Source: Solirubrobacter ginsenosidimutans (GTDB lineage: Bacteria > Actinomycetota > Thermoleophilia > Solirubrobacterales > Solirubrobacteraceae). From it: DNA of 64,000 nucleotides. Of the stretch, positions 1 through 64,000 are shown one piece after another. The notes beneath the pieces were generated by a model. It worked only from the letters and a program-made list of their open reading frames with translations, was not told the DNA's origin and did no database searches. Position 1 is the stretch's first letter. Every line of letters begins with the position of its first letter. A program made the translations under genes and the position numbers. The stretch lies in assembly GCF_027587205.1 (NCBI RefSeq), contig NZ_JAPDOD010000004.1, positions 305,834 through 369,833 on the forward strand, written 5' to 3'.

Positions 1-1086
1 GCCCGCGCCCGGGGTCGACGTGACGTTGTCGTGCTCGTCCACGAGCAGGTGGGTCGCGTCGAGCGCGTAGATGTCGGAGTTGCTCAGGTCGGCCTGCGTG
101 ATGCCGCTGCCTGGCGCCGGGACGTCGAGGCGGTAGATGAACTCGCCCGTCAGCACGGGGTGCAGCGAGTCGGAGACGTCGAAGCGCACGAGGCGCAGCG
201 TGCGGCCGTCGCCCTTGCCGGCGGGCGGCTCGATCGAGGACTGGATCATCCCGAACAGCGTCTTGCCGTCCTTGGTGAGCGTGCCGCCCTCCATGCCGCG
301 ATTCTGCTTTCGGTACGCGAACGCGCGCGGGAGCAGGCCCTGTGTGGCGACGACGGCGTCGTCGGCGCCCGGGACGGTCACGCCCGCGGGGATGATCCGG
401 TTCAGGACCGTGCCGTCGGCGGCGACGCGCACCAGCGACGGGCGGTACTCGTCACCGAGCCAGAAGGAGCCGTCGCGCGGGTCGACGGCGATCGACTCGG
501 AGTCGATGCCGTACGGATCGGTGCCGATCAGCGTGACGCCGTCGGCGGCGTACGGGATCTCGTCGCGCGCGGCGGTCTGCTTGTAGGCGCCGGCGTCGGC
601 CGGGAGCCCGGACGCCGCCGTCTGCGCGACGGTCGAGATCTGCGGCAGGCCGGTGATCTCGTTGGCGGGGCCGCCGGTCGCCGCGCGGGCGGGGTCGACC
701 GCGCCCGTCTTCAGGTGCAGCGGGATGCGCTGGAGGACGCTGAGCGAGCCGTTGTCGGCGACCGCGACCTTGTAGATCGTGGGCGTGAAGCCGGGCGTGA
801 GGAACGTGCGGCGGGTCGCGCCGCCGACCGTCGGCTGGCCGTTGGGGCCGCGATCGCTCACGGTCCAGTACGTGCGATCGTCGATCGGGGCGAAGGCGGA
901 CCACCCGCCTTCGACGACGGGCGGCGTGTAGACGTTGCCCCCGATCAGCGGCTGGGCGGCGTTCCAGATGCCTTTGCCCTGCAAGGTGAACACCGGCGTG
1001 GTGTCCGCGCTCGCCGCCGGGGCGAGGGCCAGCGCCGCGCTGACCGCCACCGGCGCGGCCGCGAGAAGTTTCGTCGTCAATGACAT
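1..1086 (-). CDS. Exported esterase-like phytase-family protein, 3' end outside window
   Basis: The frame is open from an ATG at 1086 to the window edge, giving 362 residues without a stop, so the C-terminus is missing. The first 30 residues form a Sec signal peptide (basic MSLTTK, hydrophobic alanine/leucine core, likely cleavage after ASA). The body has the blocks of the phytase-like 'esterase-like activity' family: TYWTVSDRGPNG early, AVDPRDGSFWLGDEY in the middle and RGMEGGTLTKDGKTLFG later, as in a beta-propeller. These proteins are exported and their natural substrate is mostly unknown. It is transcribed divergently from the GGDEF gene across a 117-bp gap. Family assignment is fairly sure; activity is not. 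Confidence 0.8.
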   Translation of the reverse strand, partial: MSLTTKLLAAAPVAVSAALALAPAASADTTPVFTLQGKGIWNAAQPLIGGNVYTPPVVEGGWSAFAPIDDRTYWTVSDRGPNGQPTVGGATRRTFLTPGFTPTIYKVAVADNGSLSVLQRIPLHLKTGAVDPARAATGGPANEITGLPQISTVAQTAASGLPADAGAYKQTAARDEIPYAADGVTLIGTDPYGIDSESIAVDPRDGSFWLGDEYRPSLVRVAADGTVLNRIIPAGVTVPGADDAVVATQGLLPRAFAYRKQNRGMEGGTLTKDGKTLFGMIQSSIEPPAGKGDGRTLRLVRFDVSDSLHPVLTGEFIYRLDVPAPGSGITQADLSNSDIYALDATHLLVDEHDNVTSTPGAG

Positions 1087-1203
1087 ACCGCGATCCTGTC
1101 CTTCGGACGCGCCCGATTTGTCATCGCCGTGTGAACGGGCGCCTTGACCGATTCTTGACGGTTCTGCGACGCCGGCTTGAGCGACTGAACCGATACAGCA
1201 GGC

Positions 1204-2187
1204 ATGCCTCCAACGGAACCGCTGCCGCAATTAGCTGGAGCGTCGGTCGTCGGAAAGTCAGGCGCGGTGATCTACGCCGGCGCCGCCGCGGTCGGCGCCA
1301 TCGAGAGCGTGGTCGCCGGCGAGCCGACCAGCTCGCCGCTGCCGATCGCGATCGCGTTCCTCGTCGCCGCGCTGCTGTGGCGCTACGGCGGGCGGGTCGA
1401 TCGCCGCCTCTTGTTCGGGCTCGGGCCGATCGGCGCAGTGCTGCTCGGCTGCGCGATCGCGACCAGCCCGCCCGGCGACGGCGCCGTCATGTACGCGTGG
1501 TCGGTCCTGTGGGTGGCGAGCTTCTTCGGCACGGCCGAGGCCGTGGCGATCGTGCTCACCGTCGGCGCCGTCCAGGGCGCCGTGGTGGTCCACATGCCGG
1601 GCGGCACGTTCGACCAGTGGTTCGACGTCACGGCGTCGATGGCGGTCGTCGCCGCCGTCGTGCGCTCGCTCGCCGCCCGCAACGAGAAGCTCGTCGGGCG
1701 CCTGACCGTCGAGTCCCGCATCGATCCGCTGACCGGCGTCCTGAACCGCCGCGGGCTCGAGGAGCGCTTCGACGTCGAGTTGGCACGCGCAGCCCGCGAG
1801 CGGCGTCCGCTGGCCGTCGTCGCGATCGACATCGACCACTTCAAGCGCATCAACGACGAGCACGGCCATCAGGCGGGTGACCGCGCGCTCGTCTGGCTCG
1901 CCGCGACGCTGTGCGAGCACACCCGCGGCGCGGACGTCATCGCCCGCGTCGGCGGCGAAGAGTTCACGATCGTCCTGCCCGGCGCGGACCTCGCGAGCGC
2001 CTACGACTTCGCGGATCGCCTGCGCGAGCGGGTCGCGCACGTCGACGTGGCGATCCCGCTGACGATCAGCGCGGGCGTCGCCGCCGCCGACGCGCCGACG
2101 ACCGCCGACGCGCTCACCGAGGCCGCCGACCGCGCGCTCTACGACGCCAAGCGCGGCGGCCGCAACCGCGTCGCGTCGACGGTGTGA
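1204..2187 (+). CDS. Membrane-anchored GGDEF diguanylate cyclase
   Basis: The 327-residue protein has about five hydrophobic segments in residues 18-160, then a GGDEF domain from about 170 to the end. The active-site loop is GGEEF at 250-254, a form known to be active. An RGAD motif at 241-244 lies exactly five residues before it, which fits the RxxD inhibitory c-di-GMP site. DPLTGVLNRRG and FKRINDEHGHQAGD, which bind nucleotide and metal, are intact. It should make c-di-GMP from two GTP with product inhibition. The N-terminal segment resembles no sensor I can name. It is a single gene with little upstream Shine-Dalgarno. Confidence 0.92.
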   Translation: MPPTEPLPQLAGASVVGKSGAVIYAGAAAVGAIESVVAGEPTSSPLPIAIAFLVAALLWRYGGRVDRRLLFGLGPIGAVLLGCAIATSPPGDGAVMYAWSVLWVASFFGTAEAVAIVLTVGAVQGAVVVHMPGGTFDQWFDVTASMAVVAAVVRSLAARNEKLVGRLTVESRIDPLTGVLNRRGLEERFDVELARAARERRPLAVVAIDIDHFKRINDEHGHQAGDRALVWLAATLCEHTRGADVIARVGGEEFTIVLPGADLASAYDFADRLRERVAHVDVAIPLTISAGVAAADAPTTADALTEAADRALYDAKRGGRNRVASTV

Positions 2188-2188
2188 A

Positions 2189-2539
2189 TCACTCGTACTC
2201 GTGCAACCCGAAGAGCACGCCCGCCGGGTCGGTGCAGTAGCACCCGCTGCCGACCCCCGGGAACGTGAACGGCTCGACGACGACCGCCCCGCCGGCGGCT
2301 TCGAGCGGCCCGCGAAGCGCGGCGATCGAGTCGACGCGCAGGATCGGGACGGTGCGCGGCGTCCCGTCGCGCGAGGCGAGCAGGCCGGCGTCGATGCCCG
2401 GCGCGTCGCCGTGCGGCGCGACGAGGTAGTCGGGGGCGGCGAACGGTTGCGGCTCCCAGCCGAACACCGTCTCGAAGAAGCGGGTGCTGCGCTCGAGGTC
2501 GGGGCTGTTGAGCTCGACGTAGCTGACGGGGACGGTCAC
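2189..2539 (-). CDS. VOC (glyoxalase/bleomycin-resistance fold) protein
   Basis: The 116-residue protein shows the VOC pattern: a first beta-alpha unit (VSYVELNSPDLERSTRFFETVFGW) and a second half ending in PAGVLFGLHEYE. The terminal Glu is the usual metal-ligand position, but an early His ligand is not obvious, so catalysis is uncertain. It starts at a GTG overlapping the stop of the upstream arsR gene (GTGA), so the two are translationally coupled. ArsR-VOC pairs of this type are common in actinobacteria and often belong to stress or small-molecule response. The substrate is unknown. Confidence 0.82.
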   Translation of the reverse strand: MTVPVSYVELNSPDLERSTRFFETVFGWEPQPFAAPDYLVAPHGDAPGIDAGLLASRDGTPRTVPILRVDSIAALRGPLEAAGGAVVVEPFTFPGVGSGCYCTDPAGVLFGLHEYE

Positions 2540-2844
2540 ACGGACTCCTTGTGGCGCGGATGTGGCACGCGGCGCGTGGGTGCGACGGCCCAGCGTTCGG
2601 TCAGCTCACGCAGCCAATGCTCGGCCTCGACGAGCGCCGTGCCCTCGAGCTCGTACCAGATGAACTTGCCCTCCCGGACGCCGCGGATCGCGCGCGCCTC
2701 GCGCAGGATCCGCAGGTGCTGAGAGACCGCGGGCCGGCTCATCGCGGCGAGGTCGGCGAGCTGCCCGGCCGTCGCGGGACCGTAGGCGAGGCGGGAGACG
2801 AGTGCGCGCCGGGTCGGGTCGGAGAGCGCCGCGAAGACCTCCAT
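2536..2844 (-). CDS. ArsR-family winged-helix repressor
   Basis: 102 residues, beginning MEVFAALSDPTRRALVSRL, the standard ArsR N-terminus. The helix-turn-helix is LADLAAMSRPAVSQHLRILR (about 37-56), followed by the wing GVREGKFIWYELEG. No CxC metal-binding motif is present, so it belongs to the non-metal subgroup that usually controls its own operon. The ATG at 2844 is chosen because it gives this canonical start and because a perfect palindrome ends two bases upstream. It overlaps the VOC gene by GTGA. Autorepression through that palindrome is inferred. Confidence 0.9.
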   Translation of the reverse strand: MEVFAALSDPTRRALVSRLAYGPATAGQLADLAAMSRPAVSQHLRILREARAIRGVREGKFIWYELEGTALVEAEHWLRELTERWAVAPTRRVPHPRHKESV

Positions 2845-2845
2845 G

Positions 2846-2869
2846 ACGCGTAAGCATATGCTTACGCGT
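2846..2869. promoter_or_regulatory. Perfect 24-bp palindrome, likely ArsR operator
   Basis: ACGCGTAAGCAT is followed directly by its exact reverse complement ATGCTTACGCGT. The core TAAGCATATGCTTA is AT-rich in otherwise GC-rich DNA and resembles SmtB/ArsR operators. It lies one base from the arsR start codon and covers the stop codon of the upstream metallopeptidase gene. Repressor bound here could block initiation or readthrough into arsR-VOC. Confidence 0.8.
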
Positions 2870-3818
2870 GGTCGCGGATCAAGCCGTCGATGAAGGTCAG
2901 CTTCTCGATCACCGCCGGCGCGAGCACGAACGGGTACAGATCGCCCTCCCCCAGGCTGCGGTTGATCGCGTTGAGCGCGTAGGTCAGCGGCAGCCAGGCT
3001 TCGAGCATCGCGCGGAAGTCGCTCGGCGCGGCGCCGGGGTACGAGTACAGCGGCGCGGCGTCGGCGGCGAGCACGGCCGGACCGGAGACGCTGACGCCGT
3101 AGGCGACCGCGGTCTGCAGCACGTCGCGGATGTGCAGGTAGTGGGCGAAGGTCTCGGCCCAGTCCTCCCACGGGTGCATCGTCGCGTAGGCCGAGACGAA
3201 GCGATCGGCCCACTGCGGCGGCGGCCCGTTTTCGTAGTGGCGATCGAGCGCCGCCTGGTAGTCCGCGCGCTCGTCGCCCATCAACACGCGGCAACGGTCG
3301 ATCGCGTCGGAGGGATCGGGCGCGAGGATCGGCTGGTAGTAGTGACCGATCTCGTGGCGCAGGTGCCCGAGGACGGTGCGGTAGGGCTCGTCGAGCTTGG
3401 TCCGCGTCCGCTCGCGGTGCACCGGGTCGGTCTCCGCCAGATCGAGCGTGACGACGCCGTCGGCGTGCCCCGTGGTGACCGGGCCGACCGCGCTGGAGAG
3501 CAGGTCGAACTGCAGGTCCCCGCCGACCGGCAGGCCGAGCTCGAGCAGCTCGAAGACCAGCCGCCGCTTCGCCGCCTCGGCGATCGACCACTGGACGCTC
3601 GCCTGATCCGGCGGTCGCGTGCGGGTCAGCGCGCACGCGCGGCAGAGCCCCGGCCCGACGCCGTTGCACCCGATCAGCTCGCGATTCGTGCAGCCGTAGC
3701 CGAGCCGGTCGATCGTCCGCGCGTCCCAGTCGAACGCCAGCAGCGTGGCGCAGTTCAGGCATTGCGTGCTCTCGAAGACGACGAGGTGCCGGCAGACCGG
3801 GCAGGTGAAGGCGCGCAT
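2862..3818 (-). CDS. Putative zinc-binding metallopeptidase with N-terminal zinc ribbon
   Basis: 318 residues. Residues 1-60 carry a zinc-ribbon-like set of cysteines (CPVCRH, CLNCA, then GCTN, GCNG, CRAC). The second part contains HEIGHYY, a HExxH zinc-peptidase motif, and further on a DWAETFAHYLHIRD block whose Glu probably supplies the third ligand. This order matches the bacterial 'putative zinc-binding metallopeptidase' family. There is no signal peptide, so it is cytoplasmic. The stop codon lies within the arsR palindrome, so it may be read through into arsR-VOC. Substrate unknown. Confidence 0.85.
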   Translation of the reverse strand: MRAFTCPVCRHLVVFESTQCLNCATLLAFDWDARTIDRLGYGCTNRELIGCNGVGPGLCRACALTRTRPPDQASVQWSIAEAAKRRLVFELLELGLPVGGDLQFDLLSSAVGPVTTGHADGVVTLDLAETDPVHRERTRTKLDEPYRTVLGHLRHEIGHYYQPILAPDPSDAIDRCRVLMGDERADYQAALDRHYENGPPPQWADRFVSAYATMHPWEDWAETFAHYLHIRDVLQTAVAYGVSVSGPAVLAADAAPLYSYPGAAPSDFRAMLEAWLPLTYALNAINRSLGEGDLYPFVLAPAVIEKLTFIDGLIRDHA

Positions 3819-3885
3819 CGGCGTCCGAGGATGGCAAACGAAGTCGCGTCAACCTATTGACCTATAGTGCTACCTTCCTAGTTGA

Positions 3886-4278
3886 ATGATTGAATTCCAC
3901 CTGGATGCCGGCTCCGGCCTCTCGCCGTATCTGCAGCTCGTGCGGCAGGTGCGGCATGCGCTACGCCTCGGGCTCCTGCACGAAGGCGATCAGCTCCCCA
4001 CGGTCAAGGAGGTCGTGGCGCAGCTGGCGATCAACCCCAACACCGTCCTGAAGGCCTACCGGGAGCTCGAGCGCGACGGCCTCGTCGCCGCCCGGCCGGG
4101 GGTCGGGACGTTCGTCATGCGCACGCTGACTGACGCGACGCTCCCGTCGCACGGGCCGCTGCGCAAGGACCTCGAGCGCTGGCTCACGAAGGCGCGCTTG
4201 GCCGGCCTCGACGAAGAGAGCATCGAGGCCCTGTTCACCACCACCTTTCGCCGTTCGCTGAATCGGGAGGTTGCATGA
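3886..4278 (+). CDS. GntR-family (YtrA-type) regulator of the adjacent ABC transporter
   Basis: The 130-residue protein has a GntR winged helix at about 10-78 (GDQLPTVKEVVAQLAINPNTVLKAYRELERDGLV) and only a short helical tail, as in the YtrA subfamily. It overlaps the ABC ATPase gene by ATGA, the typical ytrA-ABC arrangement in which the repressor controls its own transporter. There is no Shine-Dalgarno before the ATG; the upstream 60 bp are AT-rich (CTATTGACCTATAGTG), so transcription may start very near the start codon. The inducing ligand is unknown; YtrA relatives respond to cell-wall-active compounds. Confidence 0.9.
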   Translation: MIEFHLDAGSGLSPYLQLVRQVRHALRLGLLHEGDQLPTVKEVVAQLAINPNTVLKAYRELERDGLVAARPGVGTFVMRTLTDATLPSHGPLRKDLERWLTKARLAGLDEESIEALFTTTFRRSLNREVA

Positions 4279-5153
4279 CCATGGTGTTGCGGGCCGACGC
4301 GCTGACCAAGCGCTACGGACGGCGAACCGCCTTGTCGGAATGCACGCTGGAGATCCCGGAGGGACGGGTGGTCGGGCTCGTCGGCCCCAACGGGGCGGGC
4401 AAGAGCACGCTGCTGAACCTCGCCGTGGGGATGCTGGAGCCGTCCGCGGGATCGATCGAGGTCCTCGGCGAGCGGCCGCGCTCCGGCATGGCGAAGGTGG
4501 GCTTCGTCGCGCAGGACACGCCGACGTACGCGGGTCTGTCGATCGACGAGCACCTGCGCTTCGGCGCCGAGCTGAACCCGGGCTGGGACGCGGATCTGGC
4601 GCGCGACCGGATCGCCCGCCTCGGGCTCGACGGCTCGCAGCGGGCGCGCAAGCTCTCCGGCGGCCAGCGGGCGCAACTCGCGCTCACGCTCGGCCTCGCC
4701 AAGCGGCCCGAGCTGCTGATCCTCGACGAGCCGGTCGCCAGCCTCGACCCGCTCGCCCGGCGCGAGTTCCTGCAGGACCTGATGGAGGCGGTCGTCGAGC
4801 ACGCGCTGACCGTCGTGCTGTCCTCGCACCTGGTCTCCGACCTCGAGCGGGTGTGCGACTACGTCGTCGTGCTGGTCGACTCGCGGGTGCAGCTCGCGGG
4901 TGACCTCGACTCGCTGCTCGCCACCCACCACCGCATCACCGGGCCGCGGCGCGACGAGGACACGCTCCCGAGCGAGCTGCACGTCGTCGGCGCCAGCCAC
5001 ACGGATCGCCAGAGCACGTATCTCGTGCGCACCCAGTCGCCGATCCTCGATCCCGCCTGGACGATCTCGCAGCTCACCTTGGAGGACCTCGTCCTCGCCT
5101 ACATGGGCCGGACTTCCCGGCCGCAGCCGCGCGCACTGGAGGCCGTCCGATGA
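4275..5153 (+). CDS. ABC transporter ATP-binding protein
   Basis: 292 residues with Walker A GPNGAGKST (37-45), a Q-loop region (GFVAQD), signature LSGGQ (127-131) and Walker B LLILDEP (147-153), followed by the expected SSHLVSDLERV switch region. After about residue 215 is a C-terminal extension common in drug or bacitracin-type exporters. Start and stop overlap the gntR and permease genes by ATGA, so all three are made as one unit. With the single permease it should form a dimeric exporter-like complex; the cargo cannot be read from sequence. Confidence 0.93.
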   Translation: MTMVLRADALTKRYGRRTALSECTLEIPEGRVVGLVGPNGAGKSTLLNLAVGMLEPSAGSIEVLGERPRSGMAKVGFVAQDTPTYAGLSIDEHLRFGAELNPGWDADLARDRIARLGLDGSQRARKLSGGQRAQLALTLGLAKRPELLILDEPVASLDPLARREFLQDLMEAVVEHALTVVLSSHLVSDLERVCDYVVVLVDSRVQLAGDLDSLLATHHRITGPRRDEDTLPSELHVVGASHTDRQSTYLVRTQSPILDPAWTISQLTLEDLVLAYMGRTSRPQPRALEAVR

Positions 5154-6199
5154 TCTGGCTCACGTGGCGCCAGTCGCGCGCCCAGGTCGCGTCGGTGGCG
5201 GGGGCGGTCGCGGCGCTGCTCGCGTTCCTGGCGATCTCGGGCACCGGGCTCCCGACGTTCGACGACACCTACCTCCAGGAGCTCGTGACCGACGGCTTCG
5301 CGAAGGGGATCTTCTTCCTCGCCAGCTTCGGGGTGCTGTTCCTTCCGGCGATCGTCGGCACGTTCTGGGGCGCGCCGCTGGTCGCGCGCGAGCTCGAGGC
5401 CGGAACGCACCGGCTGGCGTGGAACCAGTCGGTCACGCGCACCCGCTGGCTGGCGATGAAGGCGGGTGTGATCGCGCTGGTCGCGGTCGTCACGACCGCC
5501 GGGTTGAGCCTGGGGCTGACGTGGTGGTGCGGGTCGCTGGACAAGGCGATCAACGCCGGGCAGACGTACGACGGGCCGCTGCGGGTGGGCCGGATCGCTC
5601 CGCCGATGTTCGAGGCGCGCGGGATCGCGCCGATCGGCTACACGCTCTTCGCGCTCGCGCTCGGCGTCACCGCCGGGCTCGTGGTGCGGCGGGTGGTGCC
5701 CGCGATGGCGATCACGCTCGCGCTGTTCGTGGCCGTGCAGATCCTGATGCCGGTGCTCGTGCGCGGGCACATCGGCGCGACGTCGCAGTTGGTCACGATC
5801 AAGCCGGACAACATGACCGGCATGTCGGCGAGGGTCGGTCCGGGCAACGTGCCGCAAGAGGCGCACGACCTCCAGGTGCGGGCCGACGAGCCGGGCGCTT
5901 GGACGCTCGCCAACGAGACGGTCGACCGCTCGGGCCGTGCCCACTCCACGCTCCCGGACTGGTTCGCGTTCTGCGTCCCGGGCCGCGAAGGGGGCCTCGG
6001 GCTCGGGCCGGGTCCCGACCCGCAGAAGTCGGCCGCGTGCTTCGCCCGCGCTGAGCGGGAGGGCTGGAGGCAGCGGATCACGTTCCAGCCGGCGAGCCGC
6101 TACTGGACGCTGCAGGCGATCGAGCTCGCGATCTTCCTCGCGCTCACCGGCGCGTTGACCGCGTTCTCGTTCTGGTGGCTGCGCCATCGCCTGACGTAG
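5150..6199 (+). CDS. ABC-2-like permease of the gntR-ABC operon
   Basis: 349 residues with about six hydrophobic segments: two near the N-terminus (about 15-35 and 55-80), a central group (about 105-200) and one near the C-terminus (about 318-340). A large extracytoplasmic loop lies between the last two. The first residues MIWLTWRQSRAQ and the block ARELEAGTHRLAWNQSVTRTRWL are typical of actinobacterial ABC-2-type permeases beside YtrA regulators. It overlaps the ATPase gene by ATGA. The gene ends just before the structured non-coding stretch at 6265-6497. Confidence 0.85.
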   Translation: MIWLTWRQSRAQVASVAGAVAALLAFLAISGTGLPTFDDTYLQELVTDGFAKGIFFLASFGVLFLPAIVGTFWGAPLVARELEAGTHRLAWNQSVTRTRWLAMKAGVIALVAVVTTAGLSLGLTWWCGSLDKAINAGQTYDGPLRVGRIAPPMFEARGIAPIGYTLFALALGVTAGLVVRRVVPAMAITLALFVAVQILMPVLVRGHIGATSQLVTIKPDNMTGMSARVGPGNVPQEAHDLQVRADEPGAWTLANETVDRSGRAHSTLPDWFAFCVPGREGGLGLGPGPDPQKSAACFARAEREGWRQRITFQPASRYWTLQAIELAIFLALTGALTAFSFWWLRHRLT

Positions 6200-6264
6200 G
6201 TCTACTGCGCCGGGTGGGGAGGGTGAACTGGCGCGCCCTTCGTTGCTGCCCGCCGTTGGCGGCC

Positions 6265-6497
6265 CCGCGCGGCTCGGCTCGGTTGGCTCGCGTTGCCGTG
6301 CCGGGATACCGACAGTTACTAGCTGGCGCGTAGATAGGGGTGCGGAACGAGAGCTGCCTGACAGGCAGCTGTGGTTACACACCCCCCTCACCGACGGTGG
6401 ATCGGCGTGCGTGAGAACACACTTTTCTGTCTCCGTAGCCCGTAACTGCCGGTGTCCCGGCTCGGCGACCCAAAGCCGGCAGAGCCGAGCCGCGCGG
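6265..6497. repeat. 233-bp element with long imperfect inverted repeats in a gene-free gap
   Basis: The 419 bp between 6200 and 6618 hold no gene. Within them, 6265-6319 and 6442-6497 are inverted copies about 55 bp long. The outer 16 bases (CCGCGCGGCTCGGCTC) match exactly, the inner 19 match at 17 positions (CCGGGATACCGACAGTTAC against CCGGGACACCGGCAGTTAC), and the middle is looser. The loop contains a perfect 19-bp palindrome, AGCTGCCTG-A-CAGGCAGCT (6352-6370), flanked by complementary GGGGTG (6337-6342) and CACCCC (6380-6385). The loop is less GC-rich than the surroundings. It could be a structured RNA, a MITE-like relic or a large terminator. Confidence 0.65.
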
Positions 6498-6618
6498 CGG
6501 ACTCACGTCAGCCAGACCCGCGGGGCGAGCCGCTCCCCCCTCCGCCACCCGGCGCAGTTGACTTTCAAGCACCTTGCGCCGCGCTCCTCGCGTTGGGTTT
6601 TGCGGCACCATCGCCTGT

Positions 6619-7209
6619 ATGGGCGAGACGAAGAACCGCATGCTGCGTGGGGAGCTGTACATCGGCGGCGACGACGACACCGCCGCCGATTACGCCCGCG
6701 CGCAGGAGATCCTCGAGCGCTACAACGGCAGCCGGTTCGACGAGCAGGAGCTGCGGGACCGGCTGCTCGCGGAACTGCTCGGCGCGGTCGGAGAGGGCGT
6801 GCACGTGCGGCCGCCGTTCCGGCTCGAGTACGGCTACGGCGTGAGCATCGGCGCGGGCACGTTCCTCAACTACGACTGCCTGATGCTCGACGTGATGTCC
6901 GTGAGGATCGGGTCGACGTGTCAGATCGCCAGCCGCGTCCAGTTCATCACCGCGACGCATCCGATCGACCCGGGGCCGCGACGGATCGGGTGGGAGTACG
7001 CGAAGCCGATCGTCGTCGGCGACAACGTCTGGCTCGGTGCCGGCGTGACGGTCTGCCCGGGCGTCACGATCGGCGACGACACCGTGGTCGGGGCGGGCGC
7101 CGTGGTCGCCAAGGACCTGCCCGCCGGGGTCGTCGCGGTGGGTGTGCCGGCGCGGCCGGTCCGCGAGATCGGCGAGGGCGACCGCGTCGCGATCCCCCCT
7201 CAGGTCTGA
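6619..7209 (+). CDS. Maltose/galactoside-type sugar O-acetyltransferase
   Basis: 196 residues starting MGETKNRMLRGELY, the usual N-terminus of maltose acetyltransferases, followed by a left-handed beta-helix of hexapeptide repeats (VSIGAGTFLNYDCLMLD, VWLGAGVTVCPGVTIGDDTVVGAGAVV). The catalytic His is in ITATHPIDP. These enzymes transfer acetyl from acetyl-CoA to a sugar hydroxyl as trimers in the cytoplasm. An ATG 45 bases upstream is in frame but gives a non-homologous N-terminus. The 3' end overlaps the convergent Nudix gene by 10 bp. Confidence 0.92.
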   Translation: MGETKNRMLRGELYIGGDDDTAADYARAQEILERYNGSRFDEQELRDRLLAELLGAVGEGVHVRPPFRLEYGYGVSIGAGTFLNYDCLMLDVMSVRIGSTCQIASRVQFITATHPIDPGPRRIGWEYAKPIVVGDNVWLGAGVTVCPGVTIGDDTVVGAGAVVAKDLPAGVVAVGVPARPVREIGEGDRVAIPPQV

Positions 7210-7607
7210 CTCGCCAACGCCTCGCGCACGAGCTCGCGGTCGTGCTCGTAGGCGAGGATCCGCTCGGCCTGCTCGGGGGTGACCCAGCGGCGGTCGTCGA
7301 CCTCGTGGCTCGGGGTGAGGCCGTCGTCGGCGAGCACCGTCATCGCCCACCACCGCACGGTCTTCGGGCGGCCTTGGCGGTCGATGTACTCCTGCGAGGA
7401 CAGCTCCGCGCCGAGCACGCAGCGCAGCCCGGTCTCCTCGTGGACCTCGCGCAGCGCGGCCTCCTCGTGCGACTCGCTCCCGTCGAGCTTGCCCTTCGGC
7501 AGCGACCAGTCCTCGTAGTCGGGCCGGTGGATGATGCACACCTTGCCGTGGCGGAGGGCCACGCCCCCGGCGGCCCGTACGGTTTCACTTGCCAAGATGG
7601 CAAACAC
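7200..7607 (-). CDS. Nudix hydrolase
   Basis: 135 residues with a complete Nudix box, G-x5-E-x7-REVHEETGL, beginning at the G of KGKLDGSE, after a RAAGGVALRHG strand. The DYEDWSLPKGK element is typical of diadenosine-polyphosphate or MutT-like members. It would hydrolyse a nucleoside diphosphate linked to some moiety; the substrate is open. The start is a GTG at 7607 with no clear Shine-Dalgarno. It is divergent from the alpha/beta hydrolase gene, with only 38 bp between starts. Confidence 0.88.
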   Translation of the reverse strand: MFAILASETVRAAGGVALRHGKVCIIHRPDYEDWSLPKGKLDGSESHEEAALREVHEETGLRCVLGAELSSQEYIDRQGRPKTVRWWAMTVLADDGLTPSHEVDDRRWVTPEQAERILAYEHDRELVREALASQT

Positions 7608-7614
7608 CTTGCCA
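7589..7614. promoter_or_regulatory. TTGCCA inverted repeat plus extra half-site between divergent genes
   Basis: TTGCCA-AGA-TGGCAA (7589-7603) is a perfect 6-3-6 palindrome, and a third TTGCCA sits at 7609-7614. It overlaps the first codons of the Nudix gene and lies 30-55 bp before the alpha/beta hydrolase start. It could be a shared operator, but a 6-bp half-site can arise by chance. Confidence 0.35.
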
Positions 7615-7645
7615 GAGCCGTCCGGCGGTCGTCAGCCTCGGTGGC

Positions 7646-8575
7646 ATGAAGCACCATCTTGTCCAGGTCGAGGGCGCGCAGATCCACGTTGCGGAGCTGG
7701 GAACCGGCCCGCTGGTCCTGTTCGTGCACGGGTTCCCGGAGCTCTGGTACTCCTGGCGGCACCAGCTCCCCGCGCTGGCGGAGGCGGGCTACCGGGCGGC
7801 GGCGATCGACGTCCGCGGCTACGGCGAGTCCTCCGTCCCGAGGGAGATCGAGGCCTACGGCATGCGCCACCACGTCAGCGACAACGTGGGCGTCGTGCAC
7901 GCGCTGGGCGAGCAGAGCGCGGTGATCGTCGGCCACGACTGGGGTTCGCCGATCGCCGCCAACTCCGCGCTGCTCGCGCCCGACACGTTCAGCGCCGTCG
8001 CGCTGCTGAGCGTCCCCTACACGCCGCGCAACGACTTCCGGCCGACCGACGCGTTCGCGCTGGCGGGCGGCGACGAGGAGTTCTACGTCTCCTACTTCCA
8101 GGAGCCCGGCCGCGCCGAGGCCGAGATCGAGCCCGACGTCCGCGCGTGGCTCGAAGGCTTCATCACCGCCGGGCCCGAGGCCTTCACGGTCCCACACGGC
8201 GCCCGCCTCTGCGACCGCTTCACGCAGCGGCCGCTCCCGCCCTGGCTCAGCGAAGCCGACCTCGACGTCTACGTCCGCGCCTTCGAAAGGACGGGCTTCA
8301 GCGGCGCGCTGAACCGCTACCGCAACGTCGACCGCGACTGGATCGACCTCGAACCGCTCGACGGCGCGGCGATCCCGCAGCCCTCGCTGTTCGTCGGCGG
8401 CGAGCGCGACCCCTCCACGACCTGGCTGGCGGACGCCATCGCCGCCCACCCGCGGACGCTCCCCGGCCTCGTCTCCCAGCACATCCTCGACGGCGCCGGG
8501 CACTGGCTCCCGCAGGAGCGCCCCGACGACGTCAACCAGCTCCTGCTCGGCTGGCTGGAGCTCGTTCATCGCTGA
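7646..8575 (+). CDS. Alpha/beta hydrolase, epoxide-hydrolase-like
   Basis: 309 residues from MKHHLVQVEG. HGFPELWYSW is the oxyanion-hole motif HGxP of epoxide hydrolases, and the nucleophile elbow GHDWGS carries Asp rather than Ser, as in epoxide hydrolases and haloalkane dehalogenases. The later acid (GERDPST) and the His in GAGHWLPQE complete the triad. A lid region between about 130 and 230 contains tyrosines that could activate an epoxide. Probable reaction: opening of an epoxide to a diol in the cytoplasm. An in-frame ATG 57 bases upstream is less likely because it adds a non-homologous tail. Confidence 0.88.
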   Translation: MKHHLVQVEGAQIHVAELGTGPLVLFVHGFPELWYSWRHQLPALAEAGYRAAAIDVRGYGESSVPREIEAYGMRHHVSDNVGVVHALGEQSAVIVGHDWGSPIAANSALLAPDTFSAVALLSVPYTPRNDFRPTDAFALAGGDEEFYVSYFQEPGRAEAEIEPDVRAWLEGFITAGPEAFTVPHGARLCDRFTQRPLPPWLSEADLDVYVRAFERTGFSGALNRYRNVDRDWIDLEPLDGAAIPQPSLFVGGERDPSTTWLADAIAAHPRTLPGLVSQHILDGAGHWLPQERPDDVNQLLLGWLELVHR

Positions 8576-8628
8576 CGGGAGGGGATTCCCCCCGAATGGC
8601 GCGCGCCGCGAGGGGCGTCTAGTCCGGC

Positions 8629-9108
8629 ATGAACAAGATCCGAACGCTCCTCTCCCCCTCCACCCTGATCGCCACCGCCGCCGTCGTGATCGCGACGAGC
8701 GGGACCGCGATCGCCGCGGGCGAGATCATCACCTCCTCGAACCAGCTCGCCAACGGCGTCGTCCAGCAGCAGGACCAGGCGAACCCACACCTGCGCGCCA
8801 GCGTCGACGCGGCCGGGAAGCTGCGGTTCGGCGGCGACGCGGCGTTCACGCAGCGCCTCTCGACCGGCCACTACCGGGTCGCGTTTCGCCCGCAGAGCGA
8901 TCTGAACGCGCTCAACCTGGACCGCTGCGCCGTCGTCGTCAGCCCGGAGTTCGACACCCAGGGATCGTCGCCCACGGCCAAGCACCACCGGGCGTACGCC
9001 CTCAAGGCCCCGGAGGCGACGTCCGTCGACGTCTTCACGTTCGAGCAGGTCAATGGCGTCGGCGAGATCCCGGCCAACACCGAGTTCGACCTCGTCGCGG
9101 CCTGTTAG
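8629..9108 (+). CDS. Exported protein of unknown function
   Basis: 159 residues. Residues 1-30 form a signal peptide (MNKIRTLLSPSTLIATAAVV..., probable cleavage after AIA or AIAAG). The mature part is about 130 residues, predicted mostly beta, with two cysteines: one in LDRCAVVV and one as the very last residue. I do not recognise the family; similar small exported proteins with a stretch like EIITSSNQLANGVV are frequent in Thermoleophilia. It is followed by a convergent gene only 3 bp away. Confidence 0.7.
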   Translation: MNKIRTLLSPSTLIATAAVVIATSGTAIAAGEIITSSNQLANGVVQQQDQANPHLRASVDAAGKLRFGGDAAFTQRLSTGHYRVAFRPQSDLNALNLDRCAVVVSPEFDTQGSSPTAKHHRAYALKAPEATSVDVFTFEQVNGVGEIPANTEFDLVAAC

Positions 9109-9111
9109 ACC

Positions 9112-9657
9112 TCAGCGCGCGCCCAAGCGAGTCGTGGCGCGTCCTCGTTGCGCGGGACGTTGAAAGTAGGCGGGGAGTGGGTGCGCGGCGCGCCATGCTC
9201 GGCGCAGGAGTTCTTCATCGCGGGCGCTGAGGAAGCGACGGTCGGCGACGTCGTCGAGCACGCGGCAGAGGATCTCGCCCGCCACGAGACCCGCGAGGAC
9301 GTGCCGGACGACCGGTGGCTGGTGCGGTGTGAGCATGGTGATCAATTGGTTGCTGGCGGCCCATGCCTGGCCGAGCGGTACCAGCCGTCCGTGTCGGCGG
9401 GCTTCTTCGCGCAGAGATGCGAGCGCGTCTCGGTACTCGCCGCCGAGCGACACGTTTCCCGGGGCGCGGATCGTCAGCTTCCCGTGTTGCGTGCGCAGCA
9501 TCGTTCGCAGCTGCGCCGGCTGGAGCCGGCTTGCGGTCTTCAGGGCCGGTAGGACCGCTTCGCGGCGCGGGGCGCACCAGTCGGGGTCATCGAATCCGAG
9601 GAGCGCGCTGATGTGCGCGAAACCGTCGGTCGGGGGGCACGCGGGGGTAGCTGACAC
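9112..9657 (-). CDS. Hypothetical cytoplasmic protein
   Basis: 181 residues from a GTG start. No signal peptide or membrane segment. It is mostly helical, with a conserved-looking centre (TIRAPGNVSLGGEYRDALASLREEARRHGRLVPLGQAW) and a basic C-terminal tail. I do not recognise the family and cannot assign a role. It is the nearest gene upstream of, and divergent from, the SigB-type sigma factor, across a 275-bp gap in which I see no further gene. Confidence 0.55.
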   Translation of the reverse strand: MSATPACPPTDGFAHISALLGFDDPDWCAPRREAVLPALKTASRLQPAQLRTMLRTQHGKLTIRAPGNVSLGGEYRDALASLREEARRHGRLVPLGQAWAASNQLITMLTPHQPPVVRHVLAGLVAGEILCRVLDDVADRRFLSARDEELLRRAWRAAHPLPAYFQRPAQRGRATTRLGAR

Positions 9658-9932
9658 ATTGTCTCCGAGTCGCGGGGAACTCAGAAGTCAGGCGTCGCTG
9701 CCCATGCTCCTAAGAGCAGGACCCCGGCGCGGATGCCCTCCGTACTTGGAAGGTATCAATCGCGTTCGGACGCCGCTCCTCAGCAGCCCTCGCGTTCACG
9801 GTTCGCGGCCCTACACTGAGTGGTGGAGGGCATCGCAGGGCGCGGCTGGTTGTGTGAGCATCGCCATCTGACTTCCCGAACGGGCGTGCGAGCGTTTTCG
9901 GAGGTTGGGTTGCGTTGTCTGGCACTACATCG

Positions 9933-10712
9933 ATGCGGGAGTGGCCGCCGCGGCACCGGGACGCGTTTCCCCGCGCCCACGAGCACCAGCTGTTCGCGCG
10001 CTTGTCCGCTGACCGCAGCGCGGCCGCGCGGGACTCGCTCGTCGAGCAGTTCATGCCGCTGGCCCGCAAGCTCGCCTGGCGTTACCGCGGGGTCGAGGAC
10101 ATCGAGGATCTCGAGCAGGTCGCCGCGATGGGGCTTATGAAGGCGATCGAGCGCTTTGATCCTGAACGGGGGATCGCGTTCTCGTCGTTTGCGTTTCCGA
10201 CGATCCTCGGTGAGCTCAAGCGGCACCTGCGCGATCACGGCTGGTCGGTCCGGCCACCGCGCGGTGTGCAAGAGCTCGCCAGCCGGATCAGTCGCGATTC
10301 GGTCGTGTTGCAGACCGAGCTCGGGCGCGCCGCGACCGTGGCCGAACTGGCCCAGCGCGCCGACGGCTCGGTCGAACAGGTGCTTGAAGCGTTGCAAGCC
10401 GCCGCTGCGCGCCACAGCGTCTCGCTCGATCGATCCCACATCCACGGCGACGGCTTCGATGACCGCGACCTTGAGATCGCGAGTGACGAGACGGGCTTCG
10501 CGACCGCGGAAGACGCGATCGTGTTGGCCGACCTGATGCGCGACCTCACGTCACGCGAGCAGTGGGTCCTGCGCCTGCGCTTCCGGGAAGACCTCACCCA
10601 ATCGGAGATCGGCGAGATCGTCGGGATTTCACAAATGCACGTCTCGCGCACGATCCATACCGCGCTCGAGCGACTGGGAACCGCTTCGCACGGGTCGCTG
10701 GCACGGTCATGA
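9933..10712 (+). CDS. SigB/SigF-type alternative sigma factor
   Basis: 259 residues. Region 2 holds the -10 and core-binding motifs (LAWRYRGVEDIEDLEQVAAMGLMKAIERFDPERGIAFSSFA), region 3 spans about 95-160, and region 4 has the helix-turn-helix LTQSEIGEIVGISQMHVSRTIHTALERL. Length and sequence fit the SigB/F/G stress group (sigma-70 group 3). An in-frame TTG at 9915 would add six residues. The stop overlaps the next start by ATGA, coupling it to a heptad-repeat protein. No RsbW/RsbV pair is visible nearby, but a SpoIIE-type phosphatase lies at 13874-14785. Confidence 0.92.
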   Translation: MREWPPRHRDAFPRAHEHQLFARLSADRSAAARDSLVEQFMPLARKLAWRYRGVEDIEDLEQVAAMGLMKAIERFDPERGIAFSSFAFPTILGELKRHLRDHGWSVRPPRGVQELASRISRDSVVLQTELGRAATVAELAQRADGSVEQVLEALQAAAARHSVSLDRSHIHGDGFDDRDLEIASDETGFATAEDAIVLADLMRDLTSREQWVLRLRFREDLTQSEIGEIVGISQMHVSRTIHTALERLGTASHGSLARS

Positions 10713-11368
10713 GCGCCGAGAACGATCGCCAAGCGCCGCGGTCGAGGCTGCGGGGCGAGGCGCAGTCGCGGGCTCGACACGACGCCGAGCAGACGGCGGC
10801 AGATCTCGATCAGACGCTCGCGGATACCGATCAGCTGTCGTCGGATACGGACCAATCGAGGTCCGATGCCGAGCAGGTGCTGGCGGCGAGCGATCAGCAT
10901 GCCTCCGATCGCGACCAAGTCGCGGCCGATTGGGAAGCGGCCCAGATTCCCGCGAGTCTCGAGAGCGACCGGGCGCACGACGCGTCCCGTGCTGAGCGCG
11001 AAGCGGCGACGGACGAGCGTGATGCCGCGGCCGCCGGCCGCGCGAACGTGACCGCCCAGCGGCGCGACACCGCAGGCCGACGCGACGACGTCGCGGGAGG
11101 GCGCGATCTCGCCGCCGCAGCCCGCGACCGCAGCGCCCGCACCCGCGACGAGGAAGCCGACGCCGACGACAATGCCGCCGACGCGCGGGAAGGCCAGTCC
11201 GCCGCCCCGGTCGGCCACGACGGCGCGATCGACCCAGCTCCGGCGATGCGCGACGCGGGAGCGTTGCTGCGCACAGAATCGGCGTTGGACCGCGCCGCGG
11301 CCGCCCGAGACCGCGACGCCGCCGCGGCTGACCGCGAAGCCGCCGCCGCCAATCGAGAGCAACGGTAG
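10709..11368 (+). CDS. Heptad-repeat coiled-coil protein coupled to the sigma factor
   Basis: 219 residues, starting at an ATG overlapping the sigma stop (ATGA). Residues 27-70 hold seven successive seven-residue repeats, each with Asp/Glu-Gln at the same place (27-28, 34-35, 41-42, 48-49, 55-56, 62-63, 69-70). A second block, about 125-175, repeats Arg-Asp every seven residues, and the C-terminus (about 190-219) repeats RDRDAAAADREAAAANR. It is nearly all helical, without signal or membrane segment. Similar DQ-repeat segments occur in actinobacterial GGDEF proteins, but no catalytic domain is present here. A role as partner or anti-factor of the sigma is inferred from coupling only. Confidence 0.75.
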   Translation: MSAENDRQAPRSRLRGEAQSRARHDAEQTAADLDQTLADTDQLSSDTDQSRSDAEQVLAASDQHASDRDQVAADWEAAQIPASLESDRAHDASRAEREAATDERDAAAAGRANVTAQRRDTAGRRDDVAGGRDLAAAARDRSARTRDEEADADDNAADAREGQSAAPVGHDGAIDPAPAMRDAGALLRTESALDRAAAARDRDAAAADREAAAANREQR

Positions 11369-11424
11369 TAGCAATTGTTACGACCTTAGGTTCGGACCGC
11401 GGCAAACGGGGACCCGAGAGATAT

Positions 11425-12789
11425 ATGCAACCGCGCGCCGGGACATCCGAACTGCAGACGCGGACGATGCGCAAGGTCGCGTTCCGGCTTATGCCCGTCC
11501 TGCTGGGCCTCTACATCATCGCCTACCTGGACCGGGTGAACGTCAGCTTTGCGCAGGACAGCCTGGAGGCGGACCTGGGCTTCTCCGGGGCCGTCTACGG
11601 CTTCGGAGCCGGGGTGTTCTTCATCGCCTACTTCCTCTTTGAGGTGCCGAGCAACCTCGCGTTGCACAAGTTCGGCGCGCGCAAGTGGATCGCCCGCATC
11701 ATGCTCACCTGGGGACTCATCTCCGCGTGCATGGTGTTCGTGCAGGGACCACTGAGCTTCTACGCCATCCGTTTCCTGCTCGGCGTCGCCGAGGCGGGCT
11801 TTTTCCCCGGGATGATCCTCTACCTGTCGCTGTGGTTTCCGTCCCGTGAGCGCGCCCGCGCCGTCGGCTTCTTCATGTCGGCGATCGCGATCTCCTACGC
11901 CATCGGTGCGCCACTGTCGGCCGGCATCATGTCCCTGTTCGACGGGGTGTGGGGGCTCAAGGACTGGCAGTGGCTGTTCGTCCTCGAGGCGATCCCTGCG
12001 GTGCTCGCCAGCGGCTTCGTGCTGTTCCACCTCACCGACCGGCCCGCGGAGGCCAAATGGCTGGCGGCCGACGAGAAGCGCTGGCTGGTCGACCGCCTCG
12101 AGGCCGAGGAGGAGACGCGGCTCACGCGCGAGCGTCACTCGATCGGCGATGCCCTGAAGGATCGGCGCGTGCTCGCGTTCGGCCTCCTGTACTTCTGCAT
12201 GGTCGTCAATGTCTATGGCATCTCGTTCTGGATCGGCGAGATCGTCGACAAGATCGACGGGGTCGGTGGTGTCGGCAAGGGCTTCGTCGTCGCGATCCCG
12301 TACGCGACCGCGATCGTCGGCCTCGTGCTGCTCTCGCGCCGCTCCGATCGCACCGGCGAGCGCAAGCTCCACACCGCGATCCCGCTCGCGATCGCGGCCG
12401 TGGCCTTCGCGACCTCCACGATCGTCTCGCCCGTGGCGGCGATCGCCGCGCTGGCCGTCGGCCTGTTCTTCCTGCTCGGCGCGCACCCGGTGTTCTGGTC
12501 GATGCCGGCCGCGCTGCTCAGCGGTAGCGCGGCTGCCGCGGGGATCGCGCTGATCAATTCGATCGGCAACCTCGGCGGATTCGCCGGTCCCTACCTCGTC
12601 GGGCTCATGAAGGACGCCACCGGCTCAACCGATGCGGGCCTCCTGGTGCTCGCGGCGATCCTCGCGTTCGGCTCCTTCCTGGCCACGCGCGTCGCGCACG
12701 ACCCAGCGCTGGAGCGCCCGCCGAAGCCGCGGACCCGCTTCGTCCGCCCGGAGGTGGAGGCAAAGCCCGTGCCGGCGTCCACCGCGTAG
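11425..12789 (+). CDS. MFS transporter, anion:cation symporter family
   Basis: 454 residues with twelve predicted membrane segments. The start of the domain, LMPVLLGLYIIAYLDRVNVSFA, and the motif PGMILYLSLWFPSRERARAVGFFM in the first half are characteristic of the ACS family (phthalate, glucarate, galactonate and tartrate carriers). It should import an organic acid with a cation across the cytoplasmic membrane. No catabolic gene is adjacent, so the substrate is unknown. The ATG is preceded by AT-rich sequence (GAGAGATAT). Confidence 0.9.
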   Translation: MQPRAGTSELQTRTMRKVAFRLMPVLLGLYIIAYLDRVNVSFAQDSLEADLGFSGAVYGFGAGVFFIAYFLFEVPSNLALHKFGARKWIARIMLTWGLISACMVFVQGPLSFYAIRFLLGVAEAGFFPGMILYLSLWFPSRERARAVGFFMSAIAISYAIGAPLSAGIMSLFDGVWGLKDWQWLFVLEAIPAVLASGFVLFHLTDRPAEAKWLAADEKRWLVDRLEAEEETRLTRERHSIGDALKDRRVLAFGLLYFCMVVNVYGISFWIGEIVDKIDGVGGVGKGFVVAIPYATAIVGLVLLSRRSDRTGERKLHTAIPLAIAAVAFATSTIVSPVAAIAALAVGLFFLLGAHPVFWSMPAALLSGSAAAAGIALINSIGNLGGFAGPYLVGLMKDATGSTDAGLLVLAAILAFGSFLATRVAHDPALERPPKPRTRFVRPEVEAKPVPASTA

Positions 12790-12868
12790 CGGCACGTCGA
12801 CGATCGGCGTGGCCTGATGCCTTGTCGTCTCACCTCATCGCAGGTCACGCGCGAGCGATGTACGTTGG

Positions 12869-12893
12869 TGGTTCGGAGCACTGACCCGAACCA
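12869..12893 (+). terminator. Stem-loop between the MFS and DMT genes
   Basis: TGGTTCGG (12869-12876) pairs perfectly with CCGAACCA (12886-12893) around a 9-base loop. It follows the MFS gene by 80 bp and ends three bases before an in-frame GTG at 12897, so that GTG would have no accessible ribosome binding site; this favours the GTG at 12942 as the real start. No T-run follows, so it may be a weak terminator or a leader hairpin. Confidence 0.45.
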
Positions 12894-12941
12894 GGGGTGG
12901 CGCGTGTTGCGCCCGATCACCACGCAGAAGCTGGCATCGTC

Positions 12942-13877
12942 GTGAGCGGCGTCTCGCTCGCCGTTGGCGTGGGTCTGGTGTGTGCGTTGCTGTCGGCGCT
13001 GGGGACGAACCTGGCCTTCCTGTTCAAACACAGGGGCGCGCTCGCGGCTCCCGACGTCGACATGCGCCACCCGTTGCGCAGCGCGACCGATCTCTTTCGC
13101 TCGAAGTGGTGGACCATCGGCTGGAGCGTGGCGGGCGCGGCGTTCGCGCTGCACGTCGCCGCGTTGACGCTTGCGCCGATATCGATCGGCCAGGCGGTGC
13201 TGGCCGGAGGCCTCGTCTTCCTGGCGGTGCTCGCCGAGCGCTTCTTCGGCTTCGAGCTCGGGCGTCGACAGTGGATCGGGATCGGCCTGGTCGCAGTGTC
13301 GCTGAGCCTGCTGGCGCTGACCGGCGGAGGTGAGACGGGCGCCCATTCGGCCTATTCGCTCGCGGGCATGATCGTCTTTGAAAGCATCGCGATCTCGGTC
13401 GGCCTGTTGTTGATGCTCTCGCACCTGATCGAGCGCATCCCGGTACAGCGCGGCGTGCTGCTCGGTATCGCCGCGGGCCTGGGATTCGGCATCTCAGACG
13501 TCGCGATCAAGGCGCTCTCCGGCGACCTCGACGGGGGGCCTGGCGGCCTGCTGAGCCCGTGGAGCGCCGTCGCCGTCTCGGCGGCCGTCTTCTCGTTCTA
13601 TGCCTCGGCTCGCAGCCTGCAGATCGGCGACGGCGTGGCGGTGATCGCCGTCACCTCGGTCGCGGCCAATCTGTCCACGATCGTTGCCGGTCTCGCGGTC
13701 TTCGGCGATCGGCTGGGCAACGATCCCTTCGTGATCGGCGTGCGTGTCACGGCCTTCGCCCTGATCCTCACCGGCGCCGCGCTGATCCCGGCGCCCACTC
13801 GCGCGGGCGCGGCGATCCAGGAGTCAGCCGAAGCGCCCAGCTTGACACCTGCGGGTCGCGAGTCGCGACCGATCTAG
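12942..13877 (+). CDS. DMT/EamA-like multispan transporter
   Basis: 311 residues from the GTG at 12942, with about ten hydrophobic segments. The halves are related: LAPISIGQAVLAGGLVFLAVLAERFFG in the first and GDGVAVIAVTSVAANLSTIVAGLAVFGDRLG in the second, as in drug/metabolite transporters. The tail after about 290 is hydrophilic. A GTG at 12897 in the same frame is less likely because a hairpin lies directly in front of it. The stop overlaps the stop of the convergent phosphatase gene (CTAG). Substrate unknown. Confidence 0.78.
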   Translation: MSGVSLAVGVGLVCALLSALGTNLAFLFKHRGALAAPDVDMRHPLRSATDLFRSKWWTIGWSVAGAAFALHVAALTLAPISIGQAVLAGGLVFLAVLAERFFGFELGRRQWIGIGLVAVSLSLLALTGGGETGAHSAYSLAGMIVFESIAISVGLLLMLSHLIERIPVQRGVLLGIAAGLGFGISDVAIKALSGDLDGGPGGLLSPWSAVAVSAAVFSFYASARSLQIGDGVAVIAVTSVAANLSTIVAGLAVFGDRLGNDPFVIGVRVTAFALILTGAALIPAPTRAGAAIQESAEAPSLTPAGRESRPI

Positions 13878-14785
13878 ACGATGCGGGCGGCGAGCAGGCA
13901 GAGGTCGTCGGTCAAGGCGCCGTAGGCGAAATCGGCGGCCTGCGCACGCAGGACGGCGATCGCTTCGCCCGGCGATGGATCGTGGAGTCCCGCGAGCGTG
14001 GCGGCCACGGCATCGAGCCCGAGGAATTGGCTCTCGTGCCGGGCTTCGGTCAGCCCGTCGGTATAGAGCAACACGCCCTCACCGGCCGCCACCCGTCGCG
14101 AACCCTCCACGCAACCCGGGTCCGCGGCGATGCCCAGCGGCGCTCCCTGCACGCTCGCCAACAGCTCGCGACCGTCGGCCAGCCGCAACGCCGGCGGATG
14201 GCCGGCATAGGCCCAGCGCAACAGGCGCTCACTAGGGAGATACGAGACGCAGGCGGCGGTGACGAAGTCCTCGGTGATGCCCGCGCGCTCGACCAGGGCG
14301 GTATTGGCCCAGCTCAGCAGGCGCGACGGATCGTCGGAGAAGGGCGCGGTCGCCGCGAACGTCGTACGCGCGAACGCTGCCCGCCTGGCCGCGTGCAGGC
14401 CGTGGCCAACGACGTCACCGACGACCAGCACCGTGGAATCCTGCGGCCCTTCGCAGACGAGGTAGAAGTCGCCGCTGACACGCTCCGCCGACGCCGGGAG
14501 ATACGCCGCGGCCAGTTCCAGGCCAGGGCGCTGCGGCAACTCCGGTGGGGTCAGCGCGTCCCGGATCGCGCGGAGATCGTCGAGTTCATGCTCGGCTACC
14601 TCCAGGCGCGCGCGCAGCGCGGCGAGATCGTCGTCGCGGACCTCGGCCTCTCGGCGTAGGCGAGTGATCAGCGACTCCTGACGGTGCTCCAGCTCATCGT
14701 GCTCGTGGAGATCACGCTTTTGGGCGGCCACCTCCGAGCGCAGCCTCCGAAGCTCTCCGTCATTGATCTCGGGGGGTTCGCTCAT
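13874..14785 (-). CDS. SpoIIE/RsbU-type PP2C serine phosphatase with coiled-coil N-terminus
   Basis: 303 residues. Residues 8-80 are a coiled coil (ELRRLRSEVAAQKRDLHEHDE...). From about 85 is a SpoIIE domain: ERVSGDFYLV has the metal-binding GD, VVGDVVGHG the second acid, LLYTDGLTEARH the third and LTDDLCLLAARI the last. Such phosphatases dephosphorylate STAS anti-anti-sigma factors and so release sigma factors. The SigB-type sigma 3 kb away is a plausible indirect target, but no STAS protein is in the window. The N-terminal coiled coil may receive an unknown signal. Confidence 0.9.
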   Translation of the reverse strand: MSEPPEINDGELRRLRSEVAAQKRDLHEHDELEHRQESLITRLRREAEVRDDDLAALRARLEVAEHELDDLRAIRDALTPPELPQRPGLELAAAYLPASAERVSGDFYLVCEGPQDSTVLVVGDVVGHGLHAARRAAFARTTFAATAPFSDDPSRLLSWANTALVERAGITEDFVTAACVSYLPSERLLRWAYAGHPPALRLADGRELLASVQGAPLGIAADPGCVEGSRRVAAGEGVLLYTDGLTEARHESQFLGLDAVAATLAGLHDPSPGEAIAVLRAQAADFAYGALTDDLCLLAARIV

Positions 14786-14915
14786 GGCGTTTCGCGGCGC
14801 GCTGCCACCACGGCCTTCGCGCGCCAGACGTATGGTGTCGCATTTATTACGGCTGTGTCGAACCCCCGCATCCGCGGCCTTCTGGCCCTTGCCGCGCAAG
14901 ACGGGTGGATCTAGC

Positions 14916-15344
14916 GTGGCCGGCGTGCTCACCCGACTCTCCTTCCTCGCCGTCGGCGCCGCGCTGGCGCTCCTCGCGCTGACGCCGGCGACCGGCCAGG
15001 CCGCCGCGAAGCTGAGGTACCACGCGTGTGACGGCAAGAAGTACCTGCTGCTCGATCCCAGCGGCGACCCGCTGGTCAAGCTGCTGCGGATCAAGATGGC
15101 CAAGTCCAAGGCCGACGGGTACGCCCCGCGCTGCCTGGTCGCCGAGGCGGTCGCGATGCAGGTGCAGATGGGCGCGAGCGGCGGGAAGACGCCGCCCGCG
15201 ACGATCACGGTCTACGGCGCGCGCTGGGGGATCGGGAAGGTCAAGTGCCACTACACGCCGATGACGGGCTACACGCAGGCGCAGTGCGTCAAGACGGGTA
15301 AGGACGCCAGCACCACGCGGTTCCGGCTCGTGCCCAACGGCTGA
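14916..15344 (+). CDS. Small exported protein of unknown function
   Basis: 142 residues from a GTG at 14916 (a GTG nine bases later is also possible). The N-terminal 30 residues form a signal peptide with a strong hydrophobic core and likely cleavage after GQA or QAA. The mature part contains four cysteines (HACDG, RCLVAE, KCHYT, QCVKT), which could form two disulfides, and looks beta-rich. The family is not recognised. Longer in-frame extensions upstream run through sequence overlapping the divergent phosphatase gene and lack signal-peptide character. Confidence 0.65.
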   Translation: MAGVLTRLSFLAVGAALALLALTPATGQAAAKLRYHACDGKKYLLLDPSGDPLVKLLRIKMAKSKADGYAPRCLVAEAVAMQVQMGASGGKTPPATITVYGARWGIGKVKCHYTPMTGYTQAQCVKTGKDASTTRFRLVPNG

Positions 15345-15397
15345 CCCTGTCAAAGGACATGGTGGGGGCGGTGCGGCGACCGTAGCTTGACCCGACG

Positions 15398-16414
15398 ATG
15401 ATCGCCGACCGTCGCTTCGCCGCTCGCCAGAAACTCCATCGCTCACCCGCCGTCGCCGTTACGCACTGCCGCGAGCGCCGCGCCACCCACAGCGTCTCGC
15501 GCCTGCCGCTGGCGGTCGACAGCTTCGAGGGCGACACGCTCGGCGGCGACGAGCTCCAGCGCGTTAAGGAGTCGGTGGTCGCGGCCCTGGCGCTCGGCGA
15601 TCACGGCTACATCCAGCTCGTCATGGCCGACCTGCGGGTGAAGAACCCGGGGGGCTGGACGGAGATCGACCGCGTGCTCTCAGACCTCCGCACGTTCCGG
15701 CACATCCCGCCGCGGCGGCCGATGCCCGGGCTGGGGAGCTTCAGGCAGCGTCCGGCGGAGATCGAGCGCAACCTCCATCGCTTCTGGGCCGGCGGACCGA
15801 TGCCGGAGACCACCAAGGCATGCCTTCTGGCCATGCAGGAGGTCGTCGCCAAGAGCCAGGACTCGGGCACGCCGTGGACGCAGTATCTCTGGACGCGCCC
15901 AGGCGTCGATGCGGTCGAGGAGCTCGCGGGCGCGGGCATCCAGATCGTCGAGGTGGACGACCAGTGGCCGGCGGAACGCGTCCGGCTGTTCTCCGTCCGC
16001 ACCTACGGCGGGGTCTACATGGACGCCGGGATCGGGCCCGGCACCTTGAACCTGAGCAATCACCAGCTCTACCACACCGATCCCGACGGCGTGGTCGGCC
16101 ATCACGCGCCGCCGTTCCGCAGGGCATGGGACTTGCACCACACGATCGCCGACGCGTCGCTGGGCGATTCGCCGCGCGAGCGGATCGCCCGCCGCGCCGA
16201 CGCGAGCCTCCCGATCGTCGACACGTTCCTCGCGAGCCGACGCGGGACGCGCCGCCTGGCCGCCGCCCTCGCGGCCTTGGCCGAGCCGGGCGCCAAGACC
16301 GCGTTCAGCCGCCTCTTCGTCCCGGTCGGCGAGCACGTGCGGACGACCTACGCGCCGCCGCAGCAGCGGGTGACGCCCTGGGCCGCGGACCTGGCCTGGT
16401 TCCAAGCCACATGA
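15398..16414 (+). CDS. TcdA/OCH1-like glycosyltransferase-fold protein
   Basis: 338 residues. Residues 1-120 are of unknown type. From about 125, LHRFWAGGPMPETTKACLLAM matches the start of DXD-containing sugar-binding glycosyltransferases (OCH1, TcdA/B-like). YGGVYMDAGIGPG (203-215) corresponds to their YGGxYxDxD block, but the second Asp of the DXD is Gly (D209-A210-G211). Some bacterial effector relatives also have non-canonical residues here. No signal peptide is present. If active it would glycosylate an acceptor, possibly a protein. A short degenerate reading frame follows directly. Confidence 0.6.
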   Translation: MIADRRFAARQKLHRSPAVAVTHCRERRATHSVSRLPLAVDSFEGDTLGGDELQRVKESVVAALALGDHGYIQLVMADLRVKNPGGWTEIDRVLSDLRTFRHIPPRRPMPGLGSFRQRPAEIERNLHRFWAGGPMPETTKACLLAMQEVVAKSQDSGTPWTQYLWTRPGVDAVEELAGAGIQIVEVDDQWPAERVRLFSVRTYGGVYMDAGIGPGTLNLSNHQLYHTDPDGVVGHHAPPFRRAWDLHHTIADASLGDSPRERIARRADASLPIVDTFLASRRGTRRLAAALAALAEPGAKTAFSRLFVPVGEHVRTTYAPPQQRVTPWAADLAWFQAT

Positions 16415-16484
16415 GCGAGCGCGCCGTCCTCTCATGAAGCCGGCGGGCGCCGCGGAGATGCTGCGCGCGTGCCGCGACCCGTGA

Positions 16485-16664
16485 CGTTCATGTCGGCGCT
16501 GGGCTTCACCGACCAGGATCTTGCCGCAGGTGTTCCGCGGGCCTGGAGCGTCGGGCGGCAACTACGCCCGCAACGGGTTCGCGCGCCTGCTGACAGGCGA
16601 GCCGACCTGCAACGTCTACGTCCTCCCGGGCGCCACCGCGGTGAGCATCGAGCGCCTCGAATGA
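16485..16664 (+). pseudogene. Possible gene remnant (C-terminal fragment without start)
   Basis: An open frame of about 59 codons ending at the TGA at 16662-16664 has no plausible start or ribosome binding site and follows an in-frame stop. Its translation (FRGPGASGGNYARNG, then LTGEPTCNVYVLPGATAVS) looks protein-like rather than random. The stretch just before it (16415-16484) holds only very short frames. It may be the end of a decayed gene linked to the preceding glycosyltransferase-like one. I do not recognise the family. Confidence 0.3.
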
Positions 16665-16679
16665 GCGCTTCCGCCTCTC

Positions 16680-16853
16680 TCACTTCTTCGTGAAGAACCC
16701 GCTCTTGAACTGACTGCTCTCGGCCATCGTCGAGGCGTCGTGCAGGTCCACGCCGACCTTGCGCCGCTCGCGCCGCCATGCCCGGCGCTGCTTGCGATCA
16801 CGCCGGCGCTGACGGAGCCGCTCGAGCCGGCTCGGCGGTGATTGATCGAGCAT
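16680..16853 (-). CDS. Small basic protein, 57 residues
   Basis: An ATG at 16853 is preceded by a strong Shine-Dalgarno (GAGGAGG, five bases before the start), which supports a real gene. The product is very basic in its first half (RLERLRQRRRDRKQRRAWRRERRK) and ends in STMAESSQFKSGFFTKK. It has no cysteine, signal peptide or membrane segment and might bind nucleic acid. The function is unknown and I do not recognise a family. Confidence 0.55.
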   Translation of the reverse strand: MLDQSPPSRLERLRQRRRDRKQRRAWRRERRKVGVDLHDASTMAESSQFKSGFFTKK

Positions 16854-17002
16854 TGCAACCTCCTCGGGGTCGGCGTGACGCTACGCCGGTCCCGTCGACG
16901 GGTCAACCACCGACCGGAAGTCGGTGCGGGGGTCGCCCGCGGCCAAGTTCGGGGTCGCTTCCCGATTGTCCGGACCGCCGCGTCCGCGGAGACTCATCCG
17001 TG

Positions 17003-17398
17003 ATGACGCGACGTCAGGCCAGCACACTCGGGACACGGCGAATGGTGCGGCTGGCGCAGCGCTGGGTCGAAGCAGATGTCCGGGCGGCCGCGCTCGTCCG
17101 GTGCTCCGACGCCGCGCCGCGGGTCGTGACGCTCGCGCCCGACATGTTGCTGGTGCTCCGCAAGACGGACCTCTTGCTGCTCGTCGCGAGCGTGCGGTGG
17201 CTGCTCGGCGCGCCCGGCACCCGGCTCGAGCGCTGGAAGCTGGACGCCGTCGACATCGAGCTCGAAGCGGGCTGCGGGTTGGCCCGGCCGCTGCGCATCG
17301 CCACTGAAGACGAGACGCTGGTCCTCGCCGCGCCGTGGCTGCGCCCACGCCAGCGAGCGGCGCTGGCATGCATCGAGGGGCGCTCTGAGGCGTCCTGA
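17003..17398 (+). CDS. Hypothetical protein, 131 residues
   Basis: Starts at ATG 17003 (GTG 17000 is also possible). The protein has a basic N-terminus and a central hydrophobic stretch (APDMLLVLRKTDLLLLVASVRWLLG) that looks like buried strands and helices rather than a clear membrane anchor. A pleckstrin-like or other small beta domain is possible, but I see no diagnostic motif. It lies between the basic small gene and the convergent SARP regulator. Confidence 0.5.
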   Translation: MTRRQASTLGTRRMVRLAQRWVEADVRAAALVRCSDAAPRVVTLAPDMLLVLRKTDLLLLVASVRWLLGAPGTRLERWKLDAVDIELEAGCGLARPLRIATEDETLVLAAPWLRPRQRAALACIEGRSEAS

Positions 17399-17455
17399 GT
17401 CGGAGGTTCCGCGTTCTCACCCCGCCCAGGGCGAACGTGACACGTGGGAAGGTGA

Positions 17456-17512
17456 GCGAGCGTCGACTTTCGTGAACAGAGCGCGAGAAACTCGACGCTC
17501 GCGTCGCGAGCG
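17456..17512. terminator. Overlapping inverted repeats in the convergent gap
   Basis: GCGAGCGTCGA (17456-17466) pairs with TCGACGCTCGC (17492-17502), 11 bp perfect, with further pairing of TTTC/GAAA inside. A second, competing hairpin is CGCTCGC-GTC-GCGAGCG (17496-17512). The 135-bp gap separates two genes pointing at each other, so a bidirectional terminator is the simplest reading, although T-runs are absent. Confidence 0.5.
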
Positions 17513-17533
17513 CCAACCTGATCGAGCACACGT

Positions 17534-20500
17534 TCAGTAGCCCACCAGCGCGGCCCTGAGCGCGCGGGCGGAGCGGGTGGAGGCCACGTTCTGCTTGGCC
17601 TCGTGCAGCACGATCGCCTGGTCGAGCGCCGCCACGGCCTCGTCGCCCTTGCCGAGTACGTCGAGCACGTCGGCGAGGTCGGTCAGCGCCTGTGCCGTCA
17701 GGAAGTCGGCGTCGGTGCTCTGCGCGGTCGTCACGCTGAAGCGGGCCAGCCGCTCGGCCTCGCCGGTCTCCCCCGCCCGCGCCAGCACCCGCCCGCGGGT
17801 GCCGGCCCAGAGGATCTGCGATGCCGCGTCGTGGCGGTAGTTGAGCTTCTCGCTGAGGTGGGTGAAGCGCAGCGCGTCGTCGTAGGCGCCCAGGGCACAG
17901 CGGGTGCGGGCCAGGAACGCCAACACGGTCGGCAGCCGCCCGCGCTCGCCCACCCGCTCAAGCGCCGCGTAGGCGCGCTCCAGCCCCGGCTCGACGATGC
18001 TCGGGTCGCCGGCGATCAACTCGACCATCGCGGCGTAGATCTCCAGGCCCGCGAGCTTGAGGCCGAGCCCGTGCTCCTCCAACCGCTGGCGGGCGCCCTG
18101 GTAGAGGTCGCGGGCGATGTCGATGTTCATCCGCATCGCCTCCAGCACCGCCATCGTGATGTCGGTCACGGCGGTGAGGGAGATGCCCTCGGCGACGTTC
18201 CCGCGCGCGGCCTCGCAGCGCCGGATGCCGACGTCGACCGGGCTCGGGCCGACGACGGTCGCGCGCAGCAGCGTGTTGAACGCCTCGGAGCGCTCACGCG
18301 CATCGCCCACCCGCGTGGCGTAGACGATCGAGCGGTCCAGCGCCGCCTCGACCAGCCCCATGTGCAGCCGCGTCCAGTGCAGGAAGCCGATGTGATTCCA
18401 AGCGCGCGCGAGCCCCGAGTCGTCGCCGTAGCGGTCGAAGATCTTGATCGCCTCCTCGGCCGTCTCGTGCATCGCGGCGACGTCCGGGTGCGGGTCGGCG
18501 AACAGCCGCTGGTTGGAGAGCTCGAGCATCGTTCGCGCGACGAGCGTCTCCTCGTGCTGGGCACGGGCGGCCTTGAGCGCGGTGCGCAGGATCGGGCCGG
18601 CCGCGGGGAAGTCGCCGCTGTCGCACAGCGCGGAGCCGAGCGCGAGCAGCACGTCGGGCCGGACGTCACCGCCGGCCTCGAACAGGCTCGCGGCGCGCGT
18701 CAGCAGGCGGCTGGCCGCGCTCGCGTCGCCGCGGGCGAGCGCGCGGCGGCCCGCGACCGCCAGCCGCTCGGCCGCGCTCGTCGCGAGCTGGCGCGCCTCC
18801 TCGTCGACCCGCTCGAGCTCGGCGCGGTAGCCGAACGCCTGCTCGAGGTGGTAGCCGACGGACTCGTCGACGTTCTCCTCGCGCCGCGCCAGGCTGTTGG
18901 CGAAGTCCTCGTGGACGCGCCCGCGGACCTCCTTCGCGCACACGGCGTAGGCGACGTCGCGGATCAGGATGTGGTGGAAGCGCAGGACGTCCTCGCCGCC
19001 GATCGGGCTGCGGTCGGGCGTGATCAGCCCGCGGTGCACGAGTTCGCGCAGGTGCTGCCCCGCCGCCGGCCGCGACTCGACCGGCAGCAGCTCCGTCACC
19101 GCGCTGGCGGCGAACCGGCGGCCGATCACCGACGCCCGCTCGATCACCGCCCGCTCGCCGTCCCCGAGCCGGTCCAGCCGCGCGGCGACGAGCGCCTGGA
19201 TCGTGGCCGGGATGCGCTGCTCGCCGCCGCACCCGTCCTCGATGCGCATCGCGAACATCTGCTCGATGAACAGCGGGTTGCCCTCGGCGGCGTCGAGCAC
19301 GTCGGTGGGGCGCGAAAGCGGTGCCGAGCGTTCGTCCACGAGGTGCTCGAGCAGCCGCGCGGCGTCGTCCCCGCTGAGCGGCGAGAGCGAGATCGCCGCG
19401 ACGCCGGCGCGCCCGCCGATCCACGCGCGCCGCGACTCCAGGAACTCCGGACGGGCGAGGCAGAGCACGAACAGCGGCGCGGTCGTGAGCCACTCGACGA
19501 GGTACTCGAGCAGGTCGATCAGCCGCGGCTCGGCGGCGTGCGCGTCCTCGAGGATGAGCACGAGCGGCCCCGCGTCCGCGATGGTCTCGAGCAGGCGGCG
19601 CAGCGCCCACGGCACCCGGTCCTGATCGGCCGCGATGTCGCCCAGGCCGAGCCCCGCGTGGACGAGATCGGCGACCTGATCGGCGTCCTCGGCGTCGCCC
19701 AGCAGGCGCCGGATGGCATCGCGCGAGCCGCCGCCGGCGAGGTCGGCGAGCGCGTCGCGCAGCGGCCACAGCGAGCTGCCGTCGCCGAGCGCGCCGCACT
19801 GCGCCACGAGCGTCGTCGCGCGCTTGACGACGCGGTGCCGAAACTCCTGCGCGAGCCGCGACTTGCCCAGCCCCGCCTCGCCGACGACGGTCAGCAGCTG
19901 CGCGCTGCGCGTCGTCGTCGCCCGCTCGAACGCGGCCAACGCGATCGCGAGCTCCTCGTCACGGCCGACCATCGGCATCGAGTGACGGCGGCGCACCGCG
20001 GGCGCGTTGGGGATGATCGCGCTCAGCAGCCACGCGTCGTGGTCCGCGGGCTGCACGCGGATCGCGTCCGGCGCGAGCCGGCGGGTCGCCTCGCTGAGCA
20101 GGATCTGGCCCTCGCGCGCGATGCTGGCCAGCCCGACCGCGCCGTCGAGCGGGTTCCCGAACAGCGACATCTCCTCGCCGGTGCCCTCGGCGACGATCTC
20201 ACCCGCGTCGAGCCCGATTCGCAGGTCGAGCGTGCCGGGCTCGCCATGCATCAGCGTCGTGACGCCCTCGCGCAGCTGGACGGCGGCGTTGAGCGCGCGC
20301 AGCGCGTCGTCCTCGTGCGAGGCGGAGAGGCCGAACACGCCGAGCAGCTGGGAGCCGAGGCCGGCGTGGAAGCGGCCGCCGTGGCGCACGATGATCCGGA
20401 CGGCCTCGTTGCGGCCGAGCGCCATCAGGCGGCGCCCGACCTCGGGATCGGCGTGGTTGTAGCGGCTGAGGGTCCGCAAAGTGACGACGAGCACCGTGAC

Positions 20501-21334
20501 GCTGCGACGGATGACCGGCGGAGCGACGACGACCGCGGACGGCGTTTCCTCGACCACCACCGGCACCGGTCGGCGCTCTTTGACTGTGACGAGGTCCAGC
20601 GCCGGGTCCTGCTGGAGCACGCGCTGCTCGAGCGCCCGCAGCTCACGGCCAGGATCGAGGCCGAGCTGGTCGACGAGCAGGTCGCGGGTGGTGCGGTAGG
20701 CGGCGAGCGCGTCGGCCTGGCGCCCGGAGCGGTACAGCGCGAGCACGAGCTGCCCGGCGAGGCGCTCGCGGGTCGGGTGCGCGGCGGAGAGCTGCTGAAG
20801 TTCGGGTATGAGCGCGGCGTGCCAGCCCGCGGCGAGATCGGCGTCCACGCGCGCCTCGAGCGCGATCAGCCGTTGCTCCTCCAGGCGGGTGATCGCCTGC
20901 CGGGCGAACGGCTCGAACGCCAGCTCCGCCAGCGGCGGCCCGCGCCACAGGTTCAGCGCCTCGCGCAGCACGGCGGCCGCGTGCTCGGGCTCCCCCGCGG
21001 CGAGCGCGTCGCGGCCGGTCGCGACGAGCGCGTTGAAGCGCTCGGAGTCCAGCTCCCCCGGCTCGACCCGCAGGCGGTACCCGCCGGGGGTCGTGGCCAC
21101 GATGTCCCCGCCGCCGAGCGCCTTGCGCAGCCGCGAGACGTGGACCTGCACGGTCTTGGTCGCGCGGCCGGGCGCGTCCTCTCCCCAGAGGGCGAGCGCG
21201 AGCCGCTCGGCGCTCACCGGTTCATTGGCATGCAGCAGCAATACCGCGAGAACCGCGCGCGGTTTGACCCCGCCAAGCGCCAGGACGCCATCGTCGCCGG
21301 CGACCTCTAGTGGCCCGAGAATTCGGAATTGCAT
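17534..21334 (-). CDS. Giant SARP/BTAD - cyclase-homology - AAA ATPase - TPR regulator
   Basis: 1266 residues. Residues 1-95 are an OmpR-like DNA-binding domain (KTVQVHVSRLRKALGG... TTPGGYRLRV); about 96-245 are the BTAD helical domain of SARP activators. About 275-430 resemble a class III adenylate cyclase, but the first metal site (normally an FADLVGST-like stretch) is VTLRTLS, so catalysis is doubtful. An AAA/LAL-type ATPase follows, with Walker A GEAGLGKS (485-492) and Walker B LVLILEDAHAAEP (591-603). The rest is TPR-like helical repeats. It is divergent from the protease operon at 21477-25797, separated by 142 bp, and is the obvious candidate to control it. Confidence 0.9.
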   Translation of the reverse strand: MQFRILGPLEVAGDDGVLALGGVKPRAVLAVLLLHANEPVSAERLALALWGEDAPGRATKTVQVHVSRLRKALGGGDIVATTPGGYRLRVEPGELDSERFNALVATGRDALAAGEPEHAAAVLREALNLWRGPPLAELAFEPFARQAITRLEEQRLIALEARVDADLAAGWHAALIPELQQLSAAHPTRERLAGQLVLALYRSGRQADALAAYRTTRDLLVDQLGLDPGRELRALEQRVLQQDPALDLVTVKERRPVPVVVEETPSAVVVAPPVIRRSVTVLVVTLRTLSRYNHADPEVGRRLMALGRNEAVRIIVRHGGRFHAGLGSQLLGVFGLSASHEDDALRALNAAVQLREGVTTLMHGEPGTLDLRIGLDAGEIVAEGTGEEMSLFGNPLDGAVGLASIAREGQILLSEATRRLAPDAIRVQPADHDAWLLSAIIPNAPAVRRRHSMPMVGRDEELAIALAAFERATTTRSAQLLTVVGEAGLGKSRLAQEFRHRVVKRATTLVAQCGALGDGSSLWPLRDALADLAGGGSRDAIRRLLGDAEDADQVADLVHAGLGLGDIAADQDRVPWALRRLLETIADAGPLVLILEDAHAAEPRLIDLLEYLVEWLTTAPLFVLCLARPEFLESRRAWIGGRAGVAAISLSPLSGDDAARLLEHLVDERSAPLSRPTDVLDAAEGNPLFIEQMFAMRIEDGCGGEQRIPATIQALVAARLDRLGDGERAVIERASVIGRRFAASAVTELLPVESRPAAGQHLRELVHRGLITPDRSPIGGEDVLRFHHILIRDVAYAVCAKEVRGRVHEDFANSLARREENVDESVGYHLEQAFGYRAELERVDEEARQLATSAAERLAVAGRRALARGDASAASRLLTRAASLFEAGGDVRPDVLLALGSALCDSGDFPAAGPILRTALKAARAQHEETLVARTMLELSNQRLFADPHPDVAAMHETAEEAIKIFDRYGDDSGLARAWNHIGFLHWTRLHMGLVEAALDRSIVYATRVGDARERSEAFNTLLRATVVGPSPVDVGIRRCEAARGNVAEGISLTAVTDITMAVLEAMRMNIDIARDLYQGARQRLEEHGLGLKLAGLEIYAAMVELIAGDPSIVEPGLERAYAALERVGERGRLPTVLAFLARTRCALGAYDDALRFTHLSEKLNYRHDAASQILWAGTRGRVLARAGETGEAERLARFSVTTAQSTDADFLTAQALTDLADVLDVLGKGDEAVAALDQAIVLHEAKQNVASTRSARALRAALVGY

Positions 21335-21413
21335 GCCGGTGGGCCGGAAGCTACCCCCGTTGGCCGAGGAACCTCAACCGCGCGATGGCGCCGGTGGCCC
21401 CCAGGTTCGAACC

Positions 21414-21435
21414 GATTGTCTTCCTGCTGACAATC
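21414..21435. promoter_or_regulatory. Inverted repeat in the divergent promoter region
   Basis: GATTGTC (21414-21420) and GACAATC (21429-21435) are a perfect 7-8-7 inverted repeat, 42 bp before the start of the 86-residue gene and about 80 bp from the SARP start. It is AT-richer than its surroundings. Candidate binding site for the divergent regulator, or a leader hairpin. SARP proteins usually prefer direct repeats, so the link is uncertain. Confidence 0.4.
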
Positions 21436-21476
21436 CAGGTATTCGAGCGTCGACGGATCCACTCAAGTTCAAGCAA

Positions 21477-21737
21477 ATGGAGAAGCAGCACATGGAAGTG
21501 GTCGTCGAGCTCCGGCAGGGCGCGAGCTCGCAGATCGTCGCGGACTGGCTCGCGCAGTTCGGACTCGAGGTCATGCCGCTCGCGGTCGGCCTGCTGGCGA
21601 TGGGAGACGCGACGGCGGTCCGGACCGCGTTCGGACCCGGCGACCCGATCGACCTCGCGGTCCCGGACGCGCTGCGCGAGCACGTGGAGTACGCGGCGAT
21701 CGTCCCGCCGAAGCATTTCTACGAGAGTCCGCTGTAA
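21477..21737 (+). CDS. 86-residue protein preceding the S8 peptidase, possible pro-domain/inhibitor
   Basis: Starts at ATG 21477 (ATG 21492 is an alternative giving 81 residues). It has no signal peptide and no cysteine. The pattern VVVELRQGASSQIVADWLAQFGLEVMPLAVGLLAMGD (strand, helix, strand, strand) is the small alpha/beta shape of subtilisin pro-domains (I9-like), and a similar pattern occurs in residues 55-95 of the next protein. It ends 18 bp before the peptidase gene, whose Shine-Dalgarno (AAGAGGAGGG) overlaps its stop. A chaperone, inhibitor or substrate role is inferred only from position and shape. Confidence 0.6.
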   Translation: MEKQHMEVVVELRQGASSQIVADWLAQFGLEVMPLAVGLLAMGDATAVRTAFGPGDPIDLAVPDALREHVEYAAIVPPKHFYESPL

Positions 21738-21755
21738 GAGGAGGGAGCCCCCGCG

Positions 21756-23507
21756 ATGTCCGTCCCGTCAGGGATCATCCATTTCGAGACCGGAGACGCC
21801 CTGCCGGGCGTGGTCGTCGGCTACGTCTCGATCCGGTCGCAGGGCGGAGTGTCGTTCTTGGACGCCGACGACCTGACCGACCTGCCGAAGTTCTTCGCGA
21901 CGGACGAGGACCGCGCGGCGGCGCGCAAGACGCTCGAGGAGCTCGAGTTCCACATCGTGGCCGAGAGCCGGCTGGGCATGGCCATCGCCGGGCCGCCGCA
22001 GGCCTGGGCGGCGCTGACCGACGGCGAGCTCGTCGCCTACGAGCAGCGCACCCGCGCGCGCGGCGGGCGGATCGAGGACGTCACGCACATCGACATCGTG
22101 GGCCCGGGCCAGCCCGACGCGCCCGGCGCCGGCAAGGCCAAGCCGGACGAGATCGAGGGCGTGGTCATCGAGCGCCCCCGGGCGCCGCAAGGCCCGATCC
22201 CGCCGCCGAACTCGCGCTTTCACCTGCGGCTTCCCGACGACGTCGCCATGATCCTGAAGGCCCCGGCCGCTCACCGCGCCGGCTACACGGGACGCGGCGT
22301 GACGGTCGCGATGGTCGACAGCGGCTACGGCGCCCATCCGTTCTTCGAGGCGCACGCCTACGCGGTGCGGCCCCCGGTCACGGTGGTCCCCGGCACGACG
22401 CCGGCGGGCGACCCGATCGGGCACGGGACCGGCGAGGCCGCCAATGTCTTCGCGATCGCACCGGACGCCGAGCTGTGGCCGGTCCGTGCTTCCAACCAGC
22501 AGGGGGACATGGTCGCCGCGGTCGCCGGGTTCATGCGCGCGAAGATGGACGGTCCCGACGTGCTGTCGAACTCGTGGGGCGGCGACTACCCCGACCCGCT
22601 CCCGCCCGAACCGCACGCGGCCGACCGGGCGCTCGTGCTCGAGATCCTCGACGCGATCGACCAGGGCATCATCGTCGTCTTCGCCGCCGGCAACGGCAGT
22701 TGCGGGGTCGAGGCGCAGGTCCCGGGCGTGATCGCCGCGGGCGGCGTGTACGCCAACGCCGACCTCGACCTGCAGGCGTCGACGTACGCGAGCGGGTACC
22801 ACAGCGACTGGTTCGGCGGCGTGGACGTGCCGACCGTGTCCGGTCTCGTGGGGATGCGCCCGCGCGCCTCCTACATCGCGATGCCGGTCCCGCGCGGGTG
22901 CCGGATCGACCTCGAGCGCGCCTTCGCGGGTGGCGACGACCCGCCCGACGGAACGACGCCCTATGACGGCTGGGCGCTGTTCTCCGGCACGTCGGCGGCC
23001 TGCCCGCAGGTTGCGGGCGCGGCCGCGGTGCTTCGCGGGATGTGGAGGCAGGCGACGCCGAAGCAGGTGTGCGACGCGCTCTGCGCAGGCGCGACGGACG
23101 TCTACGTCGGCCACAACCACCCGCGCTTCAACCATCCCGCGCAGCGCGGGCGCGACCTGGCCACCGGCCACGGTCTCATCAATGTCTCGGCGGCGCTGGA
23201 AGCGCTCGCGGACACAGCCAGCCAACAACAGAAGGAGACTGCCGTGCCTGACGACCTCTTGGGCGTTGCCATCAGCCAGGGCCACGCTCTCACCCTCGCG
23301 GACAAGCTCGCGAACGACCAGGGCTTCCGGGACCACCTCGAAGCCGACCCCGTCAAGGCGCTCGCCAGCATCAACGTCGACGCGTCGGGCTGGACGCCGC
23401 CGGAGAAGCTCAAGCTCGCCCCGGCGACCGAGTTCGAGGGCCTGTACGCCTCGATGCAGGACAACCGCAAGCAGTTCCGGACGCTGATCGCATACCTGTC
23501 CGACTGA
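21756..23507 (+). CDS. Subtilisin-like (S8) peptidase with C-terminal NHLP-like peptide module
   Basis: 583 residues without signal peptide. Residues 1-110 look like a pro-domain. The subtilisin domain (about 165-490) has Asp188 (VAMVDSGYG), His223 (PIGHGTGEA), Asn313 (AAGNGSCG) and Ser413 (FSGTSAACPQVAGAAA), so it should be active in the cytoplasm. After residue 490 the frame runs on into an 87-residue segment, LADKLANDQGFRDHLEADPVKAL and beyond, which resembles a RiPP leader of the NHLP/nitrile-hydratase type. That segment has its own GTG and ribosome binding site (see 23244). PatA/PatG-type S8 enzymes cleave RiPP precursors; this enzyme may do so for its own tail. Confidence 0.85.
   Translation: MSVPSGIIHFETGDALPGVVVGYVSIRSQGGVSFLDADDLTDLPKFFATDEDRAAARKTLEELEFHIVAESRLGMAIAGPPQAWAALTDGELVAYEQRTRARGGRIEDVTHIDIVGPGQPDAPGAGKAKPDEIEGVVIERPRAPQGPIPPPNSRFHLRLPDDVAMILKAPAAHRAGYTGRGVTVAMVDSGYGAHPFFEAHAYAVRPPVTVVPGTTPAGDPIGHGTGEAANVFAIAPDAELWPVRASNQQGDMVAAVAGFMRAKMDGPDVLSNSWGGDYPDPLPPEPHAADRALVLEILDAIDQGIIVVFAAGNGSCGVEAQVPGVIAAGGVYANADLDLQASTYASGYHSDWFGGVDVPTVSGLVGMRPRASYIAMPVPRGCRIDLERAFAGGDDPPDGTTPYDGWALFSGTSAACPQVAGAAAVLRGMWRQATPKQVCDALCAGATDVYVGHNHPRFNHPAQRGRDLATGHGLINVSAALEALADTASQQQKETAVPDDLLGVAISQGHALTLADKLANDQGFRDHLEADPVKALASINVDASGWTPPEKLKLAPATEFEGLYASMQDNRKQFRTLIAYLSD
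23231..23246 (+). promoter_or_regulatory. Internal ribosome binding site and GTG inside the peptidase frame
   Basis: GAAGGAG (23231-23237) is followed by six bases and then GTG (23244-23246) in the same frame as the peptidase. This is as good a Shine-Dalgarno as those before the operon's other genes and lies exactly at the boundary between the peptidase and the leader-like module, where selection for an in-frame ribosome site is unlikely by chance. Confidence 0.6.
23244..23507 (+). CDS. Putative RiPP precursor, NHLP/nitrile-hydratase-leader-like (internal in-frame start)
   Basis: From the internal GTG the product is 87 residues, MPDDLLGVAISQGHAL and so on. The block LADKLANDQGFRDHLEADPVKALASINVD follows the consensus of NHLP-type leaders, in which a helix is followed by FR-x-x-L-x-x-DP-x-x-AL. 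The remaining 42 residues (GWTPPEKLKLAP..., YASMQDNRKQFRTLIAYLSD) would be leader end and core. There is no Cys, so classical thioether or thiazole chemistry on Cys is excluded; Ser, Thr and backbone chemistry remain. I recall an NCBI 'putative modified peptide' family of similar shape found with SagB-related dehydrogenases. The precursor role is inferred. Confidence 0.55.
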   Translation: MPDDLLGVAISQGHALTLADKLANDQGFRDHLEADPVKALASINVDASGWTPPEKLKLAPATEFEGLYASMQDNRKQFRTLIAYLSD

Positions 23508-23517
23508 GGCCGAGCCC

Positions 23518-24693
23518 GTGCGCGTGAAGCGGGCGAGCTTCGTCCTGTTCGAACTCGTGGACGAGCAGCGCGTCCACCTCGCCGCCCTCCTGGGCGGCGT
23601 GGTCGACCTGACGTCGCAACCGCCCGACATTCACGCGCTCGCGCTCCTCACCGGCCGGCGGGAGCGGATGACCCACGCCGAGTTCGGCGCGCTGTTGTCC
23701 GTTCCCGCCGGTCAGTTCGTCGATGCGGGTGATGACGAGCACGTCGTCTCGCTCGCCCGCCGCGGGTTGCTGATCTCAGACTCCGACGACGAGCCGTTCG
23801 CCTCGCTGCGCGCCCGCGAGGCCGATCTGCTCGAGCACGGCTGGAACGTCCACGCGGCCGGCTACCACTTCATGACCAAGCGCTCGGGGATGGACCTCCG
23901 GGAGGACCCGGCGTACCAGCCTGGTGAGCGCGCGGCCTCGCCCGAGCTCAAGCGGGCGTTCGTGGACTCCTTCGGCGCCTCCCCGCCGGCGTTTCACTCG
24001 GCCGCGCCGGCGGATGCGCCGCGCGTGGCGCTGCCCCGGGCGGCGCGGGACGAGGGGCTGTTCCGGGCGCTTGCGGCGCGGCGCACGACACGGTCGTTCG
24101 CGCGCTCGGAGACCATGCGCTCCGACGATCTCGCGACGGTGCTGCAGTGGGTGTTCGGCGCGCACGGCACGGCGGAGACGGACCTCGGCACGGTCATCCG
24201 CCGCACCAGCCCGGCGGGCGGGGCGCGGCACTCGATCGAGGCCTACGCGCTGATCTCGCAGGTCGAGGGCGTTGCGCCCGGGATCTATCACTACGACGTG
24301 CGCGAGCACGCGCTCGCCCTGCTCTCGCCGCTGCCTGGAGACGCGGTGCGCGAGCTGGCGACGGTGTTCACCTGCGGCCAGGACTACTTCGGCGACGCGC
24401 ACGTGTCCTTCGTCCTGACCAGCCGCTTCGAGCGTTCTTACTGGAAGTACCGCGCGACCGACAAGGCCTACGCCGCGATCCTCGCCGAGGTCGGGCATCT
24501 CAGTCAGACCCAGTACCTCGTCGCGGCCGAGCTCGGGCTCGGCTCCTACGTGACGCTGGCGGTCAACTCGCACGACATCGAAGCTCGGCTCGGGCTCGAC
24601 GGCGTCGACGAGGGCGTCGTGGCGATGACGGGCTGCGGCCCGCGCACTCCGGGCTACTCACCGCTCGAGCTGCGGTTCACGCCGTTAGGGTGA
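23518..24693 (+). CDS. SagB-like FMN dehydrogenase (putative peptide-maturation dehydrogenase)
   Basis: 391 residues from a GTG ten bases after the peptidase stop. Residues 1-165 are a poorly conserved N-terminal domain (winged-helix-like, possibly leader-binding). About 178-388 are a nitroreductase/SagB fold, with FMN-contact segments RRTTRSFARS, SPAGGARHSIEAY and LSQTQYLVAAELGLGSYVTLAV. SagB enzymes oxidise thiazolines or oxazolines in RiPPs; a separate SagB-related family acts in little-studied peptide-modification loci without YcaO. No cyclodehydratase gene is in the window, so this resembles the second group. Cofactor assignment is good; the substrate is inferred. Confidence 0.78.
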   Translation: MRVKRASFVLFELVDEQRVHLAALLGGVVDLTSQPPDIHALALLTGRRERMTHAEFGALLSVPAGQFVDAGDDEHVVSLARRGLLISDSDDEPFASLRAREADLLEHGWNVHAAGYHFMTKRSGMDLREDPAYQPGERAASPELKRAFVDSFGASPPAFHSAAPADAPRVALPRAARDEGLFRALAARRTTRSFARSETMRSDDLATVLQWVFGAHGTAETDLGTVIRRTSPAGGARHSIEAYALISQVEGVAPGIYHYDVREHALALLSPLPGDAVRELATVFTCGQDYFGDAHVSFVLTSRFERSYWKYRATDKAYAAILAEVGHLSQTQYLVAAELGLGSYVTLAVNSHDIEARLGLDGVDEGVVAMTGCGPRTPGYSPLELRFTPLG

Positions 24694-24720
24694 GCGCACG
24701 GTTTACGGCGGGAGGTCTGG

Positions 24721-25797
24721 ATGCGCGTCGCAGTTCTCGGAGCGGGTAACGGAGGGGTCGCGTCAGCGTTCGACTTCGCCCAGCACGGTCACGACGTCTC
24801 GCTCTACGCACCGCCGCAGTTCGGCTCGCACCTGGCCGCGATCGACGCGGCGGGCGGCGTCACCGCGTTTGGCGATCTCGAGGGCTTCGCCCCGATCCGG
24901 TACGCCGGCAACGACATCGCCGAGGCGATGGAGGCTGCCGAGCTGACGGTGATCGTCGGCCCGGCGTACGCCACCGAGCCGCACGCGTTCCTCGCCGGGC
25001 CCTACCTGGACGACGGCGCGGCGGTGCTGATCTGCCCCGGGTCGTGCGCCGGCGCGATCGCCTTCAAGCGCAGCGCCGGGTTCGATCTCGACGACGAGCG
25101 CTACATCGTCGGCGAGACGAGCACGCTGCCCTACGCGGTGCGGATCACCGAGCCGGGCGTCATCAACGTCTTCCTCAAGCTCAAGACCGGCGTCTATCTC
25201 GCGGGGCTCCCGCGGGCGGGGACGGACAGGCTCTACGACCTGATCAAGGACGTCTGGCCGGCGGTCGAGAAGGCCGAGAGCGTCTTCCAGACCACGCTGC
25301 AGAACGGCAACCCGGTGATCCACCCAGCGGTGACGCTGCTCAACGCGGCCCTGCTCGAGCGCACCAGCGGCGGCTTCCTGTTTTACGAGGAGGGCGTGAC
25401 CGAGGGCGTCGGGCGGCTGATCGAGGCCGTCGACAACGAGCGGCTGGCGATCGCGGCCGCGCTCGGCGTGAAGGTCCTCTCCGAGCCCGAGATCGGCGTC
25501 AAGCAGGGCTACATGACCGAGCTGAACTACTCGACGGGCTACAGCAAGGCCCCGGGCTTCCTCGGCATCGCCGCGCAGGACAGGCTCGAGCACCGCTACC
25601 TGACCGAGGACGTTGGCTTCTCCCTGGTCTTCCTCGCCGACCTCGCCGCCCACGTGGACGTTCCGACGCCGGTGATCGACGGAGTGATCACGATCGCGTC
25701 GGCCGTGCTCGGGCGCGACCTCCGGGCCGGCGCTGTCCGGACCGTCGCCACCCTCGGCCTCGACGGCCTGTCCGCGAGCGAGCTCGCCGCCATCTGA
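24721..25797 (+). CDS. Octopine/nopaline-type (opine) dehydrogenase
   Basis: 358 residues. The N-terminal Rossmann motif is VAVLGAGNGGVASAFDFA. The C-terminal domain has the opine dehydrogenase catalytic region with His and Asn (NPVIHPAVTLLNAALLE), ending in HVDVPTPVIDGVI. Family members reduce the imine formed between an amino acid and an oxo-acid using NAD(P)H, or the reverse. A good Shine-Dalgarno (GGGAGG) precedes the ATG, 27 bp after the dehydrogenase. Placement in the peptide-maturation operon suggests it acts on an amino-acid or peptide amine, but it could be an unrelated metabolic gene. Confidence 0.85.
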   Translation: MRVAVLGAGNGGVASAFDFAQHGHDVSLYAPPQFGSHLAAIDAAGGVTAFGDLEGFAPIRYAGNDIAEAMEAAELTVIVGPAYATEPHAFLAGPYLDDGAAVLICPGSCAGAIAFKRSAGFDLDDERYIVGETSTLPYAVRITEPGVINVFLKLKTGVYLAGLPRAGTDRLYDLIKDVWPAVEKAESVFQTTLQNGNPVIHPAVTLLNAALLERTSGGFLFYEEGVTEGVGRLIEAVDNERLAIAAALGVKVLSEPEIGVKQGYMTELNYSTGYSKAPGFLGIAAQDRLEHRYLTEDVGFSLVFLADLAAHVDVPTPVIDGVITIASAVLGRDLRAGAVRTVATLGLDGLSASELAAI

Positions 25798-26019
25798 TCA
25801 CACGTCGTCGATGTAGTCCATGAACCCGGCCTTCGGGACGGTCACGCTGGTCACGAGGATGTCCTCGAACGTCCACTTCAACTGTTCCCTATGGGCGACG
25901 GACTCGGCGACCATGATGGTGTTCGAGGTTCCGTCGGTGGCGGCATTGGCCGCGGCGACGGGAGCGACGAGCGCGATCGCCGTCGCGAGGAGTGTGGCCT
26001 TCAGTGCTTTGCTGGTCAT
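25798..26019 (-). CDS. Small exported peptide with DGTSNTIM motif
   Basis: 73 residues from the ATG at 26019. Residues 1-26 are a signal peptide (MTSKALKATLLATAIALVAP..., cleavage after ANA). The mature peptide is only about 47 residues and starts ATDGTSNTIMVAES, which resembles the DGTSNTI motif of DUF1559/prepilin-like exported proteins. No cysteine is present in the mature part. It is convergent with the opine dehydrogenase gene with no gap. The function is unknown; it may be a secreted or wall-associated peptide. Confidence 0.6.
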   Translation of the reverse strand: MTSKALKATLLATAIALVAPVAAANAATDGTSNTIMVAESVAHREQLKWTFEDILVTSVTVPKAGFMDYIDDV

Positions 26020-26083
26020 GGATGGGAAGACTCCGCCGCAGCGCAAAACATTGGCCGGATACGGAAATGGCGCGTAGCCGCTC

Positions 26084-29498
<3,415 letters not shown>

Positions 29499-30575
29499 TG
29501 AACGGCAGCTGGAAGTGGTCGACGCCGTTGAGCGCCGCGTTGGTGGGGCTCCAGCGGTACTCCTGATCGGAGGTCGTGATCAGCGGGTTCGCCGCGCCGT
29601 GGCGGACCGGCGGGAGGAACGTCGCCGCGATCGTGAAGTCCAAGCGCCGCGAGTCGTCGGAGAGCACCTCGCGCTTGCCCGTGCGCGAGTTGACGCGGAT
29701 CAGCTTGAGGTGGAACGGGTCGCCGGCGTAGATCCAGTCGTCCTTCGGATCCCAGCGGTTGAACGTGATGCCCTTCAGGCTCTCGAGGTCGCCGTCCGCC
29801 TTGGCGGTCAGCGTCTTGATCTTCTCGGCGCGCTCGACGGCCGGCTTGCTGCTGTCGAGCAGCACCTTGATCGGCAGTTCCTGGATGCCGCCCTCACACG
29901 TGGAGCTGATGTAGAGCGTCTTGCCGTGGACGGCGAGCGAGCCGGCGCCCGGGAGGAACCCGCCGGGAGCCGCGAACGGCAGGTCGCCGACCGTCCGGGC
30001 GACGCCGCTGTCCTGGCACGGGCCGAGCTTGCGCAGCGCGGACGCTCCGTCGTCGGGGACGAGACCGCGGCGGATCGCGCCGTCGCGGCCGACGATCCAG
30101 AGACCGCCGAAGATCGACTCCGACACGACGTACTCGCCGTTGGGCAGCACGTCGACGTCCTCGGCGAAGCCCATCGGGTTGCCCGCGAAGTTGACGGTGC
30201 GCGTCAGCTTGGCGGTGAAGCCGTGCTTGGCGCCGTAGCTGTAGTCGTAGACGACGGGCGGTCCGACCGGCGGGAAGCCTCCGCTGTCCAGGACGACCAA
30301 GTGGCCGGTGCGGGGGACGCGCAGCGTGAACGGGAGCTTGAACCCGCCCTCGGGCGCCGGGAGCGCGGCGACCTCGCGGCCGGTGAAGCGATCGAGCGCG
30401 ACGACGCGGGCGCCGTTGGGCGCCACGCCGATCCCGGGCTCGGTGACGAAGACGTAGCGTTCGTCACCCGCGACGCCGTGGGTGAGGGCGTCGCGCTTGG
30501 CGAACGTCCCGCTCTTAGCTTGTGCTGCCTGCGGTGCGAGCAGCGCGAAGAGCGCCAGCACCGTGACGGAGAACC

Positions 30576-31469
30576 TCATGAGACGGCAATGTAGAGCTCC
30601 GTTCGGTACGCGGCGTCACGCGTGCGTGCCTTGTAGGCGTCCTGGATGCGGGTGATGATCGGGTGGGTGGGCTGGACGACGGGGCGCCCGTCGAAGGAGC
30701 CGATCGGCACGACGCCGGCGCCGGACCCGCAGACGAACGCGCCGTCGCAGCAGTGCAGCTCGGCCGGCCACACGTCCCGCTCCTCCGCCGCGATCCCCTC
30801 TTCGCGCGCGATCTCGAGCACGGTCCTGCGCGTGATGCCCGGCAGGGCGGCGCGCGTGGTCGGCGTGACGAGCGTGTCGCCGACGACGATGAAGAGGTTC
30901 GCGCCGGTGCACTCGGCGACCGCGCCGAGGTGGTCGAGCATGACCGCGTCGTGCATCCCCAGCTCGCCCGCCTGCTGCTTGGCGACGATCGCGTCGAGGT
31001 AGTTGAGGGACTTCACGTGCGCGCCGAGGCTGCGCGGCGCCTTGCGCACGACCGCGCTGGTGAAGAGCTTGATCGGGTCGTTGCCGAGGAAGGGCGGGAA
31101 CGGGTAGGCGGAGACGATCAGCGTCGGCTCGGGGCAGTTGCGCGGGTCGATGCCGGGGCCGCCGAAGCCGCGGGCGATGATCGGGCGCACGTGGGCGTCC
31201 TGCAGCTCTGAGCGCCGCACGACCTCGCCGATGATGTTCAGCAGCTCGTCCTTCGGCACCGGCAGCGGCAGCCCGATCGTGCGGGCGCTGCGCTCGATCC
31301 GGTCCAGGTGCAGGTTGGCGCGGAAGAGTCCGCCGTCGAACACCCGCATGCCTTCGAAGACGCCGTCGCCGTAGAGGAAGCCGTGATCGAAGATGGACAC
31401 GGACGCCTTGGTGGCGTCGACGTATTCACCGTTGACGTAGGCGGTCAGGCCGGACGGATCGAAGGTCAT
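30576..31469 (-). CDS. ilvE: Class IV PLP aminotransferase, branched-chain type
   Basis: 297 residues from the ATG at 31469, three bases after the trkH stop. The PLP lysine is Lys153 in HVKSLNYLDA, and the conserved SIFDHGFLYGDGVFEGMR and GANLFIVVGDTLVTP fit branched-chain aminotransferases. It transfers an amino group between Leu/Ile/Val and 2-oxoglutarate. D-amino acid transaminase or aminodeoxychorismate lyase are related alternatives, but KSLNYLD favours IlvE. Clustering with trkH/trkA is unusual and probably incidental. Confidence 0.85.
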   Translation of the reverse strand: MTFDPSGLTAYVNGEYVDATKASVSIFDHGFLYGDGVFEGMRVFDGGLFRANLHLDRIERSARTIGLPLPVPKDELLNIIGEVVRRSELQDAHVRPIIARGFGGPGIDPRNCPEPTLIVSAYPFPPFLGNDPIKLFTSAVVRKAPRSLGAHVKSLNYLDAIVAKQQAGELGMHDAVMLDHLGAVAECTGANLFIVVGDTLVTPTTRAALPGITRRTVLEIAREEGIAAEERDVWPAELHCCDGAFVCGSGAGVVPIGSFDGRPVVQPTHPIITRIQDAYKARTRDAAYRTELYIAVS

Positions 31470-31471
31470 GT

Positions 31472-32973
<1,502 letters not shown>

Positions 32974-32977
<4 letters not shown>

Positions 32978-34290
32978 AGAACCCGTTCGACCAGCGAGGC
33001 GCGGCGTGACTCGACGAACACGATCACGCGGTCGCCGGCTTTGAGGACGTCGTCGCCGTGGGGGAAGATCGGCGTGCCGTCGCGGATGATCGCGCCGATC
33101 ACCGAGCCGGTCTGCGGCAGCTCGTCGAAGCGCGTGTCGGTCAGCTCGGAGTCGCCTCTGACCGTGAGATCGAGGATCTCGAAGCGGTCGTCGTCGAGCA
33201 TCGCGATCTGGCGGATGCGCGGGTCGTGGCCGAAGCGCACGAGCTCCTCGGCGACGACCTGACGCGGGTTGATCGCGACGTCGACGCCGCCGTTCTCGTA
33301 GACCTTGATCGACGACTGGTCGTGCGCCAGCGCGATCGTCAGCTTCACGCCGTGGGCCTTCGCGAGCACGGCGCTGAACAGGTTGCCGGGGTCGTCGTTG
33401 AGCGCGAACACCGCGGCGGTGGCGCGGCCGATCCGCTCGCGCGCGAAGAACTCGCCGTCGAAGGCGGAGGCGTGGAAGACCCGCGCGTCCGGCAACTCCT
33501 CGGCGACCTCGCGCGCCCGCTCCGCCCTGCCCTCGACGAAGCGCACGCGAATGTCGCGGTCCAGCAGCACGCGGGCGATCGTCGTGCCCATCTGGCCCGC
33601 CCCGAAGATCACGATGTCGTCCACGCGCTCCTGCTCGTCGGACATCACGCGGCTCCACTGTCTTGCGGAAGCGGGTGAGGCGATCACGACGATGCGGTCG
33701 TCGGCCTCGATCGTCTCGGCCCCGCTCGGATGGCGCATCGCGTTGCCGCGGATGATGCTCACGACCTTCGAGTCCTTGGGGATCGGGGCGGCTTTGAGCG
33801 GCTTGCCGACGACGGACGCGTTGGCCGGGACGTCGAACTCGACGATCTGCACCTGCCCGTCGGCGAAGACGTCGGTCTGCCGCGCCGCCGGGATGCCGAT
33901 CAGCCCGCTGATCGCGTTCGCGGTCTCCAGTTCGGAGGAGACCATGAAGTCGACGTCGATCTCCCGCTCCCGCCACGCGTCGAGGTACTCGACGCTCGTC
34001 GTCCGGACCACCACCATCGCGCGGCTCAGCTTCTTGACGAGCATCGCGGAGACGAGGTTCGCCTCTTCCCGCGAGGTCGAGGCGATGAAGAGGCTGCAGT
34101 CCTGGATGCCCGCCTCGGCGACCACCCGCTTGGTCGTCCCATTGCCCTCGACGATCCGCACGTCGTAGCGGTCGGCAAGCGCTTGGAGGCGGTCCGCGTC
34201 GGTGTCGATCACCGTGACCTCGTGCTCCTCGTAGAGCGCATCCACGATGGCCCGCCCCACATGCCCCGCGCCGAGCACGATGATCCGCAT
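32974..34290 (-). CDS. trkA: TrkA potassium-channel regulator, two RCK units
   Basis: 438 residues with two tandem RCK modules. The first starts MRIIVLGAGHVGRAIVDAL with the acidic ribose-binding VIDTDADRL; the second begins at about 225 (DIVIFGAGQMGTTIARVLLDRD). Each is followed by a TrkA-C domain (QIVEFDVPANASVVGKPLK and DLTVRGDSEL). It binds NAD(H) or ATP and gates TrkH from the cytoplasm. It is first in the operon trkA-trkH-ilvE-propeller and divergent from the AbiEi-like gene. Confidence 0.93.
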
Positions 34291-34368
34291 GCGGGTGAGC
34301 GTATTTTGTGACGCTTCCGCGCGTGTTTCGGCACGCTTGCGTCTTGTTCCGTTTCGTACCTCTCGGCG

Positions 34369-35268
34369 ATGGTCCGGGGGGTGATCCACGAACGCTCGGA
34401 CAGGCCGCACAAACGTGGCGCACCCCTCCTCGCGGCGCACCAGCATGGGGCGATCAGGGCGTCGCAACTCGGGCTGCCGCGCTCGACGATCGCCGACTGG
34501 GTACGCGCTGGGCGGCTCTATAGGAAGTACCGCGGCGTCTACGCCTACGGGCATCCCAACCTCTCGCGGGAGGGAGAATGGATGGCCGCGATCCTCGCGG
34601 CGGGCGACCGCTCCGCGCTCACCGGCCTGTGTGGCGCGGTGCTGATGCGGCTCACGAAGCGGGAGCCGGACGAGATCGACGTGGTGGCGCCCGGGCACCG
34701 CCGGCCGCAGGCCGGGTTCCGGCTACGGACGTGCCGCAACCTCGACCCGTGCGACATCACGATCGTCAACCGCATCCCGGTCACCACGATCCCGCGCATG
34801 CTGATCGACCTCAGCGACGACGGCGAAGACGCCGACGAGCTCGCGAACCTGATCCACGAAGCCGCGTACCTGAAGATCTTCAGCCTCAAGGCGACCCGCG
34901 CCGCGATCGATCGCAGCAACGGCCGCCACAACCTCGACGTCCTCGAGGAGGCGCTGCGCCTGCACCTCTCGGGCAGCGCCGGCACCCGCACCCGCCTCGA
35001 GAAGCGCTTCAAGCGCCTGGTCCGCGGTGCCGGCCTCCCCACGCCCCAGACCAACACGATCGTCAACGGCTTCGAGGTCGACGCGTACTGGCCGGGACTC
35101 TGCGTCGAGATCGACGGCCCCAACCACCGAAGAGCACGCACCAAGACCGACGACCGGATCCGCGACGCGGCCCTCCGCGCCGCCGGCTACACGGTGATCC
35201 GCTTCACCGAGGATGACGTCGAGACCCACCCGGACAAGATCCTCGCCGACCTCATCGAGCATCTATGA
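34369..35268 (+). CDS. AbiEi-type wHTH plus DUF559 endonuclease-like protein
   Basis: 299 residues. Residues 15-65 are an AbiEi antitoxin-type winged helix (LLAAHQHGAIRASQLGLPRSTIADWVRAGRLYRKYRGVYAYG). The C-terminal 100 residues are DUF559/Vsr-like, with the PD-(D/E)xK pattern: FEVDAYWPGLCVEIDG (Asp, Glu), then a distal lysine and YTVIRFTEDDV. Such proteins are abundant in Thermoleophilia and often called type IV antitoxins, but no AbiEii toxin gene is adjacent. A nuclease or DNA-binding role is possible. The 3' end overlaps the next, convergent gene by 17 bp. Confidence 0.82.
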   Translation: MVRGVIHERSDRPHKRGAPLLAAHQHGAIRASQLGLPRSTIADWVRAGRLYRKYRGVYAYGHPNLSREGEWMAAILAAGDRSALTGLCGAVLMRLTKREPDEIDVVAPGHRRPQAGFRLRTCRNLDPCDITIVNRIPVTTIPRMLIDLSDDGEDADELANLIHEAAYLKIFSLKATRAAIDRSNGRHNLDVLEEALRLHLSGSAGTRTRLEKRFKRLVRGAGLPTPQTNTIVNGFEVDAYWPGLCVEIDGPNHRRARTKTDDRIRDAALRAAGYTVIRFTEDDVETHPDKILADLIEHL

Positions 35269-35575
35269 CGTCGGCGACGTAGGACTCACGAACCGCCCGC
35301 GGCTGGCCGAGGAGCCACATCGCCTGGCGGTCCGGCTCGGCCTCGCGCGACAGCACGTCGGCCACGTAGGAATCGCGGGTCTCCTCGTCCTGGAGGAGCA
35401 TCCAGCGCTCCTCGTCACCCGCGCCGTCGACCACCACCGAGACGTAGGAGCGCCGGACCGCACGCGGGCGCCGCAGCATCCACTTGCGCTGCGGGTCCCG
35501 CTCGAGCCCCGCGAGGTTGCGGGCGACGAGATCGGGGCCGGTGAGCACCGCTCGGGCGTGTGGGGGTAGATCCAT
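35252..35575 (-). CDS. Small protein with three internal repeats
   Basis: 107 residues, no signal peptide. Residues 28-107 contain three related units of about 26 residues: RKWMLRRPRAVRRSYVSVVV, RWMLLQDEETRDSYVADVL and AMWLLGQPRAVRESYVADVI. Each has aromatic-Met/Leu-Leu, then Arg-x-SYV-x-x-V. The repeats suggest a helical repeat domain for binding another molecule. I do not recognise the family. It is divergent from the molybdopterin oxidoreductase gene by 26 bp. Confidence 0.65.
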   Translation of the reverse strand: MDLPPHARAVLTGPDLVARNLAGLERDPQRKWMLRRPRAVRRSYVSVVVDGAGDEERWMLLQDEETRDSYVADVLSREAEPDRQAMWLLGQPRAVRESYVADVIDAR

Positions 35576-35601
35576 GTTTCCCGGGAAAGTAGCCTGAAGG
35601 T

Positions 35602-37683
35602 GTGCACGAGGTCCTAGGCGCCTGCCCGCTCGACTGCCCAGACGGGTGCAGCTGGGTCGTCACGGTCGACGACGACGGCGAGGCGATCAACCTCAAAGGC
35701 AACCGCGCACATCCCTTCACCGCGGGCGCGTTGTGCGCGAAGGTCAACGGGTATCTCGAGCACACGAAGGCGCCCGATCGCCTGCTGTACCCGCTCAAGC
35801 GGGTCGGCGCCAAGGGCGAGGGGCGGTTCGAGCGGATCTCGTGGGACGAGGCGCTCACGACGATCGCCGCCAAGCTGCAGTACGTCAAGGACACCTACGG
35901 CGGCGAGGCGATCTGGCCGTTCCAGGGCACCGGGACGCTCGGATACGTCCAGGGCCTGGAGGGCCGCGCCGGCCAGCGGCTGTGGAACGTGCTCGGCGCG
36001 TCGCGGCATGACATGACGGCCTGCAGCGTCGCCGGACGGCAGGGCGCGACGTACGTCACCGGCACCGCCGCCGGGATGGATCCGGAGACGTTCGCGGAGT
36101 CGAAGCTGATCCTGCTGTGGGGCACGAACACGCTCACGAGCGGCCACCACCTGTGGAAGTTCATCCTCAAGGCGCGCAAGCGCGGCGCGCACATCGTCGC
36201 GATCGACCCGATCCGGACGCGCACCGCGGCACAGGCGGACGAGCACCTCGCACCGCTCCCCGGCACCGACGCCGCGCTCGCTCTCGGGCTGCTCAACGTG
36301 ATCGTGAGCATGGGCGCCGAGGACCGGGACTACCTCGATTCAAACACCGTCGGCTGGCCGGAGTTCAAGGAGCGCATCCTCGCCTTCCCGCCATCGAAGG
36401 CCGCCGAGATCACCGGCATCGACGAGGCGACGATCGTCGCGCTCGGCGAGCGGATCGCGACCACCCGCCCCACCGGCATCCGCTGCACCATGGGCATGCA
36501 GCGTCACGCAGGCGGCGGCAACGCGATGCGCCTGCTGTATGCGCTCCCGGGCGTGACGGGCGACTGGCAGTACCCCGGCGGCGGCGCCTCCTACAGCACC
36601 AGCGGGCGCTTCATGCCCGACCTGGTCTCCACGTATCGCGACGACCTGCTGCAACAGCCGGTCCGCACGCTCTCGATGACCCAGCTCGGCCACACGCTGC
36701 TGCGCGCCGACGACCCTCCGGTCAAGGCGCTGGTGATCTACGGCGCCAACCCGATGAGCAGCAACCCCGACCAGCACCGCGTGCGCGAAGGGCTGCAGCG
36801 CGAGGACCTGTTCACCGTCGTGATCGAGCAGTTCCCGACCGACACCGTGGATTACGCCGACATCGTCCTGCCCGCGACGATGCAGACCGAGCACCTGGAC
36901 GTCAACGACGGCTACGGCCACATGTACATCCACCTCAACCGCCCGGCGACCGCGCCTCCCGGCGAGTGCCTGTCCGGCACCGAGACGTTCCGGCGCCTCG
37001 CCAAGGCGATGGGGCTCGAGGAGCCGTCGCTCTACGACGACGACGAGACGCTCGCCCGCACGCTGCTCGGTGACGCCGACTTCGAGCGCCTGTACGAAAC
37101 GGGCTGGATGCGGCTGGATTACCAGACGCCGTACGTCCCCTTCACCGAAGGCTTCCCCACGCCCTCGGGCAAGCTCGAGTTCTACTCCGAGAGCGCGCGC
37201 GACGCCGGCCACGACCCGCTCCCCGGCTACGTCGCGCCGGTCCGCGCCGAGACCGACGACGCGCACCCGCTCGCGCTGATCGCCCCCGCGAGCCACTGGT
37301 TCCTGAACTCGATGTTCGCCAACAAGCCGGACCTGATGAAGAAGGCCGGCGGCCCGCGGATCGAGCTCCACCCCGACGACGCGCGAGCGCGCGGCCTCCA
37401 GACGGGCGACACCGCCACCGTCTTCAACGCCCGCGGCAGCTTCGAGGCCGCCGTCGAGATCTCCGACCGCGTCCGCCCGGGCGTGATCGCGTCCACGAAG
37501 GGCTACTGGCTCAAGCACATCCGCGGCGGCGCGAACGTCAACGCGACCGTCGAGGAGCGCGACGCCGACATGGCCGGCGGGGCGATCTTCCACGACAACC
37601 GCGTCGAGGTCGAGCGGGTTAGAGTCGCGGACGATGATCCAGGCCGTCTGGGACAAGCAGAGCCAGTGGTCGCAAGCCGCTGA
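35602..37683 (+). CDS. Molybdopterin-dependent oxidoreductase with [4Fe-4S] cluster
   Basis: 693 residues from a GTG. The N-terminal cluster ligands are Cys8, Cys12, Cys16 and Cys45 (CPLDCPDGC ... GALCAK). The bis-MGD domains follow (DMTACSVAGRQGATY, LLWGTNTLTSGHH, VAIDPIRTRTA, VIYGANPMSSNPDQ, DIVLPATMQTEH), with a C-terminal molybdopterin dinucleotide-binding domain (RIELHPDDARARGL, ANVNATVEERDADMAGGAIFHDNRVEVERV). There is no Tat signal, so it is cytoplasmic, like the assimilatory nitrate reductase/formate dehydrogenase-like group. Partner and substrate are unknown. The 3' end overlaps the next gene by 50 bp. Confidence 0.88.
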   Translation: MHEVLGACPLDCPDGCSWVVTVDDDGEAINLKGNRAHPFTAGALCAKVNGYLEHTKAPDRLLYPLKRVGAKGEGRFERISWDEALTTIAAKLQYVKDTYGGEAIWPFQGTGTLGYVQGLEGRAGQRLWNVLGASRHDMTACSVAGRQGATYVTGTAAGMDPETFAESKLILLWGTNTLTSGHHLWKFILKARKRGAHIVAIDPIRTRTAAQADEHLAPLPGTDAALALGLLNVIVSMGAEDRDYLDSNTVGWPEFKERILAFPPSKAAEITGIDEATIVALGERIATTRPTGIRCTMGMQRHAGGGNAMRLLYALPGVTGDWQYPGGGASYSTSGRFMPDLVSTYRDDLLQQPVRTLSMTQLGHTLLRADDPPVKALVIYGANPMSSNPDQHRVREGLQREDLFTVVIEQFPTDTVDYADIVLPATMQTEHLDVNDGYGHMYIHLNRPATAPPGECLSGTETFRRLAKAMGLEEPSLYDDDETLARTLLGDADFERLYETGWMRLDYQTPYVPFTEGFPTPSGKLEFYSESARDAGHDPLPGYVAPVRAETDDAHPLALIAPASHWFLNSMFANKPDLMKKAGGPRIELHPDDARARGLQTGDTATVFNARGSFEAAVEISDRVRPGVIASTKGYWLKHIRGGANVNATVEERDADMAGGAIFHDNRVEVERVRVADDDPGRLGQAEPVVASR

Positions 37684-38488
37684 CGACCTCAAGGACCGCG
37701 TCACCACCGCGCGCGACTTCGTCCTGACGTTCACGATCGTCGGGGCGGTCCTCAGCACCGCGGGCGCGGGCGTCGGCCTGGACACCACGACCGGGCAGGT
37801 CCTCGTCTACCTCGCCGCGGTGGTCGCCGCCGGGTCCGCGATCGCGACCGCCTTCGCGGGCAAGGAGAACTCGGAGCCCTGGACCCGCGCGCGGTCGGTC
37901 GCGGAGGCGATCAAGTCCGAGGCCTTCACGTACCTCGCCCAGGCGGGCGACTACGCCGCCGCGACGCGCGACGACCGGCTCGCCGAGCAGGTCGCGCGGC
38001 TCGAGGAAGGCGCCGCGGACCTCTACGTGCGCGTGACGGCGTTCAAGCCCAAGCAACGCGTCCCACCGGTGGTCACGGACGCCGGCACCTATGCGACCGA
38101 GCGCGTGAAGCAGCAGGTCGAGGGCTACTACCTCCCCAAGGCCCGCGAGCTCGACGGCTGGATCCGGAGGGCGCGGCTGCTCGTGGTGGTGCTGGGAGCG
38201 ATCGGCTCGGCGTTCGCCGTCGCGGCCGGCAAGTTCGAGCTCAGCGGCCTGGCCGTCTGGGTGCCGGTCGTCACCAGCATCACGTCCGCGATCACCGCGC
38301 ACGTGGCCGCGGAACGCTGGGACCTCCTGCGGCTCGAATACTCGCGGACGGCGCTGCAGCTGTCGCACCTGCTCTCGTCGTTCGAGCGCGACAAGCTCCA
38401 GCCCGGCGAGTTCGTCGTCGGCTGCGAGACCGTGATCACGGCGCAGAACAAGGCCTGGCTCGCCAAGCTCGCCGAGCCGCCCAAGTGA
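37634..38488 (+). CDS. DUF4231/SLATT-like membrane protein
   Basis: 284 residues with two pairs of membrane segments: about 29-50 with 58-76, and about 181-200 with 206-226. Each pair is followed by a helical cytoplasmic part. This is the two-TM-plus-helix plan of SLATT/DUF4231 proteins, duplicated here. SLATT domains are proposed membrane effectors in nucleotide-signalling conflict systems. No SMODS, SLOG or cyclase partner is adjacent. It starts 50 bp inside the preceding gene in another frame, so the two are likely cotranscribed. Confidence 0.65.
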   Translation: MIQAVWDKQSQWSQAADDLKDRVTTARDFVLTFTIVGAVLSTAGAGVGLDTTTGQVLVYLAAVVAAGSAIATAFAGKENSEPWTRARSVAEAIKSEAFTYLAQAGDYAAATRDDRLAEQVARLEEGAADLYVRVTAFKPKQRVPPVVTDAGTYATERVKQQVEGYYLPKARELDGWIRRARLLVVVLGAIGSAFAVAAGKFELSGLAVWVPVVTSITSAITAHVAAERWDLLRLEYSRTALQLSHLLSSFERDKLQPGEFVVGCETVITAQNKAWLAKLAEPPK

Positions 38489-38505
38489 CGTAGCGTGTGA
38501 GGGCA

Positions 38506-39510
38506 ATGCCCTACTCCAGCCGAGAGATCCGCCTCGCTTCCCGTCCGCAGGGTGAGCCGCAGCCGTCCAACTTCGAGCTCGCCGAAGTCGACGTGCCCGA
38601 TCCCGCCGAGGGCGAGATCGCCGTGCGCACCACGTTCATGTCGGTCGACCCGTACATGCGCGGGCGGATGAACGAGAAGTCCTACGCGCAGGTCTTCGAG
38701 ATCGGCAAGCCGCTCTTCGGCGGGGCGGTGGGCGAAGTGGTCGCCTCCGGGGCCGAGGGCTTCGCGCCCGGTGACGTGGTCGTGCATCAGCAAGGCTGGC
38801 GCGAGTACGCGACCATGCCCGCCAATCACGCGCGCAAGGTGCCGGCGGGTGGCGTGCCCGAGTCCGCCTACCTCGGCGTGCTCGGCATGACCGGGTTGAC
38901 CGCGTACGTCGGCCTGCTCGACATCGCCGGCCTCAAGGACGGAGACGTGGTGTTCGTCAGCGGCGCGGCGGGCGCCGTCGGCTCCCTCGCGGGCCAGATC
39001 GCCAAGCTCAAGGGCCACACCGTGATCGGCAGCGCCGGCTCGGCCGAGAAGGTCGCCCACCTCGTCGACGACCTCGGCTTCGACCACGCGTTCAACTACA
39101 ACGACGGACCGGTCGGCAAGCAGCTGCGGGCCGCCGCGCCCGACGGCATCGACGTCTACTTCGACAACGTCGGCGGCGAGCATCTCGAGGCCGCGATCTT
39201 CTCGCTGCACCCCTTCGGCCGGGTCGCATTGTGCGGCGCCATCTCGGGCTACAACGCGAAGGAACTCGAGCCCGGGCCGCGCAACCTGCACCTCTGCGTC
39301 GGCAACCGCCTCACGCTGCGCGGCTTCATCATCTCCGACCATCAGGACCGCTTCGGCGACTTCGCCCGCGAGGTCGGCGCATGGGTGGCCAGCGGGGACG
39401 TGAAGTTCCGCGAGACGATCGTCGACGGCGGGATCGAGGCCGCGCCGCAGGCGTTCATGGACCTGCTGCGCGGGGCGAACGTAGGCAAGATGCTCGTGCG
39501 CTTCGGGTGA
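38506..39510 (+). CDS. NADP-dependent medium-chain (CurA-like) oxidoreductase
   Basis: 334 residues from ATG 38506 (a GTG nine bases upstream is possible). It is a zinc-free MDR protein of the leukotriene-B4 12-hydroxydehydrogenase/curcumin-reductase group: MSVDPYMRGRM, FGGAVGEVVAS, LGMTGLTAYVGLLDI, VFVSGAAGAVGSLAGQIAK and YFDNVGGEHLEAA are all present. It reduces activated C=C bonds with NADPH. Its stop overlaps the start of the ATPase gene (GTGA). Confidence 0.92.
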   Translation: MPYSSREIRLASRPQGEPQPSNFELAEVDVPDPAEGEIAVRTTFMSVDPYMRGRMNEKSYAQVFEIGKPLFGGAVGEVVASGAEGFAPGDVVVHQQGWREYATMPANHARKVPAGGVPESAYLGVLGMTGLTAYVGLLDIAGLKDGDVVFVSGAAGAVGSLAGQIAKLKGHTVIGSAGSAEKVAHLVDDLGFDHAFNYNDGPVGKQLRAAAPDGIDVYFDNVGGEHLEAAIFSLHPFGRVALCGAISGYNAKELEPGPRNLHLCVGNRLTLRGFIISDHQDRFGDFAREVGAWVASGDVKFRETIVDGGIEAAPQAFMDLLRGANVGKMLVRFG

Positions 39511-40277
39511 AGAAACGCCGGGACATCCGGCGCCCCGGCCCGGGTCCGTACCTGCTCGGGTTGGAGCGGACCGACCAGTGGGGCGAGGGCTTCCCGTATG
39601 ACGTGCCGGCGATCGCCGCCGCGGCGGAGATGCGGCTCGACGCGCCGGTCACCATGCTGGCCGGCGACAACGGCACCGGCAAGTCGACGCTGGTCGAGGC
39701 CTTCGCCCAGGCGATCGGGTTCGCCGCCCACGGCGGCGAGCTCGAGCGCGCCGGAGAGCTTCCACCGGTCCCGCGGCCGGTGCTCGACGGCGCGTTCGAG
39801 CCCGTGCTGCACCGCTGGAACAAGCCGCGCAACGGCTACTTCCTGCGGGCCGAGAGCTTCTTCAACGTCGCCGCGTCCGTCGACGACGGCGGCAAGTTCT
39901 CCCCCGACATCTCGCTCTACGGCGGCGTGAAGCTCCACGAGCAGTCCCACGGCGAGTCCTTCCTCGCGCTCGCCACGCACCGGTTCGCCGGCGAAGGCCT
40001 CTACATCCTCGACGAGCCCGAGGCCGCACTGTCGGTCACCGGCGCGCTCGCGGTCCTCGCCGCCATCACCCGTGCGGCCAAAGACGGCGCGCAGTTCATC
40101 ATCGCCACCCACTCGCCGATCCTGCTCGCCTGCCCCGGCGCGCGCATCTATGAGCTCGGCGACGAGGGCTTCATCGAATGCGACTACGACGACCTCGACG
40201 CGGTCCGCCTCACCCGCGGGTTCCTCGGCGATCCGGCGCGCTACCTCCGCGCCGCCCTGGGCGACCTACGCGACTAG
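39507..40277 (+). CDS. AAA/ABC-type ATPase, RecF/OLD-like
   Basis: 256 residues from a GTG overlapping the previous stop. Walker A is LAGDNGTGKSTL, the signature-like region is SHGESFLALATHRF, Walker B is GLYILDEPEAALS, and the switch His is in FIIATHSPILLA. This is the compact AAA_21/AAA_23 'predicted ATPase' seen alone or in defence-linked genes. No nuclease domain is attached. Length is normal for the stand-alone family. The 3' end overlaps the convergent glycosyltransferase gene by 12 bp. Confidence 0.85.
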   Translation: MKKRRDIRRPGPGPYLLGLERTDQWGEGFPYDVPAIAAAAEMRLDAPVTMLAGDNGTGKSTLVEAFAQAIGFAAHGGELERAGELPPVPRPVLDGAFEPVLHRWNKPRNGYFLRAESFFNVAASVDDGGKFSPDISLYGGVKLHEQSHGESFLALATHRFAGEGLYILDEPEAALSVTGALAVLAAITRAAKDGAQFIIATHSPILLACPGARIYELGDEGFIECDYDDLDAVRLTRGFLGDPARYLRAALGDLRD

Positions 40278-41378
40278 GCGCTCGACCGCGTCGGCTGCCT
40301 TGTTCGTGCCGCCGCCGGCGCGGACGAGGTCACGCACCTCGCGGGCCCGCGGCGCGCACGCGAGCGCGGCGAGCACCGCATCCGGGAGCGATCGCTCGCC
40401 CAGCTGCACGCCCGCGCCGATCGCCTCGAGCTGGGCGGCGTTGGTGAACTGGTCGACGGCCTGCGGGATCGACACGGTCGGGACGCCGAACCACAGCGAC
40501 TCGACGGCCGAGCCCATGCCCGCGTGGGTGATGAAGGCGTCGGCGTGGGCGAGGATGTCGAGTTGCGGCTGGTTCCGTGCGGCCTCCAGACCGGGAAACT
40601 CCGCCGGGTCCAACTTGCCGGTCGCGAGCACCAGCCGGTACGTCTCCCCCAGCTCGGCCACGATGCGGGCGTAGAGGTCGGGGAGGTTCGTGTACGACGT
40701 GCCGAAGGAGACGTAGACGAGCGGGCGATCGTCATCCTCGCCCGGGGTCCATCCGGACGTGCGCGACGCGTCGATGCACGGCCCCGCGAAGCTGTAGGAG
40801 GCGCTGACGCGCTCCTCATTCGGCTGGATCACTCGCGGGATCAATACGACGCACGCCTCGGGGCGCCCAAGGAAGTCGTCGCCCGCGATCGCCATCCCGT
40901 TCTCGTCGAGCCAGGACCGCAGCGCGGCGAAGTAGCTCGCGCCCGACTCCGACGTCTTCAACGTGGCGGTGAACTCCGCCATGTCCTCCTCGTAGCCCTC
41001 CCAGGCCACGTAGGTGGGCGAGAGCTGGATCGCCGGCACGCCCCAGCGGTGCGCCGCGACGCGGCCCGCGAACCCGCCGATGTCGTACAGGACCGCGTCG
41101 GCGTCCGTCACCGCGTCGAGCAGCACCGGCAGCACCGCGATCTGGTCGTCGAGGAAGATCCGCATCGCCGCGCCGATCTCCTCCGGCCAGGCGCCGTCGG
41201 TGTCGGGGAGCAGCGTCGGGTGGGCGATGACGGACGCGCCGGTGGGCGCCACCACGGACGCGATCCGGTCGCCGACGGCGTAACTGACGCGGTGGCCGCG
41301 CGCGACGAGCTCGGCGATCAGCGCGAGGCTGGGATAGACGTGGCTCGGCGTCGAGCTGCCGACCATGACGAGGTGCAT
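40266..41378 (-). CDS. Macrolide-type (OleD/OleI/Mgt family) glycosyltransferase
   Basis: 370 residues, GT-B fold. His13 in SHVYPSLAL matches the catalytic His of OleD/OleI. The stretch VLYDIGGFAGRVAAHRWGVPAIQLSPTYVAWEGYEED closely follows the Streptomyces macrolide glycosyltransferases, and ITHAGMGSAVESLWFGVPTVSIPQAVDQ (283-310) is the UDP-sugar-binding block. It probably inactivates macrolides, or other polyketides or phenolics, by adding a sugar from a UDP donor. The Shine-Dalgarno (GAGGAAG) lies in a hairpin behind two short leader frames (41379-41477), suggesting drug-inducible translation. Confidence 0.87.
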   Translation of the reverse strand: MHLVMVGSSTPSHVYPSLALIAELVARGHRVSYAVGDRIASVVAPTGASVIAHPTLLPDTDGAWPEEIGAAMRIFLDDQIAVLPVLLDAVTDADAVLYDIGGFAGRVAAHRWGVPAIQLSPTYVAWEGYEEDMAEFTATLKTSESGASYFAALRSWLDENGMAIAGDDFLGRPEACVVLIPRVIQPNEERVSASYSFAGPCIDASRTSGWTPGEDDDRPLVYVSFGTSYTNLPDLYARIVAELGETYRLVLATGKLDPAEFPGLEAARNQPQLDILAHADAFITHAGMGSAVESLWFGVPTVSIPQAVDQFTNAAQLEAIGAGVQLGERSLPDAVLAALACAPRAREVRDLVRAGGGTNKAADAVERLVA

Positions 41379-41393
41379 GAAGGAACTTCCTCT

Positions 41394-41435
41394 CTAAAGA
41401 AGCAAACGGACAACGACGGTGGAGGCCGCGCGCAT
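41394..41435 (-). CDS. Leader peptide MRAASTVVVRLLL
   Basis: Thirteen codons from ATG (41435) to TAG (41394-41396), ending nine bases before the glycosyltransferase's GGAAG. The run Thr-Val-Val-Val-Arg is reminiscent of the hydrophobic stall motifs in erm leader peptides (IFVI, IAVV). It has no strong Shine-Dalgarno, and its ATG sits in the apical loop of the leader hairpin. Translation is inferred. Confidence 0.5.
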   Translation of the reverse strand: MRAASTVVVRLLL

Positions 41436-41450
41436 CGCGGCTCGGCGTCG

Positions 41451-41477
41451 TTAGAGGAAGTGGTGAGGCCCGTACAT
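41451..41477 (-). CDS. Upstream leader frame MYGPHHFL
   Basis: Eight codons from ATG (41477) to TAA (41451-41453). The last four codons (CAC TTC CTC TAA) are the very bases that pair with the downstream Shine-Dalgarno, so a ribosome on this frame would free it. It has no good Shine-Dalgarno of its own. It may be coincidental. Confidence 0.35.
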   Translation of the reverse strand: MYGPHHFL

Positions 41478-41544
41478 GCGCTGAGAAATCTACCAGTGCG
41501 GTCGAGGGCTAAGGACCCGCGGCGGTGCTGCCGATCACAGAGGT

Positions 41545-41943
41545 ATGTCAGCGATCGCGAGCACACGCAGGACCCTCAGGGTCGCCCGCGCGCTCGTGGA
41601 GTCCGACGGCTGCGTGCTGCTCGTCCGCCGCGCCGCGTGGGATTCCCTGCCTGGCCAGTGGGAGCTTCCCGGCGGCAAGATCGATCGCGGTGAGCGCGTC
41701 CTGGAGGGCCTCGCCCGCGAGGTCGAGGAGGAGACGGGCCTGATGCTCGCCGACGCTCGCCACGTCTCGGCGCGCGAGATGATCTCCCCTCGCGGCAACC
41801 TGGTCCGCGAGCACGTGTACGGCGCCGGCGCGATCGGCACCGTCACGCTCTCCGATGAGCACGACGCGTACGCGTGGGTCGAGGACCCGTTCGCGCTCGA
41901 GCTGACCGACTCGGCCGCCGCCGCGTTCAGCCTGGCGTCTTAA
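41545..41943 (+). CDS. Nudix hydrolase
   Basis: 132 residues with a complete Nudix box, GKIDRGE-x7-REVEEETGL. It begins with the strand LRVARALVESDGCVLLVRRAAWDSLPGQWELPGG, typical of MutT-like and ADP-ribose-pyrophosphatase-like enzymes. It should hydrolyse a nucleotide-linked diphosphate; substrate not determinable. It is divergent from the macrolide glycosyltransferase and overlaps the convergent DUF1905 gene by 17 bp. Confidence 0.88.
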   Translation: MSAIASTRRTLRVARALVESDGCVLLVRRAAWDSLPGQWELPGGKIDRGERVLEGLAREVEEETGLMLADARHVSAREMISPRGNLVREHVYGAGAIGTVTLSDEHDAYAWVEDPFALELTDSAAAAFSLAS

Positions 41944-42376
41944 CGCCGCCGCGCAGCATCTCGATCGCCTTCGCCGCCCGCCGGTCGCGGGTCTCCTCGC
42001 GCTTGGCCTCCGCGATCCACGTCGCGTACTCGCGCCGGTGGGTGAAGGAGAGCGCCTCGAACGTGGCCTTCGCACCTGCGTCGCCGTCGAGCGCCGCCTG
42101 CAGCGCGGGCGGGATCTCGACCTCGCGCGGGGCGTCGTCGCGGTCGATGACGACCTCGACCTCGTCGCCCTCCACCAGCCCCGCCTCGGCGCGGAACGCG
42201 TTGGTCAGGCCGAGCACGGTCTGCCCGCCGTAGACCATCAGGCGCGAGCGGAACGGGACGCCGTTGACGGTACCCGCGACCGGCGGGCGCGCCTCGCCCC
42301 AGAGCACCTTCGCGTCGACCGGGACGACGACGTGACGCTCCCCCAGCGTGGCGGTGAATCGCTCGGCCATGGTCAT
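41927..42376 (-). CDS. DUF1905/YdeI-OmpD-associated family protein
   Basis: 149 residues. Residues 1-90 are the DUF1905 beta-barrel (FTATLGERHVVVPVDAKVLWG, PVAGTVNGVPFRSRLMVYGG, EVEVVIDRDD). The C-terminal part is the YdeI bacteriocin/OmpD-associated helix set (PPALQAALDGDAGAKATFEALSFTHRREYATWIAEAKREETRDRRAAKAIEML). The molecular role of the family is not settled. The start overlaps the stop of the dehydrogenase gene (ATGA). Confidence 0.88.
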   Translation of the reverse strand: MTMAERFTATLGERHVVVPVDAKVLWGEARPPVAGTVNGVPFRSRLMVYGGQTVLGLTNAFRAEAGLVEGDEVEVVIDRDDAPREVEIPPALQAALDGDAGAKATFEALSFTHRREYATWIAEAKREETRDRRAAKAIEMLRGGVKTPG

Positions 42377-43305
42377 ACCTCCAGGACGACCTTCAGCCGC
42401 CCAACCGTCGGGTGCAGTGCGGTCTCGAACGCGGCCTGCGCGTCGTGCACGCCGACCACGGTCGTGAGGTACGGAGCGAGCAGCGACCGGTGCTCGCGCA
42501 GGTACTCACGGGCGTTGGCCAGCGCCTGCGCGCGATCGGTCGCCGCGCCCGCGATCAGCGTCGCGTGCTTGCGGAAGAAGGTCATGAACGGGAACGCGTA
42601 GTGGGTCTCGTCGGGCACGCCGAAGGCGAGCACGGTGCCGTGCGGGGCCAACGCGGTCACCGCCGCCTCCAGCGGGCCGGCGTGATGGCCGACCGCCTCG
42701 ACGACGATGTCAGGCCGCGGCTCGCCGATGTCACGCGCCCACGCGGCGGCGTCCTCGCACACGACCTCGTCGACCCCGAACGCCGCCGCCACGTCCGAGC
42801 GGTCGACGCGATCGACGCCCGTCACCCACGCCGCGCCGCGGGCCTTCAGCGCGTGGCTGAAGAGCAGCCCGATCGAGCCCTGCCCGATCACCGCCACCCG
42901 TTTGCCTGCGACCTCCGAGATCCGGTCGAGCTGGTGCAGCACCGTGCACAGCGGCTGCACCACGGTCGCCTCCACGTGGGAGAGCTCGTCGTCGAGCGCG
43001 TGGATCGCGTCCAGCCGGGCGACGAACAACTCCGCGAGCCCGAGGTGGTGCTCTGCCCAGCCGACGATCCGCGTGCCGGGCGGGAGCTCGCCGGAGACCA
43101 CCTCGCCCACGACCTCGTGCAGCGGGTAGCCGGGCTCGCCATAGAAATCGACGAACGTGTTGCGCCGCCCGTTAAACGACGGCAGGTCCGAGCCGCAGAT
43201 CCCTCCCGCCAGCAGCCGCACCAGCACGCGACCCGGGCCCGGCTGCGGCACCGGCGCTTCGATCCGGTGCAGCCGCCCCGGTGCCGTGATCGCGTACGCC
43301 CACAT
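42373..43305 (-). CDS. Zinc-dependent medium-chain alcohol dehydrogenase
   Basis: 310 residues. Catalytic zinc ligands are the Cys of GGICGSD and the His-Glu of GYPLHEVVGEV (the family's GHE with Leu in place of Gly). The structural-zinc lobe with four cysteines is absent, as in the shorter threonine/sorbitol dehydrogenase-like members. The Rossmann motif is VAVIGQGSIGLLFSHALK. It oxidises an alcohol or sugar alcohol with NAD(P). It is coupled to the DUF1905 gene by ATGA. Confidence 0.87.
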   Translation of the reverse strand: MWAYAITAPGRLHRIEAPVPQPGPGRVLVRLLAGGICGSDLPSFNGRRNTFVDFYGEPGYPLHEVVGEVVSGELPPGTRIVGWAEHHLGLAELFVARLDAIHALDDELSHVEATVVQPLCTVLHQLDRISEVAGKRVAVIGQGSIGLLFSHALKARGAAWVTGVDRVDRSDVAAAFGVDEVVCEDAAAWARDIGEPRPDIVVEAVGHHAGPLEAAVTALAPHGTVLAFGVPDETHYAFPFMTFFRKHATLIAGAATDRAQALANAREYLREHRSLLAPYLTTVVGVHDAQAAFETALHPTVGRLKVVLEV

Positions 43306-43358
43306 GTCGAGGGGTTTCCCTGATGCGGGCGCCGAGTCCTTCCAGGATGGTGCGATGC

Positions 43359-44765
43359 ATGCTCCGAACCCTTCTCGCCTTGACCCTGGCCGCGACGCTG
43401 ACTCCCACCGTCGCGCAGGCGGCGACCGTCACCCGCGACGCGAACGGCGCCCTCAGCTACGTCGCGGCTCCCGGCGCCACCAACCATGTCGGGGTGCAGA
43501 GCACCGACCAGCCGGGCGGCGTGCAGTTCTACACCAACGGTGACCCGATGACGTACCCGGCGGGGTGCGTCGAGAACGAGATGTACGGCGCCGACGTCGT
43601 CCGCTGCGACCCGGCGACGTCCGTCCGGGTCGATCTCGGCGACGGCGACGACAGCAGCTACACCTCGGCCGACATCGGCATCCCGGTGACGCAGCTCGGC
43701 GGGCCGGGCGCGGATCAGCTGCAGGGTGACACGGGTCCCGACACGCTCGACGGCGGGCCCGGCGACGACCGGCTCGACGGCCGTGACGGCGCCGACGTGC
43801 TGCTCGGCGGCGAGGGCAACGACGCGGTCTACGGCGACGGTGGCAGCGACCGGCTCGACGGTGGCGACGGCGACGACACCCTGCGCCCGGACTACTACGA
43901 GCGGCCGTCGGCCGACGTGATCGACGGCGGGGCAGGACGCGACACGATCGAGTCCGACTACAGCAACCGCTTCACGGACGTCGACCCGCCGCTGGCGTTC
44001 ACGCTCGACGGCGGCGCCGATGACGGACGCCCCGGAGAGGGCGACGACGTGCGCAACGTCGAGAAGCTCACCCTGAGCGTCAGCGGCCACTTCGTCGGCA
44101 CCGACGGGCCGGACGAGATCAAGCTGCGCCAGATGCTCGAGCCGAGCGTGCTGATCGGCCGCGGCGGCGACGACCGGCTGATCACCGGTGACGGCCCCGA
44201 CCAGCTCGACGGCGGGCCTGGTGCCGACTACCTCGACGGCGGCTTCGGCGACGACGTGCTCGTCGGCGGCCCCGGTCGCGACACGCTCAACGGTGACGTC
44301 GCCGGCGGCGACTGCGGGCCGATGTGGTGCAAATTGCCGTACGGCAACGACACGATCGAAGCCCGCGACGGTGAAGCCGACAGCGTGATCTGCGGCGCCG
44401 GCGCAGACACGGTCAACGCCGACGCGATCGACGTCGTCTCCCCCGACTGCGAGACGGTCAACCGCACGGGTGCGAGCGGTTCCAGCGACCCGGGCACGCC
44501 GGGGACGTCGAAGCCGACCATCAAGGTCAACGGGCGCCCGAAGCTGCGCGCCGCGCTCGCCAAGGGCATCTCCGTCAACGTCACGGGCGCGTCGGTGAAG
44601 CTCGTCGCCAAGCGCGGCAAGACCACGGTCGCCCGCGGCGCGGGCACCGGTACGGTGCGCCTGCGCTTCACGTCGGCCGCGAAGCGCTCGCTCAAGCGCG
44701 CCCGCAGCGTGAAGCTGACGATCACGGGCGGCGGGCTGAAGACCACCGTGATGCTGCGCCGTTAA
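43359..44765 (+). CDS. Exported RTX-type calcium-binding repeat protein
   Basis: 468 residues from MLRTLLALTLAATL (upstream in-frame ATGs at 43323 and 43347 add a few residues before the signal peptide). After the signal peptide come many GGxGxDxLxG nonapeptides: about 130-175 (GGPGADQLQGDTGPDTLDGGPGDDRLDG...) and again at about 265-305. These bind Ca2+ and fold as parallel beta-rolls. Residues after about 380 form a separate beta-sandwich-like domain rich in Lys and Thr. No type I secretion genes are nearby, and the N-terminal signal peptide implies Sec export. A terminator follows directly. Confidence 0.88.
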   Translation: MLRTLLALTLAATLTPTVAQAATVTRDANGALSYVAAPGATNHVGVQSTDQPGGVQFYTNGDPMTYPAGCVENEMYGADVVRCDPATSVRVDLGDGDDSSYTSADIGIPVTQLGGPGADQLQGDTGPDTLDGGPGDDRLDGRDGADVLLGGEGNDAVYGDGGSDRLDGGDGDDTLRPDYYERPSADVIDGGAGRDTIESDYSNRFTDVDPPLAFTLDGGADDGRPGEGDDVRNVEKLTLSVSGHFVGTDGPDEIKLRQMLEPSVLIGRGGDDRLITGDGPDQLDGGPGADYLDGGFGDDVLVGGPGRDTLNGDVAGGDCGPMWCKLPYGNDTIEARDGEADSVICGAGADTVNADAIDVVSPDCETVNRTGASGSSDPGTPGTSKPTIKVNGRPKLRAALAKGISVNVTGASVKLVAKRGKTTVARGAGTGTVRLRFTSAAKRSLKRARSVKLTITGGGLKTTVMLRR

Positions 44766-44771
44766 CGGCCA

Positions 44772-44796
44772 AGGGCCCCGGCGCTGCCGGGGCCCT
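44772..44796. terminator. Strong bidirectional stem-loop between convergent genes
   Basis: AGGGCCCCGG (44772-44781) pairs perfectly with CCGGGGCCCT (44787-44796) around a five-base loop. It lies six bases after the RTX gene stop and 20 bases after the end of the convergent DUF6345 gene, so it can serve both. A short CAAACCTTTC follows in place of a T-run. Confidence 0.8.
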
Positions 44797-44815
44797 CAAA
44801 CCTTTCGAACGGTCT

Positions 44816-46615
44816 CTAGACGGTCTGCGCGATCGCCCACATCCCGATGCGCGAGGACTTCAGGATGTCCGGGCCGACGCTGCCCTGACCCCAGAAGTGG
44901 TCATTGATGTTGGTCACGCCGCCGGCGCCGATGTTGCCCATCGAGCGGAAGACGGTGCCGCCCGGCTCCTTGTCGAAGGCCATCTGGGCCCACGCGTTGC
45001 GGACCGTGAAGCCGGCGAAGAGGTAGGTCGCGAAGCGCCCGCCGGTGCCGCCGCCCACGCACTGGGCGTTGGTGTGGAAGCCGTTGAGCATGTGCAGGCC
45101 GTTGATCGTGCCGCCCCAGCGGCTGAAGTAGTCATGCGAGCCGTTGGTGTCACGCAGCACCTGGCAGGACTCCAGCTGCAGCCACTCGAGGTCGCCGTTG
45201 CCCCAGTCGGCGTCGGACGGGACGATCCAGCGGTCGTCGTGCGTCTCGTTCTTGAACGTGAAGCCGCCGGAGTTGCCGTGGCCCGTGTACCACATGGCGT
45301 CCACGTTGTCGGCGTACGTCGAGTCCGTCCCGCCGAGCGAGGCCTTCTTGAAGTCACGCTCCCACGCGTTCATCCCGCGCCAGTCGAACGCCGTGCCGAC
45401 GCCGTGGGCGGCCATGACGGCCTTGAAGCCGATCGCGGAGTCCTGCGCGCACTGCCACTCGTCGACGGTCTGCTCGATGCCGACGTCGGTCGGTCCGATG
45501 GCGAGCTTGCCGAAGCCGCCGCCGCCCGGGGTCGAGGTGGCCGAGATCACGCCGTCGCCCTCGAAGATGCCGGTCGCGGTCGCGGTCAGGCCGTTGGCGT
45601 CGGTGACCTCGAGGGTCAGGCCTTCGCCGGTCAGCTTGCCGTCGCGCGGGGAGCGGATGTAGGAGAGGCTCGCGTCCGTGTTCTGCTCGAGCACGGTCGT
45701 CGAGGACGCCCACTTGTAGCTGTAGGGCGCGGTGCCGCCGGAGACGTCGGCGGCCGCTTCGACGCTTGACTCGCGCAGCGACGCCTTGAAGGTGGCCGTC
45801 GGCGAGGCGCCCTCGACGGCCGCGACGACCCGGTTGGCCTGCGGTCCGTCGCCGCCGACCGGGTTGCAGGTGTAGGAGGGGAAGATCTGCTTGACCGCGC
45901 CGAGCGGCGGCAGCACGTAGCCGAGGGTGGGCGTGGCCTGGCGCACGTTGGCGCCATAGAGCGCCGAGCAGGCCTTCGCGGCCTCGTCGGAGGAGATGAT
46001 GATCGCCTGCTTGCCCGAAGCCAGGCGACGGGTCGCGGTCGAGAGCTGCGTGACACTGCCGTCGCCGGCGAACGTGACGCGCAGCTTCGCGCCCTGGCCG
46101 GTGGCGGGCAGGCCGCCGAGCGTCATGTCATAGGAGACGGAGGTGTCGAGCGCGTAGGCGCCGGTCGTCTTGCCGTCGTTGTTGGCGGTGGTCAGCTCGG
46201 AGTGGCTCACGGACGGTGCGGCCTTGAAGTCGCCGTCGAGGCCGGCGAGAGCGGGCAGCGCGGCGGCGCGCTTGAGGGCGGAACGGTCGTCGAGCGTCTT
46301 CAGGGCCTGCAGCGCGGGGATGTCCAGCGCCTGCGGCGTGACCAGGCGCCCGGATTCCTCCTTGTGCGGGTCGCCGACCTGCTTCTGCGGCACCTGGCCG
46401 AACGCCTTGCCCGTGTAGGTGAAGGCGCCGTTCTCGGCGATCGAGTTCGGGATGCCGTAGGTGTCGGCGAGCTTCTGCGCGTCGGCGGCGGACAGGCCCT
46501 CCTGCGTGACGTCGTAGATCGTCGCGGTGTCGGCGGCGAAGGCGGGAGCGCCGGCGAGCAACAGCACGCCGAGGGCAAGCGCAGGCACGGCCATCCAAGA
46601 CCGGGTCTGGGACAT
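44816..46615 (-). CDS. Exported DUF6345-like protein
   Basis: 599 residues with a 28-residue signal peptide (cleavage after AFA). The N-terminal half (to about 370) is beta-rich, with an Ig-like segment (GGTAPYSYKWASS). The C-terminal half has IGIEQTVDEWQ-type and MWYTGHGNSGGFTFKN motifs followed by LESCQVL, the pattern I associate with DUF6345. The His of YTGHG and the Cys of LESCQVL mimic the His-Cys dyad of caspase/gingipain-like peptidases, so a clan CD-like fold is possible. No activity is assigned. A stem-loop lies in its leader. Confidence 0.7.
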   Translation of the reverse strand: MSQTRSWMAVPALALGVLLLAGAPAFAADTATIYDVTQEGLSAADAQKLADTYGIPNSIAENGAFTYTGKAFGQVPQKQVGDPHKEESGRLVTPQALDIPALQALKTLDDRSALKRAAALPALAGLDGDFKAAPSVSHSELTTANNDGKTTGAYALDTSVSYDMTLGGLPATGQGAKLRVTFAGDGSVTQLSTATRRLASGKQAIIISSDEAAKACSALYGANVRQATPTLGYVLPPLGAVKQIFPSYTCNPVGGDGPQANRVVAAVEGASPTATFKASLRESSVEAAADVSGGTAPYSYKWASSTTVLEQNTDASLSYIRSPRDGKLTGEGLTLEVTDANGLTATATGIFEGDGVISATSTPGGGGFGKLAIGPTDVGIEQTVDEWQCAQDSAIGFKAVMAAHGVGTAFDWRGMNAWERDFKKASLGGTDSTYADNVDAMWYTGHGNSGGFTFKNETHDDRWIVPSDADWGNGDLEWLQLESCQVLRDTNGSHDYFSRWGGTINGLHMLNGFHTNAQCVGGGTGGRFATYLFAGFTVRNAWAQMAFDKEPGGTVFRSMGNIGAGGVTNINDHFWGQGSVGPDILKSSRIGMWAIAQTV

Positions 46616-46661
46616 GTGGGGCCCTTTCGGGGGGAGAGAGAGTGGGGCGCTGCGGGTCTAC

Positions 46662-46695
46662 GCGGCGGGCAACTCGGGGGGGAGCTGCCCGCCGC
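46662..46695 (-). terminator. Stem-loop in the leader of the DUF6345-like gene
   Basis: GCGGCGGGCA (46662-46671) and TGCCCGCCGC (46686-46695) form a perfect 10-bp stem with a 14-base loop, 47 bp upstream of the gene at 46615 and 79 bp after the gene ending at 46774. It could terminate readthrough from the upstream gene or be part of the 5' leader. Confidence 0.4.
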
Positions 46696-46748
46696 AGACC
46701 GAACTCTCATCTGCGGCCCTTGGCGCGGGCTTGGCCGGTGATTGGGGT

Positions 46749-46772
46749 GACCTTGGCGGTGCCACCAAGGTC
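46749..46772 (-). terminator. Stem-loop directly after the duplicated-domain gene
   Basis: GACCTTGG (46749-46756) pairs with CCAAGGTC (46765-46772), with a mismatch and two further G-C pairs inside. It ends one base before the stop codon of the minus-strand gene at 46774, which is the usual position of an intrinsic terminator. No T-run is present. Confidence 0.55.
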
Positions 46773-46773
46773 G

Positions 46774-47643
46774 CTATCCGGTGGCGGCCTTCCAGGTCAC
46801 GCCGGCGCTGTCGCACGTGGTGGCCACGCCGGTCGCGTCGGTGTCGGTGACCTTGACCTGCAGCGTGCCCTTGGCCGCGGTCGTACTCACGCGTCCCTTG
46901 ATGTCGTAGTCGACATGGCGCTTCGCCCCGGCATCCATCGCGTCGTCGGCGGTGAACGCGTTGCCGAAGCGCCCGGTGCTCTTGATGGGGAACCGCACGA
47001 AATGGTCAGGGCTGCGCAGGAAGCCCGCGTCGCCGCACGATGCGTCCCAGGTGGTGATGACGTCGCTGACGCTGCGCCGCGCCGAATCGAGACGCAGGAC
47101 CATCGGCTCACCCTGCGAGGTCACGCCGCCATAGACGGTTCCGGGGGCGCGGGCGGCGACCCACGAGAGCTTCCGGCTGTCGCACGACGTGATCTCGGTG
47201 CTGGTCGCCTTATCCATGATCTTGACGGTCGCCGAGAGCGTGCCGGTCGAGCGCTTGGCGTTGAACTTGCCGCTGAGCTGGACCGCGATCGCGGCCACGG
47301 CGTCGCCCAGGTCGCGCGCCGCGAGTTGCGAACCCGCGAAGTGACCCTTGGCGTTGCGCGACGCGAGCAACTCGGCTGGGCCCGGGCTGAAGCCGTCGAC
47401 CGGTTCGACCGGGGTCAGCTCGTCACCGGCGCCGAAGTAGCGACCGTTCGCGCAGGACGCGTCCCACGAGATCGCGATCGATTTGAGCACCTGTGTCTTG
47501 GCGTCGGTGCGGATGACGATCGGCGCGCCACCCGTGGCAGTGCCGCCGAAGACGGCGTCGGCGCCCTGGGCGGGCGTGGCGGCGGCCAGCGCCGCCGCCG
47601 TGGAACCCACGGCGGCGGCGAGGCTGGGGAGAGAGAGGCGCAT
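46774..47643 (-). CDS. Exported protein with tandem duplicated domain
   Basis: 289 residues with a signal peptide of about 27 residues (cleavage after AQG or GA). The mature protein is two copies of one domain of about 125 residues: first VFGGTATGGAPIVIRTD...ISWDASC, second VYGGVTSQGEPMVLRLD...TTWDASC. Each also ends with a Cys-bearing strand (EITSCDS, VATTCDS), so one disulfide per copy is likely. The domain is beta-rich and I do not recognise it. The start MRLSLPS is preferred over the upstream ATG because it begins the signal peptide. Confidence 0.7.
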   Translation of the reverse strand: MRLSLPSLAAAVGSTAAALAAATPAQGADAVFGGTATGGAPIVIRTDAKTQVLKSIAISWDASCANGRYFGAGDELTPVEPVDGFSPGPAELLASRNAKGHFAGSQLAARDLGDAVAAIAVQLSGKFNAKRSTGTLSATVKIMDKATSTEITSCDSRKLSWVAARAPGTVYGGVTSQGEPMVLRLDSARRSVSDVITTWDASCGDAGFLRSPDHFVRFPIKSTGRFGNAFTADDAMDAGAKRHVDYDIKGRVSTTAAKGTLQVKVTDTDATGVATTCDSAGVTWKAATG

Positions 47644-47717
47644 GATGGCCGCGACGCTAAGCGCGCTCGCCCAAGCGCACATCGGGCGAACGCTCGATCT
47701 CGGCCGTGCGAAACGCC

Positions 47718-47843
47718 CTATTTAGCGTGCGTCTGGAGCAGCGCGTGCGTCTGCGCCGTGGCCGGCGCGCCGGTCGTTGCGACGAACAGGACGAGCGTGA
47801 CCGCAACGCCCGCGCACAGGCGAGCGATCGAGCTGGGGGACAT
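47718..47843 (-). CDS. 41-residue exported or membrane peptide
   Basis: ATG at 47843 with a strong Shine-Dalgarno (AGGAGG, seven bases upstream). The peptide is a signal sequence (MSPSSIARLCAGVAVTLVLF..., cleavage after ATA) and a short tail, QTHALLQTHAK, with a direct repeat of QTHA. The mature peptide would be about 11-13 residues. It sits between the duplicated-domain gene and the LAL regulator, both on the same strand. The function is unknown; a secreted signal peptide or small membrane protein are the simplest options. Confidence 0.55.
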   Translation of the reverse strand: MSPSSIARLCAGVAVTLVLFVATTGAPATAQTHALLQTHAK

Positions 47844-47985
47844 GAAGGGCCTCCTGATCTGTCCGGCGTCCCTCGTGAACGCCGGTGACAAGTAGGCACG
47901 TTCCTCGCCTGAGGAGCCTCCTGGGACCCGCAATGGGGTACCGATGCCACTCCCCTCGGGCGGGGCGAGTTCAGCCCTTTAGGGG

Positions 47986-50799
47986 CTACACACCCAGCTG
48001 ACGGGCGCGGCCGGCGGCCTCGACGCGCGAATGCACGCCGAGCTTGGCGTAGATGTGCGCCATGTGCGCGCCCACGGTCTTCTGGCTGATGAAGAGCCGG
48101 GAGGCGATCTGGCGGTTGGTGAGCCCCTCGGCCAGCAGCCCCAGGACCTCGACCTCGCGCACCGTGAGTCCGGTGCCGTCGTCGTCGGCGGCGGCGACCG
48201 GCGCGCAGGCGATCGTGAGCCGGGCGCTGCGGGCGAGGGCCTCGGCGGCGTCCCGGAGCGGAGCGGCGCCGAGCCCGTCCGCGGTCTCGCGGGCGGCCGC
48301 GACGGCGACGGCCGCTCGCGCGCGGTCGCCGGCGGTGACGAGCGCGGCCTCCGCCTCGCGCAGCCGCGCATAGGCGGCCGGATACGGCTCGTGCAAGGCA
48401 TCGAACGCCTCTGCCACGGCGTGCCAGAGCTCCGGGGCGGGCGTGCCGTCGACGCGCGAGAGCTCGGCGCGCGCCAGCGCGAGGTGGGCGAGCGCGCCGG
48501 GCGGCGCGCCGTAGGGGCTCCCACCAGCGGCGCGAGTGCCGGCCGCGCCCGCGATCTCGCCGCCGAGCGCGGCCACCTCCGGGCCACCGCTCGCCATCTC
48601 GCCGCCCATCGCGGCCACCTCGCGACCATTCCCCGCGATCTCGCCGCCCGCCAGCGCGGTCAGGCCTGCCAGCAGCTCCGCCGCCCGCGTGCGGTCCGGG
48701 GTGCGGCGGCGGGCGCGGTCGCGTTCGGCGAGCTCGGCCTCGACGCGCAGCCCGAGCGAGTAGAGCGGCGGCGTGTAGAACGGGTCCTCGACGCCGCCGA
48801 GCGCGCCCGCGACGTGCACCGCCGCGGCGACCGGGTCGCCCTCGGTGAGGGCGAGCGTCGCGCGGGCCGCCGCGAGCGGTGTGAGGAACTCGGCCGGGAG
48901 CTCGGCGTCCTCGGCGGCGTCGAGCTCGCGCCGTGCCGTCTCGACCGCGCCGCGGAGGGCGTGCAGCTGGCCGGAGACCGCGCGCCGCAACGCGCGAGCC
49001 GTGCGCGAGAGATCCATCCGGGCGGCCTCGCCCACCCGCTCCGACGCCTCGTCCCAGCGGCCCAGGCGCAGCAGGTCGTCGGCGCCGTTGACGTACATGA
49101 AGTGCCCGAACGAGCCCCGCAACCCCAGCCGCGCGGCCGCCTGCTCGCCCTCGACCATCGCCTGCAGCGCGCCGCGGTGGTCGCCGCGCACGCGCAGCAG
49201 CTCGCCGAGGTGCAGGTAGGCGCGGGCGGTCTCCTCCCCCGACTCCGACACCTCCAGGGCGCGCCGCAGGTGCGCCTCACCCGCCTCGGCCTCGCCCAGG
49301 AACGCCAGCACGACGCCGAGCGTGATCCTCGGCGCGGCGCCGGCGGCCAGCCCCGCTTCGCAACATGCGCGCGCCTCGTCCCACCGCCGCAGCCCCATCA
49401 GCGCGTGCCCCTTCGCCGCCAGCAGCCGCGGCGCGCGAGGCGTCAACGCCAGTGCCGCCTCGTAGCACTCCAGGGCGGCCGCGTCGTCCCAGAACTGGTA
49501 CTCGCCGAGACGCTCGTAGAGCCGCGCGCGGCGCTCGCCGTCGCTCTCCAGCGCGATCGCTTCCCGGCAGAGCGCGACCGCCCGCTCGGGGTCGCCGGTG
49601 AACCGCGCCGCCTGGGCGGCCCGCGCGAGCAGGTCGACGCGGTCGACCGACGCGTCCGCAAGCTCCAGGGCGCGCTCGAAGTGCACGGCCGCCTCGGCGT
49701 ACGCGAAGACGTCCGCCGCGGCGATCCCGGCTTCCACGGACGCGGCCAGCGCCTCGGCGCGCAGACCCGCGCGATGGCAGTGGTGGGCGCGCTGGGCGGG
49801 GTCGTCGAGCCGCGCCGCGATCGCTCGATGCAGCTCCGCCCGCTCGGTCGGCAGCAGGCGGTCGTAGACGACCTCGCCGATCAACCCGTGCCGGAAGGCG
49901 AGCCCGTCGCGCTCGCGCACGAGCACTCCGGCATCGAGCCCCGCCCGCAGGGCGTCGGGGTCGACCGCGAGCCCGTCGAGCAACTCGTACGTCGCCCGCC
50001 CGCCGGCCGCCGCGAGCACCGCCAACGCAGACGCGTCGAGCCGCTCGACCCGCGCCAGCACCGCCTCGGTCAGCGTCTCGGCGCCCGCTTCGAACAGCGT
50101 CTCCACGAAGAACGGATTGCCGCCGGCGCGCGCGTGCAGCTCGTCGACCAGCGAAGCGGAAACCGGCCCGCCGATCGCCTCGAGCTGGCGGGCGACGTCG
50201 TCGCGCGCCAGGGGCGCGAGCTCGACGTCCAGCACCGTCCGCCGCCGGCGCAACTCGCCCGCGAGGCGGCGCAGGTCGGCGGGCAGCGCGTCGTCGGTGC
50301 GGTAGGTCGCGACCACGACGATCGGCTGCGCCCGCAGGTTGCGCGCGAGGAACGCGAGCAGCGTCAGCGTCGAGCGATCGGCCCAATGGAGATCCTCGAG
50401 CACGAGCAGCACCGGGCACTCGAGCGCGCCGAGCAGATCCAGCAGCAGCTCGTACAGCCGGCCCGGCCCGCCGCCGCCCGGTGACTCGCGCGGGAAGACC
50501 GCCGCCAGCGCGGCCCGCGCCTCGCCGGACCGCTCGTCGAGGTACGCCTCCAGCCACTCGGCGGGGAGATCGCGCAGCGCCGCCACGACCGGTGCGTAAG
50601 CCACCTCCTCACCGCCGAACTCGAGGCACTCACCGTGCAGCACGAGCCACCCGTCCGCCCGCGCCTCGAGCTCCGCGACCAGCCGCGTCTTGCCGATCCC
50701 GGCCTCACCGGAAACCAGCGCCACGCGCGGCGGCGCGGCCAGCGCGGCCTCGAGCTCGCGCAGCGGCACGTCACGTCCGACCATCGACCGGTGCTTCAC
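47986..50799 (-). CDS. LAL-type LuxR regulator with N-terminal AAA ATPase
   Basis: 937 residues. Walker A is SGEAGIGKT (30-38) and Walker B is CPVLLVLEDLHWADRST (about 132-148). About 350-800 are TPR-like helical repeats. The C-terminus is a GerE/LuxR helix-turn-helix: LTVREVEVLGLLAEGLTNRQIASRLFISQKTVGAHMAHIYAKLGV. LAL regulators are ATP-dependent activators, often pathway-specific. A duplicated acidic segment (EIAGNGREVAAMGGEMASGG) is a local repeat. It has no obvious partner; the small peptide gene lies downstream. Confidence 0.92.
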   Translation of the reverse strand: MKHRSMVGRDVPLRELEAALAAPPRVALVSGEAGIGKTRLVAELEARADGWLVLHGECLEFGGEEVAYAPVVAALRDLPAEWLEAYLDERSGEARAALAAVFPRESPGGGGPGRLYELLLDLLGALECPVLLVLEDLHWADRSTLTLLAFLARNLRAQPIVVVATYRTDDALPADLRRLAGELRRRRTVLDVELAPLARDDVARQLEAIGGPVSASLVDELHARAGGNPFFVETLFEAGAETLTEAVLARVERLDASALAVLAAAGGRATYELLDGLAVDPDALRAGLDAGVLVRERDGLAFRHGLIGEVVYDRLLPTERAELHRAIAARLDDPAQRAHHCHRAGLRAEALAASVEAGIAAADVFAYAEAAVHFERALELADASVDRVDLLARAAQAARFTGDPERAVALCREAIALESDGERRARLYERLGEYQFWDDAAALECYEAALALTPRAPRLLAAKGHALMGLRRWDEARACCEAGLAAGAAPRITLGVVLAFLGEAEAGEAHLRRALEVSESGEETARAYLHLGELLRVRGDHRGALQAMVEGEQAAARLGLRGSFGHFMYVNGADDLLRLGRWDEASERVGEAARMDLSRTARALRRAVSGQLHALRGAVETARRELDAAEDAELPAEFLTPLAAARATLALTEGDPVAAAVHVAGALGGVEDPFYTPPLYSLGLRVEAELAERDRARRRTPDRTRAAELLAGLTALAGGEIAGNGREVAAMGGEMASGGPEVAALGGEIAGAAGTRAAGGSPYGAPPGALAHLALARAELSRVDGTPAPELWHAVAEAFDALHEPYPAAYARLREAEAALVTAGDRARAAVAVAAARETADGLGAAPLRDAAEALARSARLTIACAPVAAADDDGTGLTVREVEVLGLLAEGLTNRQIASRLFISQKTVGAHMAHIYAKLGVHSRVEAAGRARQLGV

Positions 50800-50813
50800 C
50801 GGTCCAAGTATCT

Positions 50814-51542
50814 TCAGCCGCGGCCGATGTAGGGCATTTTCGTCGCCATCACCGTCATGAACTGCACGTTGGCGTCCAGCGGAAGCGACGCCATGTAGAC
50901 GATCGCGCGGGCGACATTATCCACGTCCATCGTCGGTTCGGCCTTCAGCGAGCCGTCGGCCTGCGGCACCCCGCCGCTCATCCGCGCCGTCATGTCCGTC
51001 GCGGCGTTGCCGATGTCGATCTGCCCGCACGCGATGTCGAACTCGCGCCCCTCCAGCGACAGCGACTTCGTCAGCCCGGTGATCGCGTGCTTGGTCGCGT
51101 TGTACGCGACGCCGAACGGCCGTGGGACGTAGGCCGAGATCGAGCCGTTGTTGATGATCCGCCCGCCCATCGGATCCTGCGCCGCCATCGCGCGAAACGC
51201 CGCCTGCGCGCACAGGAAGGACCCCGTGAGGTTGGTGTCGACGACCCGCCGCCAGTCCTCGAGCGCCAGCTCCGCGATCGGCGCGGCCACCCCCAGGCCG
51301 GCGTTATTGAAGAGCAGGTCGACGCGCCCGAACCGCGAGTCCGCGGCCGCGAACAGCGTGGTCACCGAGTCCGCCGACGTGACGTCCGTCGGCACCGCGA
51401 GCCCCCGGTCGGACCCGCCGATCGTCTCCGCCAGCGGCGCCTCCCGGCGCCCCGCCGCGACGACGCTCCAGCCCGCATCCAACAGCGCTCGAGCGGCCGC
51501 CCGGCCAATGCCTGAGCCCGCTCCTGTGACCACAGCAATCAT
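50814..51542 (-). CDS. Short-chain dehydrogenase/reductase
   Basis: 242 residues, classical SDR. Cofactor motif TGAGSGIG (6-13), NNAG at 79-82, catalytic Ser134, Tyr147 and Lys151 (YNATK). The Arg residues after strand 2 (AAGRRE) suggest NADP preference. Its closest type is the SDR group with MPYIGRG-like C-termini; the substrate is unknown. It lies 14 bp upstream of the LAL regulator on the same strand and may be cotranscribed. Confidence 0.92.
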
Positions 51543-51625
51543 GCCCGGAAAACTAAGGGATAAGGGGTCTTACACCGCACCATCTGCCTGATGTAAGGGG
51601 GGTGTCTCAGGGCGATCATGAAGTC

Positions 51626-51949
51626 ATGTTCAACCAGCTCGCACAGCGCAAGCAGATCCCGGCCCAGCCCGCTCCGCTGCGGATTCGCCAGGCCCGTCAC
51701 GATGACGCGGCGGCCGTCCTGCGGCTGGCCGCGCTGGACTCCAGCCACGTCCCGGCCGGCGACCTCTTGCTCGCCGAGGTCGGCGAGGAGCTGTGGGCGG
51801 CGTTCTCGCTCGAGGACGGGCACGCGATCGCCGACCCGCTCCGTCCGTCCGCGGACGCCGTCCTGCTGCTCGGCCAGCGCGCCCGGCAGCTGCACAAGGC
51901 GCAGCGCCGCGCGTCCCGCGGCAACGCGCGTTTGCGCTTCGCCCACTAA
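51626..51949 (+). CDS. Small GNAT-like fragment or hypothetical protein
   Basis: 107 residues from ATG 51626 (GTG 51602 is also in frame). LRIRQARHDDAAAVLRLAALDSSHVPAGDLLLAEVGEELWAAFSLEDG resembles the first two helices and strands of GNAT acetyltransferases, but the acetyl-CoA-binding half (RxxGxG/A) is missing. Either it is a degenerate relative or a different small family; such short forms are common in Thermoleophilia. A very strong stem-loop terminator follows. Confidence 0.6.
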   Translation: MFNQLAQRKQIPAQPAPLRIRQARHDDAAAVLRLAALDSSHVPAGDLLLAEVGEELWAAFSLEDGHAIADPLRPSADAVLLLGQRARQLHKAQRRASRGNARLRFAH

Positions 51950-51956
51950 TTCTCGG

Positions 51957-51990
51957 CCTTCGGCTCTGGTTTTGTGACCAGAGCCGAAGG
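51957..51990 (+). terminator. Strong stem-loop terminator
   Basis: CCTTCGGCTCTGGT (51957-51970) and ACCAGAGCCGAAGG (51977-51990) form a perfect 14-bp stem with loop TTTGTG. It follows the preceding stop by eight bases and ends 14 bases before the next gene's ATG, so it separates two same-strand units. Confidence 0.85.
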
Positions 51991-52004
51991 TATGGTCCCC
52001 GGCG

Positions 52005-52721
52005 ATGCGCTTGTCGCCGTGGGGCCGTGTGGTGGCGATCTCGGCCCTCCTGATCGTGGGCGGATTGCTCACGCTCGCCCTCGCGGGGCTCGCGAGCCGT
52101 GAACGGCGGCTCGTCTCCTACCCGGTCAAGGGCGCGCTGCAGGGCCTGACGTTCGACCTCGGCGACGGTGACATCACGATCGTCGGCGGCGGGCGGCGTG
52201 ACGACGTGCAGATCGGGCGTACCGAGCGCTACGCGTTCGGCCGTTCGCCGCGGACGGCGCGCCAGGTCAGGGCCGGCGTCTTCGGCGTCACCTCGCGCTG
52301 CCCGACGTCGTTGCTCGCTCCCTGCACGGTCGACTACCGCGTGGTCGTGCCGGACAACGTCGCGGTCACCGTCCACACGACGCGTGGGAACGTGGCGCTG
52401 CGCGGCTACCGCGGCACCGCCAAGGTCGCGACCACCAGCGGCGCGATCGACATCGCCGGCTACTGCGGCAACTCGCTCGACGCCCGCGCCACGGCGGGGG
52501 CGATCGCGCTCGACGCCAGTTGCGCGCCGCCGCAGCTCACGCTGCGCACCGGATCGGGCGACGTCCACGCCACGCTCCCCGCGGGCCGCTATGACATCGA
52601 CGCCGAGAGCGCGTCCGGCGACGAGCAGGTGCGTGGCATCACCGCACGCGACGACGCGCCGTACACGGTGCAAGTCCTCAGCGCTTCCGGCGACGTCGTG
52701 GTGCAAGGACGGACGCCGTGA
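52005..52721 (+). CDS. DUF4097-like beta-repeat membrane-anchored protein
   Basis: 238 residues. One N-terminal membrane segment (residues 8-30) is followed by an extracytoplasmic beta-helix-like region with repeated short strands (TVHTTRGNVALRGYRGTAKVATTSGAIDIAG, LRTGSGDVHATLPAGRYDIDAESASGDEQV). This is the DUF4097/DUF4098 pattern often found near sensor kinases. Two Cys pairs (RCPTS/PCTVD, YCGNS/SCAPP) may be disulfides. The stop overlaps the kinase start (GTGA), implying joint function at the membrane. Confidence 0.82.
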   Translation: MRLSPWGRVVAISALLIVGGLLTLALAGLASRERRLVSYPVKGALQGLTFDLGDGDITIVGGGRRDDVQIGRTERYAFGRSPRTARQVRAGVFGVTSRCPTSLLAPCTVDYRVVVPDNVAVTVHTTRGNVALRGYRGTAKVATTSGAIDIAGYCGNSLDARATAGAIALDASCAPPQLTLRTGSGDVHATLPAGRYDIDAESASGDEQVRGITARDDAPYTVQVLSASGDVVVQGRTP

Positions 52722-54226
52722 TCGCCGCGCTCGAGCTCGACGACCGCTTCACCCGCGCGGGCCACGCGATCGCCTACCTCGCGGTCACGCTGCCGGTGAC
52801 GCTCCTGGCCTTGCCCGCGGTCGCCTTCCTGGTGCTCGGCGCCGCGCTCAGCGTCGCCGGAATCGGGCTCCCGGTGCTGCTCGCCGCGGCGGCGTTCTGC
52901 CGCGCGCTGGAGCGGCTCGACCGGCGCGCCGCGAACCGCTGGCTCGGCGCCCAGGTTCCACCGATCCCGCAACCCGTGCTCGGCACCGGCGGGGCGTTCC
53001 GGCGCTCGCTGTACCTGCTCTCGGACCGTTCGCTGTGGCGCACCGTCACCCACCTCACGCTGCGCCCGCTGCTGGTGGTCGCGATGCTGGTCGTCGCGCT
53101 CGCACCGGTCTTCGTGTTCGCCCTGCTCCTGCAGCTCGGTGTGGGAGGACTGGCGGGCGCGGCCGACGTCGACTACGTCGGGCCGTGGCCGCTGAACGCC
53201 TGGGTCGGGCTCGTCCTCCTGGCGTTCGCGGTCCCCGCCGCGGCGCTCTCCATCGCGGCGCTGGAGGCGCTCTACCGCGTGCTCGCCGTCAGCTCCCACG
53301 CGCTGCTGGTCCCGCGGATGGCGCCGGGCGGGCCGGTCCGGGAGATGCTCGCCGAGAGCCTCGGCGACCGCACCGTCTCGGTCGCCTACTGGTTGCCGGA
53401 CCGCGAGCGCTTCGTCGATGAGCTGGGCCGCCAGGTCGAGCTGCCGCCACCCGGCTCGGGCCGCGCGTGGACGGCGGTCGACCGCGACGGCCGGCGGCTC
53501 GCCGCGATCATCCACGACGCCGCGCTGGACACCAGCCCGGAGCTCGTCATGGCCGCCGCCGCGGCCTCCTCGCTGGCGATCGACAACGAGCGCCTGAAGG
53601 CGGATCTGCAGGCGCGGGTGGAGGAGCTGCGGCTCTCGCGGCTGCGGATCATCGAGGCGGGTGACGCCGCGCGGCGGCGGATCGAGCGCGACCTGCACGA
53701 CGGCGCGCAGCAGCAGCTCGTCTCGCTCGCGCTGGACCTGCGGATGCTCAAGGCGCGCCTGAAGGACCCGCAGATCGACGAGCTCACGGCGCGGCTCGCG
53801 GCGGCGCTGGCGGAGCTGCGCGAGCTGGCGCGCGGCATCCATCCCGCGATCCTCACCGACCGCGGCCTCGCGCCGGCGATCCAGTCGCTCGCGGACCGCG
53901 GGGCGGTGGCGATCGACACCGACGTCGAGGTCGAGGAGCGGCTGCCGGCGCCGATCGAGGCCGCCGCCTACTTCCTCGTCGCCGAGGCGCTGACCAATGT
54001 CGCCCGCTACGCCGAGGCGACGAGCGCGCGGGTCGAGGTGCGGCGCTCCGGCGAAGCGCTCGTCGTCGAGGTCTCCGACGACGGCGTCGGCGGCGTCGAC
54101 CCGTCCGCGGGAAGCGGCATCCGCGGCCTCCAGGACCGCGTGGCGGCGGTCGGCGGGACGCTCGAGATCGACTCCCCGGTCGGCCACGGCACGCGACTGC
54201 GGGCGACGCTCCCGGTGCCGGAATGA
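52718..54226 (+). CDS. Histidine kinase with 'putative sensor' membrane domain (NarL-type)
   Basis: 502 residues. Residues 15-205 are a four-segment membrane sensor domain of the PF13796 type, followed by a GAF-like stretch. The HisKA_3 phospho-acceptor is about His326 in RIERDLHDGAQQQLVSLAL. A HATPase follows (EALTNVARYAEAT, VSDDGVGGVDPSAGSGIRGLQDR, GHGTRLRATLP). It would phosphorylate a NarL/LuxR-type response regulator, but none is encoded in the window. It is coupled to the DUF4097 protein and to a sugar-binding lipoprotein by GTGA and ATGA overlaps. Confidence 0.92.
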   Translation: MIAALELDDRFTRAGHAIAYLAVTLPVTLLALPAVAFLVLGAALSVAGIGLPVLLAAAAFCRALERLDRRAANRWLGAQVPPIPQPVLGTGGAFRRSLYLLSDRSLWRTVTHLTLRPLLVVAMLVVALAPVFVFALLLQLGVGGLAGAADVDYVGPWPLNAWVGLVLLAFAVPAAALSIAALEALYRVLAVSSHALLVPRMAPGGPVREMLAESLGDRTVSVAYWLPDRERFVDELGRQVELPPPGSGRAWTAVDRDGRRLAAIIHDAALDTSPELVMAAAAASSLAIDNERLKADLQARVEELRLSRLRIIEAGDAARRRIERDLHDGAQQQLVSLALDLRMLKARLKDPQIDELTARLAAALAELRELARGIHPAILTDRGLAPAIQSLADRGAVAIDTDVEVEERLPAPIEAAAYFLVAEALTNVARYAEATSARVEVRRSGEALVVEVSDDGVGGVDPSAGSGIRGLQDRVAAVGGTLEIDSPVGHGTRLRATLPVPE

Positions 54227-55215
54227 AGCGCTTCCTGCTGATCGCGCTGCTCCTCGTGGCCGGGTGCGGCGGGACCGAGATCGTGCGCGAGCCGGGCGTC
54301 GAGGTCTCCGGCGCGCCGACCGCCGCCCCGCTCCAGGGCGCCCCGGTTCCCGACGGCGCGGTGCGGATCGCGGTCGTCACCCACGGCCCCGCGTCGAGCA
54401 AGTTCTGGGCGATCATCCGCAACGGCGTCGACTCCGCCGCGCGCCGGCTGGACGTCCTCGTGGACTACAAGTCGCCCGACGTCTTCAGCGTCGAGCGCAT
54501 GAGCGAGCTGATCGACCAGGCCGTCGCGACCAAGCCCGACGGCCTCGTGGTCTCGATCCCCGCGCCAGGCCTCGCCCCCGCGATCCGGCGGGCCGTCGAC
54601 GCCGGCATCCCGGTGATCTCGATCAACTCGGGCAGCGACGTGTTCCGGTCGCTGGGGGTGCTCGTCCACGTCGGGCAGGTCGAGGACCGTGCGGGGCTGG
54701 AGGCGGGGCGCCGGCTCGCCGACGCGGGCGTGCGGCAGGCGCTGTGCGTCAACCAGGAGCGCGACAACACCGGCACCGACGCCCGCTGCGCCGGACTCGC
54801 CAAGGCGATGCGCGAGGTGGGTGGGCGCTCGCGGGTGCTGCACATCGACGATGAGGACCCGCGCACGCCGAGCGAGATCGCGACGGCGGTGGCCGCCGAT
54901 GGCGTCGACGGCGTGCTCGCGACCAACTCGATCGGCGGCCTGGCCGCCGCCCAGGGCGTTGCGGGGCAGCCGGTCAAGGTCGGCACGTTCGACCTCGGGC
55001 CGGACGTCCTGAAGGCCGTCGAGGCCGGCAAGCTCCTCTTCGCCGTCGACCAGCAGCCGTACCTCCAGGGCTACCTGCCGATCGAGATGCTCGCGCTGCG
55101 GGCGCGCTACGGCATCCTCCCCGCCCAGCACGACGTCGTCGCGACGGGACCGAACTTCGTCACGCGCGACAACGCCGCGCAGGCGCTGGAACTGAGCGAG
55201 CGGTCGATCCGCTAG
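54223..55215 (+). CDS. Periplasmic-binding-protein-like lipoprotein
   Basis: 330 residues. The lipobox is LLVAGCGG (Cys17). The body is a type 1 sugar-binding fold (Peripla_BP_4): VRIAVVTHGPASSKFWAIIRNGVDSAA, DGLVVSIPAPGLAPAIRRAVDAGIPVISINSG, VDGVLATNSIGGLAAAQGV. No ABC permease or ATPase is adjacent. Its gene overlaps the kinase gene (ATGA), so it probably serves as the ligand sensor for the kinase rather than for uptake. The ligand is likely a sugar or autoinducer-2-like molecule. Confidence 0.87.
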   Translation: MKRFLLIALLLVAGCGGTEIVREPGVEVSGAPTAAPLQGAPVPDGAVRIAVVTHGPASSKFWAIIRNGVDSAARRLDVLVDYKSPDVFSVERMSELIDQAVATKPDGLVVSIPAPGLAPAIRRAVDAGIPVISINSGSDVFRSLGVLVHVGQVEDRAGLEAGRRLADAGVRQALCVNQERDNTGTDARCAGLAKAMREVGGRSRVLHIDDEDPRTPSEIATAVAADGVDGVLATNSIGGLAAAQGVAGQPVKVGTFDLGPDVLKAVEAGKLLFAVDQQPYLQGYLPIEMLALRARYGILPAQHDVVATGPNFVTRDNAAQALELSERSIR

Positions 55216-55754
55216 ACGTCCGCGGTCTCGGGCGTGGCCGTCGGCTGCGTGAAGCGACCGGTGGACGTCTCAGGCTCCTCCGCCGTCATGCGCTCGGAGA
55301 GCTTGACCATCGCGAGCGCCCCGCCGGCACCCGCGGCGAGCTGCGCGATCGCCCACCCGGTGCCCCAGCGGCGCCTGTCGAGCGCGAACGAGCCGGGCCC
55401 CGCGGCGGTGATGGCGAAGACGGACGCCATCAGCACGGCGTTGTACTCGTAACCGCCGTCGGACACCCACGGGCCCTTCTGCAGGTGGACCTTGTGGATG
55501 GCCGTGGTCATGGTGCCGGAGATGGCGGCGGCGGCGAGCGGCGTCGCAGCACCGGCGACGAGCAGCGCCCCGCCGCCCGTCTCGGCCAGCCCGGCCGCGG
55601 TCGCGTGGACCTTGCCCGGCTTCAAGCCGAGTTGTTCGAAGAACCCGGCGGTGCCCTCAAGGCCATGACCGCCGAACTTGCCCAGGAGCTTTTGTAGCCC
55701 ATGGCCGATGAAGAGGCCGCCGACGACGGCGCGAAGCAGCGCGATACCGAACAT
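55212..55754 (-). CDS. DoxX-family membrane protein
   Basis: 180 residues from ATG 55754 (GTG 55775 would add seven). It has four membrane segments: about 2-18, 50-75, 78-95 and 105-150 region. LLRAVVGGLFIGHGLQKLLGKFGGHG is the family's N-terminal signature. DoxX relatives act in redox or thiosulfate metabolism, and SodA-linked complexes are known in mycobacteria. It is divergent from the NDH-2 gene by 38 bp. The 3' end overlaps the lipoprotein gene by four bases. Confidence 0.87.
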   Translation of the reverse strand: MFGIALLRAVVGGLFIGHGLQKLLGKFGGHGLEGTAGFFEQLGLKPGKVHATAAGLAETGGGALLVAGAATPLAAAAISGTMTTAIHKVHLQKGPWVSDGGYEYNAVLMASVFAITAAGPGSFALDRRRWGTGWAIAQLAAGAGGALAMVKLSERMTAEEPETSTGRFTQPTATPETADV

Positions 55755-55792
55755 ACCTTCAAGCTTCCCCGTCACGCCAGCACTTACTCTCC

Positions 55793-57064
55793 ATGAGTAT
55801 GCACCGAGTCGTCATCGTGGGCGGGGGCTTCGGCGGCCTCCAGGCCGCTCTCCATCTCAAGGACGCCAAGGACGTCGAGATCACGCTCGTCGACCGGCGC
55901 AACTTCCACCTCTTCCAGCCGCTCGCCTACCAGGTGGCGACCGGCGCGCTCGCCGCCGGCGAGGTCTGTTACCCGCTGCGGGCGATCTTCCGCGGCGAGG
56001 AGCGGGTGAAGGTCATGCTCGCGGAGGCGACCGGGTTCGACCTCGGCGCGCGCACCGTGGCGCTGCGGACAGCGGCGGGCGAGGAGGCGCTGGAGTACGA
56101 CACGCTGCTGGTGGGCGGCGGCTCGAAGTACAACTACTTCGGCCACCCGGAGTGGCAGGAGCACGCCGCCGAGCTGAAGTCGCTGGAGGGCGCGCTGCAC
56201 ATCCGCGCACAGATCCTGCGGGCGTTCGAGACGGCGGAGCTCGCCGAGACCGAGGCCGAGCGCGACCGGCAGCTGACGTTCGTGATCGTGGGCGCGGGGC
56301 CTACCGGCGTCGAGATGGCGGGCCAGATCGCGGAGATCGCGCGCAACACGCGCCGCGACTTCCGCAACATCGACACGAGGAACACGAAGGTGCTCCTGGT
56401 CGAGGCCGGCGATCGCGTCCTCGCCTCCTTCCCGCCCAAGCTCTCGGGCAGGGCCATGCACTCGCTCGTGAACCTGGGCGTGACGCCGATGCTCAACGCG
56501 GCGGTCACCGGCATCGACCCCGACGGCGTGACGGTCGGCGACGATCACATCCGCTCGGCGACCGTCATCTGGGCCGCGGGCGTGCTCGCGGCGGGCGTGT
56601 CATCGATGCTCGCCGAGGCGGCGGGCGCTGAGACCGACAAGGTCGGGCGCCTGATCGTCGAACCGGATCTCTCGCTGCCCGGCCACCCCGAGGTGCTCGC
56701 GATCGGCGACATGGTGCAGGTGCGCGGCGCGCACGCGCTGCCCGGCGTCGCGCCCGTGGCGATGCAGATGGGGCGCTACGCGGCCAAGCTGGTCAAGGGT
56801 CGCCTGCGCGCGAAGGACGTCGGCCCGTTCAAGTACAAGGACAAGGGCAACCTGGCCACGATCGGGCGCGGTCGCGCCGTCGCCGAGCTCCCGCCCGGCA
56901 TCCGCGCCTGGGGCTTCCCCGCGTGGGCGCTGTGGCTCGGCATCCACCTCTTCTACCTCGTCGGCTTCCAGAACCGGCTGCTGGTGTTCATCCGCTGGGG
57001 CTTCAGCTTCGTCACCCACGGGCGCGGGACGCGGCTGATCACCGGCGAGCAGAATATGCCTTAG
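55793..57064 (+). CDS. ndh: Type II NADH:quinone oxidoreductase (NDH-2)
   Basis: 423 residues. The FAD-binding motif is VVIVGGGFGGLQAALHL and the NADH-binding motif is FVIVGAGPTGVEMAGQIAEIA; the quinone-site region has a characteristic AVAMQMGRYAAK-type block (PVAMQMGRYAAKLV). The C-terminal amphipathic part (WALWLGIHLFYLVGFQNRLLVFIRWGFSF) anchors it to the membrane. It transfers electrons from NADH to quinone without pumping protons. An ATG two codons later is an alternative start. Confidence 0.9.
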   Translation: MSMHRVVIVGGGFGGLQAALHLKDAKDVEITLVDRRNFHLFQPLAYQVATGALAAGEVCYPLRAIFRGEERVKVMLAEATGFDLGARTVALRTAAGEEALEYDTLLVGGGSKYNYFGHPEWQEHAAELKSLEGALHIRAQILRAFETAELAETEAERDRQLTFVIVGAGPTGVEMAGQIAEIARNTRRDFRNIDTRNTKVLLVEAGDRVLASFPPKLSGRAMHSLVNLGVTPMLNAAVTGIDPDGVTVGDDHIRSATVIWAAGVLAAGVSSMLAEAAGAETDKVGRLIVEPDLSLPGHPEVLAIGDMVQVRGAHALPGVAPVAMQMGRYAAKLVKGRLRAKDVGPFKYKDKGNLATIGRGRAVAELPPGIRAWGFPAWALWLGIHLFYLVGFQNRLLVFIRWGFSFVTHGRGTRLITGEQNMP

Positions 57065-57082
57065 CGGTCATACTTGGCCGTC

Positions 57083-57382
57083 ATGGCGGTCTATGACGTC
57101 CTGACGGATGCGAGCCGGCGGCGGATCCTCGACCTGCTGCGCGAGCGCGAGCGGTCGGTGAACGAGCTCGTCGCGGACCTGGGGCTGTCGCAGCCCGGCG
57201 TCTCCAAGCACCTGCGGGTGCTGCGCGAGGCGGGGCTGGTGCGGGTGCGGGTGGACGCGCAGCGGCGCTGGTACGGCCTCGATCCGGCGCCGCTGGCCGA
57301 GGTCGATCGCTGGCTGGCGCCCTACCGGCGCTATTGGGCGGACCGGCTCGACCTGCTCGAGCGTCACCTCGACGCCACGTAG
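57083..57382 (+). CDS. ArsR-family repressor
   Basis: 99 residues from ATG 57083 (a TTG nine bases upstream is possible). YDVLTDASRRRILDLLRERERSVNELVADLGLSQPGVSKHLRVLREAGLVRV is a complete ArsR winged helix; there is no metal-binding Cys pair. The C-terminal WLAPYRRYWADRLDLLERHL resembles ArsR proteins that control SRPBCC (AHSA1) genes, but none is adjacent. It follows the NDH-2 gene by 18 bp and may be cotranscribed. Its 3' end overlaps the Xre regulator gene by 19 bp. Confidence 0.9.
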   Translation: MAVYDVLTDASRRRILDLLRERERSVNELVADLGLSQPGVSKHLRVLREAGLVRVRVDAQRRWYGLDPAPLAEVDRWLAPYRRYWADRLDLLERHLDAT

Positions 57383-58119
57383 GCGGCGGTCTCCGCGTCG
57401 GCGGGGAAGAAGGACTCGATCGCCAGCTCGGAGACGGTGACGTCGACGGCGGTGGCGAACGTGGTGCGGGTGCTCAGGAAGCGCAGCTCGCCGCCGCCCG
57501 GGCTCGTGATCCGGAGCGGGACGAAGACCTCGTGCGGTGCCGGCTCGCCTTCGGGCCCGGGTAGCGCCTGGAGCTCTTCGAGGAGCTGGGTGAGCTCGTC
57601 GTCGTTGCTGGCCGCGACCTGCGCCTCGAGATCGCGCAGCAGGTGGGCGCGCCATTCGCCGAGGTTGACGATCCGCGGGGCCATGCCGTCCGGGTGCAGC
57701 GAGAGCCGCAGGGCGTTGATCGGCGGCTCGAGCAGGTGGGGTGCGGCGCCCGCGGTGAGCATCGGGATGGCGGCGTTGGCGGCGACGACGTTCCACGCGC
57801 GGTCGACGACGATCGCCGGGAACGGCTCGTGGCTCTTCAGGAGCTGATCGAGCGCGTCCTTGACCGGCCCGAGCTCGTTCAGCGGGCGCTGCGAGTAGAT
57901 CGGCGCGTAGCCCGCGGCGAGCAGCATCCGGTTGCGCTCGCGCAGCGGCACGTCGAGCTGCTCGGCGAGATGAACGACCATCTGCTCGCTCGGGCGCGAG
58001 CGCCCGGTCTCGACGAAGCTCAGATGGCGGGTCGAGACGCCCGCCTCGAGCGCGAGGTCGAGCTGGCTGAGGCGCCGCTTGGTCCGCCAGGTCTTGAGGA
58101 GGGGGCCGATTTGGGACAT
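57364..58119 (-). CDS. Xre-type regulator with MmyB-like ligand-binding domain
   Basis: 251 residues from ATG 58119. Residues 5-65 are an Xre helix-turn-helix (LLKTWRTKRRLSQLDLALEAGVSTRHLSFVETGRSRPSEQMVVHLA). About 90-250 are the MmyB-like ligand-binding domain (PAIVVDRAWNVVAANAAI, PPINALRLSLHPDGMAPRI), which has a PAS-like fold and often binds fatty-acid-like ligands. Such regulators usually control a divergent oxidoreductase or SnoaL-type gene, and here a SnoaL-like gene is divergent. A 17-bp inverted repeat covers its start codon, suggesting autorepression. Confidence 0.92.
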   Translation of the reverse strand: MSQIGPLLKTWRTKRRLSQLDLALEAGVSTRHLSFVETGRSRPSEQMVVHLAEQLDVPLRERNRMLLAAGYAPIYSQRPLNELGPVKDALDQLLKSHEPFPAIVVDRAWNVVAANAAIPMLTAGAAPHLLEPPINALRLSLHPDGMAPRIVNLGEWRAHLLRDLEAQVAASNDDELTQLLEELQALPGPEGEPAPHEVFVPLRITSPGGGELRFLSTRTTFATAVDVTVSELAIESFFPADAETAAYVASR

Positions 58120-58148
58120 TACCTCAGAGGTAATTGATGCCATTACCT
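58118..58148. promoter_or_regulatory. Operator: perfect 17-bp inverted repeat plus extra half-site
   Basis: ATTACCTC-A-GAGGTAAT (58118-58134) is a perfect 8-1-8 palindrome overlapping the regulator's start codon. A third half-site, ATTACCT, lies at 58142-58148, 24 bases from the first and in the same orientation. It is AT-rich against the background and placed between the Xre/MmyB regulator and the divergent SnoaL-like gene, so it is the likely operator for both. Confidence 0.8.
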
Positions 58149-58169
58149 ATGGCTGACACCTTACTGCCC

Positions 58170-58532
58170 ATGACCAACACCATCAACGCCGTCGTCGAGA
58201 GCTACATCGCCTCCTGGAACGAGGGGGATGCGGCCCGCCGCCGCGAGCTCGTCGCCGCCGCCTTCACGCACGACGCCCGCTACGTGGACCCGCTGATGTC
58301 CGGCGAGGGCACCGACGAGATCACGGCGATGATCGGCGCCGCCCAGGCCCAGTTTCCCGGCCACCGCTTCGAGCTCTCCTTCGGGCCGGACGCCCACAAC
58401 GACGTCGTGCGCTTCGCCTGGCAGCTCGTGGGTGCGGACGGGCCGGTCGCGGGCGGCACCGACTTCGCGACCGTCGCCGATGACGGCCGCTTGCGTAACG
58501 TCACGGGCTTCCTCGAGACTGCGGGGGCATGA
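58170..58532 (+). CDS. SnoaL-like (NTF2-fold) protein
   Basis: 120 residues from ATG 58170 (ATG 58149 also possible, but it overlaps the extra operator half-site). INAVVESYIASWNEGDAARRRELVAAAFTHDARYVDPL and the end FATVADDGRLRNVTGFL give the NTF2 fold of SnoaL-like proteins, which are small cytoplasmic enzymes or binding proteins, often isomerases. It is coupled to the ICMT-like gene by ATGA and probably controlled by the divergent Xre/MmyB regulator. Confidence 0.87.
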   Translation: MTNTINAVVESYIASWNEGDAARRRELVAAAFTHDARYVDPLMSGEGTDEITAMIGAAQAQFPGHRFELSFGPDAHNDVVRFAWQLVGADGPVAGGTDFATVADDGRLRNVTGFLETAGA

Positions 58533-59035
58533 ACCGCACCACCGCCGCCGCAGGCAGCTCCGTGTTCTTCGCCCTCGCGCCGGGCGTCGTGGCCGGCGTG
58601 GTGCCGTACTGGCTGACCGGGTGGGACGCCGAGCCGGCGCGGGCGCCGCTACAGGCGCTCGGCGTCATCCTCGTCGCGGCCGGCGCGGTCGTCCTGCTGC
58701 ACGCCTTCGCGCGCTTCGTGCGCGAGGGCGTCGGGACGCCCGCGCCCGTCGCGCCGACCGAGCACCTGGTCGTGGGCGGCCTGTACCGCTGGATCCGCAA
58801 CCCGATGTACGTCGCGGTCGTGACCTGCGTCATCGGCCAGGCGCTGATCCTGAGCCGTGAGGTCCTGTGGGTCTACGCCGCGGGCCTGATGGTGCTCTTC
58901 TACTCGTTCGTCCGCGGTTATGAGGAACCGACGCTCAGGCGCCAGTTCGGCTCGGAGTACGAGGCGTACCGGCGCGCCGTTCCCGGCTGGCATCCGCGAG
59001 CACGGCCGGCACGACTCCCGCCAGGGACGAGCTGA
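58529..59035 (+). CDS. ICMT/PEMT-like membrane methyltransferase
   Basis: 168 residues with four to five membrane segments. The C-terminal block LYRWIRNPMYVAVVTCVIGQ and EYEAYRRAVPGWHPR is the SAM-binding signature of isoprenylcysteine carboxyl methyltransferase and phospholipid N-methyltransferase relatives. Bacterial members methylate unknown lipids or proteins. It is in an operon with the SnoaL-like gene. The 3' end overlaps the convergent pabB-pabC gene by about 100 bp, which is unusually long, so the true C-terminus may be shorter in one of them. Confidence 0.82.
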   Translation: MNRTTAAAGSSVFFALAPGVVAGVVPYWLTGWDAEPARAPLQALGVILVAAGAVVLLHAFARFVREGVGTPAPVAPTEHLVVGGLYRWIRNPMYVAVVTCVIGQALILSREVLWVYAAGLMVLFYSFVRGYEEPTLRRQFGSEYEAYRRAVPGWHPRARPARLPPGTS

Positions 59036-60782
59036 GCAGCAGTTCGTCTCCCGGCTCGAGGGTGAGATCGGCGGGCTCGGCGTCCGGGCGCGAGGTGCTC
59101 GGCAGGATCCGCCCGTCCTCGCGTGGCGTGTAGAGCGTGCCGTCGCGGCGGATCAGCACCGTCGCCCACCCCGCCTCCAGCACGGTGCCGTCGGCGTCGA
59201 GCAGGAGCGGGGTCGTGCCGTCCTTCGAGAGCGCCTCGACGAGCCGCCGGTCGCTGAACTTGTGCTCGCCGAGGCCGCCGGGCACGACATGCGGCGTCAG
59301 CACGATCGGCAGCGCACGGGGCTTGGCCGGGCGCCATTTGACCGTCGGCGCGGCACCCGGGACGTACGTGATCCGCACGGCGCCGTCGCGGTCGGTCGGG
59401 ACGTCGATCTCCGGCAGCGTCTCGCCGTAGAGGGTCGCCACGCTGCGCGCGAGCCGGGCCAGGTGGGCTTGAAGGTTGACCGCGACGCCGTCATGGACGA
59501 GCAGCGTGTCGAAGACACCCAGCGACGGGTCGGGCTTGATCGTGCCGTTGATCGCCGCGATCAACGGACGGGCCTTCACCAGGCACTCCTCAAGCTCAGC
59601 TTCAGGGTCAGAGTCGGCGACGATTCCGCCCCCGGCGCCAAGCCAGAGGTGGCCGGAGTGGGCTTCGAAGGTGCGGATCGCGACGTTGAGCTCGAGGCCC
59701 GCGTGGGGGCTCGCGAAGCCGATGGCGCCGGTGTAGACCTCGCGTCCGGTGGCTTCGAGGGCGGCGATGACCTTCATCGCCTGGACCTTGGGCGCGCCGG
59801 TGACCGAGCCGGGCGGGAAGGTCGCGCGCAGCAGGGCGGCGTCGCCGTGATCGGGCGCGAGGCGGGCGCGGACCTCCGACACGAGGTGCCAGACGCCCGA
59901 ATGCGGCTGCGCGTCGGGCCGCTCGGGCGCCTCGACGCTCCCGTACTCGGCCACCCGCCCGAGATCGTTGCGCATCAGGTCGACGATCATCACGTGCTCG
60001 GCGCGGTCCTTCTCCGAGCGCTCCAGCGCCGCGGGATCCTGGTCGCGCGGCGCCGTGCCCTTGATCGGGCCGGTCGTCACGACGCGCCCTTCCCGGCGCA
60101 GGAACAACTCCGGCGACAGGCTGGCGATCCCGCCCCAGGGCGTCAGGAAGCAGGCGCCGTAGGCGGGCTTCAGCTGCGGCATCGCGTGCGCGAAGAGGGC
60201 GGCGACGTCGCCGTCGAAGGTCGCGTCGAGGCGCAGGCAGAGGTTGGCCTGGAAGATCTCGCCGGCGGCGATCCGCTCCACGCAGTCCTGGACCGCGGCG
60301 ACATGGCCGGCCCCGCCGGGTGGGTGGAAGGAGAATGCGGTCGGGGCGGGCGGGACCGCTTCGGGCGCCGCGGCGAGCAGCGCCCGCAGGTGCTCGAGGC
60401 GGGCGCCCACTTCCCCCAAGGACTCGAACCACCACTTCCCGTCCGGGTCCATGCGCAGGACGTGGTCGTAGAAGGCGAGGTGCGCCGCTGGGAGCGGGTT
60501 CGGGCGCGGCGGGGACGGCGGGAGGTCTTCGACGAGCGAGCCGAGGCCGTAGCCGAGCCAGCCGAACCAGCCGCCGCCGACGACCGCGTCGCCGCGGGGC
60601 GATGGCAGGTCCTCCAGGCGCGCGAACGGGTCATCGCCCGGCGCCAGCAGCGTGCGCGGGGAGGCGCCGACGATCGCGCCCCCACCCGCCCACCGGCCGG
60701 TCAGGGCGAATGCGTAGGGCTCGTCGCGCAGCGCGAGCAGAACCCGCTCGGGCGGGAGGGTGCAGTCCAGTTCGACGATCAG
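58935..60782 (-). CDS. pabB: PabB-PabC fusion: aminodeoxychorismate synthase I / aminodeoxychorismate lyase
   Basis: About 615 residues. The N-terminal two thirds are the chorismate-binding domain (HPPGGAGHVAAVQ, ANLCLRLDATFDG, GPIKGTAPR, HVMIVDLMRNDLGR, PGSVTGAPKVQAMKVI, AGGGIVADSDPEAELEE). The last third is a class IV PLP lyase (GVFDTLLVHDG, PLP Lys in GEHKFSDRRL, VLEAGWATVLI). Together they make p-aminobenzoate for folate from chorismate, with a PabA glutaminase encoded elsewhere. There is no ATG, GTG or TTG between the in-frame stop at 60843-60845 and Met at 60452; homology runs well upstream of 60452, so the start is uncertain. CTG at 60782 is a guess. Confidence 0.85.
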   Translation of the reverse strand: MIVELDCTLPPERVLLALRDEPYAFALTGRWAGGGAIVGASPRTLLAPGDDPFARLEDLPSPRGDAVVGGGWFGWLGYGLGSLVEDLPPSPPRPNPLPAAHLAFYDHVLRMDPDGKWWFESLGEVGARLEHLRALLAAAPEAVPPAPTAFSFHPPGGAGHVAAVQDCVERIAAGEIFQANLCLRLDATFDGDVAALFAHAMPQLKPAYGACFLTPWGGIASLSPELFLRREGRVVTTGPIKGTAPRDQDPAALERSEKDRAEHVMIVDLMRNDLGRVAEYGSVEAPERPDAQPHSGVWHLVSEVRARLAPDHGDAALLRATFPPGSVTGAPKVQAMKVIAALEATGREVYTGAIGFASPHAGLELNVAIRTFEAHSGHLWLGAGGGIVADSDPEAELEECLVKARPLIAAINGTIKPDPSLGVFDTLLVHDGVAVNLQAHLARLARSVATLYGETLPEIDVPTDRDGAVRITYVPGAAPTVKWRPAKPRALPIVLTPHVVPGGLGEHKFSDRRLVEALSKDGTTPLLLDADGTVLEAGWATVLIRRDGTLYTPREDGRILPSTSRPDAEPADLTLEPGDELLLSSSLAGVVPAVLADASRERRAGTPRTPSRTGA

Positions 60783-60942
60783 ACGATCGTCAGCGTGGCA
60801 GACGCGGAAGGACTCCGCCGACGACCCGATGTTCGAGGGTTGTCATCTTTGAGCCGCCGGCGGGTGCGCAGTCCGACGCCGCCCGTATGCGCACGACCGG
60901 GGACAGCCGGCGCCAAAAGCGACACCCTGGAGAATTGCGCAT

Positions 60943-61194
60943 TTAGATGCGAAAGTCATGAGTGCGGAACGCATTCTTCAGAAAGTTCCGCAACTCGGGA
61001 GGCAATTTCTCAGCTTTTGCCTCGTCAGCAAGCGCGATCGTCGTCTTGAACTGGTCCAGGTAGACCCGGCAGTCGTCGCAGACCGACAGGTGCGCCTCCA
61101 GCCGTGCGCGGTCGTGGGCGCTCAGCGCGCCGTCGAGATACTCCGTCAGCACCTCGACGAGCTCCTGGCAGACCATGTCATGGGGATCGATCAC
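60943..61194 (-). CDS. Zinc-finger (zf-HC2) anti-sigma factor-like protein
   Basis: 83 residues. His35, Cys39 and Cys42 (AHLSVCDDC), with Cys9, form the HC2/ChrR-type zinc-binding anti-sigma domain (ZAS). The C-terminal helix (ALADEAKAEKLPPELRNFLKNAF) is short and has no membrane segment, so it would be a cytoplasmic, redox- or zinc-responsive anti-sigma. No ECF sigma gene is adjacent, which is unusual; it may pair with a distant sigma. Confidence 0.82.
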   Translation of the reverse strand: MIDPHDMVCQELVEVLTEYLDGALSAHDRARLEAHLSVCDDCRVYLDQFKTTIALADEAKAEKLPPELRNFLKNAFRTHDFRI

Positions 61195-61244
61195 GTTCAG
61201 CTCCTCAACCGTAACGTCCTCCCGACCCCCCAGACCATTACGCC

Positions 61245-61799
61245 ATGTCCAAGACCTTCGCCCAGAATCGCGACACGTTGCACAAGCTCGCCGAGGAGGT
61301 CGTCTCCCCGGCGCGCGTGAAGGCGACCGGCAACGAGATCGCGCTCGAGGCCACGCCGGGCGGTTTCGGCACCCCGCCGTTCCCGGACGGCGGGCTCGTC
61401 AGGGTCGACGGCACGAACCTCGTGACCCGCGCCGCCGACGGCGCCGAGACGAGCGAGCCGCTCGACGTCGACCCGGCACACACCGCCCGCCTCGCCGACT
61501 TCTTCGCGTTCGCCTGGGGCGTCCTCGAGACGCTCCGCGCGGAGGCGGCCGAACCGTCGGACATCCACCTCTGGCCCGAGCACTTCGACGTCGCCTTCGA
61601 GGATCGCGAGGTCACCTACGGCGGCTCGCCCGGCGACGAGAACCACGCGGAGCCGTACCTCTACGTCGCGCCGTGGGCGGCGCCAGAGCCCGGGCCGGAG
61701 TGGAACGCGACCGGCTTCAGCGGCGCCGAGGCGCCCTGGACGGACGAGGCCGCCGCGCTCGCCTTCTTCCGGGCGCGCCGTGGCATGCTCCACCCGTGA
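61245..61799 (+). CDS. Hypothetical protein, 184 residues
   Basis: Soluble, acidic, no signal peptide. Blocks such as GGFGTPPFPDGG, FAWGVLETLR, IHLWPEHFDVAFE, YGGSPGDENHAEPYLYVAPW and FSGAEAPW appear conserved-family-like and resemble uncharacterised actinobacterial proteins; I cannot assign a function. The stop overlaps the start of the DUF2332 gene (GTGA), so the two are coupled. Confidence 0.65.
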   Translation: MSKTFAQNRDTLHKLAEEVVSPARVKATGNEIALEATPGGFGTPPFPDGGLVRVDGTNLVTRAADGAETSEPLDVDPAHTARLADFFAFAWGVLETLRAEAAEPSDIHLWPEHFDVAFEDREVTYGGSPGDENHAEPYLYVAPWAAPEPGPEWNATGFSGAEAPWTDEAAALAFFRARRGMLHP

Positions 61800-62707
61800 C
61801 GGGTCGCGTCGCCGAGGGGTACCGCTACTTCGCCGAGTTCGAGACGCCGCAGAAGTCGCCGCTCTACACCGAGCTGGCGAACGGCGTCGCCGGAGACGAT
61901 GAGACGCTGCGCTGGCTGGACGGGCTCCCCGTCGGCAAGCGCCAGCCCAACCTCCTGTTCGCCGCCTACCGATTGCTCGCGGGAACGCCGAGCGGCTGGC
62001 CGGAGTTTCGCGCGACGCTGGCCGAGCGCCGCGGCGAGATCGAGGCGGTGATGCTCGAGCGGCGCACGCAGACCAACGAGCCCGCCCGCTGCGCGCTGAT
62101 GCTCCCGCTGCTGGCGGCGCTGCCCCAGCCGCTGGCGCTGCTCGAGGTCGGCGCGAGCGCGGGCCTGTGCCTGCTCCCCGACCGCTACGGCTACGACTAC
62201 GCGGGCCACCGGCTCGGGAACGGGCTGCTCGAGTGCCGGCCGGAGGGCGACGTCCCGCTGCCCGAGGCGCTCCCGCGGATCGCCTGGCGCGCCGGGCTGG
62301 ACCTCAACCCGCTCGACGTCACCGACCGCGACGCGATGCACTGGCTCGAGTTGCTGATCTGGCCCGGGCAGGAGCACCGGATCGACACGCTCCGTGCGGC
62401 GATCGAGATCGCGCGCGAGGTCCCGCCGCGGATACTCGAAGGGGATCTGACCCGCGACGTCGCCGCGCTCGCCGCCGAAGCCCCGAAGGACGCGACGCTC
62501 GTCGTCTTCCACACCGCGGTGCTCGCCTACGTGCCGACGGCGGGCCGCCGAGCGTTCCGTGACGCGCTGACCGGCACGTGGCTCGCGTGCGAGGCGGCGG
62601 GCGTGCTCGGCTTCGAGCCGGGCCCGCCGAGCCTGTTCGCCCTGGCCCAGGACGGCCGGCGCGTCGCGTGGGCCGACCCGCACGGCGCGTCGCTCAGCTG
62701 GGGATGA
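61796..62707 (+). CDS. DUF2332 family protein
   Basis: 303 residues from the GTG at 61796. The family's blocks are clear: YRYFAEFETPQKSPLYTELANGVAGDDETLRWLDGLPVGKRQPNLLFAAYRLL, QTNEPARCALMLPLLAAL, LLEVGASAGLCLLPDRYGYDY (a methyltransferase-like SAM-binding loop) and LVVFHTAVLAYVP. A Rossmann methyltransferase fold is likely, but the substrate is unknown. Coupled to the preceding gene; the end overlaps the convergent GNAT gene by 14 bp. Confidence 0.85.
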   Translation: MTGRVAEGYRYFAEFETPQKSPLYTELANGVAGDDETLRWLDGLPVGKRQPNLLFAAYRLLAGTPSGWPEFRATLAERRGEIEAVMLERRTQTNEPARCALMLPLLAALPQPLALLEVGASAGLCLLPDRYGYDYAGHRLGNGLLECRPEGDVPLPEALPRIAWRAGLDLNPLDVTDRDAMHWLELLIWPGQEHRIDTLRAAIEIAREVPPRILEGDLTRDVAALAAEAPKDATLVVFHTAVLAYVPTAGRRAFRDALTGTWLACEAAGVLGFEPGPPSLFALAQDGRRVAWADPHGASLSWG

Positions 62708-63179
62708 ACTCCTCCGCGAGCATGTCCATCAGCAGCCCGTCGTGCCAGACGCCGTCGTACCCGCGCTCGTAGCGGCGCATGACCCCCACCGGCTTGAAGC
62801 CGATCGCCTCATAGGTCGCGATCGCCCGCGCGTTGCTCGCCGCCGGGTCGATGATCAGCCGGTGGTGCCCGCGCTCCTCGATCAGCCACTTCGCCCCGAG
62901 CCGCAGCGCCTCGCGACCCAGTCCCCGGTCCTGGAAGGCCGGCGCGAGGAAGATGTCGAGCCCGCCGTGGCGGTACATCGCGTCGGTCTCCTCGTACCAC
63001 CCGAGCCAGCCGACGATCTCGCCCTCGAAGAAGATCGTCCACGCATCCTGGTCGTCCATCTCCAGGTCCGCGCCCCAGATCTCGCGCACGCCGGGCATCG
63101 CGACGATCTCGTTGAGCCGGGCGATGTCCTCAGGTGTCTGCGGCCGGAGCGTGAGCCGCTCGCCGTGCAGCTCGGTCAC
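62694..63179 (-). CDS. GNAT acetyltransferase, RimJ/AAC(6')-like
   Basis: 161 residues. LTLRPQTPEDIARLNEIV is the N-terminal strand-helix, and FLAPAFQDRGLGREALRLGAKWLIEERGHHRLIIDPAASNARAIATYEAIGFKPVGVMRRYE contains the acetyl-CoA-binding RGLGREA loop and the conserved NARAIATYEAIGF. The C-terminal WHDGLLMDML resembles aminoglycoside 6'-acetyltransferases as well as RimJ/L. The acceptor is unknown. Start overlaps the stop of the coiled-coil gene (ATGA). Confidence 0.9.
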   Translation of the reverse strand: MTELHGERLTLRPQTPEDIARLNEIVAMPGVREIWGADLEMDDQDAWTIFFEGEIVGWLGWYEETDAMYRHGGLDIFLAPAFQDRGLGREALRLGAKWLIEERGHHRLIIDPAASNARAIATYEAIGFKPVGVMRRYERGYDGVWHDGLLMDMLAEEFIPS

Positions 63180-64000
63180 TTGTAGCGCTCCTTGCGCGCC
63201 GCCTCGGCCAGCCGGTCGGCCTCGCGCCGGCGGCGGGACACGTAGGCGTCGAGCTCGGCCTCGGCCTCCTCGCGCAGCCGCGCCGCCACGGCGGCCGCCT
63301 CGCGCTCGGCCTCGCCCAGCAGCGCGTCACGCTCGCGCGCGGCGTCGCGATGATGCTCCGCGAGGATCGCCGCGCGCTCGCCCCGCGCCGCCTCGACCGC
63401 CTCGCGCGCACCGGCCACCAGCGAAGCGGCGTCGGCCCGCACGCCCGCCGCCTCGTCGCGGGCGGCGGCGATCAACCGGTCGCCGCGAGCGCGCGCCTCG
63501 TCCAGCACCGCGCGAGCGTCGGCGCGGACTCCCTCGGCTTCGTCTCGCGCGGTCGCCACCAGGGCCTCACCGCGCTCCCGGCCCGCCTCGATCGCCTCGC
63601 GCGTCCGCGCGTGCACTTCCGCGGCCTCCGAACGCGCCGCCGACAATGCCGCGTCGCCCTCGGCGCGCAGCGCGTCGGCGTCGTCGCTCGCCGCCGCCAG
63701 CACCGCTTCCCGCCGCGCCGACGCCTCGGCGTCGAGTCGCTCGCGCTCCTGGAGCGCCTCCGCGGCGATCCGCTCGCGATCCGTCGACGCCGCCGCCCGC
63801 TCGGCCCGCGCGTCGGCCAGCAGCCGGTCGCGCTCCGCCGCGGCCTCGGCGCGAGCGACGGTCAGCGCCGAGCGGGCGTCGGCCAGGATCGCCTCGCGCT
63901 CAGCCGAAGCACCGTCCGCGCGCGCCCGCGCCACGCGCGCCTCTTCCTCCGCCGCGCCCACGATCCCCGCCGCCTCCGCGCGCCCCGCCGCCTCGCCCTC
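63176..64000 (-). CDS. Alanine/glutamate/arginine-rich coiled-coil protein, 5' end outside window
   Basis: The frame is open to the right edge, giving at least 274 residues; the N-terminus is missing. All visible residues form one long coiled coil rich in Ala, Glu and Arg, with recurring units like ARDEAEGVRADARAVLDEARARGDRLIAAARDEAAGVRADA. There is no membrane segment. A DivIVA-type or similar cell-pole/cytoskeletal protein with the domain beyond the edge is possible but cannot be shown. The last residues are basic (RRRREADRLAEAARKERYK). Coupled to the GNAT gene. Confidence 0.7.
   Translation of the reverse strand, partial: EGEAAGRAEAAGIVGAAEEEARVARARADGASAEREAILADARSALTVARAEAAAERDRLLADARAERAAASTDRERIAAEALQERERLDAEASARREAVLAAASDDADALRAEGDAALSAARSEAAEVHARTREAIEAGRERGEALVATARDEAEGVRADARAVLDEARARGDRLIAAARDEAAGVRADAASLVAGAREAVEAARGERAAILAEHHRDAARERDALLGEAEREAAAVAARLREEAEAELDAYVSRRRREADRLAEAARKERYK

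Follow-up and report, generated by a model that had tools for sequence, protein, structure and literature searches.

The operon described here, from Solirubrobacter ginsenosidimutans, may encode a RiPP-like pathway that lacks YcaO and whose precursor, an NHLP-type leader with a short core at its C-terminus, shares one reading frame with the protease that matures it, a reading to which we give about even odds (roughly 0.5). The operon lies at positions 21477-25797 of the window, which is the whole 64-kb stretch of DNA that was analysed, and comprises four genes on the plus strand: a small prodomain-like protein (86 aa, 21477-21737), an S8 protease fused to an NHLP-like module (583 aa, 21756-23507), a SagB-type FMN dehydrogenase (391 aa, 23518-24693) and an opine-type NAD(P) dehydrogenase (24721-25797). 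They are separated, in this order, by 18, 10 and 27 nt, in agreement with the first-pass annotation, which had placed the four genes at the same positions in one operon with spacings of 10-28 bp.

In Pfam scans of 46 window ORFs (6 at E <= 1, 10 at E <= 0.001 and 30 at E <= 1e-5; 22 of the 65 ORFs predicted by GC frame are outside this set as such), no YcaO, radical SAM, PqqD or lanthionine-synthetase domain is found, which bears out the earlier claim that the window has no YcaO, LanM, radical SAM or PqqD gene. Since the YcaO cyclodehydratase that marks azole RiPPs (TOMM/LAP) is absent from these 46 ORFs, an azole/TOMM pathway is set aside. No MNIO or HEXXH gene is recognised among the scanned ORFs, and no transporter adjoins the operon, the nearest one found being an MFS gene at 11425-12789.

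The protease matches PF00082 with 72 bits, and the residues of its Asp/His/Ser triad (D188, H223 and S413) and its oxyanion asparagine (N313) are the same in each of the 38 S8 sequences aligned in A4. The AlphaFold2 model of the 583-residue fusion has a mean pLDDT of 81.7 and a pTM of 0.81, and its top Foldseek match is the intact pro-kumamolisin 1t1e (E 1.5e-18, TMq 0.52, 584 alignment columns including gaps); residues ~1-160 (21756-22235, plus strand) form a prodomain-like N-terminal part by the Foldseek match. In A4, MAFFT spread the 12 free-standing rows over window residues 73-583, so these rows were of less help than intended for the modelled module. The 86-residue protein, which has a 54% identical homologue in locus L001 of Solirubrobacter soli, has no Pfam or NCBIfam match at E <= 1, and it is probably a relative of the protease's own N-terminal prodomain, to judge from the hhalign alignment of four such small proteins with the S8 N-terminal domain (84.6%, E 6.8e-06). 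The pair of S8 protease and small protein also occurs at L129, L143 and L145, where no RiPP gene is recognised by eye. Other C-terminal extensions occur in the S8 family, as in an 828-residue member at L144.

The module (87 aa, 23244-23504, plus strand) is predicted to be all-helical, with its helices within residues 501-581 of the AlphaFold2 model. It scores 32.4 bits against TIGR04509 (E 7e-08), slightly short of the curated threshold (34), the whole fusion protein scores 27.7 bits, and NF038399 gives 21 bits for the module against a cut-off of 40. The counterpart module of S. soli reaches 32.0 or 36.5 bits in two scans with TIGR04509 (cut-off 34). A profile of the window's module and 17 free ones matches nitrile hydratase alpha (E 1.7e-06). 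The first-pass annotation had read the end of the peptidase as an NHLP-type module; its relation to NHLP and its homology to TIGR04509-type genes hold up, and the curated cut-off is narrowly missed. By profile comparison, the module is homologous to free-standing genes that neighbour dehydrogenases of this kind, and hhalign aligns the fused and free-standing modules at 98.8% (E 4.9e-17), a value that is flattered because the free set was gathered with the fused profile. When the module region alone serves as query, just two of 80 candidates, P0001 and P0002, are found. No other such module turns up when all six frames of the window are searched, the next-best matches having E 9.6 with the fused-module profile and E 4.9 with the free-standing profile.

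The SagB-type dehydrogenase scores 262.4 bits against TIGR04511 (SagB_rel_DH_2), over the curated cut-off of 240, and 109.9 bits against TIGR03605 (cut-off 78.4). Its profile matches 11 distinct PDB sequences, which include the CyaGox entries 8pz5/5lq4 and McbC 6gos, and its Lys310-Tyr311 pair is kept in all 24 aligned homologues. PF00881 is the only Pfam domain of the 391 residues, with no fused MNIO domain. With a profile built from eight fused modules, free-standing modules are detected at 40 of the 80 dehydrogenase loci (domain E < 0.01, 41 ORFs); these loci all belong to the 47 best-matching ones (L001-L047), and the other 33 (L048-L080) have no module at E < 0.01. Independently of this profile, both of these free-standing genes that were tested pass the TIGR04509 cut-off, with 38.1 bits at L012 and 35.7 bits at L023. 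The Xanthomonadaceae system that the first-pass annotation had mentioned, in which a SagB-related dehydrogenase accompanies a putative modified peptide, is present among these loci.

This distribution bears on the idea that the module is a C-terminal inhibitory or folding domain and that the pathway is one of controlled proteolysis with no peptide product. Such a role would suit a protease with an intact triad, a prodomain-like N-terminus and a separate prodomain-like partner; nevertheless, we find it improbable, given the free-standing modules beside dehydrogenases in 40 loci and an S8 tblastn match (E <= 1e-3) in just one of the 80, that of S. soli. Somewhat less unlikely, though still doubtful, is that the module serves for docking or targeting, as a former leader that now recruits the protease to the dehydrogenase or some other machine, while a separate, unlinked peptide is the real substrate. 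In S. soli, one other protein matches TIGR04509 over the cut-off, and there the NHLP-like domain opens a protein of 1992 residues in an injection-system-like locus, so not every domain of this kind has to be a precursor; the short and variable tails of the fused clade and the tolerance of the S8 family for other extensions point the same way. Against docking, no second module is present in the window or elsewhere in the 21-kb S. soli locus, and in other genomes the module is encoded by a separate gene adjacent to that of the dehydrogenase.

The fusion of protease and module in one frame is found in nine proteins, namely that of S. soli and eight database proteins (P0001, which is the window's own, P0002, P0004, P0046, P0052, P0085, P0109 and P0118). 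In S. soli it is one open frame at 8199-10001 of L001, and its stop codon shares one base with the start codon of the dehydrogenase gene. The first-pass annotation had allowed that the module might be an ordinary C-terminal domain of these peptidases; this is rejected, as the module is absent from 110 of the 118 S8 homologues tallied (P0058 and P0084, S8 rows with no contig, were left out of the tally) and the fused proteins are one branch of the family. In a quick tree search, from which P0114, a CBS fusion tallied as unfused, was dropped, this branch has an SH-aLRT of 93 and one change accounts for it. The conserved fusion fits a single origin, as judged from these sequences, and repeated fusion inside the branch is not needed. 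Fused S8 proteins and dehydrogenases come from equal-size contigs of the same source in two cases, P0085/P0138 (12257) and P0118/P0134 (11896), and of different sources in P0052/P0222 (2725). A shared contig is only suggestive, because 3 of the 110 unfused proteins coincide in the same manner (P0025/P0221 from the same source, P0044/P0197 and P0047/P0154 from different ones).

At the module boundary, a Shine-Dalgarno-like AAGGAG (23232-23237) lies 6 nt upstream of the in-frame GTG at 23244, which is the module's first codon (23232-23246 together, plus strand). This GTG is possibly a second start for a free product of 87 residues, or the relic of a once separate gene. It could be supposed that the internal start yields an excess of free precursor, that the full-length fusion serves only for processing and that the fusion itself arose by chance when a lost stop codon allowed read-through. 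The rarity of such 6-nt sites inside genes, found at 3 of the 783 in-frame ATG or GTG codons within predicted genes of the window, 23244 included, speaks for this, but among the 65 predicted (longest-ORF) starts just 2 have one, and the sites thus mark starts poorly in this genome. Furthermore, the S. soli junction has no such site by eye, which together with the conservation of the fusion in nine divergent proteins argues that the fusion itself is kept, and we accord the read-through explanation little probability.

The candidate core is the C-terminal tail DNRKQFRTLIAYLSD (23460-23504, plus strand), proposed from tail alignments, and residues 579-583 of the fusion have pLDDT < 50 in the AlphaFold2 model. 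The candidates for oxidation are F574 (23475-23477) and Y580 (23493-23495). All nine fused tails have a Phe within their last 22 residues; in the same stretch of the 41 free tails, 16 have no Phe and 8 have no aromatic residue. In alignment A1, the position of Y580 is occupied by Tyr in P0002 and P0004, Phe in P0052 and P0118, Val in P0046, Ala in P0085 and Leu in P0109, and the S. soli residue at this position is Ser by eye.

Divergent to the operon is a gene of 1266 residues (17534-21334, minus strand), which the first-pass annotation had missed and which is probably a regulator with SARP/BTAD DNA-binding, weak nucleotidyl-cyclase, AAA ATPase and TPR parts. It scores 157.9 bits against TIGR03903 (cut-off 705.75) and has no TIGR04510 match at E <= 1. 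Its S. soli counterpart, which is 58.8% identical, has the same divergent position, and tblastn matches to the gene are found in L001-L007. The opine-type dehydrogenase (PF02317, 136.5 bits) has no counterpart by tblastn (E <= 1e-3) in any of the 80 dehydrogenase loci, that of S. soli included; its earlier assignment to the core of the pathway is not supported, and by this distribution it is probably a local addition.

In the fused-precursor pathway that we favour, the SagB-type enzyme would bind the NHLP-like module and oxidise an aromatic residue of the disordered tail, F574 or Y580, to a dehydroamino acid, by analogy with the nitroreductase domain of PflD, which acts on a Phe of PflA (PMC12636437). 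The tethered subtilisin would be restrained by its own prodomain, and perhaps also by the small prodomain-like protein, and would then free the modified tail, acting either in cis or on another protomer. Regulation of the operon would fall to the divergent protein, and the internal start may supply extra free precursor in the window's lineage. If this scheme is correct, it predicts a loss of 2 Da in the tail, and the TIGR04509/TIGR04511 systems gain a test organism, Solirubrobacter soli DSM 22325.

More tentatively, and at clearly less than even odds, the fusion of protease and substrate may have evolved repeatedly as a general architecture for RiPP precursors of Solirubrobacterales and related groups, with the protease translated together with its peptide and processing therefore stoichiometric and self-contained. 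Besides the window and S. soli, this would include two weaker parallels. At L114, an S8 protein with a Gly/Pro-repeat tail lies beside a RiPP radical SAM methyltransferase (B12 radical SAM C-methyltransferase); S8 relatives adjoin TIGR03975 RiPP methyltransferases there (640 bits) and at L134 (632 bits). L002-L004 encode HELxEMLCDP proteins with NHLP-like tails, whose HE..E motif we take to be that of a metallopeptidase, together with the same kind of dehydrogenase. Profile searches of NCBIfam (two of the three proteins), Pfam and PDB give nothing useful for these proteins, their structure prediction has a mean pLDDT of 36.1, and hhalign aligns their tails with the modules at only 9-13%. Against 1000 letter shuffles the tails of L003 (0 reach the score) and L002 (0 or 5, by profile) are above chance and that of L004 is not (226 or 397).

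Among known systems, that of TIGR04509, TIGR04510 and TIGR04511 shares with the window a dehydrogenase family over its cut-off, a homologous NHLP-like module and, in some relatives, a cyclase- or kinase-TPR protein nearby, whereas the window's module is fused to an S8 protease and its divergent gene has a SARP part and a TIGR03903 match. The phrase "peptide maturation dehydrogenase" occurs once in PMC8939145. Cyanobactin pathways also combine an S8 protease (PatA/PatG) with a SagB-like oxidase (CyaGox), but the window has no YcaO found, its precursor-like module is fused to the protease, and the latter scores only 15.6 bits against TIGR03895, the cyanobactin PatA/PatG protease family with a cut-off of 421.05. 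No precursor-protease fusion is known in cyanobactins. In borosins, the precursor is fused in cis to its N-methyltransferase, and if our reading is true, the precursor-protease fusion is a counterpart of this arrangement, with the difference that the fused enzyme is a protease and not the modifier. No paper on such a fusion turned up in literature searches limited to open-access PMC. The pfl/pos systems (Pseudomonas, Os1348 cluster) resemble the window in having an NHLP-like precursor and a SagB/nitroreductase-type enzyme without YcaO. Six of the 80 loci, all from Pseudomonas, have a PflA-like precursor with the pattern (I/V)FD..QQ..ARMD; they were recovered through the alignment of the window's dehydrogenase, and their dehydrogenases are 32-38% identical to that of the window in the best segment. 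According to PMC12636437, the YcaO-free nitroreductase domain of PflD makes Z-dehydroPhe at the Phe of AIFD in PflA, PflD also carries a fused MNIO domain, and a HEXXH enzyme is encoded in the cluster, which has no protease gene near the precursor. The window, among whose scanned ORFs neither an MNIO domain nor a HEXXH enzyme is recognised, has a protease, and here the candidate protease and the candidate precursor are parts of one polypeptide.

The locus at 21477-25797 on the + strand is real, conserved and unusual, and it reads at sequence level as a variant of the TIGR04509/TIGR04511 system with a putative precursor-like module within an active-looking subtilisin. Its four ORFs, all on the + strand and separated by gaps of 18, 10 and 27 nt, lie where the first-pass annotation had placed its single four-gene operon. 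The second ORF is an S8 protease, whose catalytic residues are all intact, and the fourth belongs to Octopine_DH (Pfam). The third ORF matches the NCBIfam model TIGR04511 (SagB_rel_DH_2, “putative peptide maturation dehydrogenase”) with 262.4 bits against a cut-off of 240. The earlier claim that YcaO, radical SAM and PqqD genes are absent also holds for the 46 window ORFs scanned, a set that leaves out 22 of the 65 predicted ORFs as such. One ORF at 37634-38488 of the window carries SLATT_1 and DUF4231 domains; going by Pfam names, SLATT families are tied to nucleotide-signal systems. No prior description of this S8-module layout was found in open-access PMC literature listings.

The C-terminal 87 residues of the protease, proposed earlier to be an NHLP-type module, do match TIGR04509 (“NHLP-related RiPP peptide”, NCBIfam), with 32.4 bits, below the cut-off of 34; both of the two free-standing genes tested exceed that cut-off on their own. 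A profile of eight fused modules was searched against all six-frame ORFs of 80 dehydrogenase loci (the best 80 of 170 from the dehydrogenase alignment search, L001-L080), and free-standing modules were found in 40 of these loci (41 ORFs, domain E < 0.01), together with the fused module of Solirubrobacter soli (L001). Module-positive loci, this fused one included, make up 41 of the 47 top-ranked (L001-L047). At the same threshold no free-standing module was found in L002, L003, L004, L005, L014 and L016, although an NHLP-like ORF is recognised by eye in L005, and no locus of L048-L080 has a module, five Pseudomonas loci among them reaching E 0.032-0.12. Fused and free module profiles match at 98.8% (E 4.9e-17), a value inflated by the free set having been gathered with the fused profile. 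The window module combined with 17 free modules matches nitrile hydratase alpha chains (E 1.7e-06). AlphaFold2 predicts an S8 domain that is mostly confident but weak at residues 146-157 and 369-408; the module is predicted to be helical, with helices within 501-581, and the final five residues score below 50.

The module is present in 8 of the 120 S8 homologues listed (652 passed the threshold), the window's own included, and absent from 110 of the 118 tallied among the matches listed. Four unfused rows aligned with fused ones end exactly where the linker starts. A database search with the module alone recovered only P0001, the window's own protein, and P0002; this low yield probably reflects divergence and the word-based search, because P0004 and others also hold the module. 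In a quick-search tree built on the S8 part with 122 rows, nine of them fused, the fused proteins form one branch (SH-aLRT 93) adjoining the unfused P0025, so the data fit a single fusion event, retained during divergence to about 50% identity. In S. soli DSM 22325 the genes follow the order seen in the window: a divergent regulator-like gene with 58.8% identity to the window's, the small protein, the S8-module fusion and the dehydrogenase. Its fusion is a single 600-codon frame whose stop shares one base with the dehydrogenase start. A Shine-Dalgarno-like site and a GTG lie at the start of the window's module and may be a relic, mark a second start or be there by chance; such a site precedes 3 of 783 internal starts but only 2 of 65 predicted gene starts in the window.

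The small protein encoded first is probably similar to the prodomain-like N-terminus of the S8 protease, with which it aligns at 84.6% (hhalign). By eye, a similar protein stands beside S8 relatives in L114, L115, L129, L132, L143, L144 and L145, and none was seen in L130, L134 and L142. In L132 (12-1809) the pair adjoins phage-tail-like, injection-system-like genes, also by eye. The divergent gene encodes a SARP-cyclase-AAA-TPR protein, with tblastn matches near the dehydrogenase in L001-L007 and, at up to 10 kb, in L012 and L023; its AAA or SARP part alone is matched within 10 kb in L051, L052, L057, L067, L077 and L080. For the opine dehydrogenase, tblastn gave no match in any of the 80 dehydrogenase loci.

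The dehydrogenase (E <= 1e-70) occurs in 4 of 146 genomes of the S. soli family, those of L001-L004, and TIGR04511 is above cut-off in 4 of 299 genomes of its class. The S8 family (E <= 1e-60) is rare, being found in 3 of 299 class, 5 of 396 phylum and 4 of 150 genomes sampled, the last from the genus of the L061 genome; these samples include the centre genomes, with only 3-10 candidates scored in most genomes. Only S. soli, among the 299 class genomes sampled, has both families. TIGR03975 is above cut-off in six of the 299, and an S8 relative accompanies it only in G239 (L114/L121; short loci read).

In L114 (8699-12571) an S8 relative with a Gly/Pro/Ile-repeat C-terminus is followed by a TIGR03975 RiPP radical SAM C-methyltransferase (640 bits) and then by a small protein of the prodomain-like type; this may be another form of protease-precursor fusion. 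L134 (5851-9620; L061's genome, labelled Streptomyces) has a SARP-TPR gene upstream, a 140-aa GDQ-repeat protein and an unfused S8 relative downstream of a TIGR03975 methyltransferase (632 bits). Directly upstream of the dehydrogenase, L002 (8744-9976), L003 (2602-3648) and L004 (8891-9976) encode HELxEMLCDP...EVCDPCE proteins with no useful family match and a seemingly NHLP-like C-terminal region; against 1000 shuffles this likeness ranks above all or nearly all in L003 and L002, and L004 fails. Free-standing TIGR04509 precursors in L012 (8550-9512, 38.1 bits) and L023 (8698-9828, 35.7 bits) are followed by many tandem QTYGPA(S/T)YAA copies, which resembles the layout of a multi-core precursor; the dehydrogenase, a cyclase-AAA protein and an S-Me-THD-like protein are encoded nearby.

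An NHLP-like domain alone is no proof of a precursor, because a 1992-aa protein of S. soli (L139, 9776-15754, + strand) also starts with one that exceeds the TIGR04509 cut-off. By eye, that protein lies in a contractile-injection-like locus, where the fold may serve in cargo loading or docking. A docking role for the window's module is the main rival to the precursor-like reading.

For a precursor-like module, the dehydrogenase would be the candidate modifying enzyme. Its Lys310-Tyr311 pair, kept in 24 of 24 aligned homologues, would correspond to the conserved and catalytically important Lys-Tyr motif of azole dehydrogenases described in PMC11055893, and its WKY stretch aligns with that of CyaGox in the profile search of solved structures. 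This search gave 11 matches (E <= 1e-5), led by the putative nitroreductase 3eo7, with CyaGox and McbC among the remainder. A hydrophobic-aromatic stretch (VIF, IVF) recurs in many of the free tails, and the window tail has IAY. Which tail residue is the target is a guess, because the last 22 residues lack Phe in 16 of 41 free tails and any aromatic residue in 8, and the fused tails are variable. For the related gene Os1348, whose protein is a helical dimer, PMC7726476 reports that loss lowers antibiotic activity and that plasmid complementation gave no recovery. Six of the 80 loci (best 80 of 170) encode an (I/V)FD..QQ..ARMD precursor, and their dehydrogenases match the window's at 32-38% in the best segment. 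The same precursor type occurs in the pfl/pos clusters, where, according to PMC12636437, a YcaO-free nitroreductase domain makes Z-dehydrophenylalanine from the Phe of AIFD.
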